Assembly (NCBI GenBank): GCA_029260345.1
Contig: JAJDDK010000002.1
Span: 372,001 to 436,000 of the forward strand
Length of the DNA stretch: 64,000 bases
Origin: Phycisphaerales bacterium
GTDB taxonomy: Bacteria > Planctomycetota > Phycisphaerae > Phycisphaerales > UBA1924
Direction: 5' to 3'
Shown here: positions 1-64,000 of the stretch, piece after piece
How the letters are laid out: every line of letters starts with the position of its first letter
Position numbering within the stretch: position 1 is the first letter of the stretch
Position numbers and translations under genes: made by a program
The notes under the pieces: model-generated
Seen by the model: the letters and a program-made list of their open reading frames with translations, nothing else
Told to the model about the DNA's origin: nothing
Database searches by the model: none

Positions 1-565
1 CGAGGTCTTCGATGTACGGATCGTCGGACTCAATGAAGAGTTGCGGCTGCAGCGCGGACGCCGCGATCGGTGGCCACGGATTCTTCGGCCATCGAATCTG
101 CATGGCGCGCTTCTCATCGAACGTGACGTCGTAACACGTCATGGGAAGGTCGAGAAGGAAGCGCATGAGAATGCCGCGTAGCGCGGGGAGTTCCCAGCGG
201 CCGAGTTGTTCGCCAGCTTGGTAGTCGGGAAGAAGCACGAAGTCTGAGTCGTAGACTTTGTCATCCACGCTCAATGTAGACGTTGCTTTCTCAGGATGTG
301 ATTCATGCCCGGCGCTGGATTCGAGCACTGGGTAAACAAACACGGCACTGTTGATTTCGAATGCTGTTGAGACATTAAACCCCGGCGTCACGCCATTATT
401 GAGATAACGGCGCAGTGGTGTTGATTGGCCTTCCACTTTGACGTAGAGCACCCAGTCACGCGATTCGCCGCGCTTCATGACGGGTTCGTTGGCGGCGATG
501 CAGGTGTTTGCAAGCGCAAGCAAGCATGTTGCAACAAGTGCACATTGTGATGTGAGATGATGCAA
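1..565 (-). CDS. Secreted protein of unknown function, C-terminus cut by the window edge
   Basis: An open frame runs leftward off the window edge. I chose the TTG at 565-563 because a strong Shine-Dalgarno stretch (GAGGAAAGGA) lies about eight bases upstream. It gives a short signal peptide (MHHLTSQCALVATCLLALA, then NTCIAA) and then a mature protein starting near NEPVMKRGESRD. An ATG at 616 is in frame but has no ribosome site. The visible 188 residues are a beta-rich, tryptophan-containing region ending in ALQPQLFIESDDPYIEDL. That kind of segment can precede a transglutaminase-like core in planctomycete secreted proteins, but the catalytic part would lie outside the window, so I do not assign a function. 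Confidence 0.6.
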   Translation of the reverse strand, partial: MHHLTSQCALVATCLLALANTCIAANEPVMKRGESRDWVLYVKVEGQSTPLRRYLNNGVTPGFNVSTAFEINSAVFVYPVLESSAGHESHPEKATSTLSVDDKVYDSDFVLLPDYQAGEQLGRWELPALRGILMRFLLDLPMTCYDVTFDEKRAMQIRWPKNPWPPIAASALQPQLFIESDDPYIEDL

Positions 566-1005
566 ACTCGCCGTCCTTTCCTCACTCGGAGCGGCATTGA
601 CATGCGCGGCGCCCATTTGGGGTACGTACTGAAGGGGCGTCCGGTTGCGATTCCGCGGACAGATTGAAGGTGAGGATTGGATCAGGCTTCGTCAAGAGAC
701 CGTGCGGTCTGCGCAAAGAAGCAGGGCGCCATGTTCAGAGGGCGCCCCGCTGGAGGAGAGAGAGATCAGATGGGAATATACGGTTTATCGGCCTCTTTAC
801 GACCCCGCATTAGACATTTCGCTTGAAATCCTGTAGCCGGCTCAAGTCGGGTGGATGGGATGAAGATGGCGGCGGAATGTGGACAACTTGTCGCGCCACT
901 GCATCGGGGATGGGGCCGTGTTTGGTGCTTATTGCGATCTGGCGGGGTGAAATTCGCGCAAGAGGCGCCGATCAATCATCGGGTCATGCGCAAGTTCGGA
1001 ACTCA
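566..1005. other. 440-base intergenic region between the edge gene and the sulfate permease
   Basis: I see no convincing gene here; the open frames lack ribosome sites and resemble no known protein. It holds the translation start of the leftward edge gene, presumably its promoter, and one GC-rich hairpin with 7-base arms at 724-730 and 741-747. On the minus strand that hairpin is followed by a moderately T-rich stretch. It could therefore end transcription coming from the permease gene, although it lies about 260 bases past that gene's stop. Confidence 0.5.
724..747 (-). terminator. Possible weak intrinsic terminator of the sulfate operon
   Basis: Perfect 7-base inverted arms (GGGCGCC and GGCGCCC) surround a 10-base loop. 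Read on the minus strand the hairpin is followed by CTGCTTCTTTG, a broken T-tract. The position downstream of the minus-strand permease gene fits a terminator, but the T-tract is poor. Confidence 0.3.
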
Positions 1006-2889
1006 TCAGTACATCAGAGGGGCGAGCGCCACCGTGACAAGGCCAACCAAGATGGTCAGCGGACCCCCAAATCTGAGGAAGTCGTGAGGTTTGTATCCAC
1101 CCGGCCCCATGACCATGAGGTTGGTTTGGTACCCGAGCGGCGTGGAAAAACCGGCCGACGCGGCAATCGCGAGAACGACCACAAATGGCGTGAGCGGATG
1201 GTTTCCGGAGCGGGCGGCTTCGAGGACAATGGGGAAAAGCAAGACGGCCGCAGCGTTGTTTGTAATGACGGATGTAAATACTGCGGTGATTGCATAGATC
1301 ACGGCGAGCAAAGCCCACAGTCCAAAGGGCGCCGCCCAATTGACAACACCGCCGGCAATGATGGCGGCAAGGCCGGTGCTTTCCATGGCCAGCCCCAGAC
1401 CAAACGACGAGCCAATCACCAGCAAGACCTGCCAGTCAATGCTTGATCGCGCCTGTGGTCCGGTGCAGCAGCGTGTGAGAATCATGAAGAGCGCGGCGAT
1501 GAGCGCGAACGTCATGGATTGTGTCGGCATCAACGTGATCGCAATGACCATTGCGACAAGGATGCCGATGGAGATCGGCGCCAGGTGATGTCGCGGCGCC
1601 GCGGCGCCTGGAAGTTCACTCACAAGGTGGAAGTCGTTTGAATTCTTGTGCGCTTCGGCAAAGTCTGTCGGCGCTTCAAGGAGAAGCGTGTCGCCCTGGC
1701 GCAAGCGAATGTCACCGAGGCGTCCGCCGATGCGCTGGCCATTGCGATGCACACCGATGACGACGGCGCCGTAGCGGGCGCGAAACCCGGCCTCGCGGAT
1801 TGAGCGGCCAAGCAGGGGCGAAGCGCCGGAAACGACGGCCTCAATGAGTTTGTTTGCATAACGCGGCGGCAGTGAAGTGGCGGCCGGCCCTGCGGTTGGG
1901 AGTGATTCCGCGTCGACCGGTTCGCCTTCGGAGACCGGCGTCATGCCCTTCATGCGCTGGAGATCGACGACGGAGTCGATCACACCGACAAATACAAGCA
2001 CATCGCCCGCCAAAAGTTTCTGATCAGGCGGCACGGCGAAAATGGTGTCGCCTTCGCGTTCGATGCGCGCCAAGTACAGGCCCGGGAGATGCCGCAAGCC
2101 AGCGGCTTCGATGGTCTTGCCGAGAATGGCGGAGCCCGGATCAATGCGCATCGCGGTCATGTATTGACGCGGATCTTGATTGATTGGAATGCGCGTGTCG
2201 CGGTTGCGCAGAAGTTTTCTGCCAAACAGCAGCATGTAAAGCACGCCCACAATGGCGGCGGGGAGACCGACTTTGGTGAGCGTGAACATGCCCATCGGCT
2301 GGATGGCGAATTCAGACGTCGCATCGGCCAGGTGATCCTGCACGAGGCCTGCGACGACGAGGTTGGTGCTGGTGCCGATGAGTGTGCACATGCCGCCGAG
2401 GATGGCGGCGTAGGACAGTGGCATGAACAAGCGCGATGCGGAAAGGTTGTTGCGCTTGGCCCAGGTCGTCAGGACGGGCAGGAACATCGCGACGATGGGG
2501 GTGTTGTTGACGAGGGCGCTGGCGACGGCGACCGGGATGGAGAGCCGCGCCTGAGCGCCAACGATGGTCTTGGGCCGGCGCAAAATGACGCCGGTGATCG
2601 TGGTCATGGCGCCGGTTTCGCGCAACCCGGCGGCGACGATGTACAGCACCGCAACGGTGGCGACGGCTGGGTTTGCAAAGCCGTGCAGCGCTTCCGCAGG
2701 CGAGATCACACCGAAGAAAAGAAGACCGGCGACGCCGCCGAGCAGGATGAGATCGGCGCCGAATCGGCCGGAGATCAGTCCAGCGATGATGACGACCAGG
2801 AGCCCTGCGGTGATCCACGCATGCAGCGTGAGACCCAGCGCAATGGTCTGGCCCCAGTCCTGTCCGAAGAAAATGCCGACGAGGTCCAT
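1006..2889 (-). CDS. SLC13/DASS-type anion permease with two RCK_C domains, probable sulfate transporter
   Basis: This 627-residue inner-membrane protein has the two-lobed layout of DASS/SLC13 permeases. About five N-terminal helices come first, then two cytoplasmic TrkA-C (RCK_C) domains at roughly residues 235-310 and 340-420, then a second helical bundle. Each lobe carries the paired asparagine motif (VNNTPIVAMFLPV and ITNNAAAVLLFPI) and a substrate-loop motif (GTSTNLVV and LGYQTNLMVMGPGGY). RCK_C-containing members include sulfate carriers such as algal SLT. The substrate here is inferred from the context: the gene follows APS kinase and cysQ on the same strand, 68 bases after cysQ. Sulfate is likely, but other dianions cannot be excluded. 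Confidence 0.85.
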   Translation of the reverse strand: MDLVGIFFGQDWGQTIALGLTLHAWITAGLLVVIIAGLISGRFGADLILLGGVAGLLFFGVISPAEALHGFANPAVATVAVLYIVAAGLRETGAMTTITGVILRRPKTIVGAQARLSIPVAVASALVNNTPIVAMFLPVLTTWAKRNNLSASRLFMPLSYAAILGGMCTLIGTSTNLVVAGLVQDHLADATSEFAIQPMGMFTLTKVGLPAAIVGVLYMLLFGRKLLRNRDTRIPINQDPRQYMTAMRIDPGSAILGKTIEAAGLRHLPGLYLARIEREGDTIFAVPPDQKLLAGDVLVFVGVIDSVVDLQRMKGMTPVSEGEPVDAESLPTAGPAATSLPPRYANKLIEAVVSGASPLLGRSIREAGFRARYGAVVIGVHRNGQRIGGRLGDIRLRQGDTLLLEAPTDFAEAHKNSNDFHLVSELPGAAAPRHHLAPISIGILVAMVIAITLMPTQSMTFALIAALFMILTRCCTGPQARSSIDWQVLLVIGSSFGLGLAMESTGLAAIIAGGVVNWAAPFGLWALLAVIYAITAVFTSVITNNAAAVLLFPIVLEAARSGNHPLTPFVVVLAIAASAGFSTPLGYQTNLMVMGPGGYKPHDFLRFGGPLTILVGLVTVALAPLMY

Positions 2890-2957
2890 CGCTGGTGCTC
2901 GTTGAGAGATCGGTCTGACGCGATGCGTGGTCTATCGGCCGCGGGGACGGTTGATGG

Positions 2958-3983
2958 TCAACGTTCCTCGGGCGGGCGATCGAGTTTGAGGCTCCGGATG
3001 GCGTCGATCAATTCTTCGTGCAAGGGCGCCGGGGCGCACACGATGCCGAGATTGCGATCGAGGCCGCGTCCGTGGGAGAAATCCAGCGTGCCGCCGCGAA
3101 CGTCAGTCACGATGCACCCGCTCTCAGTGGCGACGATGGCGCCGGCGGCGTGGTCCCAGATGCGCTCGATGTAGCCCTTCTTGGTCGGCATGCGGAGATA
3201 GGCATCCGCCTGACCTCGGGCGACGACGGCGTACTTGCACTGGCTGTCGAGGCGCTGCGGGTCGCGAGCTTTGCCGATCTGATCAAGGATCTGCTGCGTC
3301 GCATCATGGCTGGAGTGCGCTTTCTCGACGGATTCGCAGATGCGCACCGGGCCGGAGGTGTCGAACGGCGATCGGCGAACGGTTGTCGCCGACGCATTCG
3401 CATCATCTGCCGGGCATTCTTCGACGCCGGCGCCGAGGGTGGCGACATAGAGCACGCCGCTGGTGTCGGGATCGTCAAAGGATCGTGAGAAGTCAGGAGA
3501 AAGATTCGGACAGCCGAGGACGCCCAGCGTGGGGACGCCATTCTCAACGAAACCAAGGCTGACGGCGTATTGCTGACCGCGCAGGAATCCCTTGGTGCCG
3601 TCGATGGGGTCGAGCGTCCAGAACGAGCCAGCGCCGCCATCGGCGCCGCCGAGATCGATGGCTTCGAGGACGGCGTCCGTCGTCGCTTCGGGCCAGACGC
3701 GCTTCACGGCGCGGTGGACGTGTTCGAGCAGGGCTGGAGTGGCGCGGAGCGCATCGGCGTTTTCTTCGCCGACGAGCCGCAACTCTGAATCCAACTCACG
3801 GAGACGGTGCGCGATGACCGCCTGACTTGCGAAGTCCGCCACGGTGACGGGGCTTCGATCGTCTTTGGTCACAGAGCGCACTTCATCGCACTTCTGCTGC
3901 ACTTCGCGGCAGACGGCGCATGCGTCGGCAACAGCCTGACGCGCGGCTCTTACGATGGTGTCCGAAAGTTGGGCGTTCGTCAC
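2958..3983 (-). CDS. cysQ: 3'(2'),5'-bisphosphate nucleotidase, CysQ/HAL2 type (inositol monophosphatase fold)
   Basis: The enzyme removes the 3'-phosphate from PAP and PAPS, recycling the by-product of sulfate assimilation and sulfotransfer. Metal-binding motifs of the inositol monophosphatase superfamily are present: VGEEN near residue 72, DPIDGT at 125-130, and a late WDHAAG followed by a glycine-rich segment. The GTG at 3983 was chosen because it overlaps the cysC stop in a GTGA junction and has GGAG seven bases upstream; a TTG at 3995 is possible. The 341-residue length fits HAL2-like enzymes. The overlap with cysC implies translational coupling. Confidence 0.88.
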   Translation of the reverse strand: MTNAQLSDTIVRAARQAVADACAVCREVQQKCDEVRSVTKDDRSPVTVADFASQAVIAHRLRELDSELRLVGEENADALRATPALLEHVHRAVKRVWPEATTDAVLEAIDLGGADGGAGSFWTLDPIDGTKGFLRGQQYAVSLGFVENGVPTLGVLGCPNLSPDFSRSFDDPDTSGVLYVATLGAGVEECPADDANASATTVRRSPFDTSGPVRICESVEKAHSSHDATQQILDQIGKARDPQRLDSQCKYAVVARGQADAYLRMPTKKGYIERIWDHAAGAIVATESGCIVTDVRGGTLDFSHGRGLDRNLGIVCAPAPLHEELIDAIRSLKLDRPPEER

Positions 3984-4609
3984 GCCGGGCTCCAAATGCG
4001 CACGAGTTTCTCAGCTTCGAGGTACTCGAGCACCTGTTGTACGCTTTCGGCCAGTGTCTGTTCACCGGTGTTGAGAAGCACTTCAGGGTTCGACGGCTCC
4101 TCGTAGGGATCGTCGATTCCGGTGAAGCCCTTGATTTCGCCGGCGCGGGCTTTCTTGTACAGGCCCTTGACGTCGCGCGATTCGCAGACGTCGAGCGGCG
4201 CATTGACGTAGACCTCGATGAATCGGAGGCCGTCCTTTTCATGCAACGCTCGAGCTTCGTCGCGGTCGGCGCGATACGGGCTGATAAAGCTGGAAAGTGT
4301 GATCACGCCAGCGTCGGTGAAGAGTTTGGCGACTTCGCCAATGCGGCGGATGTTCTCGGCGCGATCGTCGGCGGAGAAGCCGAGGTTCTTGTTCAAGCCG
4401 TGGCGGATGTTGTCGCCATCGAGGCGGTAGCAGTAAACGCCCGCGTTGATGAGGGCCTGCTCAAGGGCGCAGGCGACGGTGCTTTTGCCGGAACCGGAAA
4501 GGCCGGTGAACCAAAGAGTGGCGCCCGTGCAATTCAGGGCGCCCCAGCGCTCGTCACGGGTAATGTCGCCGTCGTGCCAAACAATATTTGTCGCTCGTTG
4601 CTCTGCCAT
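3980..4609 (-). CDS. cysC: Adenylylsulfate (APS) kinase
   Basis: APS kinase phosphorylates adenylylsulfate to PAPS in the cytoplasm. The 209-residue protein has the P-loop GLSGSGKST at residues 36-44, the family signature DGDNIRHGLNKNLGFS, the SPYRADRDEAR segment and the KGFTGIDDPYE segment typical of CysC. The ATG at 4609 is preceded by GAAGGAAG; longer frames upstream have no family similarity. It is the first gene of a three-gene minus-strand unit with cysQ and the SLC13 permease. No sulfate adenylyltransferase gene lies in the window, so ATP sulfurylase must be encoded elsewhere. Confidence 0.95.
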   Translation of the reverse strand: MAEQRATNIVWHDGDITRDERWGALNCTGATLWFTGLSGSGKSTVACALEQALINAGVYCYRLDGDNIRHGLNKNLGFSADDRAENIRRIGEVAKLFTDAGVITLSSFISPYRADRDEARALHEKDGLRFIEVYVNAPLDVCESRDVKGLYKKARAGEIKGFTGIDDPYEEPSNPEVLLNTGEQTLAESVQQVLEYLEAEKLVRIWSPA

Positions 4610-4736
4610 GGTCTTCCTTCTCGCTCTCGGTAAAGAAAATGTGTGTCGCGAGCGTAGGACGGCCCTGAGGCGTCGGCAAATGCACGCGACGGGAATGGCT
4701 ATCGGCCCATCGCGGCGGCTGTTTAAGCAAAATGTG

Positions 4737-7196
4737 TCAGCGGGAGGGCGTTGCGTCGAGCTGGTGGCGGAGCCAGGCGCCGTCAATGCTGGATCGCGGG
4801 AAGACTTGCAGCGAGGCCTTGGGGGCGACTGGGGAGCCGGCCCAATAGACGCGAACGATGCCCTTGGTGTCGTCGGACTGCGACTTGAGCCAGTCCTGAG
4901 CCAGACGCCGGTAATCGGGATCGCTGGGGTCCGCCGGGGGCGTGCCCAGAGCCGCACGGGCCTCTGCGATCAGGGTCTTGGCGTCATCGCCATTGGTCGG
5001 CTCAATCAGGGTGAAGCCAAGGCGATCAGCGTTGTCGAACAAGCGGCCGAAGATTTCACGTCGGAGTTCGGGCGTGGAGGGGTGCAGGTCATCGATGACG
5101 ACGAGCGCGCCATCCTGTCCGGCCGGTAGCGCCGCCGGCGCTGAATCGACTGAGGAGGCGGTGCGGAGGAACTCGTTGAGCTTCGGGCCAAACTCGCGCC
5201 AATTGAATTCATCCATTGACTCAAGCGTGGCGTAGATCGACTCGACGAAACGGCGCGCGGAGGCATCGTCGTCTGAATCAAACTGAAGATTCTTGAAATC
5301 GACTCCATTGATTCGGACGCTCTGCCCGGTGTTGCGTTCGGATACGCGACGCGATTCGCTTCGTGATTTCATGTTGCCGCCAACGGCGACGGCGACGATT
5401 GCGGCGACGACGAACAAGCCTGCAAACACACCGAGGTTTGGGCGATTGTCGTAGCGGCTTGTCTTGCGACGATCGCGCATGCGCGCATGAGCGCGGGTGC
5501 GAGCGGCGTGCGCACGGGCGCGAGCATTCTCGCGTTGTTCCTTTGCAGTGGCGCGGGCGCCTGCCGGGCGCGGCGTGCGGCGCACGGGGCCGCCGTGAAC
5601 CTTCACGCCATCTCGGCCGATGCTGGCGCCATAGACATAGACACCGGGGCCATTGGGGGCTTGGAATCCGGGCTTCTTGCCTTCTGGAGCTTCACCATCA
5701 ACTTCGTAACGACCGGTCCACCAACTGGTGACGCGAAGGCTTGGGCGCATGCGAGGCTTGGGCGTTTGCGGCTGTTCAGCGGCCGGGCGCGGGGGCACAG
5801 GGCTTGCAGCTTTGGCGAACGCAGGCGCCGCCGGCGCGGGTTTCGCGACTTCCTGATGCAATTCTTCCTCCACCGCAGCGACGGCTTCGGCAGGCTCATT
5901 GCTCATGCTGGGAAGGTGCGCGGGCTTGACGGAGAACGGATCAGACGCGTTCAGAATCATCCGCATATCGGCGAGCATGGCCGGCGTCGATTCATATCGC
6001 GTGTGATAATCGCTCATCGCGCGGCGGATCACGAGGCGCAGCGCGTCGGGACAATTCTTCGAGACTTGTGACAACCCTCCGTGAGCCGGGAAGGAGTTCT
6101 CGACCACGGAGTAGAGCACGGCGCCGGCCGCGTAGATGTCGAACTTGGCGCCATCCACTTCGTGGACTTTCACGCCGCGTAGAGCCATGCGGACCATTTC
6201 CGGATCGCGGAAATACTCGGTGCCGTGGGTGGTCAGTGTCATCGCACTGCGCATCGGCGTGACGAGACCAAGATCCACGAGGTGGGCCGTGCCCTTGTGA
6301 ACAATGATGTTGTCGGGCTTGACGTCCTTGTGCCAGAGTCCTCCGCTGTGATAGCGATCGAGGGTTTCAAGCAGGTCGCGCACGTAGCCCATGGCTTCCT
6401 GAAGCTGCTTGTCGCCAAGACCATCAGGACCGGCTGCGTCATGGAGTTTGCGCGTTGCCGTGGAAAGATCTTCACCGGGCACAAATGGCATCACGTAGTA
6501 GAAGCGATGCTCGTTGAGTTCGTGATCAAGGACGAGGCCCATATTGCGGGCGGCTTCGAGCGCGCGGCTTTCGCGAATGATCTGCGGCAGGCTTGAGCCG
6601 TCATGCACACTGAATGACTTGATGACGACCTGATCAATCGAGGTATGTCCGGCGCGGCTGAAGATGGCGAGCTTGCGCTCATCCGCTTCTGCGACATAGA
6701 TCTTGGCGCCGGAGCCACCGCCGGGAAGAGAACCGACAATGGTGTAGCCATCAAACTGACCAGTGCGGCGAGAGGGTTTGTCGGAGCCTGGCGCCTTGGC
6801 CATGGCGTCGGGGATGCGCTTTTCGATGCCTTCCGTCAGCACGGTGAGGCCGAGCAAACGAGCGGGGTGGCCGATTGCGATTCGATAGATGCAATGGCCA
6901 CAGACCGCGATCTCGCTTTGGATCGCGCGGCCAAAATGAGCCGCAGCAGACCAGCGGCCAATCACCACCGAACCTGCGACCAGCGGCGCCAGTACGACCG
7001 TTGTGATGACGGCGCCAATGGCGCGCAGGAAGTCGCCGATCATTCCGCCAATGAAGCGGAGCAAATGGCGAATGATTTTGCCGAGCACCGCAAAAAGCGG
7101 GACGACGATGTAGATGATCATCAGCACGGCGACGGCGAGTGCCAGTGCGAACAGGATGACGCCTGCAAGTAGGCCCACGGCTGTTCTCTCATTCAA
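4737..7196 (-). CDS. Membrane-anchored Ser/Thr protein kinase with an extracytoplasmic C-terminal domain
   Basis: This 819-residue protein has two or three N-terminal hydrophobic segments (about 9-38 and 58-80), a Hanks-type kinase domain at about 150-415, a proline- and arginine-rich linker, a further membrane segment at 587-606, and about 210 residues beyond it. Visible kinase landmarks are the glycine loop at 159-163, Lys193, Glu209, a catalytic loop HKDVKPDN with Asp291, and the metal-binding Asp308 in DLG instead of DFG. It follows the sigma factor gene after a 42-base gap, so the two are probably co-transcribed. The start is uncertain: TTG at 7196, or GTG at 7178, which has a better upstream GAGAG. 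Confidence 0.85.
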   Translation of the reverse strand: MNERTAVGLLAGVILFALALAVAVLMIIYIVVPLFAVLGKIIRHLLRFIGGMIGDFLRAIGAVITTVVLAPLVAGSVVIGRWSAAAHFGRAIQSEIAVCGHCIYRIAIGHPARLLGLTVLTEGIEKRIPDAMAKAPGSDKPSRRTGQFDGYTIVGSLPGGGSGAKIYVAEADERKLAIFSRAGHTSIDQVVIKSFSVHDGSSLPQIIRESRALEAARNMGLVLDHELNEHRFYYVMPFVPGEDLSTATRKLHDAAGPDGLGDKQLQEAMGYVRDLLETLDRYHSGGLWHKDVKPDNIIVHKGTAHLVDLGLVTPMRSAMTLTTHGTEYFRDPEMVRMALRGVKVHEVDGAKFDIYAAGAVLYSVVENSFPAHGGLSQVSKNCPDALRLVIRRAMSDYHTRYESTPAMLADMRMILNASDPFSVKPAHLPSMSNEPAEAVAAVEEELHQEVAKPAPAAPAFAKAASPVPPRPAAEQPQTPKPRMRPSLRVTSWWTGRYEVDGEAPEGKKPGFQAPNGPGVYVYGASIGRDGVKVHGGPVRRTPRPAGARATAKEQRENARARAHAARTRAHARMRDRRKTSRYDNRPNLGVFAGLFVVAAIVAVAVGGNMKSRSESRRVSERNTGQSVRINGVDFKNLQFDSDDDASARRFVESIYATLESMDEFNWREFGPKLNEFLRTASSVDSAPAALPAGQDGALVVIDDLHPSTPELRREIFGRLFDNADRLGFTLIEPTNGDDAKTLIAEARAALGTPPADPSDPDYRRLAQDWLKSQSDDTKGIVRVYWAGSPVAPKASLQVFPRSSIDGAWLRHQLDATPSR

Positions 7197-7238
7197 CGGA
7201 CGGCGGCGTGAACCGTCGTCCTGGGAATCCTGATCCCG

Positions 7239-7994
7239 TCATCCGAGCTGGGCCTCGTCTTTGCGCCTGAGCTCGAGCTGCCGGTGGTGAATGTCCGCGA
7301 TCGCCTCATCGAAGAAGGCGTCGTCAGCTTTGGTGGGATTCAGGATCAATCCGTTTCGTTCGGGCTCGGCGAGCTCCTCTTCTGTGAAGCTGTAGGTGGC
7401 GATGACCTCATTCAGTCTGATCCGAAGAGTTCCGCGGACCTTGGCGAGCCGACGGCTCACGGTTGGCTCGCTGGTGCCCAGCGCTTCGGCGACGTCTTTG
7501 CCGCTTTCGCCTTCGAGGATGCGTCGCCGGAAGATTTCAAAGTCCAGAAACTCGCATTCGGTTTCCACGAGGCGGATCGCTTTTTCGACCTTGGCATAAA
7601 AGACCGCGGCTTCGTAGTCGCCGTCGGGGCTGATCCCAACTTCGCCGGCCGTTTTCATCCACGTCTCGTCGAGGTTGACGCCGCGACTGCCGCCGCCCCG
7701 TTTGAGCGCCATGCGCCGATCGATTTCGTCTCCGAGGGTGTGCTTGGCGATGGCGAGGAGCCACGTGCTGAAGCGGGCGCCTCGGGCGGGGTCGTATCGT
7801 TCGATGGAATCGGAAAGGGCGGCGAGGGTTTCCTGCGAGAGATCGCGCACGGTTTCGGGTCCGATTCGACCCTTGCCCCATTTGGACAATTGGGCGCGCA
7901 GGACTGGGCCAAACGTATCCCAGAGTTCAAACCAGGCGGACTCATCGCGATCTTTTAATCGCCGAATGAAACCGGTTGTGAGATTGTTGAGCAT
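7239..7994 (-). CDS. ECF-like RNA polymerase sigma factor
   Basis: A 251-residue sigma-70 family factor. Region 2 is seen in the first half (DRDESAWFELWDTF, RDLSQETLAAL, FSTWLLAIAKHTLGDEI), and a region 4 helix-turn-helix in EGESGKDVAEALGTSEPTVS. A roughly 50-residue C-terminal extension follows. Region 3 is absent, as in extracytoplasmic-function factors. The ATG at 7994 fits the family start; the longer upstream frame is low-complexity and unrelated. It sits just ahead of a membrane Ser/Thr kinase, an arrangement common in Planctomycetota, where the kinase may control the sigma factor by phosphorylation. That link is inference. Confidence 0.88.
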   Translation of the reverse strand: MLNNLTTGFIRRLKDRDESAWFELWDTFGPVLRAQLSKWGKGRIGPETVRDLSQETLAALSDSIERYDPARGARFSTWLLAIAKHTLGDEIDRRMALKRGGGSRGVNLDETWMKTAGEVGISPDGDYEAAVFYAKVEKAIRLVETECEFLDFEIFRRRILEGESGKDVAEALGTSEPTVSRRLAKVRGTLRIRLNEVIATYSFTEEELAEPERNGLILNPTKADDAFFDEAIADIHHRQLELRRKDEAQLG

Positions 7995-8290
7995 CGAAGA
8001 AATGGCCCCAACCGGAAGCATTTTCGGACGGCGGCCGACGCGCCAAGCGAGGGCCGAAAAGGGAGGCGGAAAACCCGCCAACCATAGGATAGGGCGTCTT
8101 TGGGGCGGGGCGCGTCCTGATTGCGGTGAATCAGGACATTCGCGTGCTGCGTCACCGCTCAAACGAACTTCCCTTCGGCAGTGAAATCGCTCGGAGCCTG
8201 ATCCCAAATAGTCGGGTGAGAAATGAATCGGGTCGCCCTGAAGCGTTGGGCCGCCCGCACCCGTCAGGCCGTTTGGGAAAGGATCAAATC

Positions 8291-9259
8291 ATGATCAGCA
8301 TCGCCAAGGGAGTAGTTCGGATCGCAGTGGTCGGCGGCCTGGTGGTTGGCGCCGGCGCCCTCATCGCAGGGCCGCACCGTGTTCACGCGGTTGGGCAGCA
8401 GTTGCGATCCAAGTTTGTCACAGTGATCGATCGAAACATTGAAGATCCGATCGCAATGCGGGCTCAGCTTCGCGACCTCGAGTCGAAGTATCCGAAGCGC
8501 ATCGCCGATGCTCGCGGCATGCTTGCTGAACTGAACGAACAGATCAAGCAAGTGGAGCGCGATCAGGAAATCAGCGAGCGCGTCGTCGCGCTGGCGCAGA
8601 CCGATTTGAACGAGCTCAAGGATCTCCTTGCCAGAGCCGAACAGGCCCGCGAGGACTATCAGGGCTACGGTCGTCAGATCGTTTCCGTCGCCTTTAACGA
8701 TCAGAAGATGAACGTCGATGAGGCGTACACGCAGGCCAATCGCATTGCCGACACGGTGGTGAGCTATCAGGCTCGCGTCGCCGAGTGCAGCCGCGAACTG
8801 AACCACCTGCAGCAGGATGCGCGTCAGACACAGGGCTTGCTTGCCAAGCTTCAGACGGAGTACACCGACTTCCAGACGCAGCTCGCAGACCTCGACCGCA
8901 AGATCGACACTGTCGCCCGCAAGGAGCGCATGGTGGAGATGATGGCGGACCGTCAGCGCCGCATCGACGAACTGAGCCGTTACAAGGCAGAGAGCCTGGA
9001 TCAGTTCAAGTCGAACATCGCCAGCCGCGTGGCTGAACTCGACGCCCGCCTTGAGAGCCTCTCAGGTCGCGAAGACCGCGTGAGCTACGAAGAACGTGCC
9101 AAGCTTCAGGTGGACACCGCAACGTCCAGCCGTCTGCGCCTCGAGAACACGACATCGATCGAAATCGAGCAGCCGTGGGTTGAGACCGTCATCGGCGATA
9201 AGGATGAGTGCGAGAAAGACTCGAAGGTTGAGTCACACGGACGCGTCGCGATTCGCTGA
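8291..9259 (+). CDS. Secreted or membrane-anchored coiled-coil protein of unknown function
   Basis: The 322-residue product starts at an ATG with an excellent ribosome site (GGGAAAGGA, seven bases away). An N-terminal hydrophobic segment (IAVVGGLVVGAGALIAG) is followed by about 230 residues of heptad-rich, highly charged sequence typical of coiled coils. A short hydrophilic tail ends the protein. It is divergent from the sigma factor and kinase unit and shares a 296-base upstream region with it, so it could be a target of that regulon. I recognise no enzymatic motif; a periplasmic spacer or PspA-like scaffolding role is only a guess. Confidence 0.75.
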   Translation: MISIAKGVVRIAVVGGLVVGAGALIAGPHRVHAVGQQLRSKFVTVIDRNIEDPIAMRAQLRDLESKYPKRIADARGMLAELNEQIKQVERDQEISERVVALAQTDLNELKDLLARAEQAREDYQGYGRQIVSVAFNDQKMNVDEAYTQANRIADTVVSYQARVAECSRELNHLQQDARQTQGLLAKLQTEYTDFQTQLADLDRKIDTVARKERMVEMMADRQRRIDELSRYKAESLDQFKSNIASRVAELDARLESLSGREDRVSYEERAKLQVDTATSSRLRLENTTSIEIEQPWVETVIGDKDECEKDSKVESHGRVAIR

Positions 9260-9289
9260 TTCCACGACACGAAACGACACTGCATGAAT

Positions 9290-9330
9290 CAACCGCCGCG
9301 GGCTGGCTTGCTCGCGGCGGTTGTCGTTTT
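9290..9330 (+). terminator. Intrinsic terminator after the coiled-coil gene
   Basis: Perfect 11-base arms (CAACCGCCGCG at 9290-9300 and its complement at 9313-9323) enclose a 12-base loop and are followed by TCGTTTT. It lies 31 bases after the stop codon of the coiled-coil gene. Confidence 0.85.
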
Positions 9331-9390
9331 GCGAGAAGTGATTCACCGTGGAAAGCGCCGCGGTGGCGCTGCCGCTGATACGCTGGCGAC

Positions 9391-10173
9391 GTGCCTGCGA
9401 TTCGAGATGAAGCCATTGTGCTGCGCCGGTGGGACTGGTCGGAGACGAGCCAGGCAGTGCATCTATTTTGCCGCGAGCATGGCGCCCTGCGCGGACTGGC
9501 CAAAGGTGCCAAACGAGAGAAGAGCGCGTTTAGCGGCGGACTGGAGCCACTGACACGCGGCGAAGTGGGGGCCATTCAGAAACCTTCATCCGAACTCGCG
9601 ACGTTGACGGATTGGGACTTGACGGAGATTTTTCCGGGAGTGCGCGCCAGCGCTCGCGGTTTCCTCGCGGCGCACTACATCGCGGACCTCATTCGACACG
9701 GCGTGCGCGATGCCGACCCGCATCCGGCGTTGTGGTCGGCGACCATTGATGCGCTTCGCTCCATAGGCGATGCAGCCGCCTTGGAAGCCGCGCTTGTCAG
9801 TTTTCAATGGGCGTTGCTCGGTGAGACCGGGTATTGCCCGGACGCGTCGGCGCTGAACGCATCCGCCGATGCGTTGGTGCGCCCTGACGGCGCCTGGGTG
9901 TATGACCCGGAGCGAGGCGTTGTGATTTCGGTGAACGAACGAGTCGGTCAAGAAAATTTCTGGGCGATGCGCACGGACACTGCGGCGTTATTGCTTGCGC
10001 TCAGTCGCCGAGAACCATGGTCGGCAGGACCGGAAACCATCGAGCGTGCGAATCGATTTCTTGCTGCTTGCATTCGCTGGGCGTTTGGCGAGCCGTTGGC
10101 CACCATGGACCGTCTTTTCGGAACGTCCGTATTTGGAACGGCTTCCGTGCGATCCACGGCGTCTGACCGCTAA
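9391..10173 (+). CDS. recO: DNA repair protein RecO
   Basis: RecO loads RecA onto SSB-coated single-stranded DNA in the RecFOR pathway. The 260-residue product has the N-terminal OB-fold opening seen in the family (DEAIVLRRWDWSETSQAVHLF, then GLAKGAKR) and a helical C-terminal domain. The Cys4 zinc site found in some RecO proteins is not evident; only isolated cysteines occur. Translation starts at GTG 9391, close behind the terminator of the preceding gene, with no strong ribosome site. It is followed 103 bases later by the HDOD-GGDEF gene. Confidence 0.85.
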   Translation: MPAIRDEAIVLRRWDWSETSQAVHLFCREHGALRGLAKGAKREKSAFSGGLEPLTRGEVGAIQKPSSELATLTDWDLTEIFPGVRASARGFLAAHYIADLIRHGVRDADPHPALWSATIDALRSIGDAAALEAALVSFQWALLGETGYCPDASALNASADALVRPDGAWVYDPERGVVISVNERVGQENFWAMRTDTAALLLALSRREPWSAGPETIERANRFLAACIRWAFGEPLATMDRLFGTSVFGTASVRSTASDR

Positions 10174-10276
10174 CGCCGCGGGTGAGAAAAGACGATGACC
10201 TTGACGATTACCCGGGGACTCGGGGAGAGATTATCCGCGGCGGGAGTGGCCGCACCAGCGTCTAACGAGGAACGCG

Positions 10277-11794
10277 GTGAACGAACAGCTCCTGCAAAAA
10301 GTGCTTTCGTGTTCGAAGCTCCCCACGCTTCCGACGATCGCCGTGCAGGTCATCGAGATGACCAGCGACGAGAACGTCTCCATGGGCGAACTCGCGAAGG
10401 TCATCGAGTTTGACCAGGGGCTGGCGACCAAAATCTTATCGACGGTGAATTCCGCGTTTTACGGACTGCCAAAGCAGTGCTCCACGCTTTCGCACGCGCA
10501 GTCGCTGCTCGGGCTGGATGCAGTCAAGACGCTCGCACTGAGTTTTTCATTGGTGAAATCGATTCGCGAAGGTGCGGATGAGGATTTTGATTACGAAAAG
10601 TATTGGCGACGAGCCATTTTTTCCGCCGTTGCGGCCAAAGCGGTCGCCTCGATGGTTCGCTGCGGCGACGCAGAAGAAGCATTTCTCGGCGCCCTGCTTC
10701 AGGATCTCGGCCTTATCGCACTCGCGAAAGCCCTCGGTGAGGAATACACGAAAATCGTGCGCGAGTGCGATGTGGACCACCGTTCACTGCTGAAGCGGGA
10801 AATCGCTGAGTTCGAGCTTCAGCATCCGGACATTGGCGCCATGATCGCCGAGCGGTGGCGTCTGCCGGAAGCGCTGCTCATGCCCATCAAGTATCACGAA
10901 CGCCCGACGGCGGCGCCCATGGCATGCCGCGACATCGTGCGATGTGTGGCGCTGGGCAATGTCGTGGCGGACATCCTCACGCAGGAAGACCGCGCCTACT
11001 GGCTCACGCAGTACTACCAGCGCGCCAACCAATGGTTCGGTCTGACGCCGACACAAGCGGATGAAGTCATTGAGACGGTCACGAAGAATGCGCGCGACGT
11101 GGCGCGTCTCTTCGAGATCCCAATGGGCGTGACGCCAAAGTCTGACGAGATTCTCGAACTTGCGACCGAACGGCTTGCCGTGATTGCGTTGCAAGAAAAT
11201 CGCAATGCAATGGAATCCGCCGCAGCGACGGATGAAGCGAAGCGTGCGTTGCAAACTGATTCGCTCACCGGGCTGGGCAGCCGAGCGCTGTTCATGGAGC
11301 GTGTGACGGAATTGTTTGCGCGAGCCAAAGAAGAGGGGCAGGCGATGAGTGTCCTGCTGCTCGATGCGGATCGCTTCCGTGATGTCAACGACACGTGGAG
11401 CGTCGAAATGGGCGACGTCGTTCTGGTTCGATTAGCGCAACGTTTGGCCGGTTTCTTCGAGGAGCACGAAGCGGTTGTGCACCGGTATGGCGGCGAAGAA
11501 TTCGGAGTCGCGATGTTTGGCGTTGATCGCCGCCGTGCGACGCAGCTCGCTGATGAGGTCCGTGCCAGTGTGGCCTCGACGCCTTTTGAGATGGCGGCCT
11601 TTGAGCAGGACAAATCAAACAAAGTGCCCCTGACGATCAGCGTCGGGGTTGCGACGCTGGACGGTGACACCGAGGGCGTCCTGACCCGTGCCGAGCGGGT
11701 GGTGCACGCGGCGGATAAGGCGGTTCACGCCGCCAAGGACGCCAATGGCGACTGTGTGCGCGTTTTCCTGCCGAAGCGACGCAAAGCGGCCTGA
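10277..11794 (+). CDS. HDOD and GGDEF domain signalling protein, probable diguanylate cyclase
   Basis: The 505-residue cytoplasmic protein has an HDOD domain at about residues 5-215 (LPTLPTIAVQVIEM, then LSTVNSAFYGLP) and a GGDEF domain at about 325-500. The active-site loop reads GGEEF at 405-409, which is catalytically competent in the family. The upstream RxxD inhibitory site is missing (the sequence there is EEHEAVVHRY), so product inhibition at the canonical I-site is unlikely. The GTG start has GAGG at a good distance. HDOD proteins usually respond to nucleotide or stress signals; the input here is unknown. Confidence 0.9.
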   Translation: MNEQLLQKVLSCSKLPTLPTIAVQVIEMTSDENVSMGELAKVIEFDQGLATKILSTVNSAFYGLPKQCSTLSHAQSLLGLDAVKTLALSFSLVKSIREGADEDFDYEKYWRRAIFSAVAAKAVASMVRCGDAEEAFLGALLQDLGLIALAKALGEEYTKIVRECDVDHRSLLKREIAEFELQHPDIGAMIAERWRLPEALLMPIKYHERPTAAPMACRDIVRCVALGNVVADILTQEDRAYWLTQYYQRANQWFGLTPTQADEVIETVTKNARDVARLFEIPMGVTPKSDEILELATERLAVIALQENRNAMESAAATDEAKRALQTDSLTGLGSRALFMERVTELFARAKEEGQAMSVLLLDADRFRDVNDTWSVEMGDVVLVRLAQRLAGFFEEHEAVVHRYGGEEFGVAMFGVDRRRATQLADEVRASVASTPFEMAAFEQDKSNKVPLTISVGVATLDGDTEGVLTRAERVVHAADKAVHAAKDANGDCVRVFLPKRRKAA

Positions 11795-11957
11795 GGCCTG
11801 TACGAAAGCGAAACAACGAAATCGGCCCTGAGTGGCGATGGGTGTGGGTCCGGGGTAGGCTAGACAAGCATTCCGGACGGGGCGGACCCCGCGCGAGCTG
11901 CTATAGGGCAGCACTTCGGCGCGGGAACCCTTGTCCGTAGCGCATGTGGAGCCCTGA

Positions 11958-12806
11958 GTGACGTCACCCGTGAATCCTGAACAGTCCGAACGGACGCACC
12001 TTATGGATGCTGATACGGACGAAACCGTTGCGCCCGTGATTCGTGCGGACCGCGTGGGAGCTGGGGCGCCTGTCGTCTTCTTGCACGGATTGCTCGGGCT
12101 CAAGGAGCATTTCGCACCAGCCGGGAAGGCCCTGTCCAATCGAGCCGAGTGCTGGCTGGTTCAGGCCCCGCTGCTGAGCTTGCGTGGCTCGCAGTGCAGT
12201 GTGGTCGGTGCGACGGAGATGGTCAGCCAGTTCCTCGAAGACAACATGTCTGAACCTGCGGTGCTCGTGGGCAACTCCCTCGGCGGCCACTTGGCGTTGC
12301 GAGTCGCTCTCGATCACCCCGAGCGGGTGCGTGGGCTCGTGCTCGCCGGGTCCTCCGGCCTTTTTGAGCGCACGTTCGAGAAGGACGTTCAGCATCGACC
12401 GAGCCGCGACTGGATTGACCGCAAGATTACGGACCTCTTTTACGACAAGACGCGCATGCCGGCCGGCGTCGTGGACCGTGCGTATGAGGAGCTTTCGCAG
12501 CGCAAGGCGGCACGAGCGCTCGTGCGGCTCTCAAGGACCGCCAAGGCGGATCACATGGGCAGCCGGCTGGCGAGCATTCCTCATCCGACGCTGCTGTTGT
12601 GGGGTCGTCAGGACAACGTGACGCCGCCCAATGTCGCGGAGGAATTCCAGGCGCTTATGCCCAACGCTGAGTTGCGCTGGATCGACAAGTGCGGCCACGC
12701 GCCGATGATTGAACAGCCGGGACCGTTTGCGGAAGGCATCCGCGATTTCCTCGATCGTTTGGGCGTCGAGGCGCCCAGCGCGGAGGCGCGACAGGAGGTC
12801 GCCTGA
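11958..12806 (+). CDS. Alpha/beta-hydrolase fold esterase or lipase-like enzyme
   Basis: The 282-residue protein shows the oxyanion motif HGLLG at 43-47, the nucleophile elbow GNSLGGH with Ser107, an acid residue in LLLWGRQDNVTP, and a C-terminal catalytic histidine in CGHAPMIEQP. No signal peptide is visible. The GTG at 11958 has GGAG six bases upstream; an ATG at 12003 lacks one. The stop is separated by one base from the start of the GH3-family gene, so the two are translationally coupled. The natural substrate is unknown, but the context suggests an acyl ester, thioester or amide. Confidence 0.85.
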   Translation: MTSPVNPEQSERTHLMDADTDETVAPVIRADRVGAGAPVVFLHGLLGLKEHFAPAGKALSNRAECWLVQAPLLSLRGSQCSVVGATEMVSQFLEDNMSEPAVLVGNSLGGHLALRVALDHPERVRGLVLAGSSGLFERTFEKDVQHRPSRDWIDRKITDLFYDKTRMPAGVVDRAYEELSQRKAARALVRLSRTAKADHMGSRLASIPHPTLLLWGRQDNVTPPNVAEEFQALMPNAELRWIDKCGHAPMIEQPGPFAEGIRDFLDRLGVEAPSAEARQEVA

Positions 12807-12807
12807 G

Positions 12808-14415
12808 ATGTCGTGGACGCGCGCGATTGGCGTGGGTCTCCGGGCGCACCTGGCTCGTCGAATCCGATCACTCTCAGATACGGACTATTGGGCAAAGCAC
12901 GCCGCTCGTGTGCAAGAGCGTGAGCTGCGCTGGCTGATCGAACACGCCGCCGACACCGAGTTCGGGCGCAAAGCAAATTTCAATCGATTGAAGCGGCTGA
13001 GCAGCGCGGACCTACTTGACGGGTACCGGGCCGAAGTGCCGGTGCAGTCGTACATGGAGCTCAAGCCACTGCTTGAACGCATGCGCTGCGACGCGGAGCC
13101 AAACGTCGCCTGGCCCGGCATTGTGATGGACTGGGCCCAGACGAGCGGCACGACGGCCGGTGACAAGTACGTGCCGATCAGCCGGGAAATGTTGCGGCAC
13201 AACAGCAAAGCAGCGCTCGATGTGTATGCACACGCGGCGCGATTTGGTTTGTCACTTGGCGACATCTTCGCCGGCAAAGCGCTCTTCCTCGGCGGCTCCA
13301 CCGCGCTGGATGAGAATGAACATGGCGTGCGCACCGGCGATCTGTCCGGTGTCGTGACGCGGCTGATTCGCTGGCCGATCACGAGCGTGTGGCTTCCCGG
13401 GAAAGAAATCGCGCTCGAGTCTGACTGGCCGACCAAAATGGACAAGATGGCCCGCCGCTGCATGAACGCTGACGTGCGCTGGATCAGCGGCATGCCGTCG
13501 TGGTCCATTGTGCTCTTTGAGCGCATGGCGGAACTGGCCCGCGCTGAAGGTCGACAAGTGGATTGCTTGCGCGATCTGTGGCCAAATCTCCGCGTGTTCG
13601 TCCATGGCGGCGTCAAATACGGCCCCTTTGAACGACGCGTCCGTGAGATGTGGTCGGGTGATCTGGATGGCCCAGACATTCCGAATCGGCTTGAGGTGTA
13701 TGCCGCGAGCGAGGCCTTTGTCGCGACCCAAGATGTGCGGGGCGACGCCGGCATGCGGCTCAACATTGACCACCGGATTCACTACGAATTTGTGCCGCTG
13801 TCCGAAATTGATGATCCGGCGCCGCGAGCGTTTGACTGCGCGAGCGTGGAGCGTGGCGAACGGTACGTCGTGGTGATGAGCACCTGCGGCGGGTTGTGGC
13901 GCTACAACATCGGCGACGTGGTGGAGTTCGACACGATTCCGCCGGATGGCCCGCCGCGTTTGCGCATCGTGGGGCGGTCGCGGCTGTTTATGAATGCATT
14001 CGGCGAAAACATCATCGCGGAGCACATCGAGAACGCGGTGACCGACGCGATGGCGACGGTGTCGGCTCGAGTCGGTGAGTTCACGGCGGCGCCCGTGTAC
14101 CCGGCCGAAGGTCGTCAGTCTGGGATCGAACTGGCGATCGAATGGGACGGTCCGACCGACCCAGGCGTCTTGGCGTCATTTGCTGAGCAGTTCGACGCCT
14201 CCATCAAGTCGCAAAACAATGACTACATCGCGAAGCGGTCGGGGGGCCTTGGGATGGGTCTGCCGACCATTACGCCGCTCCCGCCGGGGACGTTTCACCG
14301 ATGGATGGACTCGCGTGGCAAGCTTGGCGGGCAGCATAAATGCCCGCGCTGCTCCAACGACCGCACCATTCTTGAACAAGTCGTCGAATGTGCCTCGGCG
14401 ACCACGGCGATGTAA
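12808..14415 (+). CDS. GH3 family acyl-adenylating amido synthetase
   Basis: GH3 enzymes activate a carboxylate as an acyl-adenylate and transfer it to an amine, often an amino acid. The 535-residue protein carries the family ATP loop TSGTTAGDKYVP from residue 112, the central YNIGDVVEF motif, and the late IVGRSRLFMNAFGENI hinge region. Length is close to plant GH3 proteins, which make amino-acid conjugates of auxin and jasmonate. Bacterial members are poorly characterised. The ATG follows AGGAGG and directly abuts the upstream hydrolase gene. The next gene, 101 bases on, encodes a hydrolase-DedA-ATP-grasp fusion, suggesting a shared acyl-amide or lipid pathway. Confidence 0.9.
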   Translation: MSWTRAIGVGLRAHLARRIRSLSDTDYWAKHAARVQERELRWLIEHAADTEFGRKANFNRLKRLSSADLLDGYRAEVPVQSYMELKPLLERMRCDAEPNVAWPGIVMDWAQTSGTTAGDKYVPISREMLRHNSKAALDVYAHAARFGLSLGDIFAGKALFLGGSTALDENEHGVRTGDLSGVVTRLIRWPITSVWLPGKEIALESDWPTKMDKMARRCMNADVRWISGMPSWSIVLFERMAELARAEGRQVDCLRDLWPNLRVFVHGGVKYGPFERRVREMWSGDLDGPDIPNRLEVYAASEAFVATQDVRGDAGMRLNIDHRIHYEFVPLSEIDDPAPRAFDCASVERGERYVVVMSTCGGLWRYNIGDVVEFDTIPPDGPPRLRIVGRSRLFMNAFGENIIAEHIENAVTDAMATVSARVGEFTAAPVYPAEGRQSGIELAIEWDGPTDPGVLASFAEQFDASIKSQNNDYIAKRSGGLGMGLPTITPLPPGTFHRWMDSRGKLGGQHKCPRCSNDRTILEQVVECASATTAM

Positions 14416-14516
14416 AGCCCGCAAGGCTACGTCCGCGCGAAGGGCGACTATCCTGTGCCGAACGTGTTCCCATTGGCGCTCGCCCCCATGGATTCCGGCC
14501 CGGCTGAACTCTCACA

Positions 14517-17237
14517 GTGCGATTCCTGACGCGCATGAAAAATTGGCTCAATGCGCGACGCAGCCGCTGGCTGATTGTCGTGTACGCGCTGCTGCTCGCC
14601 GCGTCATTGGTGGTGACATCTCTGAACGGGCCGGCGCCCTTTGGCGGCACGCCCCCGGGGTCACAACGACTCGTTGTTGAGACGCCACGATTCGACAGCG
14701 CCGGAGAGGTTGACGGGAAGCCGGTTCGAATCTCAACGCTGGAGTGGACACCGGAGTCGCCCGATCCATCCAAGCCGCCGATGGTGCTGTTGCACGGCAG
14801 CCCAGGCGCCGCGACAAACTTCGAACGGCTGGCGCCGCTTTTGGCGGCCAACGGTCGGCGCGTGATCGCGATCGACTTGCCGGGGTTTGGCGAATCATCC
14901 TCATGGGTTCCTGATTATTCGATCAGAGCGCACGCGAAGTATGCGCTTGCGGCGATGAACGAACTCGACATCGAACAAGCGCATGTGCTTGGCTTTTCGA
15001 TGGGTGGTGGTGTTGGCATCTGGATGATCGACGAAGCGCCTGAGCGCATCCTGAGTTTGACGATGCTGTCGTCGATCGGTGTGCAGGAGGCGGAAGGTTC
15101 GGGCAGTTATTACTTCGAACACGCGAAGTACGCCGTTGGGTATGGCGCTTTGGTGTGGCCGCCGGCGCTTGTGCCGCATTTTGGCGTGCTCGGGACCGCG
15201 GCGGATCGTCACGCGGCTCTGCGCAATTTCTGGGACACCGATCAGCGCCCGATTCGGGAAAAACTGGAATCGATTTCAACACCGACGCTCATTGTGCATG
15301 GCCGGACTGATTTTCTTGTGCCAGCGTGGGGCGCTGAACTCCATCAGGATCTCATCCCCGGCAGTTCGCTGGTGATGCTGGATGCAAGCCATTTCCTGCC
15401 ATTCCTCGGAGATCAGCCCGAGCAGGTTGCGATGCACGTGCGCCCGTTTATTGAACGTCACGACGTGCAAGGCATCACGCCGCTGCGATTCGAAGCCGAC
15501 TTCGAACCCGTCGCGGAAGCTCGCAAGAAACAAATTGACCTTGGACCATTCCACGTCCTGAAGACCACGCCGTGGTGGGTGATGTTCCTGCTGATTATCT
15601 GTGCGACCTGGGTCAGTGAAGACGCGACCGTGATCGCCGTCGGCGTGCTGATTGCGCACGGTCAGATCGATTGGGGCGTGGGGCTGCTGGGGTGTTTCGT
15701 CGGCATCGTGATTGGTGATGGAGGGTTGTGGGCGCTTGGTCGATTTGCCGGACGCCGCGCTTTGCGCTGGCCGCTGGTACGAGATTGGGCGCCGGAGGCA
15801 TCGCTCGATCGGTGGGGGCGCTGGTTTGATGACCACACGATCCAAGCGGTGTTTGTCGCCCGGGCAATTCCCGGATTGCGCTTGCCGACGTATTTCGCGG
15901 CCGGTTTGCTTGCCCGTCGGACCCACGGCTTCTTGTTTTGGGCGGCAATCGCGGCGTTCCTCTGGACGCCAATGCTCTTGACACTTTCATTCTTCCTCGG
16001 TCCGAAGTTGCTTCACACGTTTGAGCGTTATCTCGGCGGCCCGCTGGGCATGGTCGTCAGCATCGTGGTGATTCTGCTGGGCGTCCGCATATTCAGTGGA
16101 CTCTTTACATGGGTTGGACGGCGCAAGTTGATGCGCGATGTGAAACGGGTCGTCTCCAGCGAGTTCTGGCCAAAGTGGGTCTTTTATGCGCCGCTGATGC
16201 CGTGGGTCGCTTGGCAGGCGATGCGGCGCGGCGGCGTGATGACGTTCACGTGCATCAATCCTGATGTGCCCCATGGCGGGGGCGTTGTTGGCGAAAGCAA
16301 GTACGAGATTCTTGAAGGGCTGCTGCCGCAAGCTGAGCCTTGGATCGTGCGCACTCATCTCATTCCTGCCGGTCCTGATGCGCCTGCTCGGGCGGAGGTC
16401 GTCGAAGAACTTGTGCGCAATGACCCGCGACTGGGCGGGTATCCCGTTGTGCTCAAGCCGGATGAATCGCAAATGGGCCACGCATTCAAAGTGGTGCGCA
16501 GCCCGGAAGAAGCATTGCACTACTTCGAAGACATGACGCGGCCGGCTTTATTGCAGGAATTTCACCCCGGGCCCAAGGAAGTCGGTGTGCTTTGGGCGCG
16601 ACGTGTCAACGATGGTGAATTGAGCGCCACCGGGCGCATCGTGTCCATCACACGGAAAGAGTTTCCGGTCATTGTGGGGGACGGTCGTCATACGTTGCAG
16701 CGACTCGTCTGGAGACATCCGCGATTCCGCATGCAAGCGGAGATCTTCCTGCGGCGGTTTGCCGGCGAAATTGATCAGGTGCTTGCGAAGGGTGAAACAA
16801 AGCGTCTAGGAGTTGCGGGCAACCATGCGCAGGGCGCCATGTTCACCGATGGAGCGGACCTCATCACGCCAGAGTTATCCGCCCGCATTGACGAAATCTC
16901 ACGTGGATTCTCAACTGATCATGACTCGCCGCGATCGATTGGCGGTTTTGATTTCGGCCGATTCGACCTTCGCTACACCGACGACGATGCGCTGCGACGA
17001 GGTGAAGGGTTCGCGATCGTTGAGCTCAATGGCACAATGAGCGAATCAACAAACCTGTATGACCCGCACAAGACAGTGTTCTGGTCATACGGCGTGTTGT
17101 TCCGACAGTGGGATTTGATGTACCGGCTCGGCGCTGCGCGAAGGCGTGCCGGGTCACGCCCAATGCGCATTCGCGAATTCCTCTCAGCGATTCGCGATCA
17201 TTTCAAAGGCCGACCGGGTTCGCCGGTGTCTGACTGA
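14517..17237 (+). CDS. Three-domain fusion: alpha/beta hydrolase, DedA/VTT membrane domain, ATP-grasp ligase
   Basis: The 906-residue product starts with a membrane anchor (about 18-36). An alpha/beta hydrolase follows at about 65-315, with HGSPG at 93-97, GFSMGGG with Ser161, Asp265 and His292 as a plausible triad. Residues 351-535 form a polytopic DedA/VTT region with the family-like IGDGG...GRFAG and ARAIPGLRLPTYFAAG motifs. A cytoplasmic ATP-grasp domain spans about 575-850, with Lys647 in VVLKPDE and metal-binding Glu837 and Asn839 in VELNGTMSE. Each part looks intact with no frameshift. GTG 14517 and ATG 14535 are both possible starts; neither has a clear ribosome site. I know of no named family with this order. 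Confidence 0.85.
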   Translation: MRFLTRMKNWLNARRSRWLIVVYALLLAASLVVTSLNGPAPFGGTPPGSQRLVVETPRFDSAGEVDGKPVRISTLEWTPESPDPSKPPMVLLHGSPGAATNFERLAPLLAANGRRVIAIDLPGFGESSSWVPDYSIRAHAKYALAAMNELDIEQAHVLGFSMGGGVGIWMIDEAPERILSLTMLSSIGVQEAEGSGSYYFEHAKYAVGYGALVWPPALVPHFGVLGTAADRHAALRNFWDTDQRPIREKLESISTPTLIVHGRTDFLVPAWGAELHQDLIPGSSLVMLDASHFLPFLGDQPEQVAMHVRPFIERHDVQGITPLRFEADFEPVAEARKKQIDLGPFHVLKTTPWWVMFLLIICATWVSEDATVIAVGVLIAHGQIDWGVGLLGCFVGIVIGDGGLWALGRFAGRRALRWPLVRDWAPEASLDRWGRWFDDHTIQAVFVARAIPGLRLPTYFAAGLLARRTHGFLFWAAIAAFLWTPMLLTLSFFLGPKLLHTFERYLGGPLGMVVSIVVILLGVRIFSGLFTWVGRRKLMRDVKRVVSSEFWPKWVFYAPLMPWVAWQAMRRGGVMTFTCINPDVPHGGGVVGESKYEILEGLLPQAEPWIVRTHLIPAGPDAPARAEVVEELVRNDPRLGGYPVVLKPDESQMGHAFKVVRSPEEALHYFEDMTRPALLQEFHPGPKEVGVLWARRVNDGELSATGRIVSITRKEFPVIVGDGRHTLQRLVWRHPRFRMQAEIFLRRFAGEIDQVLAKGETKRLGVAGNHAQGAMFTDGADLITPELSARIDEISRGFSTDHDSPRSIGGFDFGRFDLRYTDDDALRRGEGFAIVELNGTMSESTNLYDPHKTVFWSYGVLFRQWDLMYRLGAARRRAGSRPMRIREFLSAIRDHFKGRPGSPVSD

Positions 17238-17244
17238 GTTCGCG

Positions 17245-18276
17245 TCAGTCGTTCGGCATCGCTTCGACTTCAGTGATCGGGCCGGCGAGTCTCCAGACGG
17301 CGCCGACGATGGCGCGAGTCGCCAGTGTGAATCGTTCCTGATCCAGTGTCTCCCATGTGTCCGTGGGTTGGTGGTAATGCGGATTTCGGAACTCGCTGGT
17401 GTCGGTGATCAGGACGGCAGAAAAGCCGCGATCCCAGAACGGGGCATGATCGGACCGGCGCACGTCGCGCATCATTTCGCCGGCGCCGGGGATGAAATCC
17501 ACGAGGTGAATCGGAAAATCCGGCTCTGCTTCCTTCATGGCGCGCACCAGTTCACGTGCGAAGGGCGCCGATGGCTGCGTCGCGATGACGCCCAGAAAGT
17601 CTCCGACCGTCGGGGGCTCGAATACGTTGGGAATTGGCGGAATTGGACTGCGCTGGCTGTTTGGGTCGTCCGTGTAATACCCGATCATTTCCAGGCTCAT
17701 CATTCCGACGATGGATTCATCGCCACGTTTGACGCGGTCCCATGTCCAAGCGGCATGTTCGGTTGAGCCGATCATGCCAAGTTCTTCGAGGTTGAAGAAA
17801 ACAATGCGGACCGTGCGGCGCATTGGGTAGTTTCGCAGCACCCGTGCCATTTCAATCGCCGCGGCGGTTCCGGTCGCGTTGTCATCAGCGCCTGGTGTGT
17901 GCGCCGCGGTGTCAAAGTGCGCGCCGACGATGATCACTTCATCAGGCTCTTCGCGACCAGTGAATTCCACGTAGATGTTGCGCCAGGTCTTGGGCTCGGG
18001 ATCCGGGACGGTTTTCCAGCCTTTTTCGGTCGGGATATGAATGACACCGCCGCTGGTCCATTCGATGGGCTGCTCGACGGGTTTGAGTCCCATGTCGCGC
18101 AGCCTTTCGAGAAGCAATTCTTCGGTGTCCGCCAATACGTGCTGGTTATCAGGTGTGGTCTGCGCCGTCCGATGGGCAGGCAGGTCACGAAGTGAATCCA
18201 TGAGCGACGCTCGATCGATCTGCGATTCAGGCGTCGGCGCCAGCGAGGTGACGAGCGTGACAAGAAGCGTCTTCAT
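17245..18276 (-). CDS. M28 family zinc aminopeptidase, secreted
   Basis: This 343-residue di-zinc peptidase shows the M28 signature: His120 in VGAHFDT, the bridging Asp131 in GADDNATG, and the Glu-Glu pair in FFNLEELG at 163-166. Later metal ligands are in the SLEMIG and SDHAPFWD segments. The first 17 residues form a short hydrophobic leader (MKTLLVTLVTSLAPTP), so export is likely though the leader is short. ATG 18276 was preferred over the longer frame because of this leader. Its stop lies seven bases from the stop of the convergent fusion gene. Confidence 0.88.
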   Translation of the reverse strand: MKTLLVTLVTSLAPTPESQIDRASLMDSLRDLPAHRTAQTTPDNQHVLADTEELLLERLRDMGLKPVEQPIEWTSGGVIHIPTEKGWKTVPDPEPKTWRNIYVEFTGREEPDEVIIVGAHFDTAAHTPGADDNATGTAAAIEMARVLRNYPMRRTVRIVFFNLEELGMIGSTEHAAWTWDRVKRGDESIVGMMSLEMIGYYTDDPNSQRSPIPPIPNVFEPPTVGDFLGVIATQPSAPFARELVRAMKEAEPDFPIHLVDFIPGAGEMMRDVRRSDHAPFWDRGFSAVLITDTSEFRNPHYHQPTDTWETLDQERFTLATRAIVGAVWRLAGPITEVEAMPND

Positions 18277-18365
18277 GACGGGAAGCGTAGCCGCGGATTC
18301 GTGGCAACGGGATTGCGACACGTCCTCAGCGGCGACGCCGCAGTTCAGGAACGAAAGGAACAGTC

Positions 18366-19334
18366 ATGAGTATTCCGCCGATTCAGACCGGACAGACAAG
18401 CCCGATAATCCGTGGGGCCGGAGATCAGGAATCCCGTCGCGTCGCCCATCAGCCGCAAGCCGCAGGTTCACCGGGCCTGAAAGCGGCCGCGGTGAGCACG
18501 AAGGACGTGTTCGAGCAGAGCGTGCCAGGCGCGGTTGATGCGCAAAAGAATGCGCAGCTTCGGCGCGTCGCCGCGCAACGTCAGGCGCCGGCGCCGGTGC
18601 AGGCCCAGCCATCGCAGACGCCGCTTCAGTTCACCGGCCAGATTGAACCGGGGACGGTCGGTATTCCCTTGCCGACCAATCCGCCAGCCACGCAACCGGA
18701 CTCAACGCCAGATCCGGTACCGCCGTCGCTCGTGCCGCCCCCGGCGCCGGATTCAACACAACCGGTTCCGAACACGCCGGATGAAGTGGAGCCGCAGGAT
18801 GAGCCGCTCGGGCCTCCGAAATCTGCGCTTGATCAGAATTTGGACCGGCTGAAAGCCGCGTTTGGTTTGACGAAGGGTCAGCGGGGGTTTGAGGCCAATC
18901 TCGATCTGAACGCTGATGGTGTGATCAACGGCGCAGACATTGCAAACCTGCTGGCGCAAAGCAACTCCAGTCAGCCCGTCCAGCCGGTCGAAGTGGCGCC
19001 CGCCAAACCTCAGGCCGTGACCGAAGGTGTGCTCAATGCGTTTGGACAGGCGGTGAAGGAGGGCGGTCCGAATAGTTCGTATGACCTGAACGGCGATGGC
19101 GTGATTGATGGCCGCGATCTGGCGCAGGCGCTGGCACAGGCACGAACTGCCGCGGCTGAAGCGAGCGATTCGGGCGAGACCAAGAACGGTCCAACGCTGG
19201 AAGCGCTCCTGTCCGCATTCGGGCGGACGACCGGTCAAAAGGGATTTTCCCACCAGGTTGATCTCAATGGAGATGGGGCGATCAACGGCGCCGATCTTGC
19301 ACAGTATCTCGCCGGTCTTCGCGACGATTCGTGA
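18366..19334 (+). CDS. Proline-rich protein with three EF-hand/dockerin-like repeats
   Basis: The 322-residue protein begins at an ATG with AAAGGA upstream. About 150 residues of Gln- and Pro-rich, apparently disordered sequence are followed by three calcium-loop repeats: DLNADGVINGADIANLL, DLNGDGVIDGRDLAQAL and DLNGDGAINGADLAQYL. Each repeat is preceded by a similar helix ending in AFG or AFGR. The loop residues D-x-N-x-D-G-x-I match dockerin type I and EF-hand calcium sites. Unlike the other dockerin-bearing proteins in the window there is no signal peptide. It is divergent from the M28 peptidase gene (89 bases). Function unknown; calcium binding is probable. Confidence 0.75.
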   Translation: MSIPPIQTGQTSPIIRGAGDQESRRVAHQPQAAGSPGLKAAAVSTKDVFEQSVPGAVDAQKNAQLRRVAAQRQAPAPVQAQPSQTPLQFTGQIEPGTVGIPLPTNPPATQPDSTPDPVPPSLVPPPAPDSTQPVPNTPDEVEPQDEPLGPPKSALDQNLDRLKAAFGLTKGQRGFEANLDLNADGVINGADIANLLAQSNSSQPVQPVEVAPAKPQAVTEGVLNAFGQAVKEGGPNSSYDLNGDGVIDGRDLAQALAQARTAAAEASDSGETKNGPTLEALLSAFGRTTGQKGFSHQVDLNGDGAINGADLAQYLAGLRDDS

Positions 19335-19384
19335 GCTCAATCGCGATTCGACGCCGACCGATGATGTTCTCAGGCCCGTCGTGA

Positions 19385-19415
19385 TTGACGGCGGGCCTGC
19401 ACGGAGTGCTAGGAT
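19385..19415 (+). promoter_or_regulatory. Candidate sigma-70 promoter for the nuclease-truD-HAD unit
   Basis: TTGACG at 19385-19390 is followed after 19 bases by TAGGAT at 19410-19415, with TGC directly ahead forming an extended -10 element. It lies 60 bases upstream of the nuclease gene, after a GC-rich inverted repeat that overlaps the -35 box. The spacer is two bases longer than ideal. Confidence 0.4.
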
Positions 19416-19475
19416 GAGGTCACCCGCGGCGACGATTCGTGCGTTCGAGAAGCGGGTCGCCTTTGGAGGCGGATC

Positions 19476-19886
19476 GTGATGACCGTGCAAATGGAGCTGT
19501 CGCGCATTCTGATACGCGAGCTCAACGACTACCAGTTGATTGAGCTGCGCGAGATGGATGGCGATCGCGCGTTTCCCATTGTGATCGGCTTGCCGGAAGC
19601 GCAAGCCATTGAGCGGCGCCTCAAAGGTGTCGAAATCAAACGACCTCAGACGCATGAATTGATGGCGAGCGTCATCGAGACACTCGGCGGGGAGCTGATG
19701 TCGATCACGATCAACGATCTCGCCGATCACACCTTCTTTGCGTCGCTGGATGTCCGGAAGGAAACCGGAGAGATTTTGCACATTGACGCCCGGCCGAGTG
19801 ACGCCATTGCGCTTGGCATTGCGCGAGATGTGCCCATCTACGTCGAAGAGCATGTCCTGGAAGGCGCTCTGGCGGACGATGATTGA
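19476..19886 (+). CDS. Bifunctional nuclease (BFN/DUF151) family protein
   Basis: The 136-residue protein matches the BFN fold: FPIVIGLPEAQAIERRL near the middle, THELMASVIETLG, and the C-terminal ARPSDAIALGIARDVPIYV segment. Plant and bacterial members are reported to have RNase and DNase activity, but most bacterial copies are uncharacterised. Translation begins at GTG 19476 or the immediately following ATG 19479, both served by GGAGG. The last codons overlap the start of truD by eight bases (ATGATTGA), so the pair is translationally coupled and may share an RNA-related role. Confidence 0.88.
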   Translation: MMTVQMELSRILIRELNDYQLIELREMDGDRAFPIVIGLPEAQAIERRLKGVEIKRPQTHELMASVIETLGGELMSITINDLADHTFFASLDVRKETGEILHIDARPSDAIALGIARDVPIYVEEHVLEGALADDD

Positions 19887-21168
19887 ATCGAACGGCGAAG
19901 CGAACGCTTCCTTGAATGATGAAGCGGCGACCGGCATCGGCGGCGTCATGAAGGCCGAAGCGGATGATTTTGTGGTTGAAGAGATTCCCGCCTATGAGCC
20001 GTGTGGCGAAGGCGAGCATTTGTACTTATTCATTGAGAAGCGCGGCGCCACGACGAGCCGCGTCGTTGAAGAACTGCGACGCACATTTCATGTCGGGCCA
20101 AAGCACGTCGGGCTTGCGGGACTAAAGGACCGGCAGGCGGTCACGCGGCAATGGTTTTCAATTCACGATCCCGCCCGCAAGATCAATGATCTGGAGGCGG
20201 CGGCAATGGAGTTGCCGTGGATGCGCGTGCTGGACGCCGTACGGCACGGGAACAAGCTGCGGCGCGGACATCTCCTTGGAAATCGGTTTCGCATTGCGGT
20301 GCGTGAGGTCAACGTTGGCGCCGCCCCGCGGGCGCTGCAAACCCTGCGAATGCTTGAATCAGCAGGAGCGCCGAATTTCTTTGGTGATCAGCGGTACGGC
20401 TCGCGCGGGAACAATCATCTGATCGGTCGGGCACTGGTGCTTGGACACTACAACGAGACCGTTGATCGATTGCTTGGCATGACTGAACCGGGTGATACGG
20501 ATCGTGTGGATGCGCCGGCACGGCGCCATTATCACGAGGAACAGTTTGAAGCGGCCATCGGCGCCATCGGACGCGGCGCCGCCGCGGAGCGCACGGCGCT
20601 GCATGCGCTCAAACGTGGCAGCCGTGGCGAGAAAGTCCTGCGATCCATTAATGTGAGGGATCGCGAGTTCTGGGTCTCCGCATTTCAATCCGCAATCTTT
20701 GACGATGTCCTGCGTGAACGCCTCGATGCGGGTGAGCTGGCGACGCTCCGAGAAGGAGACGTCGCATTTAAGCATGGCAATGGCTCGCTCTTCGATGTGC
20801 GCATTGATGACTTGAATGACGAACTTGCGGCACGACTCGACGCATTTGAAATCAGTCCGTCGGGCCCGCTTTGGGGGCCAGCGATGAAATTGGCGGGCGG
20901 CGCCGTGGGGGAGCAGGAGTTGCGTGCACTGGAGCGGACGGGCGTGGATGTCGCCGCCCTCGATTCTTTTTCGCTCGCATGGAAGGAACGCGGGCTTGGA
21001 TCACGCCGGTCGTTGCGAATGCCGGTTCAGAATGTTGGAATCGAGGCGGGCGCCGATGAGCGCGGTGAGCACATCACCTGTATCTTCGACTTGCCCGCCG
21101 GTTCATTCGCGACAGTCGTGATGACGCGCGTGATGACCGGCGCCTGGGAAATGCCGACGCGGTGGTGA
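19879..21168 (+). CDS. truD: tRNA pseudouridine(13) synthase TruD
   Basis: TruD isomerises U13 in tRNA-Glu and related tRNAs. The 429-residue protein has the N-terminal EADDFVVEEIPAY motif, the catalytic GLKDRQAVTRQ loop with Asp84, and the NFFGDQRYGSRG motif; the TRUD insertion domain follows. The ATG at 19879 overlaps the BFN stop codon; the longer upstream frame only shadows the BFN gene. The stop is one base before the HAD gene start, making a tight three-gene unit. Confidence 0.93.
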   Translation: MIESNGEANASLNDEAATGIGGVMKAEADDFVVEEIPAYEPCGEGEHLYLFIEKRGATTSRVVEELRRTFHVGPKHVGLAGLKDRQAVTRQWFSIHDPARKINDLEAAAMELPWMRVLDAVRHGNKLRRGHLLGNRFRIAVREVNVGAAPRALQTLRMLESAGAPNFFGDQRYGSRGNNHLIGRALVLGHYNETVDRLLGMTEPGDTDRVDAPARRHYHEEQFEAAIGAIGRGAAAERTALHALKRGSRGEKVLRSINVRDREFWVSAFQSAIFDDVLRERLDAGELATLREGDVAFKHGNGSLFDVRIDDLNDELAARLDAFEISPSGPLWGPAMKLAGGAVGEQELRALERTGVDVAALDSFSLAWKERGLGSRRSLRMPVQNVGIEAGADERGEHITCIFDLPAGSFATVVMTRVMTGAWEMPTRW

Positions 21169-21169
21169 A

Positions 21170-21802
21170 ATGACAGAATCACAAGAGCGACTCATTTGTT
21201 TTGATCTAGGTGGCGTGCTCATCCAGATCTGCCGCAGCTGGGAGGAAGGTTGCCAAGCGGCCGGTCTCGAAGCGGACCGTGGCTGGGCGCCGTCCATGTC
21301 CGGCGGGCGACACCATGAGATCGTTTGGAATTACACGACTGGTGTGATTGAGACGGAAGCGTTCTTTGTTGAGCTCGAAAGCCTTGCGCAGGGAATGTAC
21401 TCCGCGGATGATTTCCGGCGCATTCATCGTGCGTGGACCCGTGATGAATACCCAGGCGTGACGCCGCTCCTGCACGAGTTGCGGGACGCGGGACGCCGGC
21501 TTGCATGTTTGAGCAACACGAATGCGGCTCACTGGGATGTGCTGCTCGAGCAGCCGGCGATGAAGGTGTTGCATGATCGGCATGCGTCGCACCTCATCGG
21601 TCATGCCAAGCCAGACGACCGGATTTACGAGTGGTTCAGTACGACGATGCGAATGGCGCCGTGGGACATCGTGTTTTTTGATGATCTTCAAGAAAACGTG
21701 CAGGTCGCGAAGCGACTTGGCTGGGACGCCGTTCAGATCGACCACATGGGTGACACGACGGCGCAGATTCGCTCCGCGCTGCGTGCGCGGTCGCTGCTCT
21801 GA
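21170..21802 (+). CDS. HAD-superfamily hydrolase, YihX-like phosphatase
   Basis: The 210-residue protein has HAD motif I as CFDLGGVLI, motif II as CLSNTNAAHW, the lysine motif in GHAKPDDRIY and motif IV as FFDDLQENVQVA. A helical cap lies between motifs I and II. The DLGGV form of motif I, rather than DxDGT, occurs in the YihX/alpha-glucose-1-phosphatase and epoxide-hydrolase-like group, so a sugar phosphate substrate is plausible. It begins one base after the truD stop. It ends six bases before the convergent secreted-protein gene. Confidence 0.85.
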   Translation: MTESQERLICFDLGGVLIQICRSWEEGCQAAGLEADRGWAPSMSGGRHHEIVWNYTTGVIETEAFFVELESLAQGMYSADDFRRIHRAWTRDEYPGVTPLLHELRDAGRRLACLSNTNAAHWDVLLEQPAMKVLHDRHASHLIGHAKPDDRIYEWFSTTMRMAPWDIVFFDDLQENVQVAKRLGWDAVQIDHMGDTTAQIRSALRARSLL

Positions 21803-21808
21803 GAGTGC

Positions 21809-24490
21809 TTATTCGATGCGTGTGCGTCGAGTGAGTCGTCCAAGCCCGCTGCTCTCGATGATGCCGACTTGAACGTCCGCATCTTGCAGATCCTGAAGCG
21901 CATGTCGAAAGACAAAGCTGCGCACTGCGGCGCCGCGCGGCGGCAGGTTTGAAATTGGCGCCTGTTGGCGTTTGGCGCCGGGCGCCTGTGCAAACGCCAT
22001 CAGCGTCGTTGGCTCTTCACCGGTGTTAATGACGAGCAACGTGACGATCACACTGTCGCCCCCGGCTTCGCGCCGCACCTGATAGCTCGGAATGAGTTCA
22101 ATTCCGGTCAGGCTGAGTTCAATCGGCGCATCGACGGTGATGGTCGGATAGCGTTCGGTGGCGACCAATCGGGTTCGAGCGCGAATCGTGTGTTCCCCGG
22201 CTTCTTCCGCGAGTCCAAATGCCGTCTCAATGGGAAAACGTGATTCTTCACCGGGAGCAATCGTGAATGAGATCGTCTGTGGGGTGAAAGACCACGACGA
22301 CGGCGCCACGATTTGAAGATCACCGCTGATCGCCACCGGCCACGGATTCGCGACGACGAGTTCGAGTGCGTGGCGCTCCGCCGTGGATTCAATATGACCC
22401 GGATCCACGCGGAACCCGGCGCGGAACCGAGCAAGTTCTGCGTCCACGCCTTCGATGATGAGCGGCGACTCGGAAATGCTGATTTTGTGTACGCCTTCGG
22501 AAAACGGCGCTGCGTGTGAATTTCCGAAGATGTCGAACGCCGTGACTTCGTCCGGCCCAAGATAAGCGCGAAGTTCGGCTTGGTTGGGCTGGGCCCACTC
22601 GTTCCAGAGGATAATGGCGCCGCCTGCATCACCATCAAGCACGAGCGCAACAACGCCGTCGGTGATGGGCAATTCACCGACGATGCGGCGCCCGCGCAAG
22701 TGTTCTCCCATGCGGCTCCAGACGGCGAACTCGGGAGTCGGGCGTGCCAAGGTGTTTCCGTGGCGCACGGTCCGCCAAGTCCACGGCTGCGCCATCGCGA
22801 TTCGATGCGGATTCGCCTGCCAGGCGCGCACCATGCGTTTGGAGAAATCGATGGCGGCGGATTTGCGATCGGTGTGCTGATCGGAAAGCGGTTCAATAAC
22901 GACAGTCAGTTCCTTGACACCGTCCCACGTGGGTGCGAGGTCCACGATTGACTCCGGTCGCATCGTTGCCGGCCAGTTGATGGAGACGCCGACCGCGTCC
23001 AGCGCGGCAGGCGCTTCGACTTCTGCGAGCCACGGAAGAGTGGGGACCGGATTGAGGACTCCATCAGTCAGTGGCTTTGAGGCAGTGACAAACTGTTCGG
23101 CAATATCGAGGGGGTCTCGAAGGTCGATGTCTTCGAGATCGCCGACGCGCCATCGGCGGACGCGCTGCCCGAATCGAGTGAGGGCTTCATCAAGCCACGG
23201 TGACCAGACTTTTCGCCCGGAGGAAAGTGCATCAAGCACTTCGTCATCGCCGATTCGCAGTTCCGCCGCGAGATCAGCCGGCGCAGATTCAAGCGCGAGC
23301 GTGACGTTGAATTGACGCGCCAGCAGTTGCTCAAGGAGATAGGTGAGTTGTGGGATCGATTCACTAACGCTTGCCTTGCTGGAGCCTTTTATCCAAAAAG
23401 GAACATCAACAGCGCCGGCGCCGAGGCCATCGAGCAAATCAAGCAGAACCTTTTGCGGCACATTCAATCCGTCCTGCAGCGCGATGCTTTGCCGCGGCCG
23501 GCCGTGAAGGTTTGCCGGTGTCGGAATCCAAACGAAATCAAGTGACTCCTCGGCCAACGGATCGCCATTGCTGGCGACGTTGAGCTGGACCGTCCACCAT
23601 CCGAACTCCGGTGGCACAGGCTCCCAGCGGATTGAAGCGCCGGGTCGCACATCCTCGACGTGATGTGCATCCCGCACGTTTCCGTCGATATCGATCAGTT
23701 GCATCGTCGCCGTGAGATGATCGCCCACGACGTCGTCAACGATTCCGGTGATCAGTGGCGTCGTCCCAGCATCGATGACGCTCGAGTCGTGCTGCGTTCG
23801 GAGCGACAGCACCGGAACAATGCGCACCGTGACATCGTCAAACCACGCGGCGCCCGAAATGTCTTCAGCGCGATCAACAAGATCACTTCCTACGGTGGAT
23901 TCCAGTTCCGGTGGAAACGCTGACTGCTGGAGCAGCTCTAGCTGGATCGTAAGCCAAGCGGCTTTTGGAAACGTGCCGGGAATCTGAACTTTGACGTGCG
24001 TCCAGTCGCTCAACGGTCCGAGCAGGGCGGTCGATTGTTCAGATTCAGGAATCGGCGTGAGCGTCGCATCGCACAATTGGGCGACAAGCCGCGCTCGCGC
24101 GTATTTCAGTGGAGTCGTCCGCACCATGGCGGAAATCTCGTAGTCCCCGCCGGGAATGACCGGAAGCACACCGGGAACAAATTCGAGCGCCGTGCTGCCG
24201 CCTTGTGTCGGAAGTTTGAGTGAGGCGCTTCCGGAATGGGAGATCGTCAAATCGAACGCGGCGTGATTCCACGGCGGAAAACCGGGGCGATGGCGGATGG
24301 GCGCATCGTCTTGGGCACGGACCCAGTGCATTGGCACCGGATCGCCGTGGATCGCTTGTTCTTCAAAGTCAAAGACGCGAACGATGCGCTTGGCCGCTGA
24401 GGGTTTCTGAATGTTCTGGGCGTGCGCTGGCGCGACGAGAAAACCGGCGATTGCGATCACGAGGGCGCACCATGACAGCAGGCGATTCAT
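21809..24490 (-). CDS. Large secreted protein of unknown function with Ig-like C-terminal domains
   Basis: The 893-residue product has a clear signal peptide (LLSWCALVIAIAGFLVAPAHA, cut before QNIQ). A jelly-roll-like N-terminal region follows (FDFEEQAIHGDPVPMHW, later AAWFDDVTVRI). It resembles carbohydrate-binding folds in which such AWFDDV segments recur. A central region with alternating helices and strands could be a TIM-barrel glycosidase, and the last 200 residues look like two beta-sandwich NEW3/Ig-like domains. No catalytic signature is certain. It starts 60 bases after the M14 peptidase stop on the same strand, so the two secreted proteins are probably co-expressed. Confidence 0.75.
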   Translation of the reverse strand: MNRLLSWCALVIAIAGFLVAPAHAQNIQKPSAAKRIVRVFDFEEQAIHGDPVPMHWVRAQDDAPIRHRPGFPPWNHAAFDLTISHSGSASLKLPTQGGSTALEFVPGVLPVIPGGDYEISAMVRTTPLKYARARLVAQLCDATLTPIPESEQSTALLGPLSDWTHVKVQIPGTFPKAAWLTIQLELLQQSAFPPELESTVGSDLVDRAEDISGAAWFDDVTVRIVPVLSLRTQHDSSVIDAGTTPLITGIVDDVVGDHLTATMQLIDIDGNVRDAHHVEDVRPGASIRWEPVPPEFGWWTVQLNVASNGDPLAEESLDFVWIPTPANLHGRPRQSIALQDGLNVPQKVLLDLLDGLGAGAVDVPFWIKGSSKASVSESIPQLTYLLEQLLARQFNVTLALESAPADLAAELRIGDDEVLDALSSGRKVWSPWLDEALTRFGQRVRRWRVGDLEDIDLRDPLDIAEQFVTASKPLTDGVLNPVPTLPWLAEVEAPAALDAVGVSINWPATMRPESIVDLAPTWDGVKELTVVIEPLSDQHTDRKSAAIDFSKRMVRAWQANPHRIAMAQPWTWRTVRHGNTLARPTPEFAVWSRMGEHLRGRRIVGELPITDGVVALVLDGDAGGAIILWNEWAQPNQAELRAYLGPDEVTAFDIFGNSHAAPFSEGVHKISISESPLIIEGVDAELARFRAGFRVDPGHIESTAERHALELVVANPWPVAISGDLQIVAPSSWSFTPQTISFTIAPGEESRFPIETAFGLAEEAGEHTIRARTRLVATERYPTITVDAPIELSLTGIELIPSYQVRREAGGDSVIVTLLVINTGEEPTTLMAFAQAPGAKRQQAPISNLPPRGAAVRSFVFRHALQDLQDADVQVGIIESSGLGRLTRRTRIE

Positions 24491-24550
24491 GCCCTCTGTA
24501 TCGGCGGATTGCGCTGGAGCGCTGTATTTCGAGGACGGCGTTTCGGTGGC

Positions 24551-27493
24551 TCAGGGCTGAATGATGTGAGATTGTGCGAACCCGGGCCCAAAGACCACGG
24601 CGTTCAGAAAAAGCCTCGTTGTGCCCATGGCGGCGCCGCGGAATGTCGGCGGAGAAGCGAAGAGCACCACCTGTCCGCGACCATGTCGTTCGGTGGTGGC
24701 GTACGCGGCATTCGCAAGCCGATGGGCGGCTTCCGGCCAGACGAGGCCGCTCATGCGAAGCCGCATTTCCTGTCCGGCAGGGATCGGGGCCCAACCAGAC
24801 CACGAAATTTCATCGTCTTCTAGTTCGACGCCGCGCGGGAGCGGGAGATACGTCCCAATCCGAACGGCGGCGTTGGCGTTGTCTTTCACCATCAGAATGG
24901 GGTCGTCTCCGATGAAGACGGCCATGTTTTGATCGGCGCCGCAGGTGAGCCAGCTCCGGTCGTCAGTGCGTGCGGTGACAAAGGCGCCTTGGGGCATGAA
25001 GAGTGACTGCCATTCGTCGAGTCGCTTGAGTTCATCCTTGTCGCTGACCGGTGGTTCAAAATCAGCCAGCGGCGCTTTGATGGGGCTGTCTGGTGAGTTC
25101 GACCACACGATGGCGGGGTCCACGCGTTCATGGCGCCCAAGCCATTCGCGTAAAATGGCGAGGCGGTAGGAGTCAAGATCTTCGAGCACATCCGGGAGTT
25201 CACGAACACTGGAGAGACCTGATGACTCGGTTGCGAGGCGCGCTGCCGCGCGCCCGGCAGCGATAAGTGTTCCGCCGGATTCAACCCATTCGTTCAGTCG
25301 TTTCAGCGCATTTTCGTCAAGCGCATTGCCCCAAAGTTCTGGGACAATCACGACGTTGTAGCGTCGCAGATCTGCGTAATTCAGGTCGTTGATGTCAAGC
25401 AGCGTGGAGCGAACGCCGAGTCGTTGATCGATGTTGAACCAGATGGCGCCAACATCGTTCGGGCTGGTCGAGCCGCGTGCGAGGATGGCGATGCTGGGGC
25501 GATTCAGCAGAACGAAATGTTCGCCGCCGAGGTCCGGCTCATCGCCCGTGGCGAATCCTGATTCGATTCCCATGGCACGCACGCCGACTTCGTTGCAAAC
25601 AGCGTGAAGCACGCCAACGAGATCGCCTTGGTAATTCCGGTTGTCTGTTCGTGTGACGACAATGGAGCCGCGCGCGTAGTTGAAGCCATCGAAGTTTGTG
25701 GAGCGGTCAGCAAGGCGCACTTGCACGCCACGATCCATCAGCCGTGCGGCCGCGACGACGGATGCGTCGTCAGCGCCATCGATAATGAAGCCGACCGTCG
25801 AATCCGGATTTTCAACACCGGAACTGGCAAAGGCGGCGCCGGAATACGGTTCGAGGTTTCCGGGAAGTCCGGTGGCGAGCATGTACGCATCCACATCGTT
25901 CATCATGGTGAGGTTCCATGCGGTCGTGTCGTACATGCGCGAGCGGCCGAAGCGCAGCAATTCGCGTCGTTCCTCTTGAAGGAACTCGGTGGACATGCGA
26001 GGGTCGAATTCGAGCAGCGCTCGGACCAGCGGCCCGTCTGGCTGAGAGGCAGCGATGATCACTGTGCCGGCAGGAATCGTGCGCCGTTCGTGCGTTTGTC
26101 CAAGCTGATCGATCACGCCGTCGGCGACAAAGCCGCGGGTGGCGACGTGCATTTCCACGCCTTGCAATTCGAGCAGATCAAGCAAATTCTGGCGGCGTGT
26201 GTTGTTTTCCGATGGGAGGATCAAGTAGACACGATTGGCTTCGTGCTCGCCGCCGCGCAGGTTGTATTGCCGTTCGTTCAAGAATTGTTTGAGCAGCAAC
26301 TCTCGATGTTTCTCAAGGGTCTTGATATTGGCCATTGAACTGACCACCTGATGGTGCACCGCTTCTCGATACGTCATCACACGGTCTTCAGGGCGCTTCA
26401 CTCCATCTTGCGAGAGACCGGCTTGCTCGTACAGAATGCCGACGGCGCCGCGAAGGGAGGCCCATGCATCGGAATAGCCGGGGTACCAGTTGTCGTTCCA
26501 TTCGCCGGTGTAGTAGCGCCAGCCAAACTGATCGAACGCCGCGGCTTGATCTTTGGCAAACTCACCATTCCAGGCGCGACGACGCGCCGGGTGGAACGGG
26601 TTGACCGGATCGCGCGGCGGAGAGAACAGATACGTGTCCTGCGGCCCCATTTCGTGGGCATCGACAAAGAGCAGCGGGCGCCACTCGCCAACGGCCTTGA
26701 TGCGTCCTCGCGTTTCCGGATGCACACCGAAGATCCAGTCGCGATTCAGGTCGAACATGTAGTGATTGCCGCGACCTGCGGGCCAGTAGCCGGTGTGCAG
26801 GAGCGACTGGTCATCGACGTTCGGGTTGGCGCCGCGATGTTCGGCGATCTGCTGCAAGTATCGATCGCGCCCGTCAGGGTTCATCATGGGGTCGATGATG
26901 ATGAGCGTGTCATTGAGCAATTCATCGATCGCTTCACCAGTGGACGCGACCAGGTAATACGCGACTGCAAGTGATGCATCCGAGCCGGACGTCTCATCAC
27001 CGTGAATGGAGTAGCCGAGCCATGCGACAGCGGGAAGTGATTCGAGAAGGCGGTCGCCTTCGCCTTCGTCGAGCGTGCGCGGATCCGCGAGTTTGTTCAT
27101 TCCGGCTTTGATATCGTCCAGCCGCGCAATGTTCTGCGGCGATGAGATCACCATGTAGTAGAGCGGGCGCCCTTCGTACGTCGTGGCGTACTGGAAGAGC
27201 TGCGCTCGGTCGCTCGCTTCGGCCCAGGCCTTGAAGCACGCTTCGATTTCGGCGTGCTTGGCGGCGCGATCGCCGACCTCAAAACCAAGGATGGATTCGG
27301 GCGTTGGGATGGCGTCGTCAAATTCGGTGTCAGGGAAAAACGCTTGCGCGTAGACCAGATCGGGAATCGGCTGGGGAAGGGGGGCGATGTCGGACGGAGC
27401 GAGTGGGCCGGCCGCTTTGGGTTGCCCTATGGCCACGGCGGCGAAACCCATGGTCAGGCACGCGGTGAATCCGAGAAACAGACGGTGAGTCAT
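24551..27493 (-). CDS. Secreted M14 family zinc carboxypeptidase
   Basis: The 980-residue protein starts at ATG 27493, with AGGAG upstream and a signal peptide ending at VAIGQ. Zinc ligands are His164 and Glu167 in SIHGDETSG and His280 in FVDAHEMGPQ. The substrate Arg/Asn region NPDGRDRY and a candidate catalytic Glu in GILYEQAGLS are present. The 400-residue catalytic part is followed by about 550 residues containing a glutamine-amidotransferase-like segment (YNVVIVPELWG, ESGGTLIAAGRAA) of the kind found in large Bacteroidota and Planctomycetota M14 proteins. A general role in extracellular protein degradation is likely. Confidence 0.88.
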   Translation of the reverse strand: MTHRLFLGFTACLTMGFAAVAIGQPKAAGPLAPSDIAPLPQPIPDLVYAQAFFPDTEFDDAIPTPESILGFEVGDRAAKHAEIEACFKAWAEASDRAQLFQYATTYEGRPLYYMVISSPQNIARLDDIKAGMNKLADPRTLDEGEGDRLLESLPAVAWLGYSIHGDETSGSDASLAVAYYLVASTGEAIDELLNDTLIIIDPMMNPDGRDRYLQQIAEHRGANPNVDDQSLLHTGYWPAGRGNHYMFDLNRDWIFGVHPETRGRIKAVGEWRPLLFVDAHEMGPQDTYLFSPPRDPVNPFHPARRRAWNGEFAKDQAAAFDQFGWRYYTGEWNDNWYPGYSDAWASLRGAVGILYEQAGLSQDGVKRPEDRVMTYREAVHHQVVSSMANIKTLEKHRELLLKQFLNERQYNLRGGEHEANRVYLILPSENNTRRQNLLDLLELQGVEMHVATRGFVADGVIDQLGQTHERRTIPAGTVIIAASQPDGPLVRALLEFDPRMSTEFLQEERRELLRFGRSRMYDTTAWNLTMMNDVDAYMLATGLPGNLEPYSGAAFASSGVENPDSTVGFIIDGADDASVVAAARLMDRGVQVRLADRSTNFDGFNYARGSIVVTRTDNRNYQGDLVGVLHAVCNEVGVRAMGIESGFATGDEPDLGGEHFVLLNRPSIAILARGSTSPNDVGAIWFNIDQRLGVRSTLLDINDLNYADLRRYNVVIVPELWGNALDENALKRLNEWVESGGTLIAAGRAAARLATESSGLSSVRELPDVLEDLDSYRLAILREWLGRHERVDPAIVWSNSPDSPIKAPLADFEPPVSDKDELKRLDEWQSLFMPQGAFVTARTDDRSWLTCGADQNMAVFIGDDPILMVKDNANAAVRIGTYLPLPRGVELEDDEISWSGWAPIPAGQEMRLRMSGLVWPEAAHRLANAAYATTERHGRGQVVLFASPPTFRGAAMGTTRLFLNAVVFGPGFAQSHIIQP

Positions 27494-27679
27494 TGGAGAA
27501 TCGCTCCTGAATTGCGAAATGCTTGGCGCCGGCGTGAGCCGCCAGTGTGCGTCAGTGTCTGCGAGTCCGTACCGCTGAGCAAGGCGAGGTGTTCGCAGCT
27601 TTGTCCGGCGGATTCCTCTCGGATAGCCTTTGCAGGCTTGGGATGACTTTTGCACTGACGCCGACTGGAGACCGCATCG

Positions 27680-29845
27680 ATGCCCGGCCTGACCGTTGAG
27701 ACTTCACCTGCCACGACGACTCCGCGGTCGACGCGGCCATCGATTGATGCTCGCGCCAAGGCGGCGCTGGATGCAGGCGTCGAGGCGCTGCTTGCCAAAC
27801 AACACGATGACGGGCACTGGTGCGCGGAGCTTGAAGGGGACTCCATCCTCAACAGCGAGTACCTGCTGATGAAGGTCATCCTCGGCCAGCATCACCCGGA
27901 TGCGGCGGAGGGCGCCACGTCACGCGATCTTGAACAGTTCAACAAGATGGTGGTGTACTTGCGCTGGCTCCAGCGCGCCGATGGCACGTGGGGGCAGTAT
28001 CCGGGGTCGGGGCCGGATATTTCGGCGACGGTGAAGGCGTACTTTGTGTTGAAGCTGTTTGGTGATTCGCCGGACGCCGCGCACATGAAGCGAGCGCGCG
28101 AGTCGATTCTGGCGCTGGGCGGCGCCGAGCAAATCAACACGTTTTCAATGTTCTATCTCGCGTGCCTCGGGCAAGTGTCGTGGGATGCGTGTCCGGCGAT
28201 TCCTCCTGAGATTGCGCTGCTGCCGCGCTGGTTCCCGTTTCATATGGACAAAGTCGCGGCGTGGACGCGCACAATGATCCTGCCGCTGGCGATCTGTACG
28301 GCGCTGCGGCCGGTGCGGCAGATCGATGAGCGGCATGGGATCGGTGAGTTGTTTGTCGATCAGCGCCGCCGCACGAAGTTGAATAAGCCGTGGGACACGG
28401 ACCGTCCTGTTTCATGGAACAACACGTTTCTTGTCGTGGATCGAGCTCTGAAAGTTGTTGATCGATTCGGGCTGTCGCCGTTTCGGCAGTCGGCGCTGAA
28501 GCGTGCCGAGGAGTGGCTGCTTGATCGCATGCGCTCGGAGACCACCGATGGGCTTGGCGCGATCTTCCCGCCGATGGTCTACATCCAAGTGGCGCTCCAG
28601 GCGATGGGGTATGAGCGGTCGCACCCGGTGCGCGTGACGGCGGAAAAGGAACTTGATCGATTCATTGTCGAAGAGCCGGATCACATTCGTATTCAGCCGT
28701 GCTTTTCGCCGGTGTGGGATACGGGCATCGCGCTGTATGCGCTGACGGAAGCAGGACTCACGGCGCAGAATGAGCCGCGTTTGGCCCGCACGTGCGAGTG
28801 GCTGTGCGATCGTGAAGTGCGCATGACGGGCGACTGGGTGCGGAATCTGCGTCCGGCGGATCGCGGGTTGCGGCTGGGTGTGGACGCCGCGGCGTGGGCG
28901 TTTGAGTATCGCAATGATTGGTATCCGGATGTGGATGACACGGCGATGGTGGCGAAGGCGCTGCGCCGGGCGGTTGGCTGTGGGGTAGACGGGCGAGACG
29001 CCCGTCCCACCGATTGCCGTGCCTTTGACGCTTCTGAGCGCGCGATTCGCTGGATCATTGCGATGCAGAATGATGACGGCGGGTGGGCCGCGTTTGATCG
29101 CACGAGAGATCGCGCGTGGATGGAAGCCGTGCCGTTTGCGGATCACAACGCCATGCAGGACCCATCGTGCCCGGACATCACGGGGCGCACGATTGAATCG
29201 CTGACGACGTGCGGCGTGCCGCGGAGCCATCCCGCGATTCGCAAAGCGGTTGCGTACTTGTGGCGCACGCAGCGGGCGGAGGGATGGTGGCCGGGGCGGT
29301 GGGGCGTCAATGGTGTGTACGGACTGTGGCAGGCGATCGGCGGTTTGGATGCGGCTGGTGAAATGGGCGATGCGCGTTTGACGAAGTCGCTGCGGCTGCT
29401 GCGCGCGGCTCAGAATGCGGATGGTGGGTTTGGCGAAACGGCGGATTCGTACATCAATGCAAAGTGGATGGGCGTAGGGCCGTCAACGGCGTCGCAAACG
29501 GCGTGGGGGGCGACGTCGATGATGTACATGGTCGGCGCGCAAGATCGTGCGGTGGAGCGGGCAATTGCGTGGCTGTGTGAGGCGCAGCTCTCCAGCGATG
29601 CGCCGGCGCAGGCGCCGTTTGAAATGGATTTGTCAGCGCATGACGCGAGTGAAGTGTCGTGGGTGACGGAGGGCAAGCCGGCGGCGCTGGCGAGTCACCC
29701 GATCACGGAGCCTGCCGGCGCGTGGCGCGAGGCGTGGTTTACGGGGACGGGGTTTCCGAAGGTGTTTTACCTGCGGTATCACCTGTATCGGCATTACTTT
29801 CCGGTGATGGCGCTGGGACGGTTCTTGAATTTGCGAGCGCGTTGA
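27680..29845 (+). CDS. shc: Squalene-hopene cyclase
   Basis: The enzyme cyclises squalene to hopene at the membrane, the first step in hopanoid synthesis. The 721-residue protein has the catalytic DVDD motif at 417-420, several QW repeats (QNDDGGWAAFD, QNADGGFGET), and the family C-terminus GTGFPKVFYLRYHLYRHYFP. Length is normal for bacterial SHC apart from an extra stretch at about 434-449. That stretch is encoded by a palindromic DNA insertion and lies in the loop after the DVDD helix. No other hopanoid genes are nearby; the gene is divergent from the M14 peptidase. Confidence 0.93.
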   Translation: MPGLTVETSPATTTPRSTRPSIDARAKAALDAGVEALLAKQHDDGHWCAELEGDSILNSEYLLMKVILGQHHPDAAEGATSRDLEQFNKMVVYLRWLQRADGTWGQYPGSGPDISATVKAYFVLKLFGDSPDAAHMKRARESILALGGAEQINTFSMFYLACLGQVSWDACPAIPPEIALLPRWFPFHMDKVAAWTRTMILPLAICTALRPVRQIDERHGIGELFVDQRRRTKLNKPWDTDRPVSWNNTFLVVDRALKVVDRFGLSPFRQSALKRAEEWLLDRMRSETTDGLGAIFPPMVYIQVALQAMGYERSHPVRVTAEKELDRFIVEEPDHIRIQPCFSPVWDTGIALYALTEAGLTAQNEPRLARTCEWLCDREVRMTGDWVRNLRPADRGLRLGVDAAAWAFEYRNDWYPDVDDTAMVAKALRRAVGCGVDGRDARPTDCRAFDASERAIRWIIAMQNDDGGWAAFDRTRDRAWMEAVPFADHNAMQDPSCPDITGRTIESLTTCGVPRSHPAIRKAVAYLWRTQRAEGWWPGRWGVNGVYGLWQAIGGLDAAGEMGDARLTKSLRLLRAAQNADGGFGETADSYINAKWMGVGPSTASQTAWGATSMMYMVGAQDRAVERAIAWLCEAQLSSDAPAQAPFEMDLSAHDASEVSWVTEGKPAALASHPITEPAGAWREAWFTGTGFPKVFYLRYHLYRHYFPVMALGRFLNLRAR
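28981..29010. repeat. Palindromic element inserted in frame within shc
   Basis: GACGGGCG (28988-28995), AGA, and CGCCCGTC (28999-29006) form a perfect 8-base palindrome, flanked by GGGGTA and CCCACC. It encodes GVDGRDARPT, which has no counterpart in other cyclases as I remember them. Its composition and symmetry resemble REP-like mobile palindromes. I found no second copy in the window. Confidence 0.55.
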
Positions 29846-29914
29846 CAGAAGCCGCGAATGATGGCCAGGCGTGTGCGCAGCATGGAAGCCGCTTCCTGAC
29901 GGGCGCGGTTCGGA

Positions 29915-31360
29915 TCAACTCCAATTTGAGAGCAGTGTGGCGAGGTCTGAGCCGTTGACCACCCCGTCGCCGTTGAGGTCTGCGCTTGTTCCGGCGCCGT
30001 TGCTGCCCCACACTGAAAGGAGAATGGCGATGTCGGTGCCATTGACCATTCCGTCGAAGTTCAAATCACCAGGCGCATTGGTCAGGAACTCGAATGGCCC
30101 GCTTTCCGACTCGGTTTCGCCATTGGAATTCAATGCGAAGACGGTCCAGTAGTACGTCGTCGCAGCCTCGAGTTGATTGACGCCTTCGGTCAATTGAAGT
30201 TCATGCATACTTGCGCCATTGAGTGTCTCGTCGAGCACAATGTCTGCCATGCCAGGGTCTTGGGATATGCGCACCCTGTAAGAATTGGCGAAATCAGCCC
30301 GCTCCCAATCAAGATGCGGTGATACGTTCACTCCCATTGCTCCATCTGCGGGCGAAACCAGCGCGAATGGGCTCGGGGGAATAAAGTCACCGATCCAGCT
30401 CAAGTACCCATTGACAAGAATGCCCCCGCCGAGGCTCCCGAAGAGGGGAGGCGGAGCAATGCACGATGTTCCAAAAGTGTTGATGCCCCAGGTGTGGAGC
30501 TTGTTGCCGACCTGCAGGAAGCTGGGGCCGCCTGAGTCACCTGATCCGACAGATGTTTCGATATCGTTTCCGAGCGTCGCGCCGCCGATGCAGTTGGTGG
30601 CGCCGGTGGGGCCGTCGAAGTCGTATTGAAAGATCTCGACCGAACCGCTGCCTTCTTCATCATTGAAGAACTGCTCGACACGATTTTGTCCGACGCGCTT
30701 AATACTGCTGTTCCCGCCGATGGTGTCACCGACATCACCGAACCCAGTGCGGCCGTAGCCGACGGCGGTGATAATCGTTCCATTTGCGGCATTGCCTGTG
30801 AATACGGGATAGATCGGAATGAAACTGGGAAGCGGCTGATTCAACGTAATGATGATCAGATCGTCGTTGACGGTCGGGTTCGCAAAGCCGGTGTAGTCCG
30901 GATGAACATCGACGGAAGCAATGCCGGCTGATCCGATGATGGTCGAACCGGAGCCATTGAAATTAAATCGAACGACAACGTTGGTGCCAACATCATTTGT
31001 GCCGTTATCGTCAAAATCGACGCAGTGTCCGGCAGACAGAATGTGAAAGCGCGAGATCGGTACACCGGTGCACGAGGCGCCGCCGCCGAGTGTGAGTTGG
31101 CACACGCCGGACCATGGAGACGATGAGATATTTGGATCCACGCGATTTGACGGGCTGTCCGGCGGCGAGCCGGTCTGGTCGCCGGCCATGATCATGGCGA
31201 CGGGATCCTGGATCCAGATGGCGGGATCGCCAATGACGGGCGGGTTGATCGGGCAGAGCTTCTGCTCACAATCGGGATGTTCCGCCATTGGATTCGCTTG
31301 CGCGAGACCTGCGATCAGAGTCATCAGCCCTGCCGCCGCCACCCATCGTCCGGTCTTCAT
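29915..31360 (-). CDS. Secreted trypsin-like serine protease with fibronectin-like domain and dockerin-like tail
   Basis: The 481-residue protein has a signal peptide ending near GLAQA. An S1 protease domain follows, with His112 in LSAGHCVDF, Asp167 in VNDDLIII and Ser276 in GSGDSGGPS. A fibronectin type III-like segment (FALVSPADGAMGVNVSPHLDW) comes next, then two terminal dockerin-like repeats: DLNFDGMVNGTDIAILL and DLNGDGVVNGSDLATLL. The catalytic triad is complete. ATG 31360 has GGGAGA upstream and gives a clean leader; the longer frame does not. The tail is shared with four other proteins here and may serve calcium-dependent attachment at the cell surface. Confidence 0.88.
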   Translation of the reverse strand: MKTGRWVAAAGLMTLIAGLAQANPMAEHPDCEQKLCPINPPVIGDPAIWIQDPVAMIMAGDQTGSPPDSPSNRVDPNISSSPWSGVCQLTLGGGASCTGVPISRFHILSAGHCVDFDDNGTNDVGTNVVVRFNFNGSGSTIIGSAGIASVDVHPDYTGFANPTVNDDLIIITLNQPLPSFIPIYPVFTGNAANGTIITAVGYGRTGFGDVGDTIGGNSSIKRVGQNRVEQFFNDEEGSGSVEIFQYDFDGPTGATNCIGGATLGNDIETSVGSGDSGGPSFLQVGNKLHTWGINTFGTSCIAPPPLFGSLGGGILVNGYLSWIGDFIPPSPFALVSPADGAMGVNVSPHLDWERADFANSYRVRISQDPGMADIVLDETLNGASMHELQLTEGVNQLEAATTYYWTVFALNSNGETESESGPFEFLTNAPGDLNFDGMVNGTDIAILLSVWGSNGAGTSADLNGDGVVNGSDLATLLSNWS

Positions 31361-31561
31361 CGTTGTCAATCTCCCATGGGGGGCGCCGCCACGATCATCC
31401 GTGAGACGGGCGCAGCCACCTCGATCACTGTCCAAAAAGAATACACGTCGCCGCAGGATTCGAACCAGAAAAGGTCTCGGTTCCCGCGAATCGGTGTGTC
31501 AAGATGGAGAAGGGGCAGCGGTGGCGCCGTGAGAGGCTTGTAAAAATCGGACTTTGAAGGA

Positions 31562-31957
31562 TCAGTCCAGCTTTTCAGACTCAATACTGGCGACTTCGCC
31601 GGCGAGCTTTTTCTCGACGTATTTCTTCACCCACGTGTCAAAACTTCTCCCGTGGGCGGCGTCTTTGCCGGAAAAAGTGAGTCCGGCAATGTCGGCGAAT
31701 CTGATCACGCGAGGGTTGTCGTCCTGCGCGGTGAGCACACGGACGGTCGAATCCGCCAGCGTCGATCCGGTGCGACGGTCAAAGATATAGCCGGTGATCT
31801 CGTCATTGCTCGCGACCGTGATCGTGACGTCGCCTCGGTAATCGAACGCCTGTTCGAGAGCCTTGAGTAGGGCCTGTTCATCGTCACGGGTGGCGACAAT
31901 GCCCTGCAAAGAGGTGCGTTCAGTGGGTTCGGCGGCGGTCTTCGTTTCCTGCGGCAT
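31562..31957 (-). CDS. Conserved hypothetical protein, probably planctomycete-specific
   Basis: A 131-residue, soluble, acidic protein without signal peptide. It has an SH3/Sm-like beta segment (DVTITVASNDEITGYIFDRR, then RVIRFADIAGLTFSG), followed by a helix rich in Lys and Glu. The middle resembles small beta-barrel domains where a polar strand ends in ADI.GL.F. Such proteins recur in Planctomycetota, but I know of no function. It is a single gene upstream of the trypsin-like gene on the same strand, with a 201-base gap. Confidence 0.7.
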   Translation of the reverse strand: MPQETKTAAEPTERTSLQGIVATRDDEQALLKALEQAFDYRGDVTITVASNDEITGYIFDRRTGSTLADSTVRVLTAQDDNPRVIRFADIAGLTFSGKDAAHGRSFDTWVKKYVEKKLAGEVASIESEKLD

Positions 31958-32000
31958 AGGGGGAGCCTAGCGGCGGGACGGCGATGCGACCACCGGCCCC

Positions 32001-32072
32001 AAAAACGCAGAGCGAGCCCTTCACGCAAGCCTTCCGTCCGGGGCAGGAGAAGGGCGCGTTCCAGGCTCGCTC
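32001..32072 (-). terminator. Candidate terminator for the PEP-CTERM-like gene
   Basis: Read on the minus strand, the 9-base arm at 32072-32064 pairs with 32018-32010 (GAGCGAGCC with GGCTCGCTC), followed by TGCG and five T residues. The loop is long, about 45 bases, and contains a smaller hairpin. It begins 31 bases after the stop codon of the gene. Confidence 0.5.
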
Positions 32073-32102
32073 GTGTACGAGTGTTGGTGTTTGAATGGGT
32101 GC

Positions 32103-32741
32103 TCAGTCGGCGCGGGCTCGGCGACGGCGTCGCGGCGCCGCGAACATGAGGCTCACAATGGCCAGAGCGCCAGAGCCGGGCGCCGGGATTTCCGGCGACA
32201 TGGGCAGCGAAAGCGATTGCGCGCCAAAGGTCAGGAACTGAAGCCCGCCAAACGAGATGTTCGCGTCGTAATTGCCGGGGCTGTACGAATCGTTCGTCCA
32301 GTTCAGCGTGACTTTGGTGTCGCCGCTGAGTTCACCGACGTTGAGATATGACGAGTTCCATTGTTCGTCCGACGCATCGATGTACATGTAGTCAACGAAC
32401 GCATCGTTCACGCTGACACCGACTTTGAACTGTGAATAGTTCGAAGACAAGACGAGCGGCGTTTCATTTTTTGCCGTTACGCCGACGGTGTAATTTGAGG
32501 GCGATGCATCGAGACTGGCGTAAAAGTCGATGCGCTCATTGGCCCAGTTGGTGCGTTGGGCCATGCCGTCGCTGGCTGAGAACCAGCGTGACGCATTCTG
32601 ACCGACACCTTCACTGCCATAGAGAGTGGCCTGCGCGGAGTATCCAGCCGGAGCTGTTGGAAGGATGACGCTGGCGTGCGCTTGCGACGCGGCAAAAGCC
32701 ATGGCGCCAAATCCAATCGTGTAAATACTCTGTTTGATCAT
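32103..32741 (-). CDS. Secreted protein with PEP-CTERM-like sorting tail
   Basis: The 212-residue product begins at ATG 32741 behind a strong GGAGGTGG site. A signal peptide (YTIGFGAMAFAASQAHA) precedes a beta-rich, Asn/Tyr/Ser-rich body resembling extracellular matrix proteins. The C-terminus reads IPAPGSGALAIVSLMFAAP followed by RRRRR. This is the layout of PEP-CTERM signals: a proline motif, a hydrophobic helix and a basic cluster, but with PxPG in place of PEP. Such signals are cut and anchored by exosortases or archaeosortase-like enzymes. None is encoded in the window. Confidence 0.75.
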   Translation of the reverse strand: MIKQSIYTIGFGAMAFAASQAHASVILPTAPAGYSAQATLYGSEGVGQNASRWFSASDGMAQRTNWANERIDFYASLDASPSNYTVGVTAKNETPLVLSSNYSQFKVGVSVNDAFVDYMYIDASDEQWNSSYLNVGELSGDTKVTLNWTNDSYSPGNYDANISFGGLQFLTFGAQSLSLPMSPEIPAPGSGALAIVSLMFAAPRRRRRARAD

Positions 32742-32935
32742 GCTCCACCTCCGCGTATTGGCGCGGCTTGGACAACGGTCCAGCCTCTGGTTGATCGAAA
32801 CGTACGATCTAGGAGGCGCACATCGAAGCCGCGACCGGCATGGTGAAGCGTGAGTGGTGGGGTGGCGCAGGCAGGTCCGAATGTCGGCCTGCAATGGACC
32901 TGGAAAGCGAATAATTTCGGACGTGGACGACGAAA

Positions 32936-33250
32936 TTACGGGCCGAACGTTCGCCCAGATTCGGGGTCCATCATGCGCCAGTTCAGTTCGCGGCACATGC
33001 GGGCGAGGACGGGCCAGGCGTTGTCCTCTTCCAGGATCGTGACGAGAGCCTGAGCCACCGGGTCCTTGTCGCCCACGAAGGGGAGTTCGAGCCGCAGACC
33101 AGGTCCGAATGCGACGCCGACGTTCTCGGGATCACCATCCGGGGCGATGTTGAATCGAGCGATGTCGTCAAGGAAGCGCGATTTTGATCCCAGCGTGGCG
33201 TCTCCGCCGCTCTCGGGCGGAATGAGCACGACTTGTCGATTGGATGCCAC
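32936..33250 (-). CDS. Conserved hypothetical protein, 104 residues
   Basis: A small soluble protein starting at GTG 33250 with GGAGG about twelve bases upstream. It is acidic, with no signal peptide or membrane segment. Core segments are FLDDIARFNIAPDGDPEN, a Gly/Pro-rich turn and a helical C-terminal part with ALVTILEEDNAWPVLARM. I do not recognise the family. It is the last gene of a minus-strand run after the lipid A acyltransferase (80-base gap) and may be co-transcribed with it. Confidence 0.6.
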   Translation of the reverse strand: MASNRQVVLIPPESGGDATLGSKSRFLDDIARFNIAPDGDPENVGVAFGPGLRLELPFVGDKDPVAQALVTILEEDNAWPVLARMCRELNWRMMDPESGRTFGP

Positions 33251-33330
33251 GGGGCCGCGATCCTCCGGTCAATGGGTGAGGCAAGGTAACGGAACGATTG
33301 GGCACGCGGCAAACGACGTAGAAATCTAGT

Positions 33331-34455
33331 TCAGACCGGGCTTGCGACGGCGTGATTCGCGGTCGTGGACATGACCCCGGAGGATTCGACGATTCGCGCC
33401 AGTGATGTGGTGGTCATCCAAGGCAGGGATTCAAGCTTGGCACGCAACTGATTCGGGAATGGTTTTTCCTCACGCTCAAATCGCGGCCGACTTCGCCAGG
33501 CTTTCTGCATCCAGAGATACTGCTCCGGTGCGCGGCGGATCATCAACTCCATGGCGCGGCGGTATCGAGCCGTGACGTAAAACAACGGATCTGCCTGATC
33601 GGCCCAGTCATCGGGCTTGATGATGTCGACAACATTGATGGTGTATTGAAAACGTTGCGGCGCCGCGGCGTCGGACGTGGCGCTGGATCGATTGGCGACG
33701 CCGCAGATGATCGGCGCATTGTGGCGCATCGCAAGCAGGCCGATGGATTTGTACGTGGAAGCAAGGCGGTCAAAGAATGGCACGTATATGCCACGGTCAC
33801 CGGCGTTCTGGTCAGCGATAAACGCCACAAGCTCGTTTCGCTCAAGCGCAATCGGAAGCGCATCGGCGGCGCCGAATTTGTCGACGAGTTCAATGCCAAG
33901 CCGGGATCGGGTGCGGCGGACCCAAGCGTCAAGCGCGAGGTTGTCGAACGGGCGATACACGGCATGAAGGGGCAGGCCGAGCGCGCCGAGCCAGGCGCCA
34001 AGCAGTTCCCAATTGCCGCAATGACCGGTGATGAGGATGGAGGGGCCCGAGAGCATGAGCTGCACGGCCTCCTGTACATCACCAAGTTCGATCCAGTGCG
34101 GCCACCGCGCGAAGTTGTATTCGTGCGCGCTCATGGATTGTTCACCAGCGAGCATGAACAGATGGCGATAGGACGCATGCGCGATCGCGGCGGCGCGGTG
34201 CTCGCCCATTTCCGGAAAACACCATCGGATGTTTGCGATCGATCGTTCGATGCGGGGGCGATTGAATGGCGCTCGACCGAAGAGATCGCCAATCTCGCCA
34301 AGTAGACGGCCGCTGAATCCGGGACCCAGCGTGCGCAGCAGCGCAGAGCCACTGATGACGCCTGCATAGACGTACGGATCCTGCCATCGCCGTCGCTGGT
34401 CTGGCCGTTTGGAAGCCACGGGCACATCATTCACGCCAAGAGCGCGGAACGCCAA
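33331..34455 (-). CDS. Lipid A biosynthesis lauroyl/myristoyl acyltransferase family (LpxL/HtrB-like)
   Basis: The 374-residue protein has the catalytic HX4E motif of this family: His145 and Glu150 in ITGHCGNWELLG. It also has NIRWCFPEM near the N-terminus, the VYRPFDN segment, and a QNAGDRGIYVPFF loop matching the acyl-acceptor region. Members transfer acyl chains to lipid A precursors at the inner membrane; some act on other glycolipids. It starts 27 bases after the stop of the upstream envelope-protein gene, so they are likely one transcript. Its presence fits an outer membrane with lipid A-like lipids. Confidence 0.85.
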   Translation of the reverse strand: MAFRALGVNDVPVASKRPDQRRRWQDPYVYAGVISGSALLRTLGPGFSGRLLGEIGDLFGRAPFNRPRIERSIANIRWCFPEMGEHRAAAIAHASYRHLFMLAGEQSMSAHEYNFARWPHWIELGDVQEAVQLMLSGPSILITGHCGNWELLGAWLGALGLPLHAVYRPFDNLALDAWVRRTRSRLGIELVDKFGAADALPIALERNELVAFIADQNAGDRGIYVPFFDRLASTYKSIGLLAMRHNAPIICGVANRSSATSDAAAPQRFQYTINVVDIIKPDDWADQADPLFYVTARYRRAMELMIRRAPEQYLWMQKAWRSRPRFEREEKPFPNQLRAKLESLPWMTTTSLARIVESSGVMSTTANHAVASPV

Positions 34456-34482
34456 TCATGGGGAGATCGATGAGGCGGTGAA

Positions 34483-35856
34483 TCAACGAACGCCGTGGAT
34501 GCCCGTCAGCGTGAACAAGCGATTCTGATTGAGAATCGGAATGCTTGCCTTGACGGCCGCATCGAAGAGACGGTCGTACTCGTCCGCAATGCGGCTCTGC
34601 CGGATGAACTGATTGATGATCGCGGCGGGCGCATCGATCGGAGGCTGCGGCGGGAGGATCGGACGATCGCCCAACACGAGGAAGTCCGTGCGTCCGGTGA
34701 GGTCTTCGTCAACGATGCCGCCCCATTGGGTGATGACGCCTCGGATGGCGGTTTGCTCCTCGCCTCGAGAGATGCCGTCGCCGTCCGTATCGAAATTGCC
34801 ATACACCACGAAGTGGTACACCTTCGTCGGGTCGTAGACGGCATTGGCGATCACGTCGCCCTGCACAATCGGGTTGCCGCGCGACTCGCGCACGATGCGG
34901 GCGATGGATGACCCTTCGTTGACGCGGATGATTTCGACGCTCGCTTTGCCGGGCGGGTAGTTGCCGTCGGCGTCGGGGCGGATCGCGCTTGCGTTGCTGT
35001 AGACCTCGAAACTCATGCCGAGAACGACCCGGTCCTGACGACCGAGGTCAATGAATACGGCGTTTTGCGAGGGATCGGCGCCGATGATGCGGCCGTCCAC
35101 CAACGCGTACTCGTCCGTCGGGAGGAGTGTCGCATCCACTTGGCTTTCGCGAAGCGCTGTGAGCTGACCCTGAAGGCGAAGTGACTCTTCTTCAAGCTGG
35201 GCGATGCGGGCCTGGAGCGAAGCTTCACGGTCAGCGGATTCGCGGCGAATCGTGGAGACACGCTCGTTGTTTGAAGCGATCGTGTCGTCCACCATTGAAC
35301 GGAACTTGTCGAGTTCGCCTTTGTATCGCCCGATTTCATCGTTCAGCGAATCAATCGTTGCGGTCTGGTCCGTCTGAAGTTGGCCGACGCGATCCACTTC
35401 GGCTTGCAAGTCCGCGGCAGCTGCGGTTGCAGCGGCGTTTGCGTCAGTCACCTGACGCTGAAGGTTGCTGATGTTTGATTGCTGTTGGCGCACCACTTGT
35501 GTGAGAGCCGCGGTGTCGGCGCCCGGAACGGCGTTCACCGCCGTGCGGAATTGTTCAGGCATGGTCTGCCCATCGCCGACCGTGCGCTTCATGGCTTCCT
35601 CCCATGAGGAATTCATAAAAGCGATTACCGGCTGACGAGCGCCTTGCGCCGCCTGCTGCCAGCGCGTGGCCCACGGCAAGTCGGTCTGCCCGCCGAGGAA
35701 ATCGCGTGAGGCTTGTTGAGCAACTTCAAGGTCTTTCTGTGCCTTGCTCGCGTGCCCATAGAAGAACACCGTCGAGATGAAAAATCCGAGCGCGAGCACG
35801 GCCACGATCACGAGTGTGATGAGGAGGCCGGAGCCGGAACTGCCGCGTGACGCCAT
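34483..35856 (-). CDS. Membrane-anchored coiled-coil protein with a possible C-terminal BRCT-like domain
   Basis: The 457-residue protein has one N-terminal membrane helix (GLLITLVIVAVLALGFFIST), a long coiled coil at about 110-240, a beta-rich domain (DEYALVDGRIIGADPSQN onward) and a C-terminal segment at about 338-392. In that segment FVVYGNFD...TAIRGVITQWGGIVDEDL...TDFLVLG follows the hydrophobic pattern of BRCT domains, including the central GG and the terminal TD-L-G. BRCT domains are usually cytoplasmic, whereas an N-terminal anchor would put this one outside unless the topology is inverted. ATG 35856 gives the clean anchor. Function unknown. Confidence 0.7.
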   Translation of the reverse strand: MASRGSSGSGLLITLVIVAVLALGFFISTVFFYGHASKAQKDLEVAQQASRDFLGGQTDLPWATRWQQAAQGARQPVIAFMNSSWEEAMKRTVGDGQTMPEQFRTAVNAVPGADTAALTQVVRQQQSNISNLQRQVTDANAAATAAAADLQAEVDRVGQLQTDQTATIDSLNDEIGRYKGELDKFRSMVDDTIASNNERVSTIRRESADREASLQARIAQLEEESLRLQGQLTALRESQVDATLLPTDEYALVDGRIIGADPSQNAVFIDLGRQDRVVLGMSFEVYSNASAIRPDADGNYPPGKASVEIIRVNEGSSIARIVRESRGNPIVQGDVIANAVYDPTKVYHFVVYGNFDTDGDGISRGEEQTAIRGVITQWGGIVDEDLTGRTDFLVLGDRPILPPQPPIDAPAAIINQFIRQSRIADEYDRLFDAAVKASIPILNQNRLFTLTGIHGVR

Positions 35857-36035
35857 GGGGCGGACTCCAGGGTCAGAGGTCGAAAGGATGTCGCTTCCAG
35901 GGGGCCGGGGCCACCACACGAGCGCATGGACAAACGAGGGGCTTCGAAATCCCCGCTGAACAGGCCATACGGCTCTGGGCAGGGCTTGGTTCCGCAGAGT
36001 TTCGCGGCATGGGGCAAGTCAGTCAAACCAGCGGC

Positions 36036-37496
36036 TCAAGGGGCAAGGAGCCAACTGCGAAGAAGGAATGACAAACCGAGGAACGCCGCGAAGGCGAACA
36101 TGTCGGTCAGCATGAGGAGGAAGATCGTCGAAGCGGTGGCCGGATCGAACTTGAGCCGCTGCATGAGAATCGGGATCGCCGCCCCCATGAAACAGCCCGC
36201 AGAAAGAGCGCCGGACATCGCAATGGCGGCAATCAGACCGATCCGCCAGTCGGCATTTCCGAATCCGGCGGCGCCGACGGCCACCGTGATTAGGCCAAGC
36301 AGGGCGCCGGTGATGATCCCGGTAAGCAGGCCGAAGAGAGTCTCACGACCGAGCAGGGGCCAGATGTGGTCCGTCCGGACTTGGCCGAGCACGAGGCCGC
36401 GCAAGGTCACGGCAAGGCTTTGGTTGCCGGCATTTCCCGCCTGATTGGCGATCACTGGCATGAGCACCGCAAGGAATTTGAACTCCTGCACGATGTCGCT
36501 GAAGAAGAGCACGACCGCAGCAGCGAGCGACGCCGTGCCGAGATTGATGACGAGCCACGGGAGGCGGCCGCGCAATTTGTCACCGAGCGTGGTGTAAACG
36601 CGCTCCTCAGGATTGGCGCCGACCTGCTTGAGCGCATCTTCGGTGTTCTCTTCGCGAATGATGTCGATGACGTCGTCGATCGTGACCACGCCAAGCACGC
36701 GCCGATCTTCGTCAACGACGGGCAGCGCGAAGAAGTCATAGCGATCAAACGCGCGGGCCACTTCTTCGCGGTCCAAACCGGGACGAAGCAATTCAACGTC
36801 GCGATCCATGAGATCAGCGATTGGCGTCGGCGGATCAGCGACGAGGAGGCGACGCAAATCCAAGACGCCTTCGAGGCGACCGTCATCGTCGAGACAATAA
36901 ATGCTGTAGATGTCGCTGTCTTCAAGAAAGCCACGCCGCGCGCGCAGATACTGCATCGCATCCGACGCGGTGCTTGACGAGCGGAACTTCAGAAAGTCCG
37001 TCGTCATGAGGCCGCCGGCGGTCTCCGGGTCGTACAGCGCGAGCTTGCCGAGAACCGCGGCACGCTTGCGCGGCATGGATCGCAGGATCTGGTCGACTTT
37101 GTCGCGCGGCAGTGTTTGGATGAGATCAACCGCGTCATCCGGGTCCATGTGGCCGAGGAGACGACCGGCTTCAGTCGGTTCGAGATCCGGGAGCACGGTC
37201 GCCGCGAGGGGAAGCTCCATATGGGCGAGTGCTTCGGCCGCGGCCTCGTCGTCCATTTCGTGAATGACGCTGACTGATGAGGCCGTTTCAAGGCGCTCCA
37301 ACATGTCCGCGGCGTCGGCCGGGTCCGAGGTCTCCAGAGCGCGGGCAAGCTCTTGCGCGGGGGCTTCGGATTCGATCAGCGCAGCAAAACGCTGGTCGGA
37401 TCCTTCCAAGGGAAGCTCCGCCTGGTGGAACGTCGTTCCGGTTTCGCCGGATTGCGGCGAATTCTCTTGATTGTCGGGCTTCGGCGCGTCAATCAT
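36036..37496 (-). CDS. mgtE: Magnesium transporter MgtE
   Basis: The 486-residue protein has the MgtE layout. An acidic N-domain of superhelical repeats (ALETSDPADAADMLERL, HMDPDDAVDLIQTLP) comes first, then two CBS domains (the second with VVTIDDVIDIIREENTED), and a five-helix membrane domain. The membrane domain carries the selectivity segment PVIANQAGNAGNQS and a late SAGCFMGAAIPI. It imports Mg2+ and closes when the cytosolic domains bind Mg2+. It precedes the coiled-coil/BRCT-like gene by 179 bases. I see no M-box riboswitch upstream. Confidence 0.95.
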   Translation of the reverse strand: MIDAPKPDNQENSPQSGETGTTFHQAELPLEGSDQRFAALIESEAPAQELARALETSDPADAADMLERLETASSVSVIHEMDDEAAAEALAHMELPLAATVLPDLEPTEAGRLLGHMDPDDAVDLIQTLPRDKVDQILRSMPRKRAAVLGKLALYDPETAGGLMTTDFLKFRSSSTASDAMQYLRARRGFLEDSDIYSIYCLDDDGRLEGVLDLRRLLVADPPTPIADLMDRDVELLRPGLDREEVARAFDRYDFFALPVVDEDRRVLGVVTIDDVIDIIREENTEDALKQVGANPEERVYTTLGDKLRGRLPWLVINLGTASLAAAVVLFFSDIVQEFKFLAVLMPVIANQAGNAGNQSLAVTLRGLVLGQVRTDHIWPLLGRETLFGLLTGIITGALLGLITVAVGAAGFGNADWRIGLIAAIAMSGALSAGCFMGAAIPILMQRLKFDPATASTIFLLMLTDMFAFAAFLGLSFLLRSWLLAP

Positions 37497-37573
37497 TGGG
37501 TGTGGATGCTACTCGACCGGGCGATCGAAATGTGTTGGCGCCGGTGTTGGTCGGTCAAGCATTCAGATTCGGT

Positions 37574-37592
37574 CATGTTCGATCGGAACATG
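37574..37592. promoter_or_regulatory. Inverted repeat in the divergent mgtE/dockerin-gene promoter region
   Basis: CATGTTC and GAACATG are perfect 7-base arms separated by GATCG. The site lies in the 163-base region between two divergent genes, 78 bases from the mgtE start and 68 from the other. Its symmetry fits a dimeric repressor site. A similarly built 19-base repeat occurs at 53290-53308. Confidence 0.45.
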
Positions 37593-37659
37593 CGCACAAC
37601 CGGGTGGCCTGATTGTGGCGCCGGCCTTTCGGCTCGCGCCGTAGAAAGGAACCGAGGCG

Positions 37660-38541
37660 ATGACACATTTCAGAATTATCCTCGCGGCGTTCGTTGTGTT
37701 TCCGTCAGTCACGATGGGCGGCGATCCGCCCAAGGTGTTGGGTCAGTTGTGTGGTGTGCTTGGGCCGGGGCCGCAGGGTTGCGCTGTTGTCGAAGGATTT
37801 GATGGGCGCACCTTTGCGATTGAGAACACCGGTGACTTCACCCTTGGGGAGACGGTATATGTGTCGGGAACGCTCGTTGAGAATTCGACGCTGTGCACCC
37901 CGGTGACGCTGCCCGCAATTGAAGACAATTCGATTGAACCATGCTTTGCCGGGTGCGGCACACTTCAGATCGGGCCGCAGGGATGCACGCTGTTTGTGCC
38001 GAATGATGGAAGCGCCGGTTTCGTGCTTGCGAATCTCGGCGACGCCGAGATTGGAGATCGCATTTACGTCGAGGGGCCGATTCGGGATGGGGCGCTCGCG
38101 TGTTTTCCTTTTGAGGCGCCCTTGATCGATGACAATCTCGTCTTCGAATGTTTTTCCAGTTGCGGCGTGATCGTCGTCGGCATCGTGTGCAATGCGTTCA
38201 TCGCGGATTCCGGCGAGGTGTTCCCGCTCAGCAACTATGGCGGATTCAATCCGGGCGAACGCGTGTTTGTAACGGGTGGCCTTGAGCCGGACTCGCCGTA
38301 TTGCTTCCCCATCCCGCAGGTCGGCGTGCGAGTCGCCGAAATTGGGGCGTGCGGCGTGGGGCCGGACCTCAATGGCGATGGCATCGTGGACGGCGCTGAT
38401 CTTGCGGCGCTCCTTTCCGCCTTTGGACCCTGCCCGGCGCCGCTGGTTTCGCCGTGTCTGGCGGACTTGAACGGTGATGGCATCGTGAATGGGTCGGATC
38501 TTGCAGCGTTGCTCAGCGCGTGGGGGCCTCTGGTTCAATAG
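37660..38541 (+). CDS. Secreted triple cysteine-repeat protein with two dockerin-like repeats
   Basis: The 293-residue product starts behind AAAGGA and has a short signal peptide (FRIILAAFVVFPSVTMGG). Three tandem repeats of about 65 residues follow, each with a CG pair near its start, a GPQGC-like turn, a FxxxNxGxFxxGExVYVxG strand pair and a closing cysteine. The third repeat is more diverged. The C-terminus has two dockerin-like loops (DLNGDGIVDGADLAALL and DLNGDGIVNGSDLAALL). Conserved cysteines suggest disulfide-stabilised small beta-barrels exposed outside the cell. Function unknown; it is divergent from mgtE. Confidence 0.78.
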   Translation: MTHFRIILAAFVVFPSVTMGGDPPKVLGQLCGVLGPGPQGCAVVEGFDGRTFAIENTGDFTLGETVYVSGTLVENSTLCTPVTLPAIEDNSIEPCFAGCGTLQIGPQGCTLFVPNDGSAGFVLANLGDAEIGDRIYVEGPIRDGALACFPFEAPLIDDNLVFECFSSCGVIVVGIVCNAFIADSGEVFPLSNYGGFNPGERVFVTGGLEPDSPYCFPIPQVGVRVAEIGACGVGPDLNGDGIVDGADLAALLSAFGPCPAPLVSPCLADLNGDGIVNGSDLAALLSAWGPLVQ

Positions 38542-38646
38542 GCGGATCTGCACGGTCTGAATCGAACAAATGCATCGGAAACCGCATTGGGCAGTAGCAT
38601 GGGTCAATCGGGCTCATGCAGACCCTGATCCCATGGAGGACGCCGC

Positions 38647-41106
38647 ATGCATTGTCGCACTTCGAGTCGTGGTGACACTCGTGTCGTCGCCAGTCTGATT
38701 CTTACGGTCGCCGCCATTGGTGCGTGCGTTCCTTCCACCAACGCGCAGAGCACGTACAAAATGCCGCCGGCCGATGTCGTGCGCATGCTTGACGCGCCGC
38801 AGCCGCCGTCGCTTAGTCTTGATCCGACCGGTCACACGGCGATCGTGATGGAGCGCTCGGCGATGCCGTCGATTAAGGAACTCGCCGCGCCGATGTTGCG
38901 GCTTGCGGGCGTGCGTCTGAATCCGGAGACGGACGGGCCGCACTCGTCGTACTGGTCATTCATCTCGATGCGTCTGAAGGATGTGTCAACCGGGCATGAA
39001 ACGGATGTTGAATTGCCGGCGGACGCGATGATCGGTTCAGTGCGCTGGGCTCCGGATGGATCGAAGGCGGCATTCCTGTTGACCTTTGATGATCGCATCG
39101 AGCTTTGGACAGTTGATCGAAAGACCGGCAAGGCGAAAAAGGCGACGGATCATCGAATCAATGCGACGCTGACCAATGGGTTTGAGTGGATGCCGGACAG
39201 TCACCGGCTGGTTGTCGCGACGACGCCGACGCACCGTGGCGAGCAGCCGCAGGCGTCGCGCGAGGCCATCGGGCCAGTGACGCAGGAGACCACCGGTGTG
39301 ACGGCGCCCGTCCGCACGTATCAGGATCTTCTGGAAAGCCCGCATGATGAAGCGCTGTTTGATCACTTCGCCACAGTGCAGTTGGTGATGGTCGACACCC
39401 GCCGCAATCGGGAGCAGGAAATCGGCGATGCTTCGGTGTTCACATCGTTCGAGCCTTCGCCGAATGGTCGATATCTGCTGACGGAGCGCGTGGTCACGCC
39501 GTATTCGTACCTCGTGACCTATCGCAGTTTCCCCGATGTCGTAGAGACGCATGACCTGCAGAGCGGCGCCGTCGTCGAAATCGCACGACGCCCCATTCAA
39601 GATCAGACACCGATCGGCGGCGTGCCAACCGGTCCTCGAACGATTGTGTGGAAAGATGTCGCGGATTCAACGCTGCTCTGGGTGGAAGCGCTCGACGGTG
39701 GTGATCCCAAAGCGGAAGTCCCATTCCGCGATGAGATTTTCATGCTTGATGCCCCGTTCAAGAGCGCGAACGCAAAGCCGTTTACGAAGACAGAACATCG
39801 CGTGTGGGGCGCTACGTGGCTCGAAGGCGGCGAACTGGCGATGGTCAATGAGTACGACCGTGACCGGCGCTGGGTCCGCACGTGGCTCGTCAATGCGAAT
39901 GACGGAAGCGATGCGCGATTGATCTGGGATCGGAGCATCCGCGACCGCTACAACGATCCGGGTCGCCCGGTGACGAAGACGTTGCCGACGGGCCGGTCCG
40001 TCGTGCAGGTCAATGATGGAGCGATCTTCCTTTCCGGCGCCGGCGCTTCAGAGGAAGGCGATCGACCATTCCTGAATCGCATGGACCTTGAATCGCTTGA
40101 GACCACACAGCTTTGGCGATGCGAGGGCGACTCGTATGAAACCTTTGCGGATCTCCTTTCGGATGACGGCTCGGTGTTTCTGACGCGGCGCGAGACCACG
40201 ACCGAGCCGCCGAATTACTTCATGCGTAATTTGAACATGGATTCGATGACCGCATTTACGGACTACGTCGATCCGATGGCGGAGTTCCAGACGCGCATTC
40301 GCAAGGAACTGGTCACGTATGAGCGTGAGGACGGCGTGACCCTCAGCGCCACGTTGTATTTGCCGCCCGATCACCGCAATGGTGAACGACTTCCACTTGT
40401 GGTTTGGGCGTACCCACGTGAGTTCAACGACGCCGCGACGGCGGGGCAGGTCTCCGGTTCCGAACACCGGTACACGCGCATCTCAGGATCAAGCCATTTG
40501 TTCTTCCTGACGCAGGGCTATGCGGTGATGGATGACGCGTCCATGCCGGTAGTGGGGGACGACCCGCTGACGGTGAACGACACATTCATCAAGCAAATCG
40601 TGGACAGCGCTGATGCCGCGATCCAGTACGCAGCCGAGCGCGGCGTGGCGGACCCGGATCGAGCGGGCGTCGGTGGTCACTCCTACGGCGCCTTTATGAC
40701 GGCGAATTTGCTGGCGCACAGTGATCTGTTCCGCGCCGGCATCGCGCGAAGCGGCGCGTACAACCGCACGCTCACCCCATTCGGCTTTCAAAGCGAAGAA
40801 CGCACGTTTTGGGAAGCCCCCGACGTATACTTCAATCTGTCGCCGTTCATGCACGCGGACACGATTGACGAACCCATTCTGCTGATTCACGGCATGGTGG
40901 ACAACAATTCAGGCACATTCCCGATTCAGTCGGAACGCCTGTATCACGCGATCAAAGGGCACGGCGGCACGGCGCGGCTTGTGATGTTGCCGTATGAAAG
41001 CCATGGCTATCGCGCTCGCGAGTCCATTCTTCACACGCTGGCGGAAATGATCGAATGGTTCGACACGAATGTGAAGTACGCGCCAACGCGTGATTCATCG
41101 GGCTAA
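38647..41106 (+). CDS. Secreted S9 family serine peptidase, glutamyl endopeptidase/prolyl oligopeptidase type
   Basis: The 819-residue protein begins behind GGAGG and has a signal peptide cut near STNAQ. A beta-propeller-like N-terminal region starts with the MPPADVVRMLDAP segment typical of the glutamyl endopeptidase-like S9 group. It precedes a C-terminal alpha/beta-hydrolase domain with Ser679 in GGHSYGAFM, Asp752 in HGMVDNNSG and His786 in ESHGYRARES. Specificity cannot be read from sequence. It forms a single-gene unit convergent with the PLP decarboxylase gene, with 11 bases between stops. Confidence 0.9.
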   Translation: MHCRTSSRGDTRVVASLILTVAAIGACVPSTNAQSTYKMPPADVVRMLDAPQPPSLSLDPTGHTAIVMERSAMPSIKELAAPMLRLAGVRLNPETDGPHSSYWSFISMRLKDVSTGHETDVELPADAMIGSVRWAPDGSKAAFLLTFDDRIELWTVDRKTGKAKKATDHRINATLTNGFEWMPDSHRLVVATTPTHRGEQPQASREAIGPVTQETTGVTAPVRTYQDLLESPHDEALFDHFATVQLVMVDTRRNREQEIGDASVFTSFEPSPNGRYLLTERVVTPYSYLVTYRSFPDVVETHDLQSGAVVEIARRPIQDQTPIGGVPTGPRTIVWKDVADSTLLWVEALDGGDPKAEVPFRDEIFMLDAPFKSANAKPFTKTEHRVWGATWLEGGELAMVNEYDRDRRWVRTWLVNANDGSDARLIWDRSIRDRYNDPGRPVTKTLPTGRSVVQVNDGAIFLSGAGASEEGDRPFLNRMDLESLETTQLWRCEGDSYETFADLLSDDGSVFLTRRETTTEPPNYFMRNLNMDSMTAFTDYVDPMAEFQTRIRKELVTYEREDGVTLSATLYLPPDHRNGERLPLVVWAYPREFNDAATAGQVSGSEHRYTRISGSSHLFFLTQGYAVMDDASMPVVGDDPLTVNDTFIKQIVDSADAAIQYAAERGVADPDRAGVGGHSYGAFMTANLLAHSDLFRAGIARSGAYNRTLTPFGFQSEERTFWEAPDVYFNLSPFMHADTIDEPILLIHGMVDNNSGTFPIQSERLYHAIKGHGGTARLVMLPYESHGYRARESILHTLAEMIEWFDTNVKYAPTRDSSG

Positions 41107-41117
41107 GTGGCGACAGT

Positions 41118-42536
41118 TCAGTCCGAATGAATTTGTGATGCTTCGGCCTGCAAACGCGCCCAGACAGCGCGGATGTGTTCCTCGCGCGTTTGCAGGGCGC
41201 CGATTGCGGCTCGGATGACGAATTGATCTTCGCCGGGCGACGCCGGGTTTGGCAAGCGTGTGTGCGTGAAGTACGCGGCGCCCGAGTCATTGATGCGTGT
41301 GAGGAGCGCCTGACTTCGTGCATCATCGCCTTTGAGGCGAAAGCAGACGAGGCCGAGCGAACGAGGCGCCGCAAGCTCGAATTGATCGTCGTTTTTGACC
41401 TGCGATTCGAACAGCGTTGCGAGTTCAACGCCGCGACGGATGTGTTTGCGGAGGCCTTCGACACCGTAGTGACGAATGACAAACCAGAGTTTGAGCGCGC
41501 GAAATCTTCGTCCCAGCGGGATTTGCCAATCGCGGTAGTCAATGAGGGCGCCGGAATCGCTGGCTTGATTGCGCAAATACTCGGGTGTGATGGAAAGCGC
41601 TTCGAGTATCGAGGCGCGATCCTGCACCCAGAGCGCTGAGCAATCAAACGTCGTGAGCAGCCACTTGTGCGGATTGAAGTTGAATGACTCGGCATATTCG
41701 ACGCCGCCAATGATGTGTTGATGCTCCGGGCAGACGCACGAGGCGCCGGCCCAAGCGGCGTCTACGTGAAGCCAGCACTGCTCCCGCTTTGAAATTTCAC
41801 CGATGGCCGCAACCGGATCAACGGCGCCGGAAGACGTCGTTCCGACGGTCGCACAAATGAACAACGGGCTAAAGCCGTCGGCGCGGTCGCGTCTGATTTG
41901 TTCGGCCAGCCTATTCGGGCGCATGGCCAATGATTCATCAACATCAATCAGTCGAACATGGTCGCGTCCGATGCCTGCAATCATCGCCGCTTTGATGACG
42001 GAGGAATGAGCTTGGGATGAACAGTAAACAATCGGGTTCGGCGGATGGCCGGCGCGAGCTCGGGCGGCGAGCATGGTGACGAGCACGGCTTCACTGGCCG
42101 TTCCCTGGATGACGCCTCCGCCGCGGCTGCTGCGCGATGTGAACGCCTCGGGCAGATTGATGATGTCAGCAAGCCAGTCGAGCACTTTGGTTTCGATCTC
42201 GGTGCATGCCGGGCTGGTGGACCAGAGCATTCCTTGCACGCCGAGTCCGCTTGAAAGCAAGTCGCCAAGAATCGCCGGCGGTGAAGTTGTTGCAGGGAAA
42301 TACGCGTAGAAGTTCGGCGACTGCCAATGGGTGAGGCCGGGCATGACCACGCGATCAATGTCGGCAATAATGGCGTCCCATGATTCGCCTTCGCTTGGTG
42401 GCTCGTCCGGAAGCAGTGCGGCGACATCACCGGGGGCGACGCGCGAAAGCACGGGGTACGACGCGACGTCGCGCATGTAGTCCGCGATGTGGTCGATCAT
42501 GGCGTGGCCGTGTTGGCGAAATTCGTCAGGCGTCAT
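41118..42536 (-). CDS. PLP-dependent group II decarboxylase, aromatic amino acid decarboxylase type
   Basis: The 472-residue enzyme matches aromatic L-amino acid decarboxylases. It has an N-terminal HWQSPNFYAYFPA segment, TASEAVLVTMLAAR for PLP phosphate contact, HVDAAWAGA with the pyridine-binding Asp, and FNPHKWLLTTFDCSA with the Schiff-base Lys291. Related enzymes decarboxylate tyrosine, DOPA, tryptophan or phenylalanine, and some are amine oxidase-like aldehyde synthases. It is the last gene of a minus-strand run and begins 27 bases after the monooxygenase-fold gene. Confidence 0.9.
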   Translation of the reverse strand: MTPDEFRQHGHAMIDHIADYMRDVASYPVLSRVAPGDVAALLPDEPPSEGESWDAIIADIDRVVMPGLTHWQSPNFYAYFPATTSPPAILGDLLSSGLGVQGMLWSTSPACTEIETKVLDWLADIINLPEAFTSRSSRGGGVIQGTASEAVLVTMLAARARAGHPPNPIVYCSSQAHSSVIKAAMIAGIGRDHVRLIDVDESLAMRPNRLAEQIRRDRADGFSPLFICATVGTTSSGAVDPVAAIGEISKREQCWLHVDAAWAGASCVCPEHQHIIGGVEYAESFNFNPHKWLLTTFDCSALWVQDRASILEALSITPEYLRNQASDSGALIDYRDWQIPLGRRFRALKLWFVIRHYGVEGLRKHIRRGVELATLFESQVKNDDQFELAAPRSLGLVCFRLKGDDARSQALLTRINDSGAAYFTHTRLPNPASPGEDQFVIRAAIGALQTREEHIRAVWARLQAEASQIHSD

Positions 42537-42563
42537 TGACCACGCAGGATAGGTGAGCGGCCT

Positions 42564-42920
42564 CTACTCCGCGCCGAATTTGAACGAGTATTCACGTTCA
42601 ATGCGGCAAATCCGTGTGGTGAATGACGCGTACAGACCTTTGCGGCCCTTGCGTTGCGCTTCCATGTGTTCGGCCTCACGCTTCCAATTGGCGATGGCTT
42701 CGAGGGAATCCCAGTAGGAGACGGTGATGCCAAGGCCATCGTCGCCGCGCGCGCTTTCAACGGCGAGAAAGCCAGGCTGCTCGCGGGCGAGTTCGGCCAT
42801 GCGCGCGCTCAACTCATCGTAGTGATCTCCGTCGCTCTCACGGCGCACGGAGGTGAAGATCACGGCATAGGCGCCGGGTTGCGTCGGTGAAGCTGCAGCC
42901 ATAGGGCCGGGATTGGTCAT
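42564..42920 (-). CDS. Antibiotic biosynthesis monooxygenase (ABM) fold protein
   Basis: The 118-residue protein has the ABM/YgiN-type ferredoxin-like fold pattern: YAVIFTSVRR, a helix with YDELSARMAELAREQPGF, then GLGITVSYWDSLEAIANWK and the HMEAQRKG segment. Such proteins include small quinol or haem-linked monooxygenases, but many have no known activity. Its ATG overlaps the pepF stop by four bases (ATGA), so translation is coupled. It may act on a product of the neighbouring decarboxylase, but that is a weak inference. Confidence 0.8.
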   Translation of the reverse strand: MTNPGPMAAASPTQPGAYAVIFTSVRRESDGDHYDELSARMAELAREQPGFLAVESARGDDGLGITVSYWDSLEAIANWKREAEHMEAQRKGRKGLYASFTTRICRIEREYSFKFGAE

Positions 42921-44638
42921 GAGGTTGCGAGTTGTTCGAGTTCGGTGTGGAGTGCGTCAACGAGTCGCTCAACGATGGCGGAGCCAAAATCGAATTCGAT
43001 TCCCGCCGCTTCAAACAGTTTGGGGAGTGGCTGGGCGCCGCCAATCGAAAGCGCCGCTTTGTACGCATCAAGCGCCGCGGGCAGGCCTTTCTCTTTGCTC
43101 ATGAGCCAAAGCTGGAGTGCGCCGAGTTGTGCGATGCCGTACTCGATGTAATAGAACGGCACGCCGAAGAGGTGTCCTTGGCGCTGCCAAATAATTTCGC
43201 GAGTGTCGTCAAGGCCTTCCCAAGACGCTTCGTGCGTGAATCGGCCAAACATGTCGAGCCATGCTTCGGTGCGGGCGCCGCGCGAATGGCTGGGGTTCAG
43301 ATAGATCCAGTGCTGGAAGGAGTCGATCGTCGCGACCCAGGGCAGCAGAGAAATGATTCCTTCGAGCTGGTCGCGTTTGGCGCGGCGGAGGTCTTCTTCA
43401 TTGTCATAGAAGACGTCCCACTCATCCATCGTGAGCAGCTCCATGGACATGGATGCCACTTCTGCAAACTCGATGGGGGAGTGTCGATAGTGAACCAGCG
43501 GCTCCTCGCGGCACAGCATGGAGTGAAATGCGTGACCTGCTTCATGAATCAGTGTGCGCACATCCCCGTGAAGTCCGGCGGCGTTCATAAAGATGAATGG
43601 TGTGCGCGACGCATCGCGCATGTACTGGTATCCGCCCGGCGCCTTGCCTTTCCGCGATTCGAGATCGAGGCAAACTCCCTCGGTGAGTGAAGCGAACATT
43701 TCATCGAGGCCGGCGCCCATGCGATCGAACAGGCGGCACGTCTTGTCCGTGAGTTCGGCCGCATTTTCAAACGGGTGGAGCGGCGGTCGTCCTTTGGGAT
43801 CGACGGACAAATCCCACGGTCGCAATGGGGAAACCGTCATGACACGCGAGCGGCGCCGGTCCATCGACCGCATTAGCGGCACGACGTGCTTCTCGCATGC
43901 GTCATGAAAATTGGCGCAATCTTGTGGAGTGTAGTCAAACCGCTTGCGCCGCTGGAACATGTAGTCGCGATAGTTCTCGAAACCTGCGTTGTGCGCGAGC
44001 GTGTCACGCTGCTTCACCATGGTCTCGAAGATGTCATGAATCTCGTCGCGATCCTGCTGGCGGCGCTCGGCCATGCCGCGCCAAGCGGCTTCGCGCACGG
44101 AACGATCCGTTTGCTCAAGGAAAGTGGACATCTCGGGCATCGTGCGCTCTTTGCCATCGAACATGACGGTCATCGCGCCCATGAGGGCGTCGTAGCGCTG
44201 GTCGAGCTTGCCGAGCTCGGTTTCGATCGGCACGTTTTCGTCGCGGAACAGTTCCACATCAACGGCGGTGTCGCGCAGGAGCACGCCGTAGCGGTTGGGA
44301 TCAAGTTTGTATTCCTGGGCGAGTTCGTGCTGACGACGGTCGAGCTGAAATGACGCCCGCTGCAAGTTCGGCTGCACCTCATCGAGGTATTTCGTCCAGG
44401 CGCCAGCGGCGGACTCGTCATCGGTGTGCCGCGTCATCGTGATGTAGAGCGTGGCGCGACCTTCGGAGCAGGCGGCGTCAAAGTCGGAACGGTCGCGCAG
44501 CCATTGCGTCAACGCGTCAGCGGACGTGACGGGGCGCTCTTCAAGCTCCGCCGCGAACGGTTTGATGGAGTCCCATTCGGTCGGGCGCATGGACGCCACG
44601 GCGTCGGTAAATGTGTCAGGCGTCGGAGTGGTGGTCAT
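42917..44638 (-). CDS. pepF: M3 family oligoendopeptidase F
   Basis: The 573-residue zinc metallopeptidase has HEAGHAFHSM with the HExxH motif at 365-369 and a third ligand in the downstream SIEFAEVASMSMELL-like helix. The sequence KRFDYTPQDCANFHD before it is typical of PepF. The enzyme degrades oligopeptides in the cytoplasm; no signal peptide is present. It follows the NfeD/ClpP-like gene by 39 bases and overlaps the ABM gene downstream. Confidence 0.92.
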   Translation of the reverse strand: MTTTPTPDTFTDAVASMRPTEWDSIKPFAAELEERPVTSADALTQWLRDRSDFDAACSEGRATLYITMTRHTDDESAAGAWTKYLDEVQPNLQRASFQLDRRQHELAQEYKLDPNRYGVLLRDTAVDVELFRDENVPIETELGKLDQRYDALMGAMTVMFDGKERTMPEMSTFLEQTDRSVREAAWRGMAERRQQDRDEIHDIFETMVKQRDTLAHNAGFENYRDYMFQRRKRFDYTPQDCANFHDACEKHVVPLMRSMDRRRSRVMTVSPLRPWDLSVDPKGRPPLHPFENAAELTDKTCRLFDRMGAGLDEMFASLTEGVCLDLESRKGKAPGGYQYMRDASRTPFIFMNAAGLHGDVRTLIHEAGHAFHSMLCREEPLVHYRHSPIEFAEVASMSMELLTMDEWDVFYDNEEDLRRAKRDQLEGIISLLPWVATIDSFQHWIYLNPSHSRGARTEAWLDMFGRFTHEASWEGLDDTREIIWQRQGHLFGVPFYYIEYGIAQLGALQLWLMSKEKGLPAALDAYKAALSIGGAQPLPKLFEAAGIEFDFGSAIVERLVDALHTELEQLATS

Positions 44639-44677
44639 GCCCGCCAGCTTACCGGGCGGGCGCGCCGGCGCCGCCGA

Positions 44678-45928
44678 TTAGCGACGTCCGCCGGACTGCT
44701 TCTTGGCGATTTCGTCGATTTGACTTTCCACTTCGCGGAAGAATTCCGGCGTCAGTGGCGGCAAACCGCCGGCGCCGTAGGTCTCAAGCGAAGGAGCTCG
44801 GCGCACAAGGCCACGCAATTGTCCGAGGAACGATCGCGCACGACCGGCGTTGCCGGTGTCCAAGGCGATGTTCATTTTTTGCCAAAGCTCACCAGCGCGC
44901 ACTTGCGCTGTTTGGACAGCTTCGCGGAAGTCCTGTTGGTACTTGTCGGCGTCCAAGCCGATTTCAACCCACTCGGTGCACCCCATGGCGCGGGCAAGAT
45001 CATCTTTGCTGGCGGCGACGGATCGGGCCAGGCCGTACTTGACCGAATCAATCGAATTCAGCGTCAGGATCTGCTTGTCCGTAGAGACGATGTACTGGCC
45101 GCCAAGATCGTTTCGCCACGTCACGCGACCGGCGTCGTCGATGTCGCACGAAAGATTGGTCGGCACCTGCATGGCGCGCATCACGAGCGGATCATGCTTC
45201 CCACGTCGGGTGATCTTCTCCTGCGAACGAAGCAGTTGTTCCAGGCTCTCACCTTTCATGGCCGTGGCGCGACCGCCGCTCTGAGAGAACGCCGTCGCGG
45301 CGCCAATGTTGCCCTCGGGCATCATGTAGATCTCTTCGCACGTGAATGCCGTCATTGCTGCGGCGGAGATCGCCGACTCGACCCACGCGACGACGCGATA
45401 CTTGGGCTTAATGCCGTGTTCAATCGCATCGGAGAGTTTTTGAACCTCAAACAGGGCGCCGCCGCCGGAGTTGATCTGCAGGACGACGATGTCCGGCTTG
45501 TCATCTTCGAGCAGCTGGATCGATTTCCTCAATGCCTCTGCATTCATGAAGGGACCGACCATTTCCTCGAGCGTGACAAACGCAATTTTGCGTGTGCCTG
45601 GCGGAAGGTCGGTGGATGGTCGCGGCGTTTTCGGGGACGACGATGGCTTTGCATTTGTCGGCGCGGCCGGGGTTTCTTTCGGTGATTCAGCGGGCGTTTC
45701 CGTTGTGTCTTTGTCCCGCTCGATGCGATCAATGTTGACGCGCAGGATGAATTCGGTGCGCTCGAGCTGACCGACCATGTATGTGACGTAGATGAATCCG
45801 TCGCCTTCACGAGAGATCGTGCCTTCGACGACCCGACCATCCTTCAAATAAACCTTGTCGGCCAATGAAGTGAAGGGGAGCGCGAGCGTAGCGAGCAATG
45901 CGATGACGATGGTGGCGATGCGTGTCAT
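44678..45928 (-). CDS. Secreted NfeD/ClpP-like serine protease with an N-terminal Sm-like domain
   Basis: The 416-residue protein has a signal peptide (IVIALLATLALPFTSLA) and a small beta-barrel-like domain (KVYLKDGRVVEGTISREGDG). A Pro/Ser/Thr linker follows, then a ClpP/crotonase-fold protease domain. Landmarks are INSGGGALFE with the oxyanion glycines at 155-157 and WVESAISAAAMTAF, where Ser188 aligns with the NfeD nucleophile. A helical tail ends the protein. No C-terminal NfeD membrane or OB part is present. It begins 64 bases after a clear paralogue. The pair may form a complex. Confidence 0.75.
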   Translation of the reverse strand: MTRIATIVIALLATLALPFTSLADKVYLKDGRVVEGTISREGDGFIYVTYMVGQLERTEFILRVNIDRIERDKDTTETPAESPKETPAAPTNAKPSSSPKTPRPSTDLPPGTRKIAFVTLEEMVGPFMNAEALRKSIQLLEDDKPDIVVLQINSGGGALFEVQKLSDAIEHGIKPKYRVVAWVESAISAAAMTAFTCEEIYMMPEGNIGAATAFSQSGGRATAMKGESLEQLLRSQEKITRRGKHDPLVMRAMQVPTNLSCDIDDAGRVTWRNDLGGQYIVSTDKQILTLNSIDSVKYGLARSVAASKDDLARAMGCTEWVEIGLDADKYQQDFREAVQTAQVRAGELWQKMNIALDTGNAGRARSFLGQLRGLVRRAPSLETYGAGGLPPLTPEFFREVESQIDEIAKKQSGGRR

Positions 45929-45992
45929 GTTTGTGTTCCTGGCTTCGATGCGAGAATCGTCACTGGTTTCGTAGCGATGAGTTGGGCTGGTG

Positions 45993-47345
45993 TCAGCGAT
46001 CACGCTGATTGGCGCGGCGGATCTGCTGGCGAAGCTGTTCAATTTGAATGTCGATCTGAGCTCGTTGGGCTCCGTTTGGATCCAACACTTCCGCATTGGC
46101 GCTCAAGAGGCCACGCATTTGCTTCAAGATGTTGATGCGACGTCCCATGCTGGCGCTGCCCTGTCCAGCTTCCTGAAAGTCTCGCTGAAGGCGCTGGAAT
46201 TGATCGATGGCGCGTTCGATGCGATCCGACCAGTCGCTCAGAATCTTGTCGGCGCGGCCTTCAACGATGGTGTAGTCGCGCCCGATGTTGAGTTCGAAGA
46301 TCAGATCGTCGAGCAGATCAACAACAGCATCGGCGACGTTGAGGCGACGCGCCCAGTCGGCATTGAGCGTCAACACATCATTGCCGTCAAAGGAGAACTT
46401 GTCTTTGTTTTTGCCTTTGCCGTCATCGGTCAGGATCGTCCACCCTTCGCCGTCTTCCGGGCGCGGCTCCCAGGTGATGTATTGCGGCTGGCCGCCGACG
46501 ATTTTCACGGCGAGCCATTCCTCTTCCAACGCCATAGCGCGAATGAGTCGCGGGTCGTAGCCGCCGGTGATTGCGAAGCCTTCCGCGTGACCGATGCGAA
46601 GGGAGATCTGTTTGAGGTTGACGACTTCATCGCCGATGTTGAAGTCGGAAAGATCGCCGACGCCGCCGAGGCGACCGTCGCTCATGAAGATGATTTCTGG
46701 ACTGACGAGCGGCAGGAACGCGGCGCCGGCTTGAGCGCGCTTGATCCAAAAGACGACGCGCCAGCCATCGTCGATGACTTTTTCGATAATGGGGCCGAGG
46801 TCCTCCGCCGTCCACATGCCGTCGAAACCTTCAGCCGCCGATCCGCAGTCCATCTTGACGATGATGACTTCCGGTTCGTACGAAATCGCATCGTCAAATG
46901 CTCTTTGAAGCGGCGTCACGGTGACGTCACGTCCGAGATCGCCCTTCAGATTCATCACATAGACGCGCTTGCCGTCCGGAGAATTTGAGTTTCGGGGAGT
47001 CGCGGTTTCGGCGCGCGAATCACTCTTTGTGGTGGACGCGGGCGCCGGAATGGTGGTGTCGGTCTCGACGTTGCGCTCAATCGACAGCACCTCGCTGCGC
47101 GGATACGTCGTCGGCGCCGAAATCCCACCAACGATGACCAGTATCTCCACGACGGAATCCGTCTCGGAGAGAATCTTGCCTTCGATGACGCGGCCGTTCC
47201 GGAGGACGATTCGATCGATGCCGTCGGCGTCGTCCTCCTGCATGGCGGCGCTGGCGCGGGTCATGAGACCGGAAGGCGTCATGAGCAGCGAAAGACCGGT
47301 GGCGAGGATCAGAACGGTGAGAAAAGGCGCGCCAATTCGGGTCAT
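45993..47345 (-). CDS. Catalytically degenerate paralogue of the NfeD/ClpP-like protease
   Basis: The 450-residue product shares the layout of its downstream neighbour: signal peptide, Sm-like domain (RIVLRNGRVIEGKILSETDS), low-complexity linker, ClpP-fold domain and a coiled helical tail. The aligned active-site segment is WIKRAQAGAAFLPL, so the nucleophile serine is replaced by Ala206. The oxyanion region reads MDCGSAAEGF instead of NSGGG. It probably lacks protease activity and may regulate or scaffold the active copy. The ATG has GAGGT eight bases upstream. Confidence 0.75.
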   Translation of the reverse strand: MTRIGAPFLTVLILATGLSLLMTPSGLMTRASAAMQEDDADGIDRIVLRNGRVIEGKILSETDSVVEILVIVGGISAPTTYPRSEVLSIERNVETDTTIPAPASTTKSDSRAETATPRNSNSPDGKRVYVMNLKGDLGRDVTVTPLQRAFDDAISYEPEVIIVKMDCGSAAEGFDGMWTAEDLGPIIEKVIDDGWRVVFWIKRAQAGAAFLPLVSPEIIFMSDGRLGGVGDLSDFNIGDEVVNLKQISLRIGHAEGFAITGGYDPRLIRAMALEEEWLAVKIVGGQPQYITWEPRPEDGEGWTILTDDGKGKNKDKFSFDGNDVLTLNADWARRLNVADAVVDLLDDLIFELNIGRDYTIVEGRADKILSDWSDRIERAIDQFQRLQRDFQEAGQGSASMGRRINILKQMRGLLSANAEVLDPNGAQRAQIDIQIEQLRQQIRRANQRDR

Positions 47346-47490
47346 GGGGATACCTCAAGCTCCAAGCCGATGCACGGTCCGACGACCATCACGTGCAGGT
47401 CCGCGTTTGCGGCGGCAAATCCAGTTGCTGAAGAAGTATACGGGTGAGGCGCCGGGTGGTTCTACCGCGTTGTGATGCGGAATCGCCGAT

Positions 47491-48768
47491 TCAGGCCTCG
47501 GCGGACAATTCGCGGGCAAGGTCGATCGCATCGGCCTTGGACCGAATAAGCCCTTCAAGCTGACGATCGTAGATGGTGTGGAGCATCGCCCCCATACGAG
47601 GGCCGGCCTGAAATCCGGACTGAATCAGGTCGTCGCCGGTAATCAGTGGGGGCGGGGCCACACCGACGCCATCGGATTCGAGGGATTCAAAGTCCCGGCG
47701 GACATTCGCGGCCAGCGCAGGATCCACCGTGTCAAGAATCAAGCAGGCGCTCCCAAAACCAGGACGGGCAGCCGTGCGCTTTCGCGCTGCAACTGGGAGC
47801 GAACTCCACTCGGTACGAATCTGCTTCAAGATGGTCAGGATTGACTTGAAGGCGTCTCGTTCGTCATTGCTCAGGCACAATGCGGCCCGCCACCGCGTTG
47901 CACAACGGTCGTCAGGAGTTGCGGCCGAGGAGTTTGAGTTCCGAATCGTTCGCTCAACGGCCCATGCCGCAAGCGCTGTTTCAAATGAGACGTTGGCTGG
48001 AAGGCTCGCGACGATCGAAAGATCGCTGGAATTTCGGGCGCCGATCGGAGCTTCCGAAAGAACAGGAGCATCGAGTCCCAAGTCATCGAGCAATTGCATG
48101 GCAGCCGCTCGAGTTGGCGCCGCGAGCATCAGGCGCACTTCATCACCGATTCGCTCGCGGCTCACTCCTTCGAGTTGCTGCGCATGCCGGCGAATCGCGT
48201 CTGCGGTTTGGCGGTCAATGGTGAACCCGAGACGTGCCGCAAACCGAACGGCGCGCAAGGCGCGCAAGTGATCTTCGGCGAGGCGATCGTCCGGGATGCC
48301 GACGGCGCGAATCACGCGTTGCTGGAGGTCATCAAGGCCGCCGACGAAGTCGATCACGTGGCCTGTTGCATTGAATTGCCGCTCGGATTCACTTGGGGAT
48401 TCGAGCGGATCGAGGAACAGCGCATTGATGGTGAAATCGCGACGCTGGGCGTCACTGGGCGCATCGGCGTATTCAACAGCGTCAGGGCGGCGTCGGTCGG
48501 AATAGCCGCCTTCGCGACGAAACGTGGTGACTTCGACCTGCCAGCGTGATTTGCGAACCAGCATGACGCCGAAACTGGCGCCGACTTCATTGGTGCGCGA
48601 GAAGAGTGAACGCACGTCGTCAGGCGTGGCGCTGGTGGCGATGTCGTAGTCCTTTGGGTGTAGCCCAAGCAACTCGTCGCGAACACAGCCCCCGGCGAAG
48701 TAGGCTTCAAAGCCGGCGGTGCGGAGTGACTGAAGCACCTGAACTGCGGTCTCTCGGGCGGAGGACAT
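47491..48768 (-). CDS. CCA-adding enzyme / poly(A) polymerase family nucleotidyltransferase
   Basis: The 425-residue class II nucleotidyltransferase has YFAGGCVRDELLG at 23-35 and the catalytic aspartates in KDYDIAT at 39-45. The third carboxylate lies in the RRDFTINALF motif, and EDHLRALRAVRFAARLGF is the ATP/CTP-recognition motif. It either adds or repairs tRNA CCA ends or polyadenylates RNA; sequence alone does not settle which. The tRNA-Thr in this window has no encoded CCA, so a CCA-adding enzyme is needed in the genome. It starts 10 bases after the TSUP gene stop. Confidence 0.9.
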   Translation of the reverse strand: MSSARETAVQVLQSLRTAGFEAYFAGGCVRDELLGLHPKDYDIATSATPDDVRSLFSRTNEVGASFGVMLVRKSRWQVEVTTFRREGGYSDRRRPDAVEYADAPSDAQRRDFTINALFLDPLESPSESERQFNATGHVIDFVGGLDDLQQRVIRAVGIPDDRLAEDHLRALRAVRFAARLGFTIDRQTADAIRRHAQQLEGVSRERIGDEVRLMLAAPTRAAAMQLLDDLGLDAPVLSEAPIGARNSSDLSIVASLPANVSFETALAAWAVERTIRNSNSSAATPDDRCATRWRAALCLSNDERDAFKSILTILKQIRTEWSSLPVAARKRTAARPGFGSACLILDTVDPALAANVRRDFESLESDGVGVAPPPLITGDDLIQSGFQAGPRMGAMLHTIYDRQLEGLIRSKADAIDLARELSAEA

Positions 48769-48778
48769 GCCCGCCAGT

Positions 48779-49855
48779 TTACGACGCGGCTTCGGGAAGG
48801 TCGGCCAGGCGTCCTTCGGAAGCCGACGATTGCTTCAATCCCGCGACCGCGTCGGCCTGAATTTGAAGTTTCACGCCTTGTTTGTAGAGGACATGGAAGA
48901 ACAGATTGCAGGCGATGACGCCTCCGAACGCCGCGACCAGCGCTGTGCCGGTGATGCCTTCGCGCACCATGGTCCACGCGAATTGCCCGATGCAGAGCGA
49001 GGCGACGATGAGCAACGTCGGCGCCCGCGGGATGTACTGAACGACGACAGCGCCGAATGGAGCCCCGACGGCGACGATCGGCGCCGCGGCGAGCCAGTGG
49101 CCGAACACTGCAGGATCCATGCGCCCCATCATCGATTGCGAGGCAACGCCCACCAGCGACGTGAACGCCATGGCGATCACCGATGTTGGCACAGAAATCT
49201 TGAGATCAGCGCGATAGAGCAATGCCAATACCGCGTACAGCACCATGTCGATTCCGACGCCTGTCATTGATGCAGCGACGCCGCCGATGACGCCGATCGC
49301 TAGTCCCATCTCACGGTCGAAACTGCCCGACGTCCTGGTGATGCCGGTCATCGCGACCATTTCGCGGATCTTGTAAATGGTCAGGACGCCAAAGCTGCAC
49401 CACGTCACGGCGAAGACCAGTTTCGTGGTCAGGTCGCCAACGAGCGGGGCTATGAATGCAAGACTGAGTGGTGTCACAACAAGCGATGCGAGCATCGCCC
49501 AGCCGAGCACTCGAAGCTGGATCGGGCGGCGGGCCGCGAAGAGGAAAATTGCGGCGGACACCATGCCGATCGACTGAACGGCGAGGCTGAAGTCTCGACC
49601 CATCCGAGCCGGCTCGTCGAGCAACAGTACGAGAATCGGAAATCCAACGGTGCCGCCACCCATGGGGGTTGAGCCTGCGAAATAGGAGCCGGCCGTCATC
49701 GCCACCGCAATTTGCCAGTGGTGGGCGAGTGTGGCCCAGTGATCACCGATTGCGACGATGGCAAACCAGACCGTGTAAAACGCGGCGAGCCAAAGGAAAA
49801 AAGGGCGCAGCAATCTCCAGATTGAAATGTCTTGGTTGGCGCCTCGGGGCGTCAT
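48779..49855 (-). CDS. TSUP (TauE/SafE) family membrane permease
   Basis: The 358-residue protein has about eight membrane helices and the TSUP hallmark GSYFAGSTPMGGGTVGFPIL near the N-terminus. The second half repeats the pattern with AIGVIGGVAASMTGVGIDM. TSUP permeases move sulfite, sulfoacetate and other organosulfur anions. The precise substrate is unknown. ATG 49855 was chosen because of the AAGGGAGAGAGG site upstream. It heads the long minus-strand run and is divergent from the AhpD-like gene. Confidence 0.87.
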   Translation of the reverse strand: MTPRGANQDISIWRLLRPFFLWLAAFYTVWFAIVAIGDHWATLAHHWQIAVAMTAGSYFAGSTPMGGGTVGFPILVLLLDEPARMGRDFSLAVQSIGMVSAAIFLFAARRPIQLRVLGWAMLASLVVTPLSLAFIAPLVGDLTTKLVFAVTWCSFGVLTIYKIREMVAMTGITRTSGSFDREMGLAIGVIGGVAASMTGVGIDMVLYAVLALLYRADLKISVPTSVIAMAFTSLVGVASQSMMGRMDPAVFGHWLAAAPIVAVGAPFGAVVVQYIPRAPTLLIVASLCIGQFAWTMVREGITGTALVAAFGGVIACNLFFHVLYKQGVKLQIQADAVAGLKQSSASEGRLADLPEAAS

Positions 49856-50009
49856 GGTCCTCTCTCCCTTACTCAACGCATTAGTGTTGCCGACGGGACT
49901 GAGAAAAGCGAGAGGAATTCGGCTCGGCACGGGTCAAATTGGGCAAGGTGGACGGGTCGTGGTGGGCCGGGGTTTTGCCGGGGCGCCTCCATTCAGGGAT
50001 CATCTGCAC

Positions 50010-50579
50010 ATGGCATTTATCAGAACGGTTCCGGAAACAGAAGCGGCGGGGTCACTGGCGGACCTGTACGAAAAGGTCGGCAACGGGGACGGGACCGTCG
50101 ACAACGTGATGAAAATTCACTCGCTCAATGAAGCGGCGCTAGCGGGCCACTTCGCGGTGTACGTCGCCGCGATGCATCGGCCATCGCCTTTATCGCGCGC
50201 GGAGCGAGAGATTGTTGGTGTGGTGGTGAGCCGCGCCAATGGGTGCGAGTACTGCCAGAAGCATCATGCGGCGGGGCTGGATCGAATTAATAAAGGATCG
50301 CGGCCGGGACTGGGTGATGCGTTGCTTGAAGGGGATCACCATGGACTCACCGAACGGGAGCTGGCGATGGTGACGTACGCCCAGCAACTCACCCGCGAAC
50401 CCGCAGCGATTGTCGAAGCAGACATCAAGGCCCTTCGAACTGCGGGGCTTGAAGACCGCGAAATCCACGATGTAGCTCACGTCGTGGCCTATTTCTGCTA
50501 CGCGAACCGCATCGTGACAGGGCTGGGCGTGCGTTTGGAGGGTGAGGGGATCGGGAAGCATCCGATTGTCAACGAATGA
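50010..50579 (+). CDS. AhpD-like peroxidase-related protein (carboxymuconolactone decarboxylase fold)
   Basis: The 189-residue protein has the redox motif CEYCQKHH, with Cys79, Cys82 and His86, as in alkylhydroperoxidase AhpD and uncharacterised peroxidase-related enzymes. Flanking helices (LSRAEREIVGVVVSRANG, AYFCYANRIV) fit the carboxymuconolactone decarboxylase fold. It may reduce organic peroxides with a thiol partner. ATG 50010 gives the standard family start; the longer frame is unrelated. It is divergent from the TSUP gene. Confidence 0.9.
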   Translation: MAFIRTVPETEAAGSLADLYEKVGNGDGTVDNVMKIHSLNEAALAGHFAVYVAAMHRPSPLSRAEREIVGVVVSRANGCEYCQKHHAAGLDRINKGSRPGLGDALLEGDHHGLTERELAMVTYAQQLTREPAAIVEADIKALRTAGLEDREIHDVAHVVAYFCYANRIVTGLGVRLEGEGIGKHPIVNE

Positions 50580-50625
50580 CGCACTAGTGCTTATTGCGTT
50601 TATAACGAGTTGGACGCCACACTAT

Positions 50626-51243
50626 TCATAGGGCTGTTTCCGTCGTTTGCTGCTTCATATACAGGTGCGCCGCCATCGTTCCAAAGACGTGCGTCTCCGG
50701 ACCGGCGGCGCCTGGAATATCTAAATCAACATCTTCGCCTTTGTGCTCTTCATCCGTTTCGATCAGCGGCCATGGCGTGCGCAGCATTGCGAAACCGGTG
50801 TCATCAAGGCGTTGCACGAGCCGGCCGAACTGTTCAAAACAGCGGCCGCGCCGAGTCTTGTCCTGCACCATGGCGTAGGGCGGGTCAAAGAAAATGACAT
50901 GCACCGGCGATGGTCCGGATGACAGAGCCGCGTTGCCCAGCGCATCGGACTGAGCCACAATCGCACGATCCTCAACCCGAAGTAACTCAATGTTTTCACG
51001 CAGCAACATCGCAATCGGGCGCGATTGTTCAACGAAAACGCAATTGGCGGCGCCGCGGGAGAGTGCCTCGAGCCCCATCGTCCCGACTCCGGCAAAGACG
51101 TCCATGACGTTCTCGCCCTCGAAGTGACCTCGAAGCAGGTTGAAGATCGACTCCCGGACGCGATCAGGCATCGGCCGCGTGACGCTGGCGTCGGGCGGCG
51201 TCTTTAGCCCTCGCGAACGAAATTCTCCGGCAATGATGCGCAC
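50626..51243 (-). CDS. rsmD: 16S rRNA (guanine(966)-N(2))-methyltransferase RsmD
   Basis: RsmD methylates G966 of 16S rRNA during 30S maturation. The 205-residue product begins VRIIAGEFRSRGLKTP, the usual family opening, followed by TRPMPDRVRESIFNLL, the SAM site VMDVFAGVGTMGLEALSRG and the catalytic FFDPPYA. GTG 51243 was chosen to match the family start, although no strong ribosome site is seen; an ATG at 51318 would add 25 atypical residues. It is divergent from metK. Confidence 0.9.
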   Translation of the reverse strand: MRIIAGEFRSRGLKTPPDASVTRPMPDRVRESIFNLLRGHFEGENVMDVFAGVGTMGLEALSRGAANCVFVEQSRPIAMLLRENIELLRVEDRAIVAQSDALGNAALSSGPSPVHVIFFDPPYAMVQDKTRRGRCFEQFGRLVQRLDDTGFAMLRTPWPLIETDEEHKGEDVDLDIPGAAGPETHVFGTMAAHLYMKQQTTETAL

Positions 51244-51388
51244 GGGCGGATGGAAGCAGGACGGAGGCGCCGCGTCAAGGCGAGGACGGCCGTGTTGAAG
51301 TGGTGAGGGGCTCCCCATACAGTGAGCGGCTGCTTCATCCGTCAATGCGGAAGAACGGGTGAATGCAACTTTGAGACCATTTTCACGA

Positions 51389-51419
51389 TCGGGGGCGGGC
51401 CATCTGCCCCGACGAGGAG
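51389..51419 (+). promoter_or_regulatory. Hairpin directly before the metK ribosome site
   Basis: TCGGGGGC (51389-51396) pairs with GCCCCGA (51406-51412) with one bulged G and a 9-base loop. The Shine-Dalgarno GAGGAG at 51414-51419 starts one base after the hairpin. It does not match a SAM riboswitch class I can recognise. Confidence 0.4.
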
Positions 51420-51425
51420 AGCTTC

Positions 51426-52586
51426 ATGCCCACGCACTTGTTCACATCAGAATCCGTTTCGGTCGGCCACCCGGACAAAGTGGCGGATCAGATTTCGGAT
51501 GCGGTCCTCGATGCGATGCTCACGCAGGACCCGATGGCGCGCGTGGCGTGCGAAACCATGGTCTCCACCGGCATGGCGATTGTCGCCGGCGAAGTGACCA
51601 CCTCGGCCTATGTCGAAGTCGCTGAGATCGTCCGCGACACTGTGAAGCGCATCGGATACACCGAGCCGGCGCTGGCGTTTGATCACGAAACCTGCGCGGT
51701 GCTCACCAGCATCAAGCAGCAGTCCCCGGACATCGCCCAAGGCGTAAACACCGGCGGCGCCGGCGACCAGGGCATGATGTTCGGTTATGCCTGCCGCGAA
51801 ACGGATGAACTCGACAAAGCCGCGTTCATGCCGCTTCCGATTTTCCTCGCGCATCGACTCGTCGAACAGCACAAAGATGTGCGCGAGGCCAAAGGCATGC
51901 CCGGCCTGCGCCCTGACGCCAAGAGCCAGGTCACGATGGAGTACGACAACGGCACACCGAAACGTGTTGACACCGTCGTCGTTTCAACACAGCACGCGCC
52001 CGAATGGAACACCAAGCAGGGCGACCTTCGCGCCGCAGTCATTGAGCACGTCATCAAACCGGTGCTTGGCACATTATGGGATCCGAAGATCACCATTCAC
52101 GTGAACCCGACTGGTCGATTTGAAATAGGTGGCCCACACGGTGATGTCGGGCTGACCGGGCGCAAGATCATCGTCGATACCTACGGCGGCAAAGGCCGTC
52201 ACGGTGGCGGCGCCTTCAGCGGAAAGGACCCGACCAAGGTCGACCGATCCGCGGCGTACATGGCGCGCTACGTCGCGAAGAACATCGTCGCGGCGGGCCT
52301 TGCCGACGTCTGCGAAGTGCAGCTCTCATACGCCATCGGCGTCGCGGAGCCGACGAGTGTGTTCGTCGATTGTCAGGGCACGGCAAAAGAAGACGAAGTG
52401 AAAATCGCGAAAGCGGTGCGCGAAGTCTTCACACTGACGCCTGCCGGCATCATCGAAACGCTCAACCTGCGCAAGCCAATCTACACGCCCACCGCCGCGC
52501 ACGGCCACTTCGGGCGCACGCCAGACGGCGATTGCTTCTCATGGGAAAAGATTGACAAGGTCGAGGCGCTCAAGAGCGCGCTGTAA
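51426..52586 (+). CDS. metK: S-adenosylmethionine synthetase
   Basis: MetK makes S-adenosylmethionine from methionine and ATP. The 386-residue protein shows all family landmarks: [21 protein letters not shown] at the start, [12 protein letters not shown], and [20 protein letters not shown]. The phosphate loop [16 protein letters not shown] follows. GAGGAG lies six bases before the ATG. It is a stand-alone gene preceded by a short hairpin leader that might influence translation. Confidence 0.97.
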
Positions 52587-52622
52587 GCATCCCAATGAGC
52601 GCGGCTTTGCGCACTCGTCGAT

Positions 52623-53108
52623 TCAACCGGCGCGATAAATCGGTTCGTTCGTAAGCACGGCGTCCACACCCATCCCCGGCAGCGGGAAATGTTCTCCCAG
52701 TGCCTTGGCGAGCTGGTCCGGATTCGTCAGCACGAAGTAGCACGCCTGGCCGAAGTGCCGCAGCGCAAAGCGCATGGCGCGCAAGAGATGATCGGGCGTG
52801 GTGGCGATGCGGATCTCGCCGCCGTCCTGCCGCATAGGCAACATGCGGAATTGCCACGCCTGGCGACGGTCAATCAAGCCCAGCACGGAACGATCGATCT
52901 TCTCCTTGGATGGATCGACGTGCTCGGCAATTTCGGCGTACTGGCTGGCCCATGCCTGCTCGACCGCTTCCGGCGCCACATTGAACATCTCTTCGGCGAG
53001 GGCGCCAAAGGGGCGGCGGGTGCGCTTTTGCTTCTGAAGGATCTCGTTGACCTGGTCCGGCGTAAGGACGCCCTTATCGACCAGCACCTGTCCCAGTTGA
53101 ATGGCCAT
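52623..53108 (-). CDS. MshEN / GspE N-terminal-domain-like protein
   Basis: The 161-residue protein begins LGQVLVDKGVLTPDQVNEIL, the opening of the GspE/PilB N-terminal (MshEN-type) domain. It continues with FGALAEEMFNV, a VDPSKEKIDRSVLGLID segment, and an IRIATTPDHLLRAMRFAL core. No ATPase domain follows, so this is a free-standing domain. Some MshEN domains bind cyclic di-GMP, and the window also encodes a diguanylate cyclase, so such a receptor role is possible but not shown. The start has a strong GGGAGGAA site. Confidence 0.75.
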   Translation of the reverse strand: MAIQLGQVLVDKGVLTPDQVNEILQKQKRTRRPFGALAEEMFNVAPEAVEQAWASQYAEIAEHVDPSKEKIDRSVLGLIDRRQAWQFRMLPMRQDGGEIRIATTPDHLLRAMRFALRHFGQACYFVLTNPDQLAKALGEHFPLPGMGVDAVLTNEPIYRAG

Positions 53109-53426
53109 CGTGTTCCTCCCTGTGCCACGGTCTGGCATGTGTGACCGGGGTTTGCATCGGCGGGGAAGTGCTGCACGGGGAGTGGCCGCGTCAATCAGAA
53201 TGGTTGTGAGGGCGGGGTGCGCCGCAGGCGCCGTGATCGCGGATCATGCAGCGGGCGCGGGAGTGCGTGGGCCGTTGCAAAGCAGAAAGCATGCAATGCA
53301 GTTGCATGTGCTGAAGGACGGATGGAATTGGAGCAACGATCACAATTCTCGGGCTGTCTGATCCTTTTGGGACGTCGCCGGTAGCATTCTCAAGGTGCCT
53401 CAATGTTCGAACTTCAATGAGAGACT
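53109..53426. other. 318-base divergent intergenic region with two inverted repeats
   Basis: The region separates the MshEN-like gene and moxR. No gene is apparent. It contains a perfect 7-base inverted repeat CATGCAA-N5-TTGCATG at 53290-53308 and a 6-base repeat GAATTG-N12-CAATTC at 53325-53348, 79 bases from the moxR start. These are plausible operator sites. Promoters for both genes should lie here, but no convincing -35/-10 pair stands out. Confidence 0.5.
53290..53308. promoter_or_regulatory. Inverted repeat upstream of moxR
   Basis: CATGCAA and TTGCATG form perfect 7-base arms with a TGCAG spacer, 118 bases before the moxR start and 182 before the MshEN-like gene. Arm length and 5-base spacing match the repeat at 37574-37592, and both begin with CATG. 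Confidence 0.4.
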
Positions 53427-54461
53427 ATGGGACCAACGGAAATCTCTGACATATCGGAACAACTGGCGACGATTGAATCACTGCCGCAACGATTCCAGGC
53501 GCTCAAATCACGCCTTGGTGAGGTGATCGTCGGGCAGGAAGCGATTGTTGAGCATTTGCTGATCGCGACATTCTGTCAGGGGCATGTGCTTCTGATCGGA
53601 GTTCCCGGACTCGCCAAGACGCTCCTCGTGCGCACGCTGGCGGCGTCGCTGGACCTCTCCTTCAGCCGCATCCAGTTCACGCCGGACCTCATGCCCGGCG
53701 ACATTCTTGGGTCCGAGATTCTCCAGTCCGATTCCGTGACCGGGGAACGGGCACTCCGATTTGTGCGAGGCCCGATCTTCGCCAACATCATCCTTGCGGA
53801 CGAACTGAATCGCACGCCGCCGAAAACGCAGGCCGCGCTGCTCGAAGCGATGGAGGAGCGGCAAGTCACCGCCGGCGGGCGCACTCATTTACTGGACCGT
53901 CCGTTCCTGGTGATGGCGACGCAGAACCCGATCGAACAGGAAGGTGCGTATCCGTTGCCGGAGGCGCAGCTCGATCGCTTTCTTTTTGCGCTCAATATGG
54001 GATATCCAAGCGCCGCGGACGAACGCCGCATTGCCGTGCTCGGCGACGAATCGGCGCGATTCTTGAAAGAGCAACGCCCACTCTTCGACGGGCACGAACT
54101 CAATCAAATTCGCGATCTCATCGCACGAATCCCCGTCAGCGAACACGTCGCCGATTTCGCCGTGCGGCTCGTGCGATCCACACGCCCGGATGACCCGTCG
54201 TGTCCCGAATCAGTGCGACCGTTGCTGGCATGGGGGGCCGGACCGCGAGCCGGGCAGGCGCTCCTGCTGGCCGCACGCTGTATGGCCGCATTAACTGGCG
54301 ATGCGACCCCTACGAAGCGTCACGTCGCCAAATTAGCCCCGGCCGTGCTTCGCGGCCGACTTGTCCTAAGCCATATCGCTGCGGTGCAACGAGTTACAGC
54401 GGATCAGATCGTCAGCGAATTGATCGGGCGCGATGAAAAATCCGGGTCGCGTCAGGGCTGA
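53427..54461 (+). CDS. MoxR-family AAA+ ATPase
   Basis: The 344-residue protein has Walker A GVPGLAKT at 58-65 and Walker B ILADELNR with Asp125 and Glu126. The MoxR segments PPKTQAALLEAMEERQVT and ATQNPIEQEGAYPLPEAQLDRF also fit. MoxR ATPases act as chaperones for metalloprotein or complex assembly, usually beside DUF58 and von Willebrand factor A genes. None is next to it here, since a terminator and tRNA-Thr follow. The partner is therefore unknown. Confidence 0.92.
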   Translation: MGPTEISDISEQLATIESLPQRFQALKSRLGEVIVGQEAIVEHLLIATFCQGHVLLIGVPGLAKTLLVRTLAASLDLSFSRIQFTPDLMPGDILGSEILQSDSVTGERALRFVRGPIFANIILADELNRTPPKTQAALLEAMEERQVTAGGRTHLLDRPFLVMATQNPIEQEGAYPLPEAQLDRFLFALNMGYPSAADERRIAVLGDESARFLKEQRPLFDGHELNQIRDLIARIPVSEHVADFAVRLVRSTRPDDPSCPESVRPLLAWGAGPRAGQALLLAARCMAALTGDATPTKRHVAKLAPAVLRGRLVLSHIAAVQRVTADQIVSELIGRDEKSGSRQG

Positions 54462-54463
54462 AA

Positions 54464-54616
54464 TCAGAAATTATGGGTCTGAGGGCTAGAACAGGACGCC
54501 GTTTCCTGCGTATGAATATGTAGTGAGCCGAGCGGGTCGTTCAGCGGGCCCCCGCGACGGTTTGATTCGGTCAAGTATTCCTCGATCGCGAGCAAAACGC
54601 GGTCGTCGAGGCGCAA
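54464..54616 (-). CDS. Possible small protein convergent with moxR
   Basis: A frame with coding-like composition reads RLDDRVLLAIEEYLTESN and then a Gly/Pro-rich turn and LGSLHIHTQE, ending at 54464 only two bases after the moxR stop. The exact start is unclear: a TTG near 54615 is preceded only by an AGAGAC stretch, while a strong GGAGGAGAAGAG lies about 30 bases further up. No family is recognised. It could also be an untranslated moxR 3' region read in reverse. Confidence 0.25.
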   Translation of the reverse strand: MRLDDRVLLAIEEYLTESNRRGGPLNDPLGSLHIHTQETASCSSPQTHNF

Positions 54617-54654
54617 CAGTGCGTCTCTGCACAGGTCTCTCTCTTCTCCTCCAA

Positions 54655-54694
54655 CGACCCGTGGCTGTTCCCGGCCACGGGTCGATTGTTTTTT
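54655..54694 (+). terminator. Strong intrinsic terminator downstream of moxR
   Basis: An 11-base perfect stem (CGACCCGTGGC at 54655-54665 and its complement at 54674-54684) with an 8-base loop is followed by ATTGTTTTTT. It lies about 195 bases after the moxR stop, so it ends a long 3' region or a separate small RNA. Confidence 0.85.
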
Positions 54695-54778
54695 GCACGG
54701 TGCGTCCACGGTCGGGCGCCACTGGCACGATCGCGCGGTTCGTGCAAAACTAACCGTCTGCGCCTGCACTCAGGCGAG

Positions 54779-54851
54779 GCCGCTGTAGCTCAATTGGTAG
54801 AGCGCGTGATTTGTAATCTCGAGGTTGTGGGTTCAAGTCCCACCGGCGGCT
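54779..54851 (+). tRNA. tRNA-Thr (UGU anticodon)
   Basis: The 73-base sequence folds as a standard tRNA. The acceptor GCCGCTG pairs with CGGCGGC (one G-U pair). The D arm is GCTC...GAGC, and the anticodon loop TTTGTAA has UGU at positions 34-36. The T arm GTGGG-TTCAAGT-CCCAC is perfect. The anticodon stem has one T-T mismatch at 29-41. The discriminator base is T and no CCA is encoded. Sequence resembles bacterial tRNA-Thr(UGU) closely. Confidence 0.95.
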
Positions 54852-55138
54852 TTGACTTTTTCATTTGAAGCGTTGGCTATCGCTTCCAAATTGGCTGGCC
54901 CATTGAAGTTGGACTCGTTTCTCGCGTGCTGGCAACCAGGCCTTTGTCTGTCGTATCAACGCGACGATAAAAGCATCGTGAACCAGCTAGCGCATCAGAC
55001 ACGCAACCCAAACAATTGAATAGCGCACATGCAACGCGGTCTTGACACAAGCCGCGGGTGGAGTCGGCACAGTGCTCTCGTCATCGAAGTTGTCAGCTGT
55101 CTTCCTCCAGACCTTCGCTGATCGAGGAGCTCCGAACC

Positions 55139-56146
55139 ATGGTCACCGCACGCAGGACGCGCGCTTTCACCCTTGTCGAACTGCTGGTCGTCATTTCCAT
55201 TATTGCCTTGCTGCTTGGATTGTTGCTGCCGGCGCTTGGCTCGGCGAAGCGCTCCGCGTGGCAGGTCACAGCGGCGAGCAACTTGCGCAACGTTGCGCAA
55301 GCCGTTTCGATTTTCGAGAACGAACAACGCCATTACCCGGTTTCGTACGCCTACGCCGTCGCGCAGGATGTGGCGTCCTGGACGGAGTCGGCGCAGGTCG
55401 ACACGAATGTCGGGACGAACCTGCCGTATGTGCACTGGTCGTGGTTCCTGTTCGACGACGGCGAGGTGCCGGGAGATGCGTTCGAAAATCCCGCCGTGCC
55501 AAATGGAGGGGCGCCGCGAACGAACCCGGGGGCGGATATCGCCGACTGGGAGGATGGCCAGGTCAACAATCTCGGCCAAACGTCGCCCGCCTCGTTACCT
55601 CGCGATTTTCAAGTGCCTCGGATAGGATTCACTGGAAACGCAGCGATTTTCCCGCGCAACAAATTCAATGTATCGACCGTCCGTCGCAACAAACTGGTTC
55701 GCGTTCAGGACATTCCTGACGCCCAGAAAGTGGTGCTCGCGACGGAATTTCATTACTCCACCAACTGGACTTCCCTTTCAAATCCGCAGGAAGGGATCAT
55801 CAAGAGCCACCGCCCGGTGACTCCATTCGTTGGCGGCTCCTCGGGTACGGATGTCTACAACGAGCCGACCACGGGCAACATTGCGCGATTTGCATATCCC
55901 CCGGAATCAGCGTTTCTCTTTGATCGCGATCAAGAGGGCGCCGCGAATCTGATTGAGGACGGCAACACCGAACTCAACGCCGTGGGCCGGCACCATCCGC
56001 GCAAGACAGCGAATTTCGTCTACGTCGACAACCACGTCGAGAACAAGACCGTGCAAGAAACGGTGAAAAATCGTGAATGGGGCGATCGTTTCTACAGCAT
56101 GAGTGGCGACAACCGTGTGAATCTCAACGCCAACGCGTGGCCGTGA
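55139..56146 (+). CDS. Type II secretion/type IV pilin-like pseudopilin with prepilin leader
   Basis: The 335-residue product starts with a class III leader, RAFTLVELLVVISIIALLLG, cut before Phe with the usual Glu5 after it. A long globular domain ends in NFVYVDNHVENK, as in planctomycete DUF1559-type and H-X9-DG-type pseudopilins. ATG 55139 has GAGGAG upstream. The protein is probably processed by a prepilin peptidase and assembled into a pseudopilus or used as a surface protein. It lies 171 bases before the large PstS-like dockerin protein, suggesting joint surface function. Confidence 0.85.
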   Translation: MVTARRTRAFTLVELLVVISIIALLLGLLLPALGSAKRSAWQVTAASNLRNVAQAVSIFENEQRHYPVSYAYAVAQDVASWTESAQVDTNVGTNLPYVHWSWFLFDDGEVPGDAFENPAVPNGGAPRTNPGADIADWEDGQVNNLGQTSPASLPRDFQVPRIGFTGNAAIFPRNKFNVSTVRRNKLVRVQDIPDAQKVVLATEFHYSTNWTSLSNPQEGIIKSHRPVTPFVGGSSGTDVYNEPTTGNIARFAYPPESAFLFDRDQEGAANLIEDGNTELNAVGRHHPRKTANFVYVDNHVENKTVQETVKNREWGDRFYSMSGDNRVNLNANAWP

Positions 56147-56317
56147 TCGCGCCTTTCGACAACTGATCGGAGTTTCAAAACTCGAGGTGGAGAAGCCATG
56201 AGTGAGGGCGTTGCGCGATCGCTGCGCCCGATCCCGGAATCGTTCGAAGCCAGATCGTGCGTCTTTGCCGCGTCGGCCGAATGCCCGGTCTGTCACAGAG
56301 AAGGAGAGACCTGTCCC

Positions 56318-59110
56318 ATGAACCTCACGCGAACTCAAATTCTGCTCGCCGCAGCCGGTTGCGCCATCTCAGCGTCGAGTGCGCTGGCGCAGCCGTACCT
56401 CATTAACGGCAGTGGCGCTACACTTCAGGAAAACTTCTTCCTGGCGCCCGCCTCCACGAATGACTTTATTGACGTCAATGGCGACATGGTCATGACGCCG
56501 GACTTTGGCGCACAATTGGCGCCGGTCGATACCACCCCGCCCTTTATGGCCAGCCAGCACTGGCAAATGACGTACCGGGTCGTCGGTTCCGGTAACGGAT
56601 TCAATGAATTGGTTTCGTGGGGCGCCACGTATGCGACCACACCGGATGGCGATCCTGCAAACCTCACGTTGCAGGCAAGCTTCAGCGATCGTTCCATCTT
56701 GAATCGCAGCAGCTTTGTTGTTGCGGGTATTCCGCAAGCGCTTGCCAATAGCGCCAATGCCGGCGGCACGCCGTTCCGTTCAACGATCGACGGTTCGTAC
56801 TTCGTCACGACCAGCACAAATCCTGTCGATTCGGGTGTCTCCATTGATTTCGCGGCACTTGACGTTCCGGTGAGCTGGGCCGTGCGTCAGGGCGAAGGGG
56901 TCCCCGCCGAACTCGGTTCTCAGTTGGACCGCTTGCCCGGACAGCTTGGATATGGTCACAACCCGCGTGTATCGCTCAACAAAGATGGTTCGGTTGCGAC
57001 CGACATCCTTGGCACGCCGCAGGACAACAAACTTTCCAGCCTTCGTTCGGAGCCATTGAGCCTCATCGCCGGTGAAGATGTGTTCCTCAACACGAACACA
57101 GGCAGTCCCGACGATCTGACAATCTTCGACACGCCGATTTCGATCACACCTGTCGCTGCGGTTGTGAACTTCGGCGTCGGCATGGAAGAGATCAAGATGT
57201 CTGATCTCCGTCACCTCTCGGCGACGGGTCGACGAATGAATGGCGAAAACCTGATGAAGGTGAATCGCGATGTCGGCTCCGGCACGCGCAACGCATTCAT
57301 GAACGGCATCTGTCTTGATCCGTCGTGGGGCGCCGGCGAGAACATTGGCCCGCGCACGGTGAGCAGCTCCAATGACCTCGTCGGTCCGAACTTCCAGCCG
57401 TCGAACAAGGGTGGATCAAGCCGTGTCGAAGGCACTGTCCGCAACCATCGTTTGGCGATTGGTCACTCCGGCGCCGAGCGCGGCATCAACAGCTCATGGC
57501 TGACCAATGGTTCACTCGAACTTTTGGCCGTGCAGAGCGACATCAAGGGCGGCACGGTGTTCGCGCGACCCACGACGGACGCCATCCTGAACAACGATGA
57601 GAACGGCTACACCATCAACGGACCAGCGGTTCTTGCCACGATTGGCGATCCGCTCTCGGCGCCAGCAAGCCTCGGCGGCTGGGGATGGGACCCGTCCGAA
57701 GTTGGTCCGAATCCGAACCCGATCCAACCAATGCGCAATCCGCAGGCGGCTGCGTACCTGAATAACATCACGCGTTCAGTCCGCTCGGTGAAGTCGAATC
57801 CGGGTGCGGATGAAACGGTCTTTTCGCCGGGCGAATGGCTGGCCACACAGTTTGTGCTTGTGGCAGCCGCGGAGTTCAATCCTGATCCGCCATGCTCGAT
57901 TCAGGCCAACTCTCTGCTGAATCCGTTTCTGAAGAACTTTTCGCTGAACGACCCCAACAACATCTTCAATCGTCCGGAGTTTGCGACATTCAATCAGAAC
58001 TCAGCCGGATTCGTCCCGGCGCGCACCAGCGGCCAGACATACAGCGACGGCGTCGTCAACGGAATGAACTACGTTGATCAGAACGGCGCCAACGTTGCGT
58101 ACGGCTCGAACCTCCCGATGCGCAACAAGATCGCCGGCGACTTCGACAACGACGGCGCCCGCACCGCGGCTGATGTCGAGGAAATGCTCCAGGCGTGGAA
58201 TGATCGTCACGGTGACGGGACGCCTTTCCAGCCCGGCACGAATGCGGTCATCGAGATTCTTGGTGACTTTGACGGCGACGGCTCGTTCACGGATCACGAT
58301 GTCCGCTACTGGGCGGACGGTCTCGCGATCGACGGTATGGGCAACGCGAATCGTCAGATCGGATTCACCATGGTCGATCAGGCGTTTGCAATGCTTGCCG
58401 TCTCCGGCGGTGACAACAACTTCTTTGGGACAGTCCTCGCGACGGACCTCGAAGGCTCCGTCTCGAACTACGAATCCGGCGACTCCCGCGGCGACATCAC
58501 CAATGAGAATTTCAACAATCTGCCGAATTTCGTGCCGAGCAATGAGTTTGGCGTCGGCGCCGACGGCATCGTTGACTGCTACGACATCACCTACGTCTTC
58601 ATGAACTTCGGCAACTTCAGCGATACGTTCGACGCGGTTCAGGTGGTCGAGGTGGAAGACGCCATGAACCCCGGCCAAATGATCGCGGTCTCCCGCACCA
58701 TCGATCTCGCAGCAGACATGAACGGCGACCTCATCATCGATCAGTCCGACGTTGACATGATCGTCACTGACATCCTCAACACGGAAATCGGCGACGTGAA
58801 CCTCGATGGCATGCGAAACGAAGCCGACATGATGATCGCGCAGATGAACCTCGGCAACGCTGGCACGTGGTGCACAGGCGACGTTAACGGTGACGGCATC
58901 GTCGATCAGGACGATCTCGACATCATTGCGGGTGTGGCGGCATGCCCCGCGGACCTCACCAAGGATGGCATCGTCAATGGCGCCGACCTCGCAAACCTGC
59001 TCGCCAACTGGGGCGAGAATCCGGGCGTTGCGGCGGATCTGAATGGTGACGGCTTCGTCAACGGCGCCGACCTCGCCAGCCTGCTCGCCACATTCGGCGA
59101 CTGCCCGTAA
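56318..59110 (+). CDS. Large secreted PstS-like protein with EF-hand and dockerin-like repeats
   Basis: The 930-residue product has a signal peptide ending at SSALAQ, then INGSGATLQENFF and YRVVGSGNGFNEL. These match the opening of phosphate-binding PstS proteins, and a later VGSGTRNAFMNG resembles the second phosphate loop. From about residue 600 come several EF-hand-like loops (DFDNDGARTAADVEEML, DFDGDGSFTDHD, DVNLDGMRNEADMM, DVNGDGIVDQDDLD) and two terminal dockerin-like repeats. ATG 56318 was chosen for the clean leader. An in-frame ATG at 56198 has a better ribosome site and would add 40 residues. Phosphate or other anion binding is inferred, not proved. Confidence 0.75.
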   Translation: MNLTRTQILLAAAGCAISASSALAQPYLINGSGATLQENFFLAPASTNDFIDVNGDMVMTPDFGAQLAPVDTTPPFMASQHWQMTYRVVGSGNGFNELVSWGATYATTPDGDPANLTLQASFSDRSILNRSSFVVAGIPQALANSANAGGTPFRSTIDGSYFVTTSTNPVDSGVSIDFAALDVPVSWAVRQGEGVPAELGSQLDRLPGQLGYGHNPRVSLNKDGSVATDILGTPQDNKLSSLRSEPLSLIAGEDVFLNTNTGSPDDLTIFDTPISITPVAAVVNFGVGMEEIKMSDLRHLSATGRRMNGENLMKVNRDVGSGTRNAFMNGICLDPSWGAGENIGPRTVSSSNDLVGPNFQPSNKGGSSRVEGTVRNHRLAIGHSGAERGINSSWLTNGSLELLAVQSDIKGGTVFARPTTDAILNNDENGYTINGPAVLATIGDPLSAPASLGGWGWDPSEVGPNPNPIQPMRNPQAAAYLNNITRSVRSVKSNPGADETVFSPGEWLATQFVLVAAAEFNPDPPCSIQANSLLNPFLKNFSLNDPNNIFNRPEFATFNQNSAGFVPARTSGQTYSDGVVNGMNYVDQNGANVAYGSNLPMRNKIAGDFDNDGARTAADVEEMLQAWNDRHGDGTPFQPGTNAVIEILGDFDGDGSFTDHDVRYWADGLAIDGMGNANRQIGFTMVDQAFAMLAVSGGDNNFFGTVLATDLEGSVSNYESGDSRGDITNENFNNLPNFVPSNEFGVGADGIVDCYDITYVFMNFGNFSDTFDAVQVVEVEDAMNPGQMIAVSRTIDLAADMNGDLIIDQSDVDMIVTDILNTEIGDVNLDGMRNEADMMIAQMNLGNAGTWCTGDVNGDGIVDQDDLDIIAGVAACPADLTKDGIVNGADLANLLANWGENPGVAADLNGDGFVNGADLASLLATFGDCP

Positions 59111-59215
59111 CTGAATCGTTTCAACTGTTTCAACATGATGCACCCCAGAGCCGGGTGGTCCGCACACCTCCCGGCTCGCCCCCATGCTCGCGTCGTTGGC
59201 TGACCGACGCACCAG

Positions 59216-59253
59216 ACGCCCTCGGGTTCACCACCCCGAGGGCGTTGTTTTTT
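59216..59253 (+). terminator. Intrinsic terminator after the PstS-like gene
   Basis: An 11-base perfect stem (59216-59226 with 59235-59245) is followed by TGTTTTTTT. It lies 105 bases after the stop and just before the convergent membrane-protein gene. Confidence 0.88.
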
Positions 59254-59257
59254 TGAG

Positions 59258-60499
59258 TTACAGAAAGAAAACAAGGCCAAGCCCAATGAGGATCAGTGCG
59301 AGAAATGGCGCCATGACATATCGAAACAACCGCCATCCGCCGATGACGCCGGCCAATCCGGCTTTGAACGCAAGATTCGCAAGCACGGCGATCACGATAA
59401 CCCGCCAGCCGACGCCCGGCGTCACGCCGTTCTCCGCTTCAATCATGCGGGAGGTGGAGAGCGTGATTGCATCGACGTCGGTCAGCCCGGAGATCACGGC
59501 GATGACGTACAGGCCGCTCTCGCCGAACCAATCTTTTGCGGCGGCGATGGCGAGCAGCACCAGCGCATACAGCGCGGCGAAGATGAGGGCCGGTTTCAAT
59601 TCGACTGGATTGTCCGGCTCCCGAATCTCGCCGGACGCAGATCGCGTCATGAACCAGGCCCCGATCGACCACAACGCGCCGAAGCAGAGCAAGATCCCCA
59701 GCGGCAAAGCGGCGATCCTCAGGAACGAAGGCGCGACCACTGCGATTTCAATCACCACGCGGACGATCGACACGAGCGACGCAAGCAGAATTGCCATCGC
59801 GGCGACGGCCGCTCCGGCATGGTCACGATCCACCTTTTGAGCGTAGCTGGCGGTCGTTGCGGTGCTCGAAATGGCGCCGCCGATCAGCCCGGCGACGACG
59901 ACGCCGGCGCGAGCGCCGAAGAGTTTGTAGAGCACGTATCCGACGAAGCTGATTCCGGAAACCAGCACAACCATCAGCCAGATGTTGCGGAGATTGAGAA
60001 CGTCATACGGCCCGAACGACGAATCCGGGAGGACCGGCAGTATCACGAGCGTGATGAGCGCGAACTGCATGACGGCGCGCACGTCCTTCTCACCCAGTCG
60101 CTCCACAAATTCATGCATCGCGGCTTTGGCATAGAGCAGCACGGCCACACCGGCGCCGAGCGCGACCGCCACGCCCCGATCACCCAGCACGACGTAGGCG
60201 CCAATCAGAAACATCGCGACGATGGCGATCTCAGTCGTGATGCCGAAGTCGTCGTCGCCGCGGGAGAATTTGCCAATGTTGCCGACGACTGTCGCCGCGA
60301 TCACGCCAAGTAGCGCGGCGGCGACGATCCAGCCCCCATAAGACTCCGCGAGCAAGGCGGACAACGTCCCCGTCAGTGTGATCAGCGGAAACGTGCGCAC
60401 CCCGGCAACGTCCGCGCCCTTGCGCTCGCGCTGCATGCCGACGAGGAGACCGAGTCCGAGGGAAATGCCGAGCGTTTGAAAGACGGGGGGAATATCCAC
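59258..60499 (-). CDS. MgtC/DUF4010 family membrane protein
   Basis: The 413-residue protein has about twelve membrane helices. The first part carries the MgtC-like segments LGLGLLVGMQRERKG and GVRTFPLITLTGTL. The second is the DUF4010 half, with SFVGYVLYKLFGARAGVVV and GLIGGAISSTATTASYAQ. Such proteins are widespread and poorly characterised; ion homeostasis is often assumed. It starts at GTG 60499, 33 bases after the HAF-repeat gene stop, so they may be co-transcribed. Confidence 0.87.
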   Translation of the reverse strand: MDIPPVFQTLGISLGLGLLVGMQRERKGADVAGVRTFPLITLTGTLSALLAESYGGWIVAAALLGVIAATVVGNIGKFSRGDDDFGITTEIAIVAMFLIGAYVVLGDRGVAVALGAGVAVLLYAKAAMHEFVERLGEKDVRAVMQFALITLVILPVLPDSSFGPYDVLNLRNIWLMVVLVSGISFVGYVLYKLFGARAGVVVAGLIGGAISSTATTASYAQKVDRDHAGAAVAAMAILLASLVSIVRVVIEIAVVAPSFLRIAALPLGILLCFGALWSIGAWFMTRSASGEIREPDNPVELKPALIFAALYALVLLAIAAAKDWFGESGLYVIAVISGLTDVDAITLSTSRMIEAENGVTPGVGWRVIVIAVLANLAFKAGLAGVIGGWRLFRYVMAPFLALILIGLGLVFFL

Positions 60500-60532
60500 A
60501 CTTGTATTCTAGATGAGAGCGTCAATTCGCGA

Positions 60533-61648
60533 TCATAGACGTCGCCGCTTGCTCCACAGGAGGGCGCCCGCACCGAACATTGGCCATAGCGCGCCCGGCG
60601 TCGGAATGGCGCCCAGGTGGAGGCGATATGTGAAGGCCGTGTTTCCATCAATCGCCAATCCGATGATGACGCCGGCGTTGTTGATGGCGGTCGCCGTGCG
60701 AATCGTTCCAATGAAGGATTCCGGAACGAGCGTGTTGAGATCAATCATGCCGTCCTCGGGCGTCCAGAGGAAGCCGAACGAATCCCAATACTTTTCCGAT
60801 CCCGCCTGCCCGACGACCCAATTGTTGTCATTGATGTCCAATGCAAAGGAAATGACGTCCGGCGAGTTCGCAAGCGCCTGCATACCGTGTTCATCGTCGT
60901 AGATGAAGGCTCGATCGGTGAAGTCCTCGGCAAGCCTCGTCGTACCGACGATCACCTCGTGGTTGTTCACCGCAGTCGCTTCACTGCGGCCGCCGACCGG
61001 CGCGCCGAGGCTGATCATGCCGTCTGCGTCGGTGAAACGAAACGCAACCTGGTCGTGCTCCGAGCCATGAGGCAATTCTGCGACGCCCACGACTGTTCCA
61101 TGATCGTTGATATCGCGAGCGAAACTTCCATACCCACCCATGTCGCCAAGCAATGTGTAGCCGCTGTCCGCCATCCATCGGTACGCTTCCAATCCGCCTC
61201 CCGGAGCTGCGATTGCGCCAATGACGACGTTGTTGGCGCCGATCGCCATCGCGGCGTTCAGGCCGAATTGAGTCAGGGGGTCAATATCGAACGTGGAGCC
61301 ATCGGGGTAATAGAGAGTAGCGTTCAGACCATCGGGCGGACCTGACATGGTCACGAGCACCGTGCCGTCATCATTGTGAGCGATGTAATCGAACGATTGT
61401 TCGCTTTGTGGTTTGGTCAATGCATGGAGTGCGCCATCAATTGACTGCACGGCCACCATTTGGGCATACCCATTGATGTCGTCTCCGACGTAGAAGGCTC
61501 CCGCGACATCGCCATGTTCATTGAGACTGAGCCGGCCAAACACGTAGAGATCGAGTCGTTCGATAAATGTCGCGATCGGCGCCGCGGCGGCGGTCAGCGG
61601 ACAAAGAACAACGGCTGCGATGGCGAACATCGCGGTTGCTTTCGGCAT
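60533..61648 (-). CDS. Secreted HAF-repeat beta-propeller-like protein with PEP-CTERM-like tail
   Basis: The 371-residue product has a signal peptide (MFAIAAVVLCPLTAAAA) and several HAF-type repeats: ARDINDHGTVVGVAEL, ATAVNNHEVIVGTTRL, ALDINDNNWVVGQAGS and ATAINNAGVIIGLAID, each followed by a Phe/Tyr-Trp or similar strand. The tail IPTPGALWPMFGAGALLWSK followed by RRR is a PEP-CTERM-like sorting signal with PxPG replacing PEP. HAF repeats likely form an extracellular beta-propeller. ATG 61648 has GGAGAC upstream. Divergent from the radical SAM gene. Confidence 0.85.
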   Translation of the reverse strand: MPKATAMFAIAAVVLCPLTAAAAPIATFIERLDLYVFGRLSLNEHGDVAGAFYVGDDINGYAQMVAVQSIDGALHALTKPQSEQSFDYIAHNDDGTVLVTMSGPPDGLNATLYYPDGSTFDIDPLTQFGLNAAMAIGANNVVIGAIAAPGGGLEAYRWMADSGYTLLGDMGGYGSFARDINDHGTVVGVAELPHGSEHDQVAFRFTDADGMISLGAPVGGRSEATAVNNHEVIVGTTRLAEDFTDRAFIYDDEHGMQALANSPDVISFALDINDNNWVVGQAGSEKYWDSFGFLWTPEDGMIDLNTLVPESFIGTIRTATAINNAGVIIGLAIDGNTAFTYRLHLGAIPTPGALWPMFGAGALLWSKRRRL

Positions 61649-61755
61649 CGGTCGTGTCTCCAGTGTCGGCGGCGGATTGCCAGATGCGTGCGCATCGGCA
61701 ATTTGGTCGAAATGACCGCACCATTGAGCTCGAAGTTTCTCGCGGAGCCCTGTCT

Positions 61756-61777
61756 GTTCGGGTATAGTTCGGGTATG
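61756..61777 (+). promoter_or_regulatory. Tandem direct repeat with a -10 box immediately before the radical SAM start
   Basis: GTTCGGGTAT occurs at 61756-61765 and again at 61767-61776, one helical turn apart. TATAGT at 61763-61768 matches a sigma-70 -10 box and would place the transcript start at or next to the ATG (61775), giving a leaderless mRNA. No ribosome site is present. No good -35 box is seen. Confidence 0.4.
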
Positions 61778-62908
61778 TCCGATGAGACGGAATATCGGGA
61801 TGCCTTGCCGCGAGGGGCAGTCCGGGGTCGCGGAGCCGGCTTGGCGCCGGGGAATCGCTTCGAGTCCGTGCGGCTGCACGTCCTCGGCGAAGCGCTGGAT
61901 GACGAACTCCGCGAGCATCCCTGCGGCGAACAAGTCCGCACGGAAGTCCTGCCCGATCACGCCCGTTCCGTCATCAATCGCGTGGATAGCGACGACCTGA
62001 ATTTCAACTGGACATTCAACCCGTACCGTGGCTGCGAACACGGCTGCATCTACTGCTACGCGCGTCCGACGCACGAGAACCTCGGCTACTCCTGCGGCCT
62101 CGACTTCGAAACCAAGATCCTCGCCAAGCTGGATGCGCCGGCGCTCCTGGCGCGCGAACTCTCCAAACCGAAGTGGGAGGGTGATTCGATCATGGTGTCG
62201 GGCGTGACGGACCCGTACCAGCCGACGGAAGCCAAACTCAAACTCATGCGCGCGTGTCTTGAGGTGTTCGCAGAGCGGCGCCAGCCGATTTCGATAGTCA
62301 CCAAGAATCATCTAGTCACGCGCGATCTTGATTTGCTTCGTGCAATGGCGGCGGATGGCGCCGTTTCCGTCGCGGTCAGCATCACCACACTGGACAAATC
62401 CCTCGCGGCGAAGATGGAGCCGCGCGCGTCGAATCCGGCGGATCGGTTGCGAACGGTGCGCGAGCTGCGGGAAGCCGGTGTTCCGGTCGGCGTGATGATG
62501 GCGCCCATCGTGCCGGGGCTGACCGATCACGAGATCCCAAAGCTGCTTGAAGCGGCGTCAGATGCTGGGGCCATGTGCGCAAGTTGGGTGTTGCTTCGCC
62601 TGCCGCACCAAGTAAAGGCGCTTTTTCTGGAATGGGTGGCGCGGCATTACCCGGATCGGGCGGCAATGGTGGAGCAGCGCATACGCGATACGCGTGACGG
62701 GGCGCTCTACAACTCCACCTTCCGAGTGCGTCAGCGCGGCCACGGCGAAAGAGCCAAACAAATCAAGCAATCATTCGATCTGTTCGCTCGCCGGTACAAC
62801 CTCGACGGCCAATGGCCGAAGCATTCGCGCGAAGCTTTTCTGGAGCGCAAGCCGGCTTTTGTTGAACTCGGCAGGGAGCGAAACAAAAACCAGATGCGCC
62901 TCTTTTAG
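61775..62908 (+). CDS. PA0069-type radical SAM protein
   Basis: The 377-residue protein matches the PA0069 family of radical SAM enzymes (related to spore photoproduct lyase-like Rv2578c proteins). The iron-sulfur ligands are Cys87, Cys91 and Cys94 in RGCEHGCIYCYARPTHE. The VSGVTDPYQPTEAKL and ISIVTKNHLVTRDL segments follow. The reaction is unknown, though a DNA-repair role has been considered for relatives. The start lacks a ribosome site and lies directly at the predicted transcript start. The stop codon is inside the loop of a terminator hairpin. Confidence 0.92.
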   Translation: MSDETEYRDALPRGAVRGRGAGLAPGNRFESVRLHVLGEALDDELREHPCGEQVRTEVLPDHARSVINRVDSDDLNFNWTFNPYRGCEHGCIYCYARPTHENLGYSCGLDFETKILAKLDAPALLARELSKPKWEGDSIMVSGVTDPYQPTEAKLKLMRACLEVFAERRQPISIVTKNHLVTRDLDLLRAMAADGAVSVAVSITTLDKSLAAKMEPRASNPADRLRTVRELREAGVPVGVMMAPIVPGLTDHEIPKLLEAASDAGAMCASWVLLRLPHQVKALFLEWVARHYPDRAAMVEQRIRDTRDGALYNSTFRVRQRGHGERAKQIKQSFDLFARRYNLDGQWPKHSREAFLERKPAFVELGRERNKNQMRLF

Positions 62909-62923
62909 AAGCGCATCTGGTTT
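62887..62923. terminator. Bidirectional terminator hairpin overlapping the radical SAM stop codon
   Basis: The 13-base perfect arms (62887-62899 with 62911-62923) flank an 11-base loop that contains the TAG stop (62906-62908). On the minus strand the hairpin is followed by GGTTTTTGTTT, a good T-tract for ending the gene at 62962. On the plus strand the T-tract is weak. Confidence 0.75.
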
Positions 62924-62961
62924 GAATATCAAGGAAATCTGAATTGAGAGGCGCTTTGGCC

Positions 62962-63951
62962 TTATTTGCAAATGCCCCAATTGGTAAGCACAGTCGCGAG
63001 GTCGATGCCATTGACGACGCCGTCCCCGTTCAAATCGCCGGAGCAGGACATCGGTTCGCACACGTCAAGCACACCGTTGCCGTTGGCGTCCAGTGACGGA
63101 TTCGCATCGATTTCGCACGAATCGATCTGGCCATTGGAGTTGCAATCGAGTGACGGGTTGTTTGCGATATCGATCGCATCATCCGTTCCATTGCCATCGC
63201 AATCGTTGACCTGGCCGCACTCGACCTGGCGGTAGGTGACGGACATGATCCAGTCCCCGCTGACGCCGAGTGCGCACGCATCGACCCAGCCGAGGCCTTG
63301 CGCGAAAATGGCGTTCTTGCCGGCCTGACAGCCATTGCCGTCGTGGTTTGGCGCTGCGCTGCTGGGGGTCATGTTGTTGGCGATGCGCAAGCTCACGGTG
63401 AAGGGGCCGCCGTTCACAATGCGCGAACCCGTTCCGGGCGCTGACGTGAGATCAAATTCGTTGATTGAGCCGTCGGTCATGACCGGTCCTTCAACCTCCC
63501 ACTGAAAGGCGCCGGGGTTCGGCAAACCGTTCGGATAAATGCGCAGCGCATCTTCGAGCGATTGCCCCTGCCCGCCGAACACGGAGCTCCAGCCGATGCG
63601 GATTTTGGTGATCTCGATCGGGTAATGGGATGGCGGCGCATTCAAAATGACGGCGCACTCTTCATTGGCGACGAAGCCGGGCACGGCGACCGTCTGGCCG
63701 ATGATGTTGAAGTTCTCAAGAATCTCATCAGGGCACGGCGCGCCGCCTTCCGTCGTGAAGCCGCTCTGAACGATGCGGCTCGACGCCAGCGCGCCAGCAT
63801 GGCTCGTAAGCGTGAATTCGCGTTCTCCACTCGGCGTGATCGACTCCACTGGCGCCGCGGACACCTGACCCAGCGCGGCTTCCGCCCCGACAGTGACAAG
63901 TGCAGCGCAAGCGGACATGAGAAACAGCGGGCTCGACAAATGACGTGACAT
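62962..63951 (-). CDS. Secreted protein with thrombospondin type 3-like and dockerin-like repeats
   Basis: The 329-residue product has a signal peptide cut near AALGQ. A roughly 200-residue beta-rich domain follows (VEECAVILNAPP-like region, VSLRIANNMTPSS, DWIMSVTYRQVEC). Then come three calcium-type loops (DCDGNGTDDAID, DCNSNGQIDSCEID, DANGNGVLDVCEP) and one terminal dockerin-like repeat DLNGDGVVNGIDLATVL. ATG 63951 has GGAGAG upstream. Cysteine spacing in the calcium region resembles thrombospondin type 3 repeats. Function unknown; probably a surface protein, sharing its tail with four others in the window. Confidence 0.8.
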   Translation of the reverse strand: MSRHLSSPLFLMSACAALVTVGAEAALGQVSAAPVESITPSGEREFTLTSHAGALASSRIVQSGFTTEGGAPCPDEILENFNIIGQTVAVPGFVANEECAVILNAPPSHYPIEITKIRIGWSSVFGGQGQSLEDALRIYPNGLPNPGAFQWEVEGPVMTDGSINEFDLTSAPGTGSRIVNGGPFTVSLRIANNMTPSSAAPNHDGNGCQAGKNAIFAQGLGWVDACALGVSGDWIMSVTYRQVECGQVNDCDGNGTDDAIDIANNPSLDCNSNGQIDSCEIDANPSLDANGNGVLDVCEPMSCSGDLNGDGVVNGIDLATVLTNWGICK

Positions 63952-64000
63952 GGGTCTCTCCGGGCGGTGAAGAATGAACGGCAGCCGCACGTTCCGTGTC

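Follow-up and report, generated by a model that had tools for sequence, protein, structure and literature searches.

What does this planctomycete locus make, and what becomes of the product? The window analysed here is a stretch of 64,000 nucleotides from a Phycisphaerales genome (contig JAJDDK010000002.1). The initial annotation took three of its genes, described as co-oriented, with intact motifs and separated by gaps of 1 and 101 bases, for a possible undescribed acyl-amide lipid locus. The layout is borne out by ORF calls:

11958-12806, forward strand: gene 1, an intact ORF of 282 amino acids with a GTG start, encoding an OlsI-like probable O-acyltransferase of the alpha/beta-hydrolase fold (Ser107, Asp219, His247)
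12808-14415, forward strand: gene 2, an intact ORF of 535 amino acids counted from ATG, encoding an OlsH-like, GH3-family acyl-amino-acid ligase (NF052613 match)
14416-14516, no strand: the 101-bp gap between gene 2 and gene 3
14517-17237, forward strand: gene 3, an intact ORF of 906 amino acids with a GTG start, encoding a fused hydrolase-VTT-ATP-grasp membrane protein

The arrangement is more than chance, since the same gene order is found again in other genomes. We give roughly even odds (about 0.5) to the reading that the locus produces an acyloxyacyl aminolipid related to ornithine lipid and remodels it afterwards, with gene 3 acting on the finished lipid.

Judged by sequence, genes 1 and 2 resemble a published route to phosphorus-free amino-acid lipids. 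In the planctomycete Singulisphaera acidiphila, a GH3 ligase (OlsH) and an alpha/beta-hydrolase-fold O-acyltransferase (OlsI), encoded in one operon, make ornithine lipid, as described in 2025 (PMC12493201). Gene 2 matches the OlsH model NF052613 at 1.6e-110 (370.1 bits) and is above the Pfam cut-offs for the GH3 N, M and C domains. With TSGTTAGDK, YAASE and GLWRYNIGD at residues 111, 298 and 362, it keeps all three GH3 nucleotide-binding motifs given in PMC12493201, the essential serine included. Gene 1 is above the Pfam cut-off as an abhydrolase (Abhydrolase_1, 3.2e-22), and the OlsI model NF052614 is the second of its 33 listed matches (1.1e-22, 80.8 bits). Its catalytic triad is kept in 23 of 23 aligned sequences, the window included. 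The nucleotide motifs and the triads noted earlier in both alpha/beta-hydrolase proteins are present. Strict membership of the OlsH and OlsI families was nevertheless dropped, because both curated equivalog cut-offs (620 bits for OlsH, 385 bits for OlsI) are missed. The OlsH cut-off is exceeded in four Gemmata/Isosphaera-type genomes; the window GH3 is 34-37% identical to OlsH-grade proteins and falls in a separate clade. The operon with OlsI has its counterpart in the 1-bp gap to the OlsI-like gene, itself below the OlsI cut-off, and the window pair differs from the published one in having no intervening methyltransferase gene (PMC12493201).

The NCBIfam matches and the same paper point to OlsI/OlsH, and the idea of an undescribed pathway was therefore abandoned for genes 1 and 2. 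The look of an acyl-amino-acid lipid locus stands, and gene context supports a functional tie between the three genes. Gene 1, previously read as a trimming hydrolase, is more likely an O-acyltransferase because of the OlsI precedent. Since both proteins are only distant relatives of OlsI and OlsH, ornithine is no more than a putative substrate of the window GH3.

The new element of the locus is the gene 3 fusion. Its AlphaFold2 model has a mean pLDDT of 89.6 and a pTM of 0.78, and the following parts can be told apart:

14556-14627, forward strand: N-terminal membrane helix, residues 14-37, a helix in the AlphaFold2 model
14664-15461, forward strand: alpha/beta-hydrolase domain (Ser161, Asp265, His292), above the Pfam cut-off
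15573-16106, forward strand: DedA/VTT membrane domain (PF09335), with SED and R-x-x-PG-x-R motifs
16161-16226, forward strand: conserved EFWPxWxFYxPL helix linking the VTT and ATP-grasp domains
16227-17156, forward strand: ATP-grasp ligase domain (K647, ELNG 836-839)

Five K/R and zero D/E residues lie in the 15 positions ahead of the N-terminal hydrophobic segment. Of 47 gene 3 family sequences, a set that includes the window and passes over one short fragment, 42 have such a segment and 44 carry more positive charge before it than after it. This charge pattern fits a predicted topology with the hydrolase outside and the ATP-grasp domain inside. The hydrolase triad is well kept across 48 sequences (S in 47, D in 48, H in 47). 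Foldseek ranks a membrane phospholipase A (6i8w, 1.9e-12) first for the hydrolase, and VIA-align superposes the domain on 4psu with Z 28.5 and an rmsd of 2.9 over 256 residues. The VTT domain scores 45.7 bits against PF09335 (cut-off 33.9) with its motif intact, and lipid scrambling or flipping is its predicted activity. In the linker helix, E549, W551, P552, Y557 and P559 are invariant across 44 sequences.

The ATP-grasp part is below its Pfam cut-off (14 versus 27 bits). Hydrolase matches fill the list of the whole-model fold search, which is informative mainly for residues 43-317, and the ATP-grasp part was therefore modelled separately (pLDDT 93.2). Foldseek then gave 7txv at 8.5e-11, and VIA-align gave Z 17.4 and an rmsd of 4.3 over 274 residues against 7wae_A. 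The best structural match of this lone model is cyanophycin synthetase, the same enzyme that a 28-sequence ATP-grasp profile finds in the PDB (2.6e-7). The modelled fold is nearest to peptide-bond-forming ligases, and it comes with the Lys and E-x-N metal motif that are the signature of the ATP-grasp superfamily. At position 653 of the ATP-grasp loop, where other relatives have Arg, the window and one relative (L103) have Met, a point against the proposed reading. Cyanophycin synthetase carries further domains, such as a muramyl-ligase-like domain, none of which Pfam finds in gene 3; the ATP-grasp domain here is instead fused to VTT and hydrolase domains and has lipid genes as neighbours.

The first two steps of the proposed pathway follow the proven OlsH/OlsI pair: gene 2 would couple a fatty acid to an amino acid, and gene 1 would attach a second, ester-linked acyl chain. 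Gene 3 would work on the finished lipid, outside synthesis proper, and for it we infer a substrate, a direction of ligation, flipping and a side of the membrane for the hydrolase. The cytosolic ATP-grasp domain would link one more amino acid or amine to the lipid head group through an amide bond, with the aromatic linker helix probably keeping this domain at the membrane. The DedA/VTT domain would carry the lipid across the inner membrane, and the hydrolase domain, beyond the N-terminal helix, may strip the added group or trim the lipid.

The proposed logic of cytosolic head-group addition, flipping and removal by an alpha/beta-hydrolase resembles that of LpiA/MprF with AcvB/VirJ. The LpiA synthase-flippase and the AcvB hydrolase form an established lysyl-phosphatidylglycerol system (PMC13135905). 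The domains themselves are unrelated: gene 3 has an ATP-grasp domain rather than a tRNA-dependent synthase, a VTT domain rather than the MprF flippase fold, and all parts in one polypeptide; its lipid would be an aminolipid and not phosphatidylglycerol. The MprF/LpiA synthase and flippase families were not found for gene 3 in Pfam or among the best 25 of 32 NCBIfam matches. It also differs from other DedA/VTT proteins in that the VTT domain is sandwiched between a hydrolase and a ligase in one chain. The main text of PMC12493201 has zero matches to VTT, DedA or ATP-grasp, and gene 3 is absent there. Within the open-licence PMC literature, ornithine lipid with ATP-grasp gave only a reference-list mention in one review, and taurine/ornithine-lipid ligase gave the OlsH paper alone; none was found for DedA/VTT with ATP-grasp, aminolipid with DedA, or ornithine lipid with TANGO2.

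Aminolipid-making enzymes are known; to our knowledge, few enzymes are known that extend, flip or degrade these lipids. A family that tracks different synthase sets is a direct candidate for such roles. In a search of genome contigs, the gene 3 family adjoins OlsH/OlsI-like genes in 13 of the best 80 of 228 loci. It is accompanied by OlsF in 16 of these 80, at a distance of up to about 2.4 kb in 15 of them and of 9 kb in the other. Among 20 distant loci that were retrieved, 15 have OlsB, in most cases together with OlsA. The OlsF and OlsB associations are not two independent witnesses, because OlsF is similar to OlsB in its C-terminal half (PMC11631085). No recognised partner is found in 35 of the 80, where partners may be missed because the loci stop at contig ends or 10 kb away from the match.

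In genomes of the order, gene 3 adjoins OlsH/OlsI-like genes in 10 of 151. Counting gene 3 at 185 bits or more and excluding weaker matches, OlsF or an OlsH-like GH3 is present in 64 of 65 genomes with gene 3 versus 31 of 86 without it; these counts leave out a GH3 match of 26.9 bits in genome G055, the fragmentary OlsF matches in G051 and G124, and any OlsF match below 40 bits. As those 31 genomes still hold a synthase, gene 3 is dispensable for synthesis. In the phylum draw, outside the family of the window, PF13444 is present in 23 of 25 genomes with gene 3 versus 25 of 262; the phylum-wide GH3 count takes in any GH3, OlsH-like or otherwise.

The initial annotation held that the pathway link would fail if close relatives carried the three genes apart in unrelated contexts. 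This is partly the case: among 40 genomes of the same family that have GH3 as well as gene 3, the latter lies elsewhere in 31, and in all 17 of these that were aligned the VTT region is divergent, shortened or missing. The link persists in a different form, with the gene 3 family adjoining OlsF or OlsB/OlsA in other lineages and related separate genes adjoining OlsF or OlsB in 3 of 10 proteobacterial records examined. Partners are found at 44 of 48 VTT-bearing versus 1 of 32 VTT-lacking loci among the best 80 of 228. A tie between VTT loss and partner loss was rejected as independent evidence because the tree holds few such events, with 4 independent pairs on well-supported branches.

Occurrence outside Planctomycetota is seen here through plasmid records alone. 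A search with the whole gene 3 protein returned 107 records, 0 of them covering 80% of the protein; the ATP-grasp part returned 28, of which 10 were examined. One Vibrio and one Photobacterium have separate VTT, ATP-grasp, DinB and TANGO2 genes followed by OlsF. An ATP-grasp gene is followed by OlsB in one Variovorax, and ATP-grasp, hydrolase and VTT genes are grouped in two Paracoccus. PF13444 is absent from the record in 6 of the 10; in Paracoccus ferrooxidans it is present but far away. A strong N-terminal membrane segment was not found in the two Paracoccus hydrolases as annotated, which argues against an obligatory outside location of the hydrolase. A further Vibrio plasmid record carries no annotation.

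Given the three synthase-set neighbourhoods, the separate-gene clusters and the co-occurrence in the order, gene 3 probably serves aminolipids regardless of synthase, most likely by head-group extension, flipping and trimming. An unlikely alternative is that ordinary phospholipids are what it aminoacylates or remodels, and that it is co-regulated with aminolipid genes under stress or phosphate limitation. In favour of this, phosphate and salinity affect aminolipids (PMC12186959). DedA proteins also handle several phospholipids. However, co-location with several aminolipid synthase sets favours an aminolipid substrate, and gene 3 is nearly missing where no synthase was found (1 of 56 genomes in the order draw).

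We also doubt that gene 3 supplies or returns substrate, with the hydrolase freeing phospholipid fatty acids for the GH3 ligase and the ATP-grasp domain making a soluble amino-acid derivative. The phospholipase A match agrees with this, as does the use of free fatty acids by OlsH (PMC12493201). Against it, the alpha/beta-hydrolase matches are generic, and in 22 of the best 80 of 228 loci the hydrolase domain is absent while VTT and ATP-grasp are kept, 21 of the 22 having the same kinds of neighbours. The family also adjoins OlsF and OlsB/OlsA, which use acyl-ACP and are not known to use free acids.

That the neighbourhood was merely kept by descent, its genes not cooperating, is highly improbable: close relatives do have some flanking genes in common too, but similar arrangements occur as separate genes in another phylum, and along the ATP-grasp tree (without the fragment L202) the synthase type switches at least 2 times while the association persists. 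The OLSBA class of this tree includes L184, L186 and L189, where the OlsB-like gene alone was recognised, as well as L187 and L195, whose OlsB-like frame was assigned by PF13444.

A broader form of the aminolipid reading is put forward tentatively, at somewhat less than even odds. Aminolipid remodelling would be independent of the synthase and cross phyla: a peptide-type ATP-grasp ligase would cap the head group of an ornithine-type lipid, a DedA/VTT protein would flip it and a hydrolase would reverse the cap, with a fusion of the three in planctomycetes and DinB and TANGO2 as accessories. If so, the cap would imply an undescribed dipeptide- or amine-capped lipid, and the human disease protein TANGO2 would gain a bacterial lipid context. 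The human TANGO2 homologue binds acyl-CoA (PMC11867700), and these clusters place bacterial TANGO2 beside amino-acid-acylating enzymes. The Vibrionaceae VTT-ATP-grasp-DinB-TANGO2-OlsF cluster is easier to work with than the genes of an uncultured planctomycete. DinB and TANGO2 genes are frequent beside gene 3 family and synthase sets in Planctomycetota. The genome of the window has no TANGO2 match; gene 3 adjoins GH3 in 8 other genomes of the same family, and in 7 of these DinB and TANGO2 genes occupy the gap between the two.

The fused hydrolase-VTT-ATP-grasp membrane protein encoded by gene 3 very probably serves an aminolipid pathway (probability about 0.85). Its most likely target is the product of the synthase, since it is found with different synthase sets and is absent from many genomes that have a synthase. 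The gene belongs to a run that the initial annotation described as three co-oriented genes separated by 1 and 101 bases, and the coordinates bear this out:

11958-12806, + strand: gene 1, an OlsI-like alpha/beta-hydrolase-fold gene, first of the run
12808-14415, + strand: gene 2, an OlsH-like GH3 gene, 1 base after gene 1
14517-17237, + strand: gene 3, the fused protein gene, 101 bases after gene 2

PF03321 matches a single reading frame in the window's 3.4 Mb genome, which is gene 2. OlsH is the sole NCBIfam family matching gene 2 (1.6e-110, 370 bits; cut-off 620), and OlsI ranks second for gene 1 (1.1e-22, 80.8 bits; cut-off 385). Ornithine lipid synthesis by OlsH and OlsI was demonstrated in Singulisphaera acidiphila in 2025. 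OlsH is a GH3 enzyme that converts free fatty acid, with ATP, to N-acyl-ornithine, and OlsI is an alpha/beta-hydrolase-fold protein that adds the second acyl chain (PMC12493201, in excerpt). Compared with OlsH, the window GH3 keeps all three nucleotide motifs but belongs to a separate clade, sharing only 34-37% identity with five OlsH-grade proteins, of which four exceed the cut-off and one scores 615.8 bits. The OlsH cut-off is passed by none of the 294 genomes of the phylum draw. Five Gemmata/Isosphaera-type genomes with gene 3 carry a GH3 at or near OlsH grade beyond the fetched stretch, and four of these exceed the cut-off.

Of 151 genomes of the order, 65 carry a strong gene 3 relative (at least 185 bits) and 47 an OlsH-like GH3, one weak GH3 match being left out. 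OlsF or an OlsH-like GH3 is present in 64 of the 65 genomes with gene 3 and in 31 of the 86 without it (Fisher 1.6e-17, uncorrected for kinship); OlsF-like and OlsH-like genes occur together in one genome only. Among the 294 phylum genomes, 32 have a match to the ATP-grasp profile, 48 to PF13444 (the OlsB/OlsF-type acyltransferase family) and 89 to some kind of GH3. PF13444 or GH3 of any kind accompanies gene 3 in 31 of 32 genomes, as against 98 of 262 genomes without gene 3 (Fisher 1.7e-11, kinship uncorrected). Outside the window's own family, the figures for PF13444 are 23 of 25 and 25 of 262 (Fisher 1.4e-18, likewise uncorrected). Kinship is partly accounted for by the ATP-grasp tree, on which synthase type switches at least two times among 46 rows of known type. 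Where OlsB/OlsA gives way to OlsF or the reverse, related enzymes may simply have fused or been exchanged, because OlsF resembles OlsB in its C-terminal half (PMC11631085, in excerpt). OlsH/OlsI are unrelated to OlsF and to OlsB/OlsA (PMC12493201, in excerpt).

By the positions in the match tables, 18 of the 32 phylum genomes have the ATP-grasp match no more than about 4.1 kb from PF13444. Gene 3 adjoins GH3 in three (G000, G022 and G027), and neither partner was seen near the match in 11. Operons of the deep families mostly begin with OlsB and OlsA and end with the fused protein, in some cases with DinB or TANGO2 in between; NCBIfam names OlsB and OlsA in the four loci tested, with scores under the curated cut-offs. 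In the window's own family, gene 3 adjoins GH3 in 9 of the 40 genomes holding both and is apart in the other 31; it also adjoins GH3 in G003, of another family. DinB-family and TANGO2-family genes sit between the two in seven of these nine linked loci. Neither lies between them in the window, whose genome gave no TANGO2 match. Even where gene 3 is not close by, TANGO2, mostly with DinB, is near GH3 in 7 of 18 own-family loci. Among 14 loci examined from genomes lacking GH3, OlsF is within the fetched stretch in nine, mostly convergent with gene 3, and a DinB-TANGO2-gene 3 run is found in ten.

The best 80 of 228 loci found with gene 3's ATP-grasp part were kept, and the closest named relatives of this part are Planctomycetota and Phycisphaerales MAGs. 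In these 80, GH3 and OlsI adjoin gene 3 in 13 loci and OlsF is present in 16 (once at 9 kb distance), with no locus having both. TANGO2 and DinB are each found in 38; at least one of GH3, OlsF, DinB and TANGO2 is found in 45, and none in 35. On the ATP-grasp tree, two contigs labelled Leptolyngbya and Cyanobacteria (L130 and L139) cluster with MAGs of Phycisphaerales, and by this grouping the records look mislabelled.

In plasmid records from seven genera of Pseudomonadota, the ATP-grasp domain has 28 relatives that share about 28-33% identity with it, and gene neighbourhoods were examined in 10 of the 28. Vibrio sp. THAF191d (L235:7328-13055) has seven packed genes on one strand: VTT, ATP-grasp, DinB, TANGO2, two small genes (YHS-like then DoxX-like from reading the translations) and OlsF. 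The cluster of Photobacterium sp. GJ3 resembles it, and both OlsF proteins hit NF052615 (5e-128 and 3.5e-122) with scores below its cut-off. VTT, ATP-grasp, DinB and TANGO2 genes occur in two records from Salinivibrio; two from Paracoccus have ATP-grasp, hydrolase and VTT genes; and two from Azospirillum have a VTT-ATP-grasp fusion. In Variovorax the ATP-grasp gene, which has no VTT match, is directly followed by an OlsB-like gene, and the Komagataeibacter ATP-grasp gene lacks these partners. PF13444 is found on four of the 10 records, near the ATP-grasp gene in three and distant in Paracoccus ferrooxidans. The separate VTT, ATP-grasp and hydrolase genes are thus counterparts of the domains of one planctomycete protein. 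In Vibrio cholerae, VCA0646 is a proven second OlsF that closes a putative four-gene operon (PMC12186959, in excerpt).

The full-length gene 3 protein gives a confident AlphaFold2 model (pLDDT 89.6, pTM 0.78), with the following order:

residues 14-37: N-terminal helix
about residues 50-315: hydrolase with Ser161, Asp265 and His292 (kept in 47, 48 and 47 of 48 aligned sequences, respectively)
about residues 353-530: DedA/VTT domain with SED and R-x-x-PG-x-R motifs
between the DedA/VTT and ATP-grasp domains: EFWPxWxFYxPL helix with five invariant residues
after that helix, last in order: ATP-grasp domain

Charge patterns suggest that the ATP-grasp domain is inside and the hydrolase outside. The top Foldseek match of the hydrolase is membrane phospholipase A, with the VIA-align alignment beginning at model residue 15. 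Modelled by itself (pLDDT 93.2), the ATP-grasp part best matches cyanophycin synthetase (Foldseek 8.5e-11; VIA-align Z 17.4, rmsd 4.3 across 274 residues); the next matches are bifunctional glutathione synthetase, LysX/ArgX, synapsin and RimK. The most similar kinds of ATP-grasp enzyme create amide bonds at carboxylates, and VTT proteins move lipids. The ATP-grasp domain of gene 3 would accordingly link the lipid head group by an amide bond to a further amino acid or amine, the VTT domain would move the lipid, and the hydrolase, in the same chain, could undo the ATP-grasp reaction. Such addition, movement and reversal are known for lysyl-phosphatidylglycerol from LpiA and AcvB (PMC13135905, in excerpt); the scheme proposed for gene 3 follows the same logic. 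The odds that gene 3 works by this mechanism are about even. Against it, the Paracoccus hydrolases have no clear membrane segment, and in many own-family genomes gene 3 is apart from GH3 with its VTT region decayed. In addition, position 653 in the ATP-grasp loop carries Arg in 78 of 81 sequences but Met in the window and in L103, the relative nearest to it.

The open-licence PMC literature searched yielded no report joining aminolipids to VTT, ATP-grasp or TANGO2. Human TANGO2 binds acyl-CoA (PMC11867700, in excerpt), and the portions of the literature searched gave no link to aminolipids for the bacterial TANGO2 relatives that these operons encode.

A permease gene of the FtsX/MacB type, often accompanied by an ABC ATPase gene, is at most four genes from GH3 in 10 of the 18 own-family loci that lack a nearby gene 3 (L083-L099 and L102) and in none of the nine with it (Fisher 0.009, among related genomes). 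This permease may stand in for the VTT transport step. In L073, L075 and L076 (genomes G143, G044 and G040), a PLP decarboxylase gene, its cluster assigned as PF02784-type from a scan of one member, is directly upstream of an unlinked, VTT-poor gene 3. In the window, the upstream genes at 8126-11794 (clusters 19, 12 and 7) precede aminolipid genes in several genomes of the same family in variable order, and the cluster 7 gene looks HDOD-GGDEF-like in translation.
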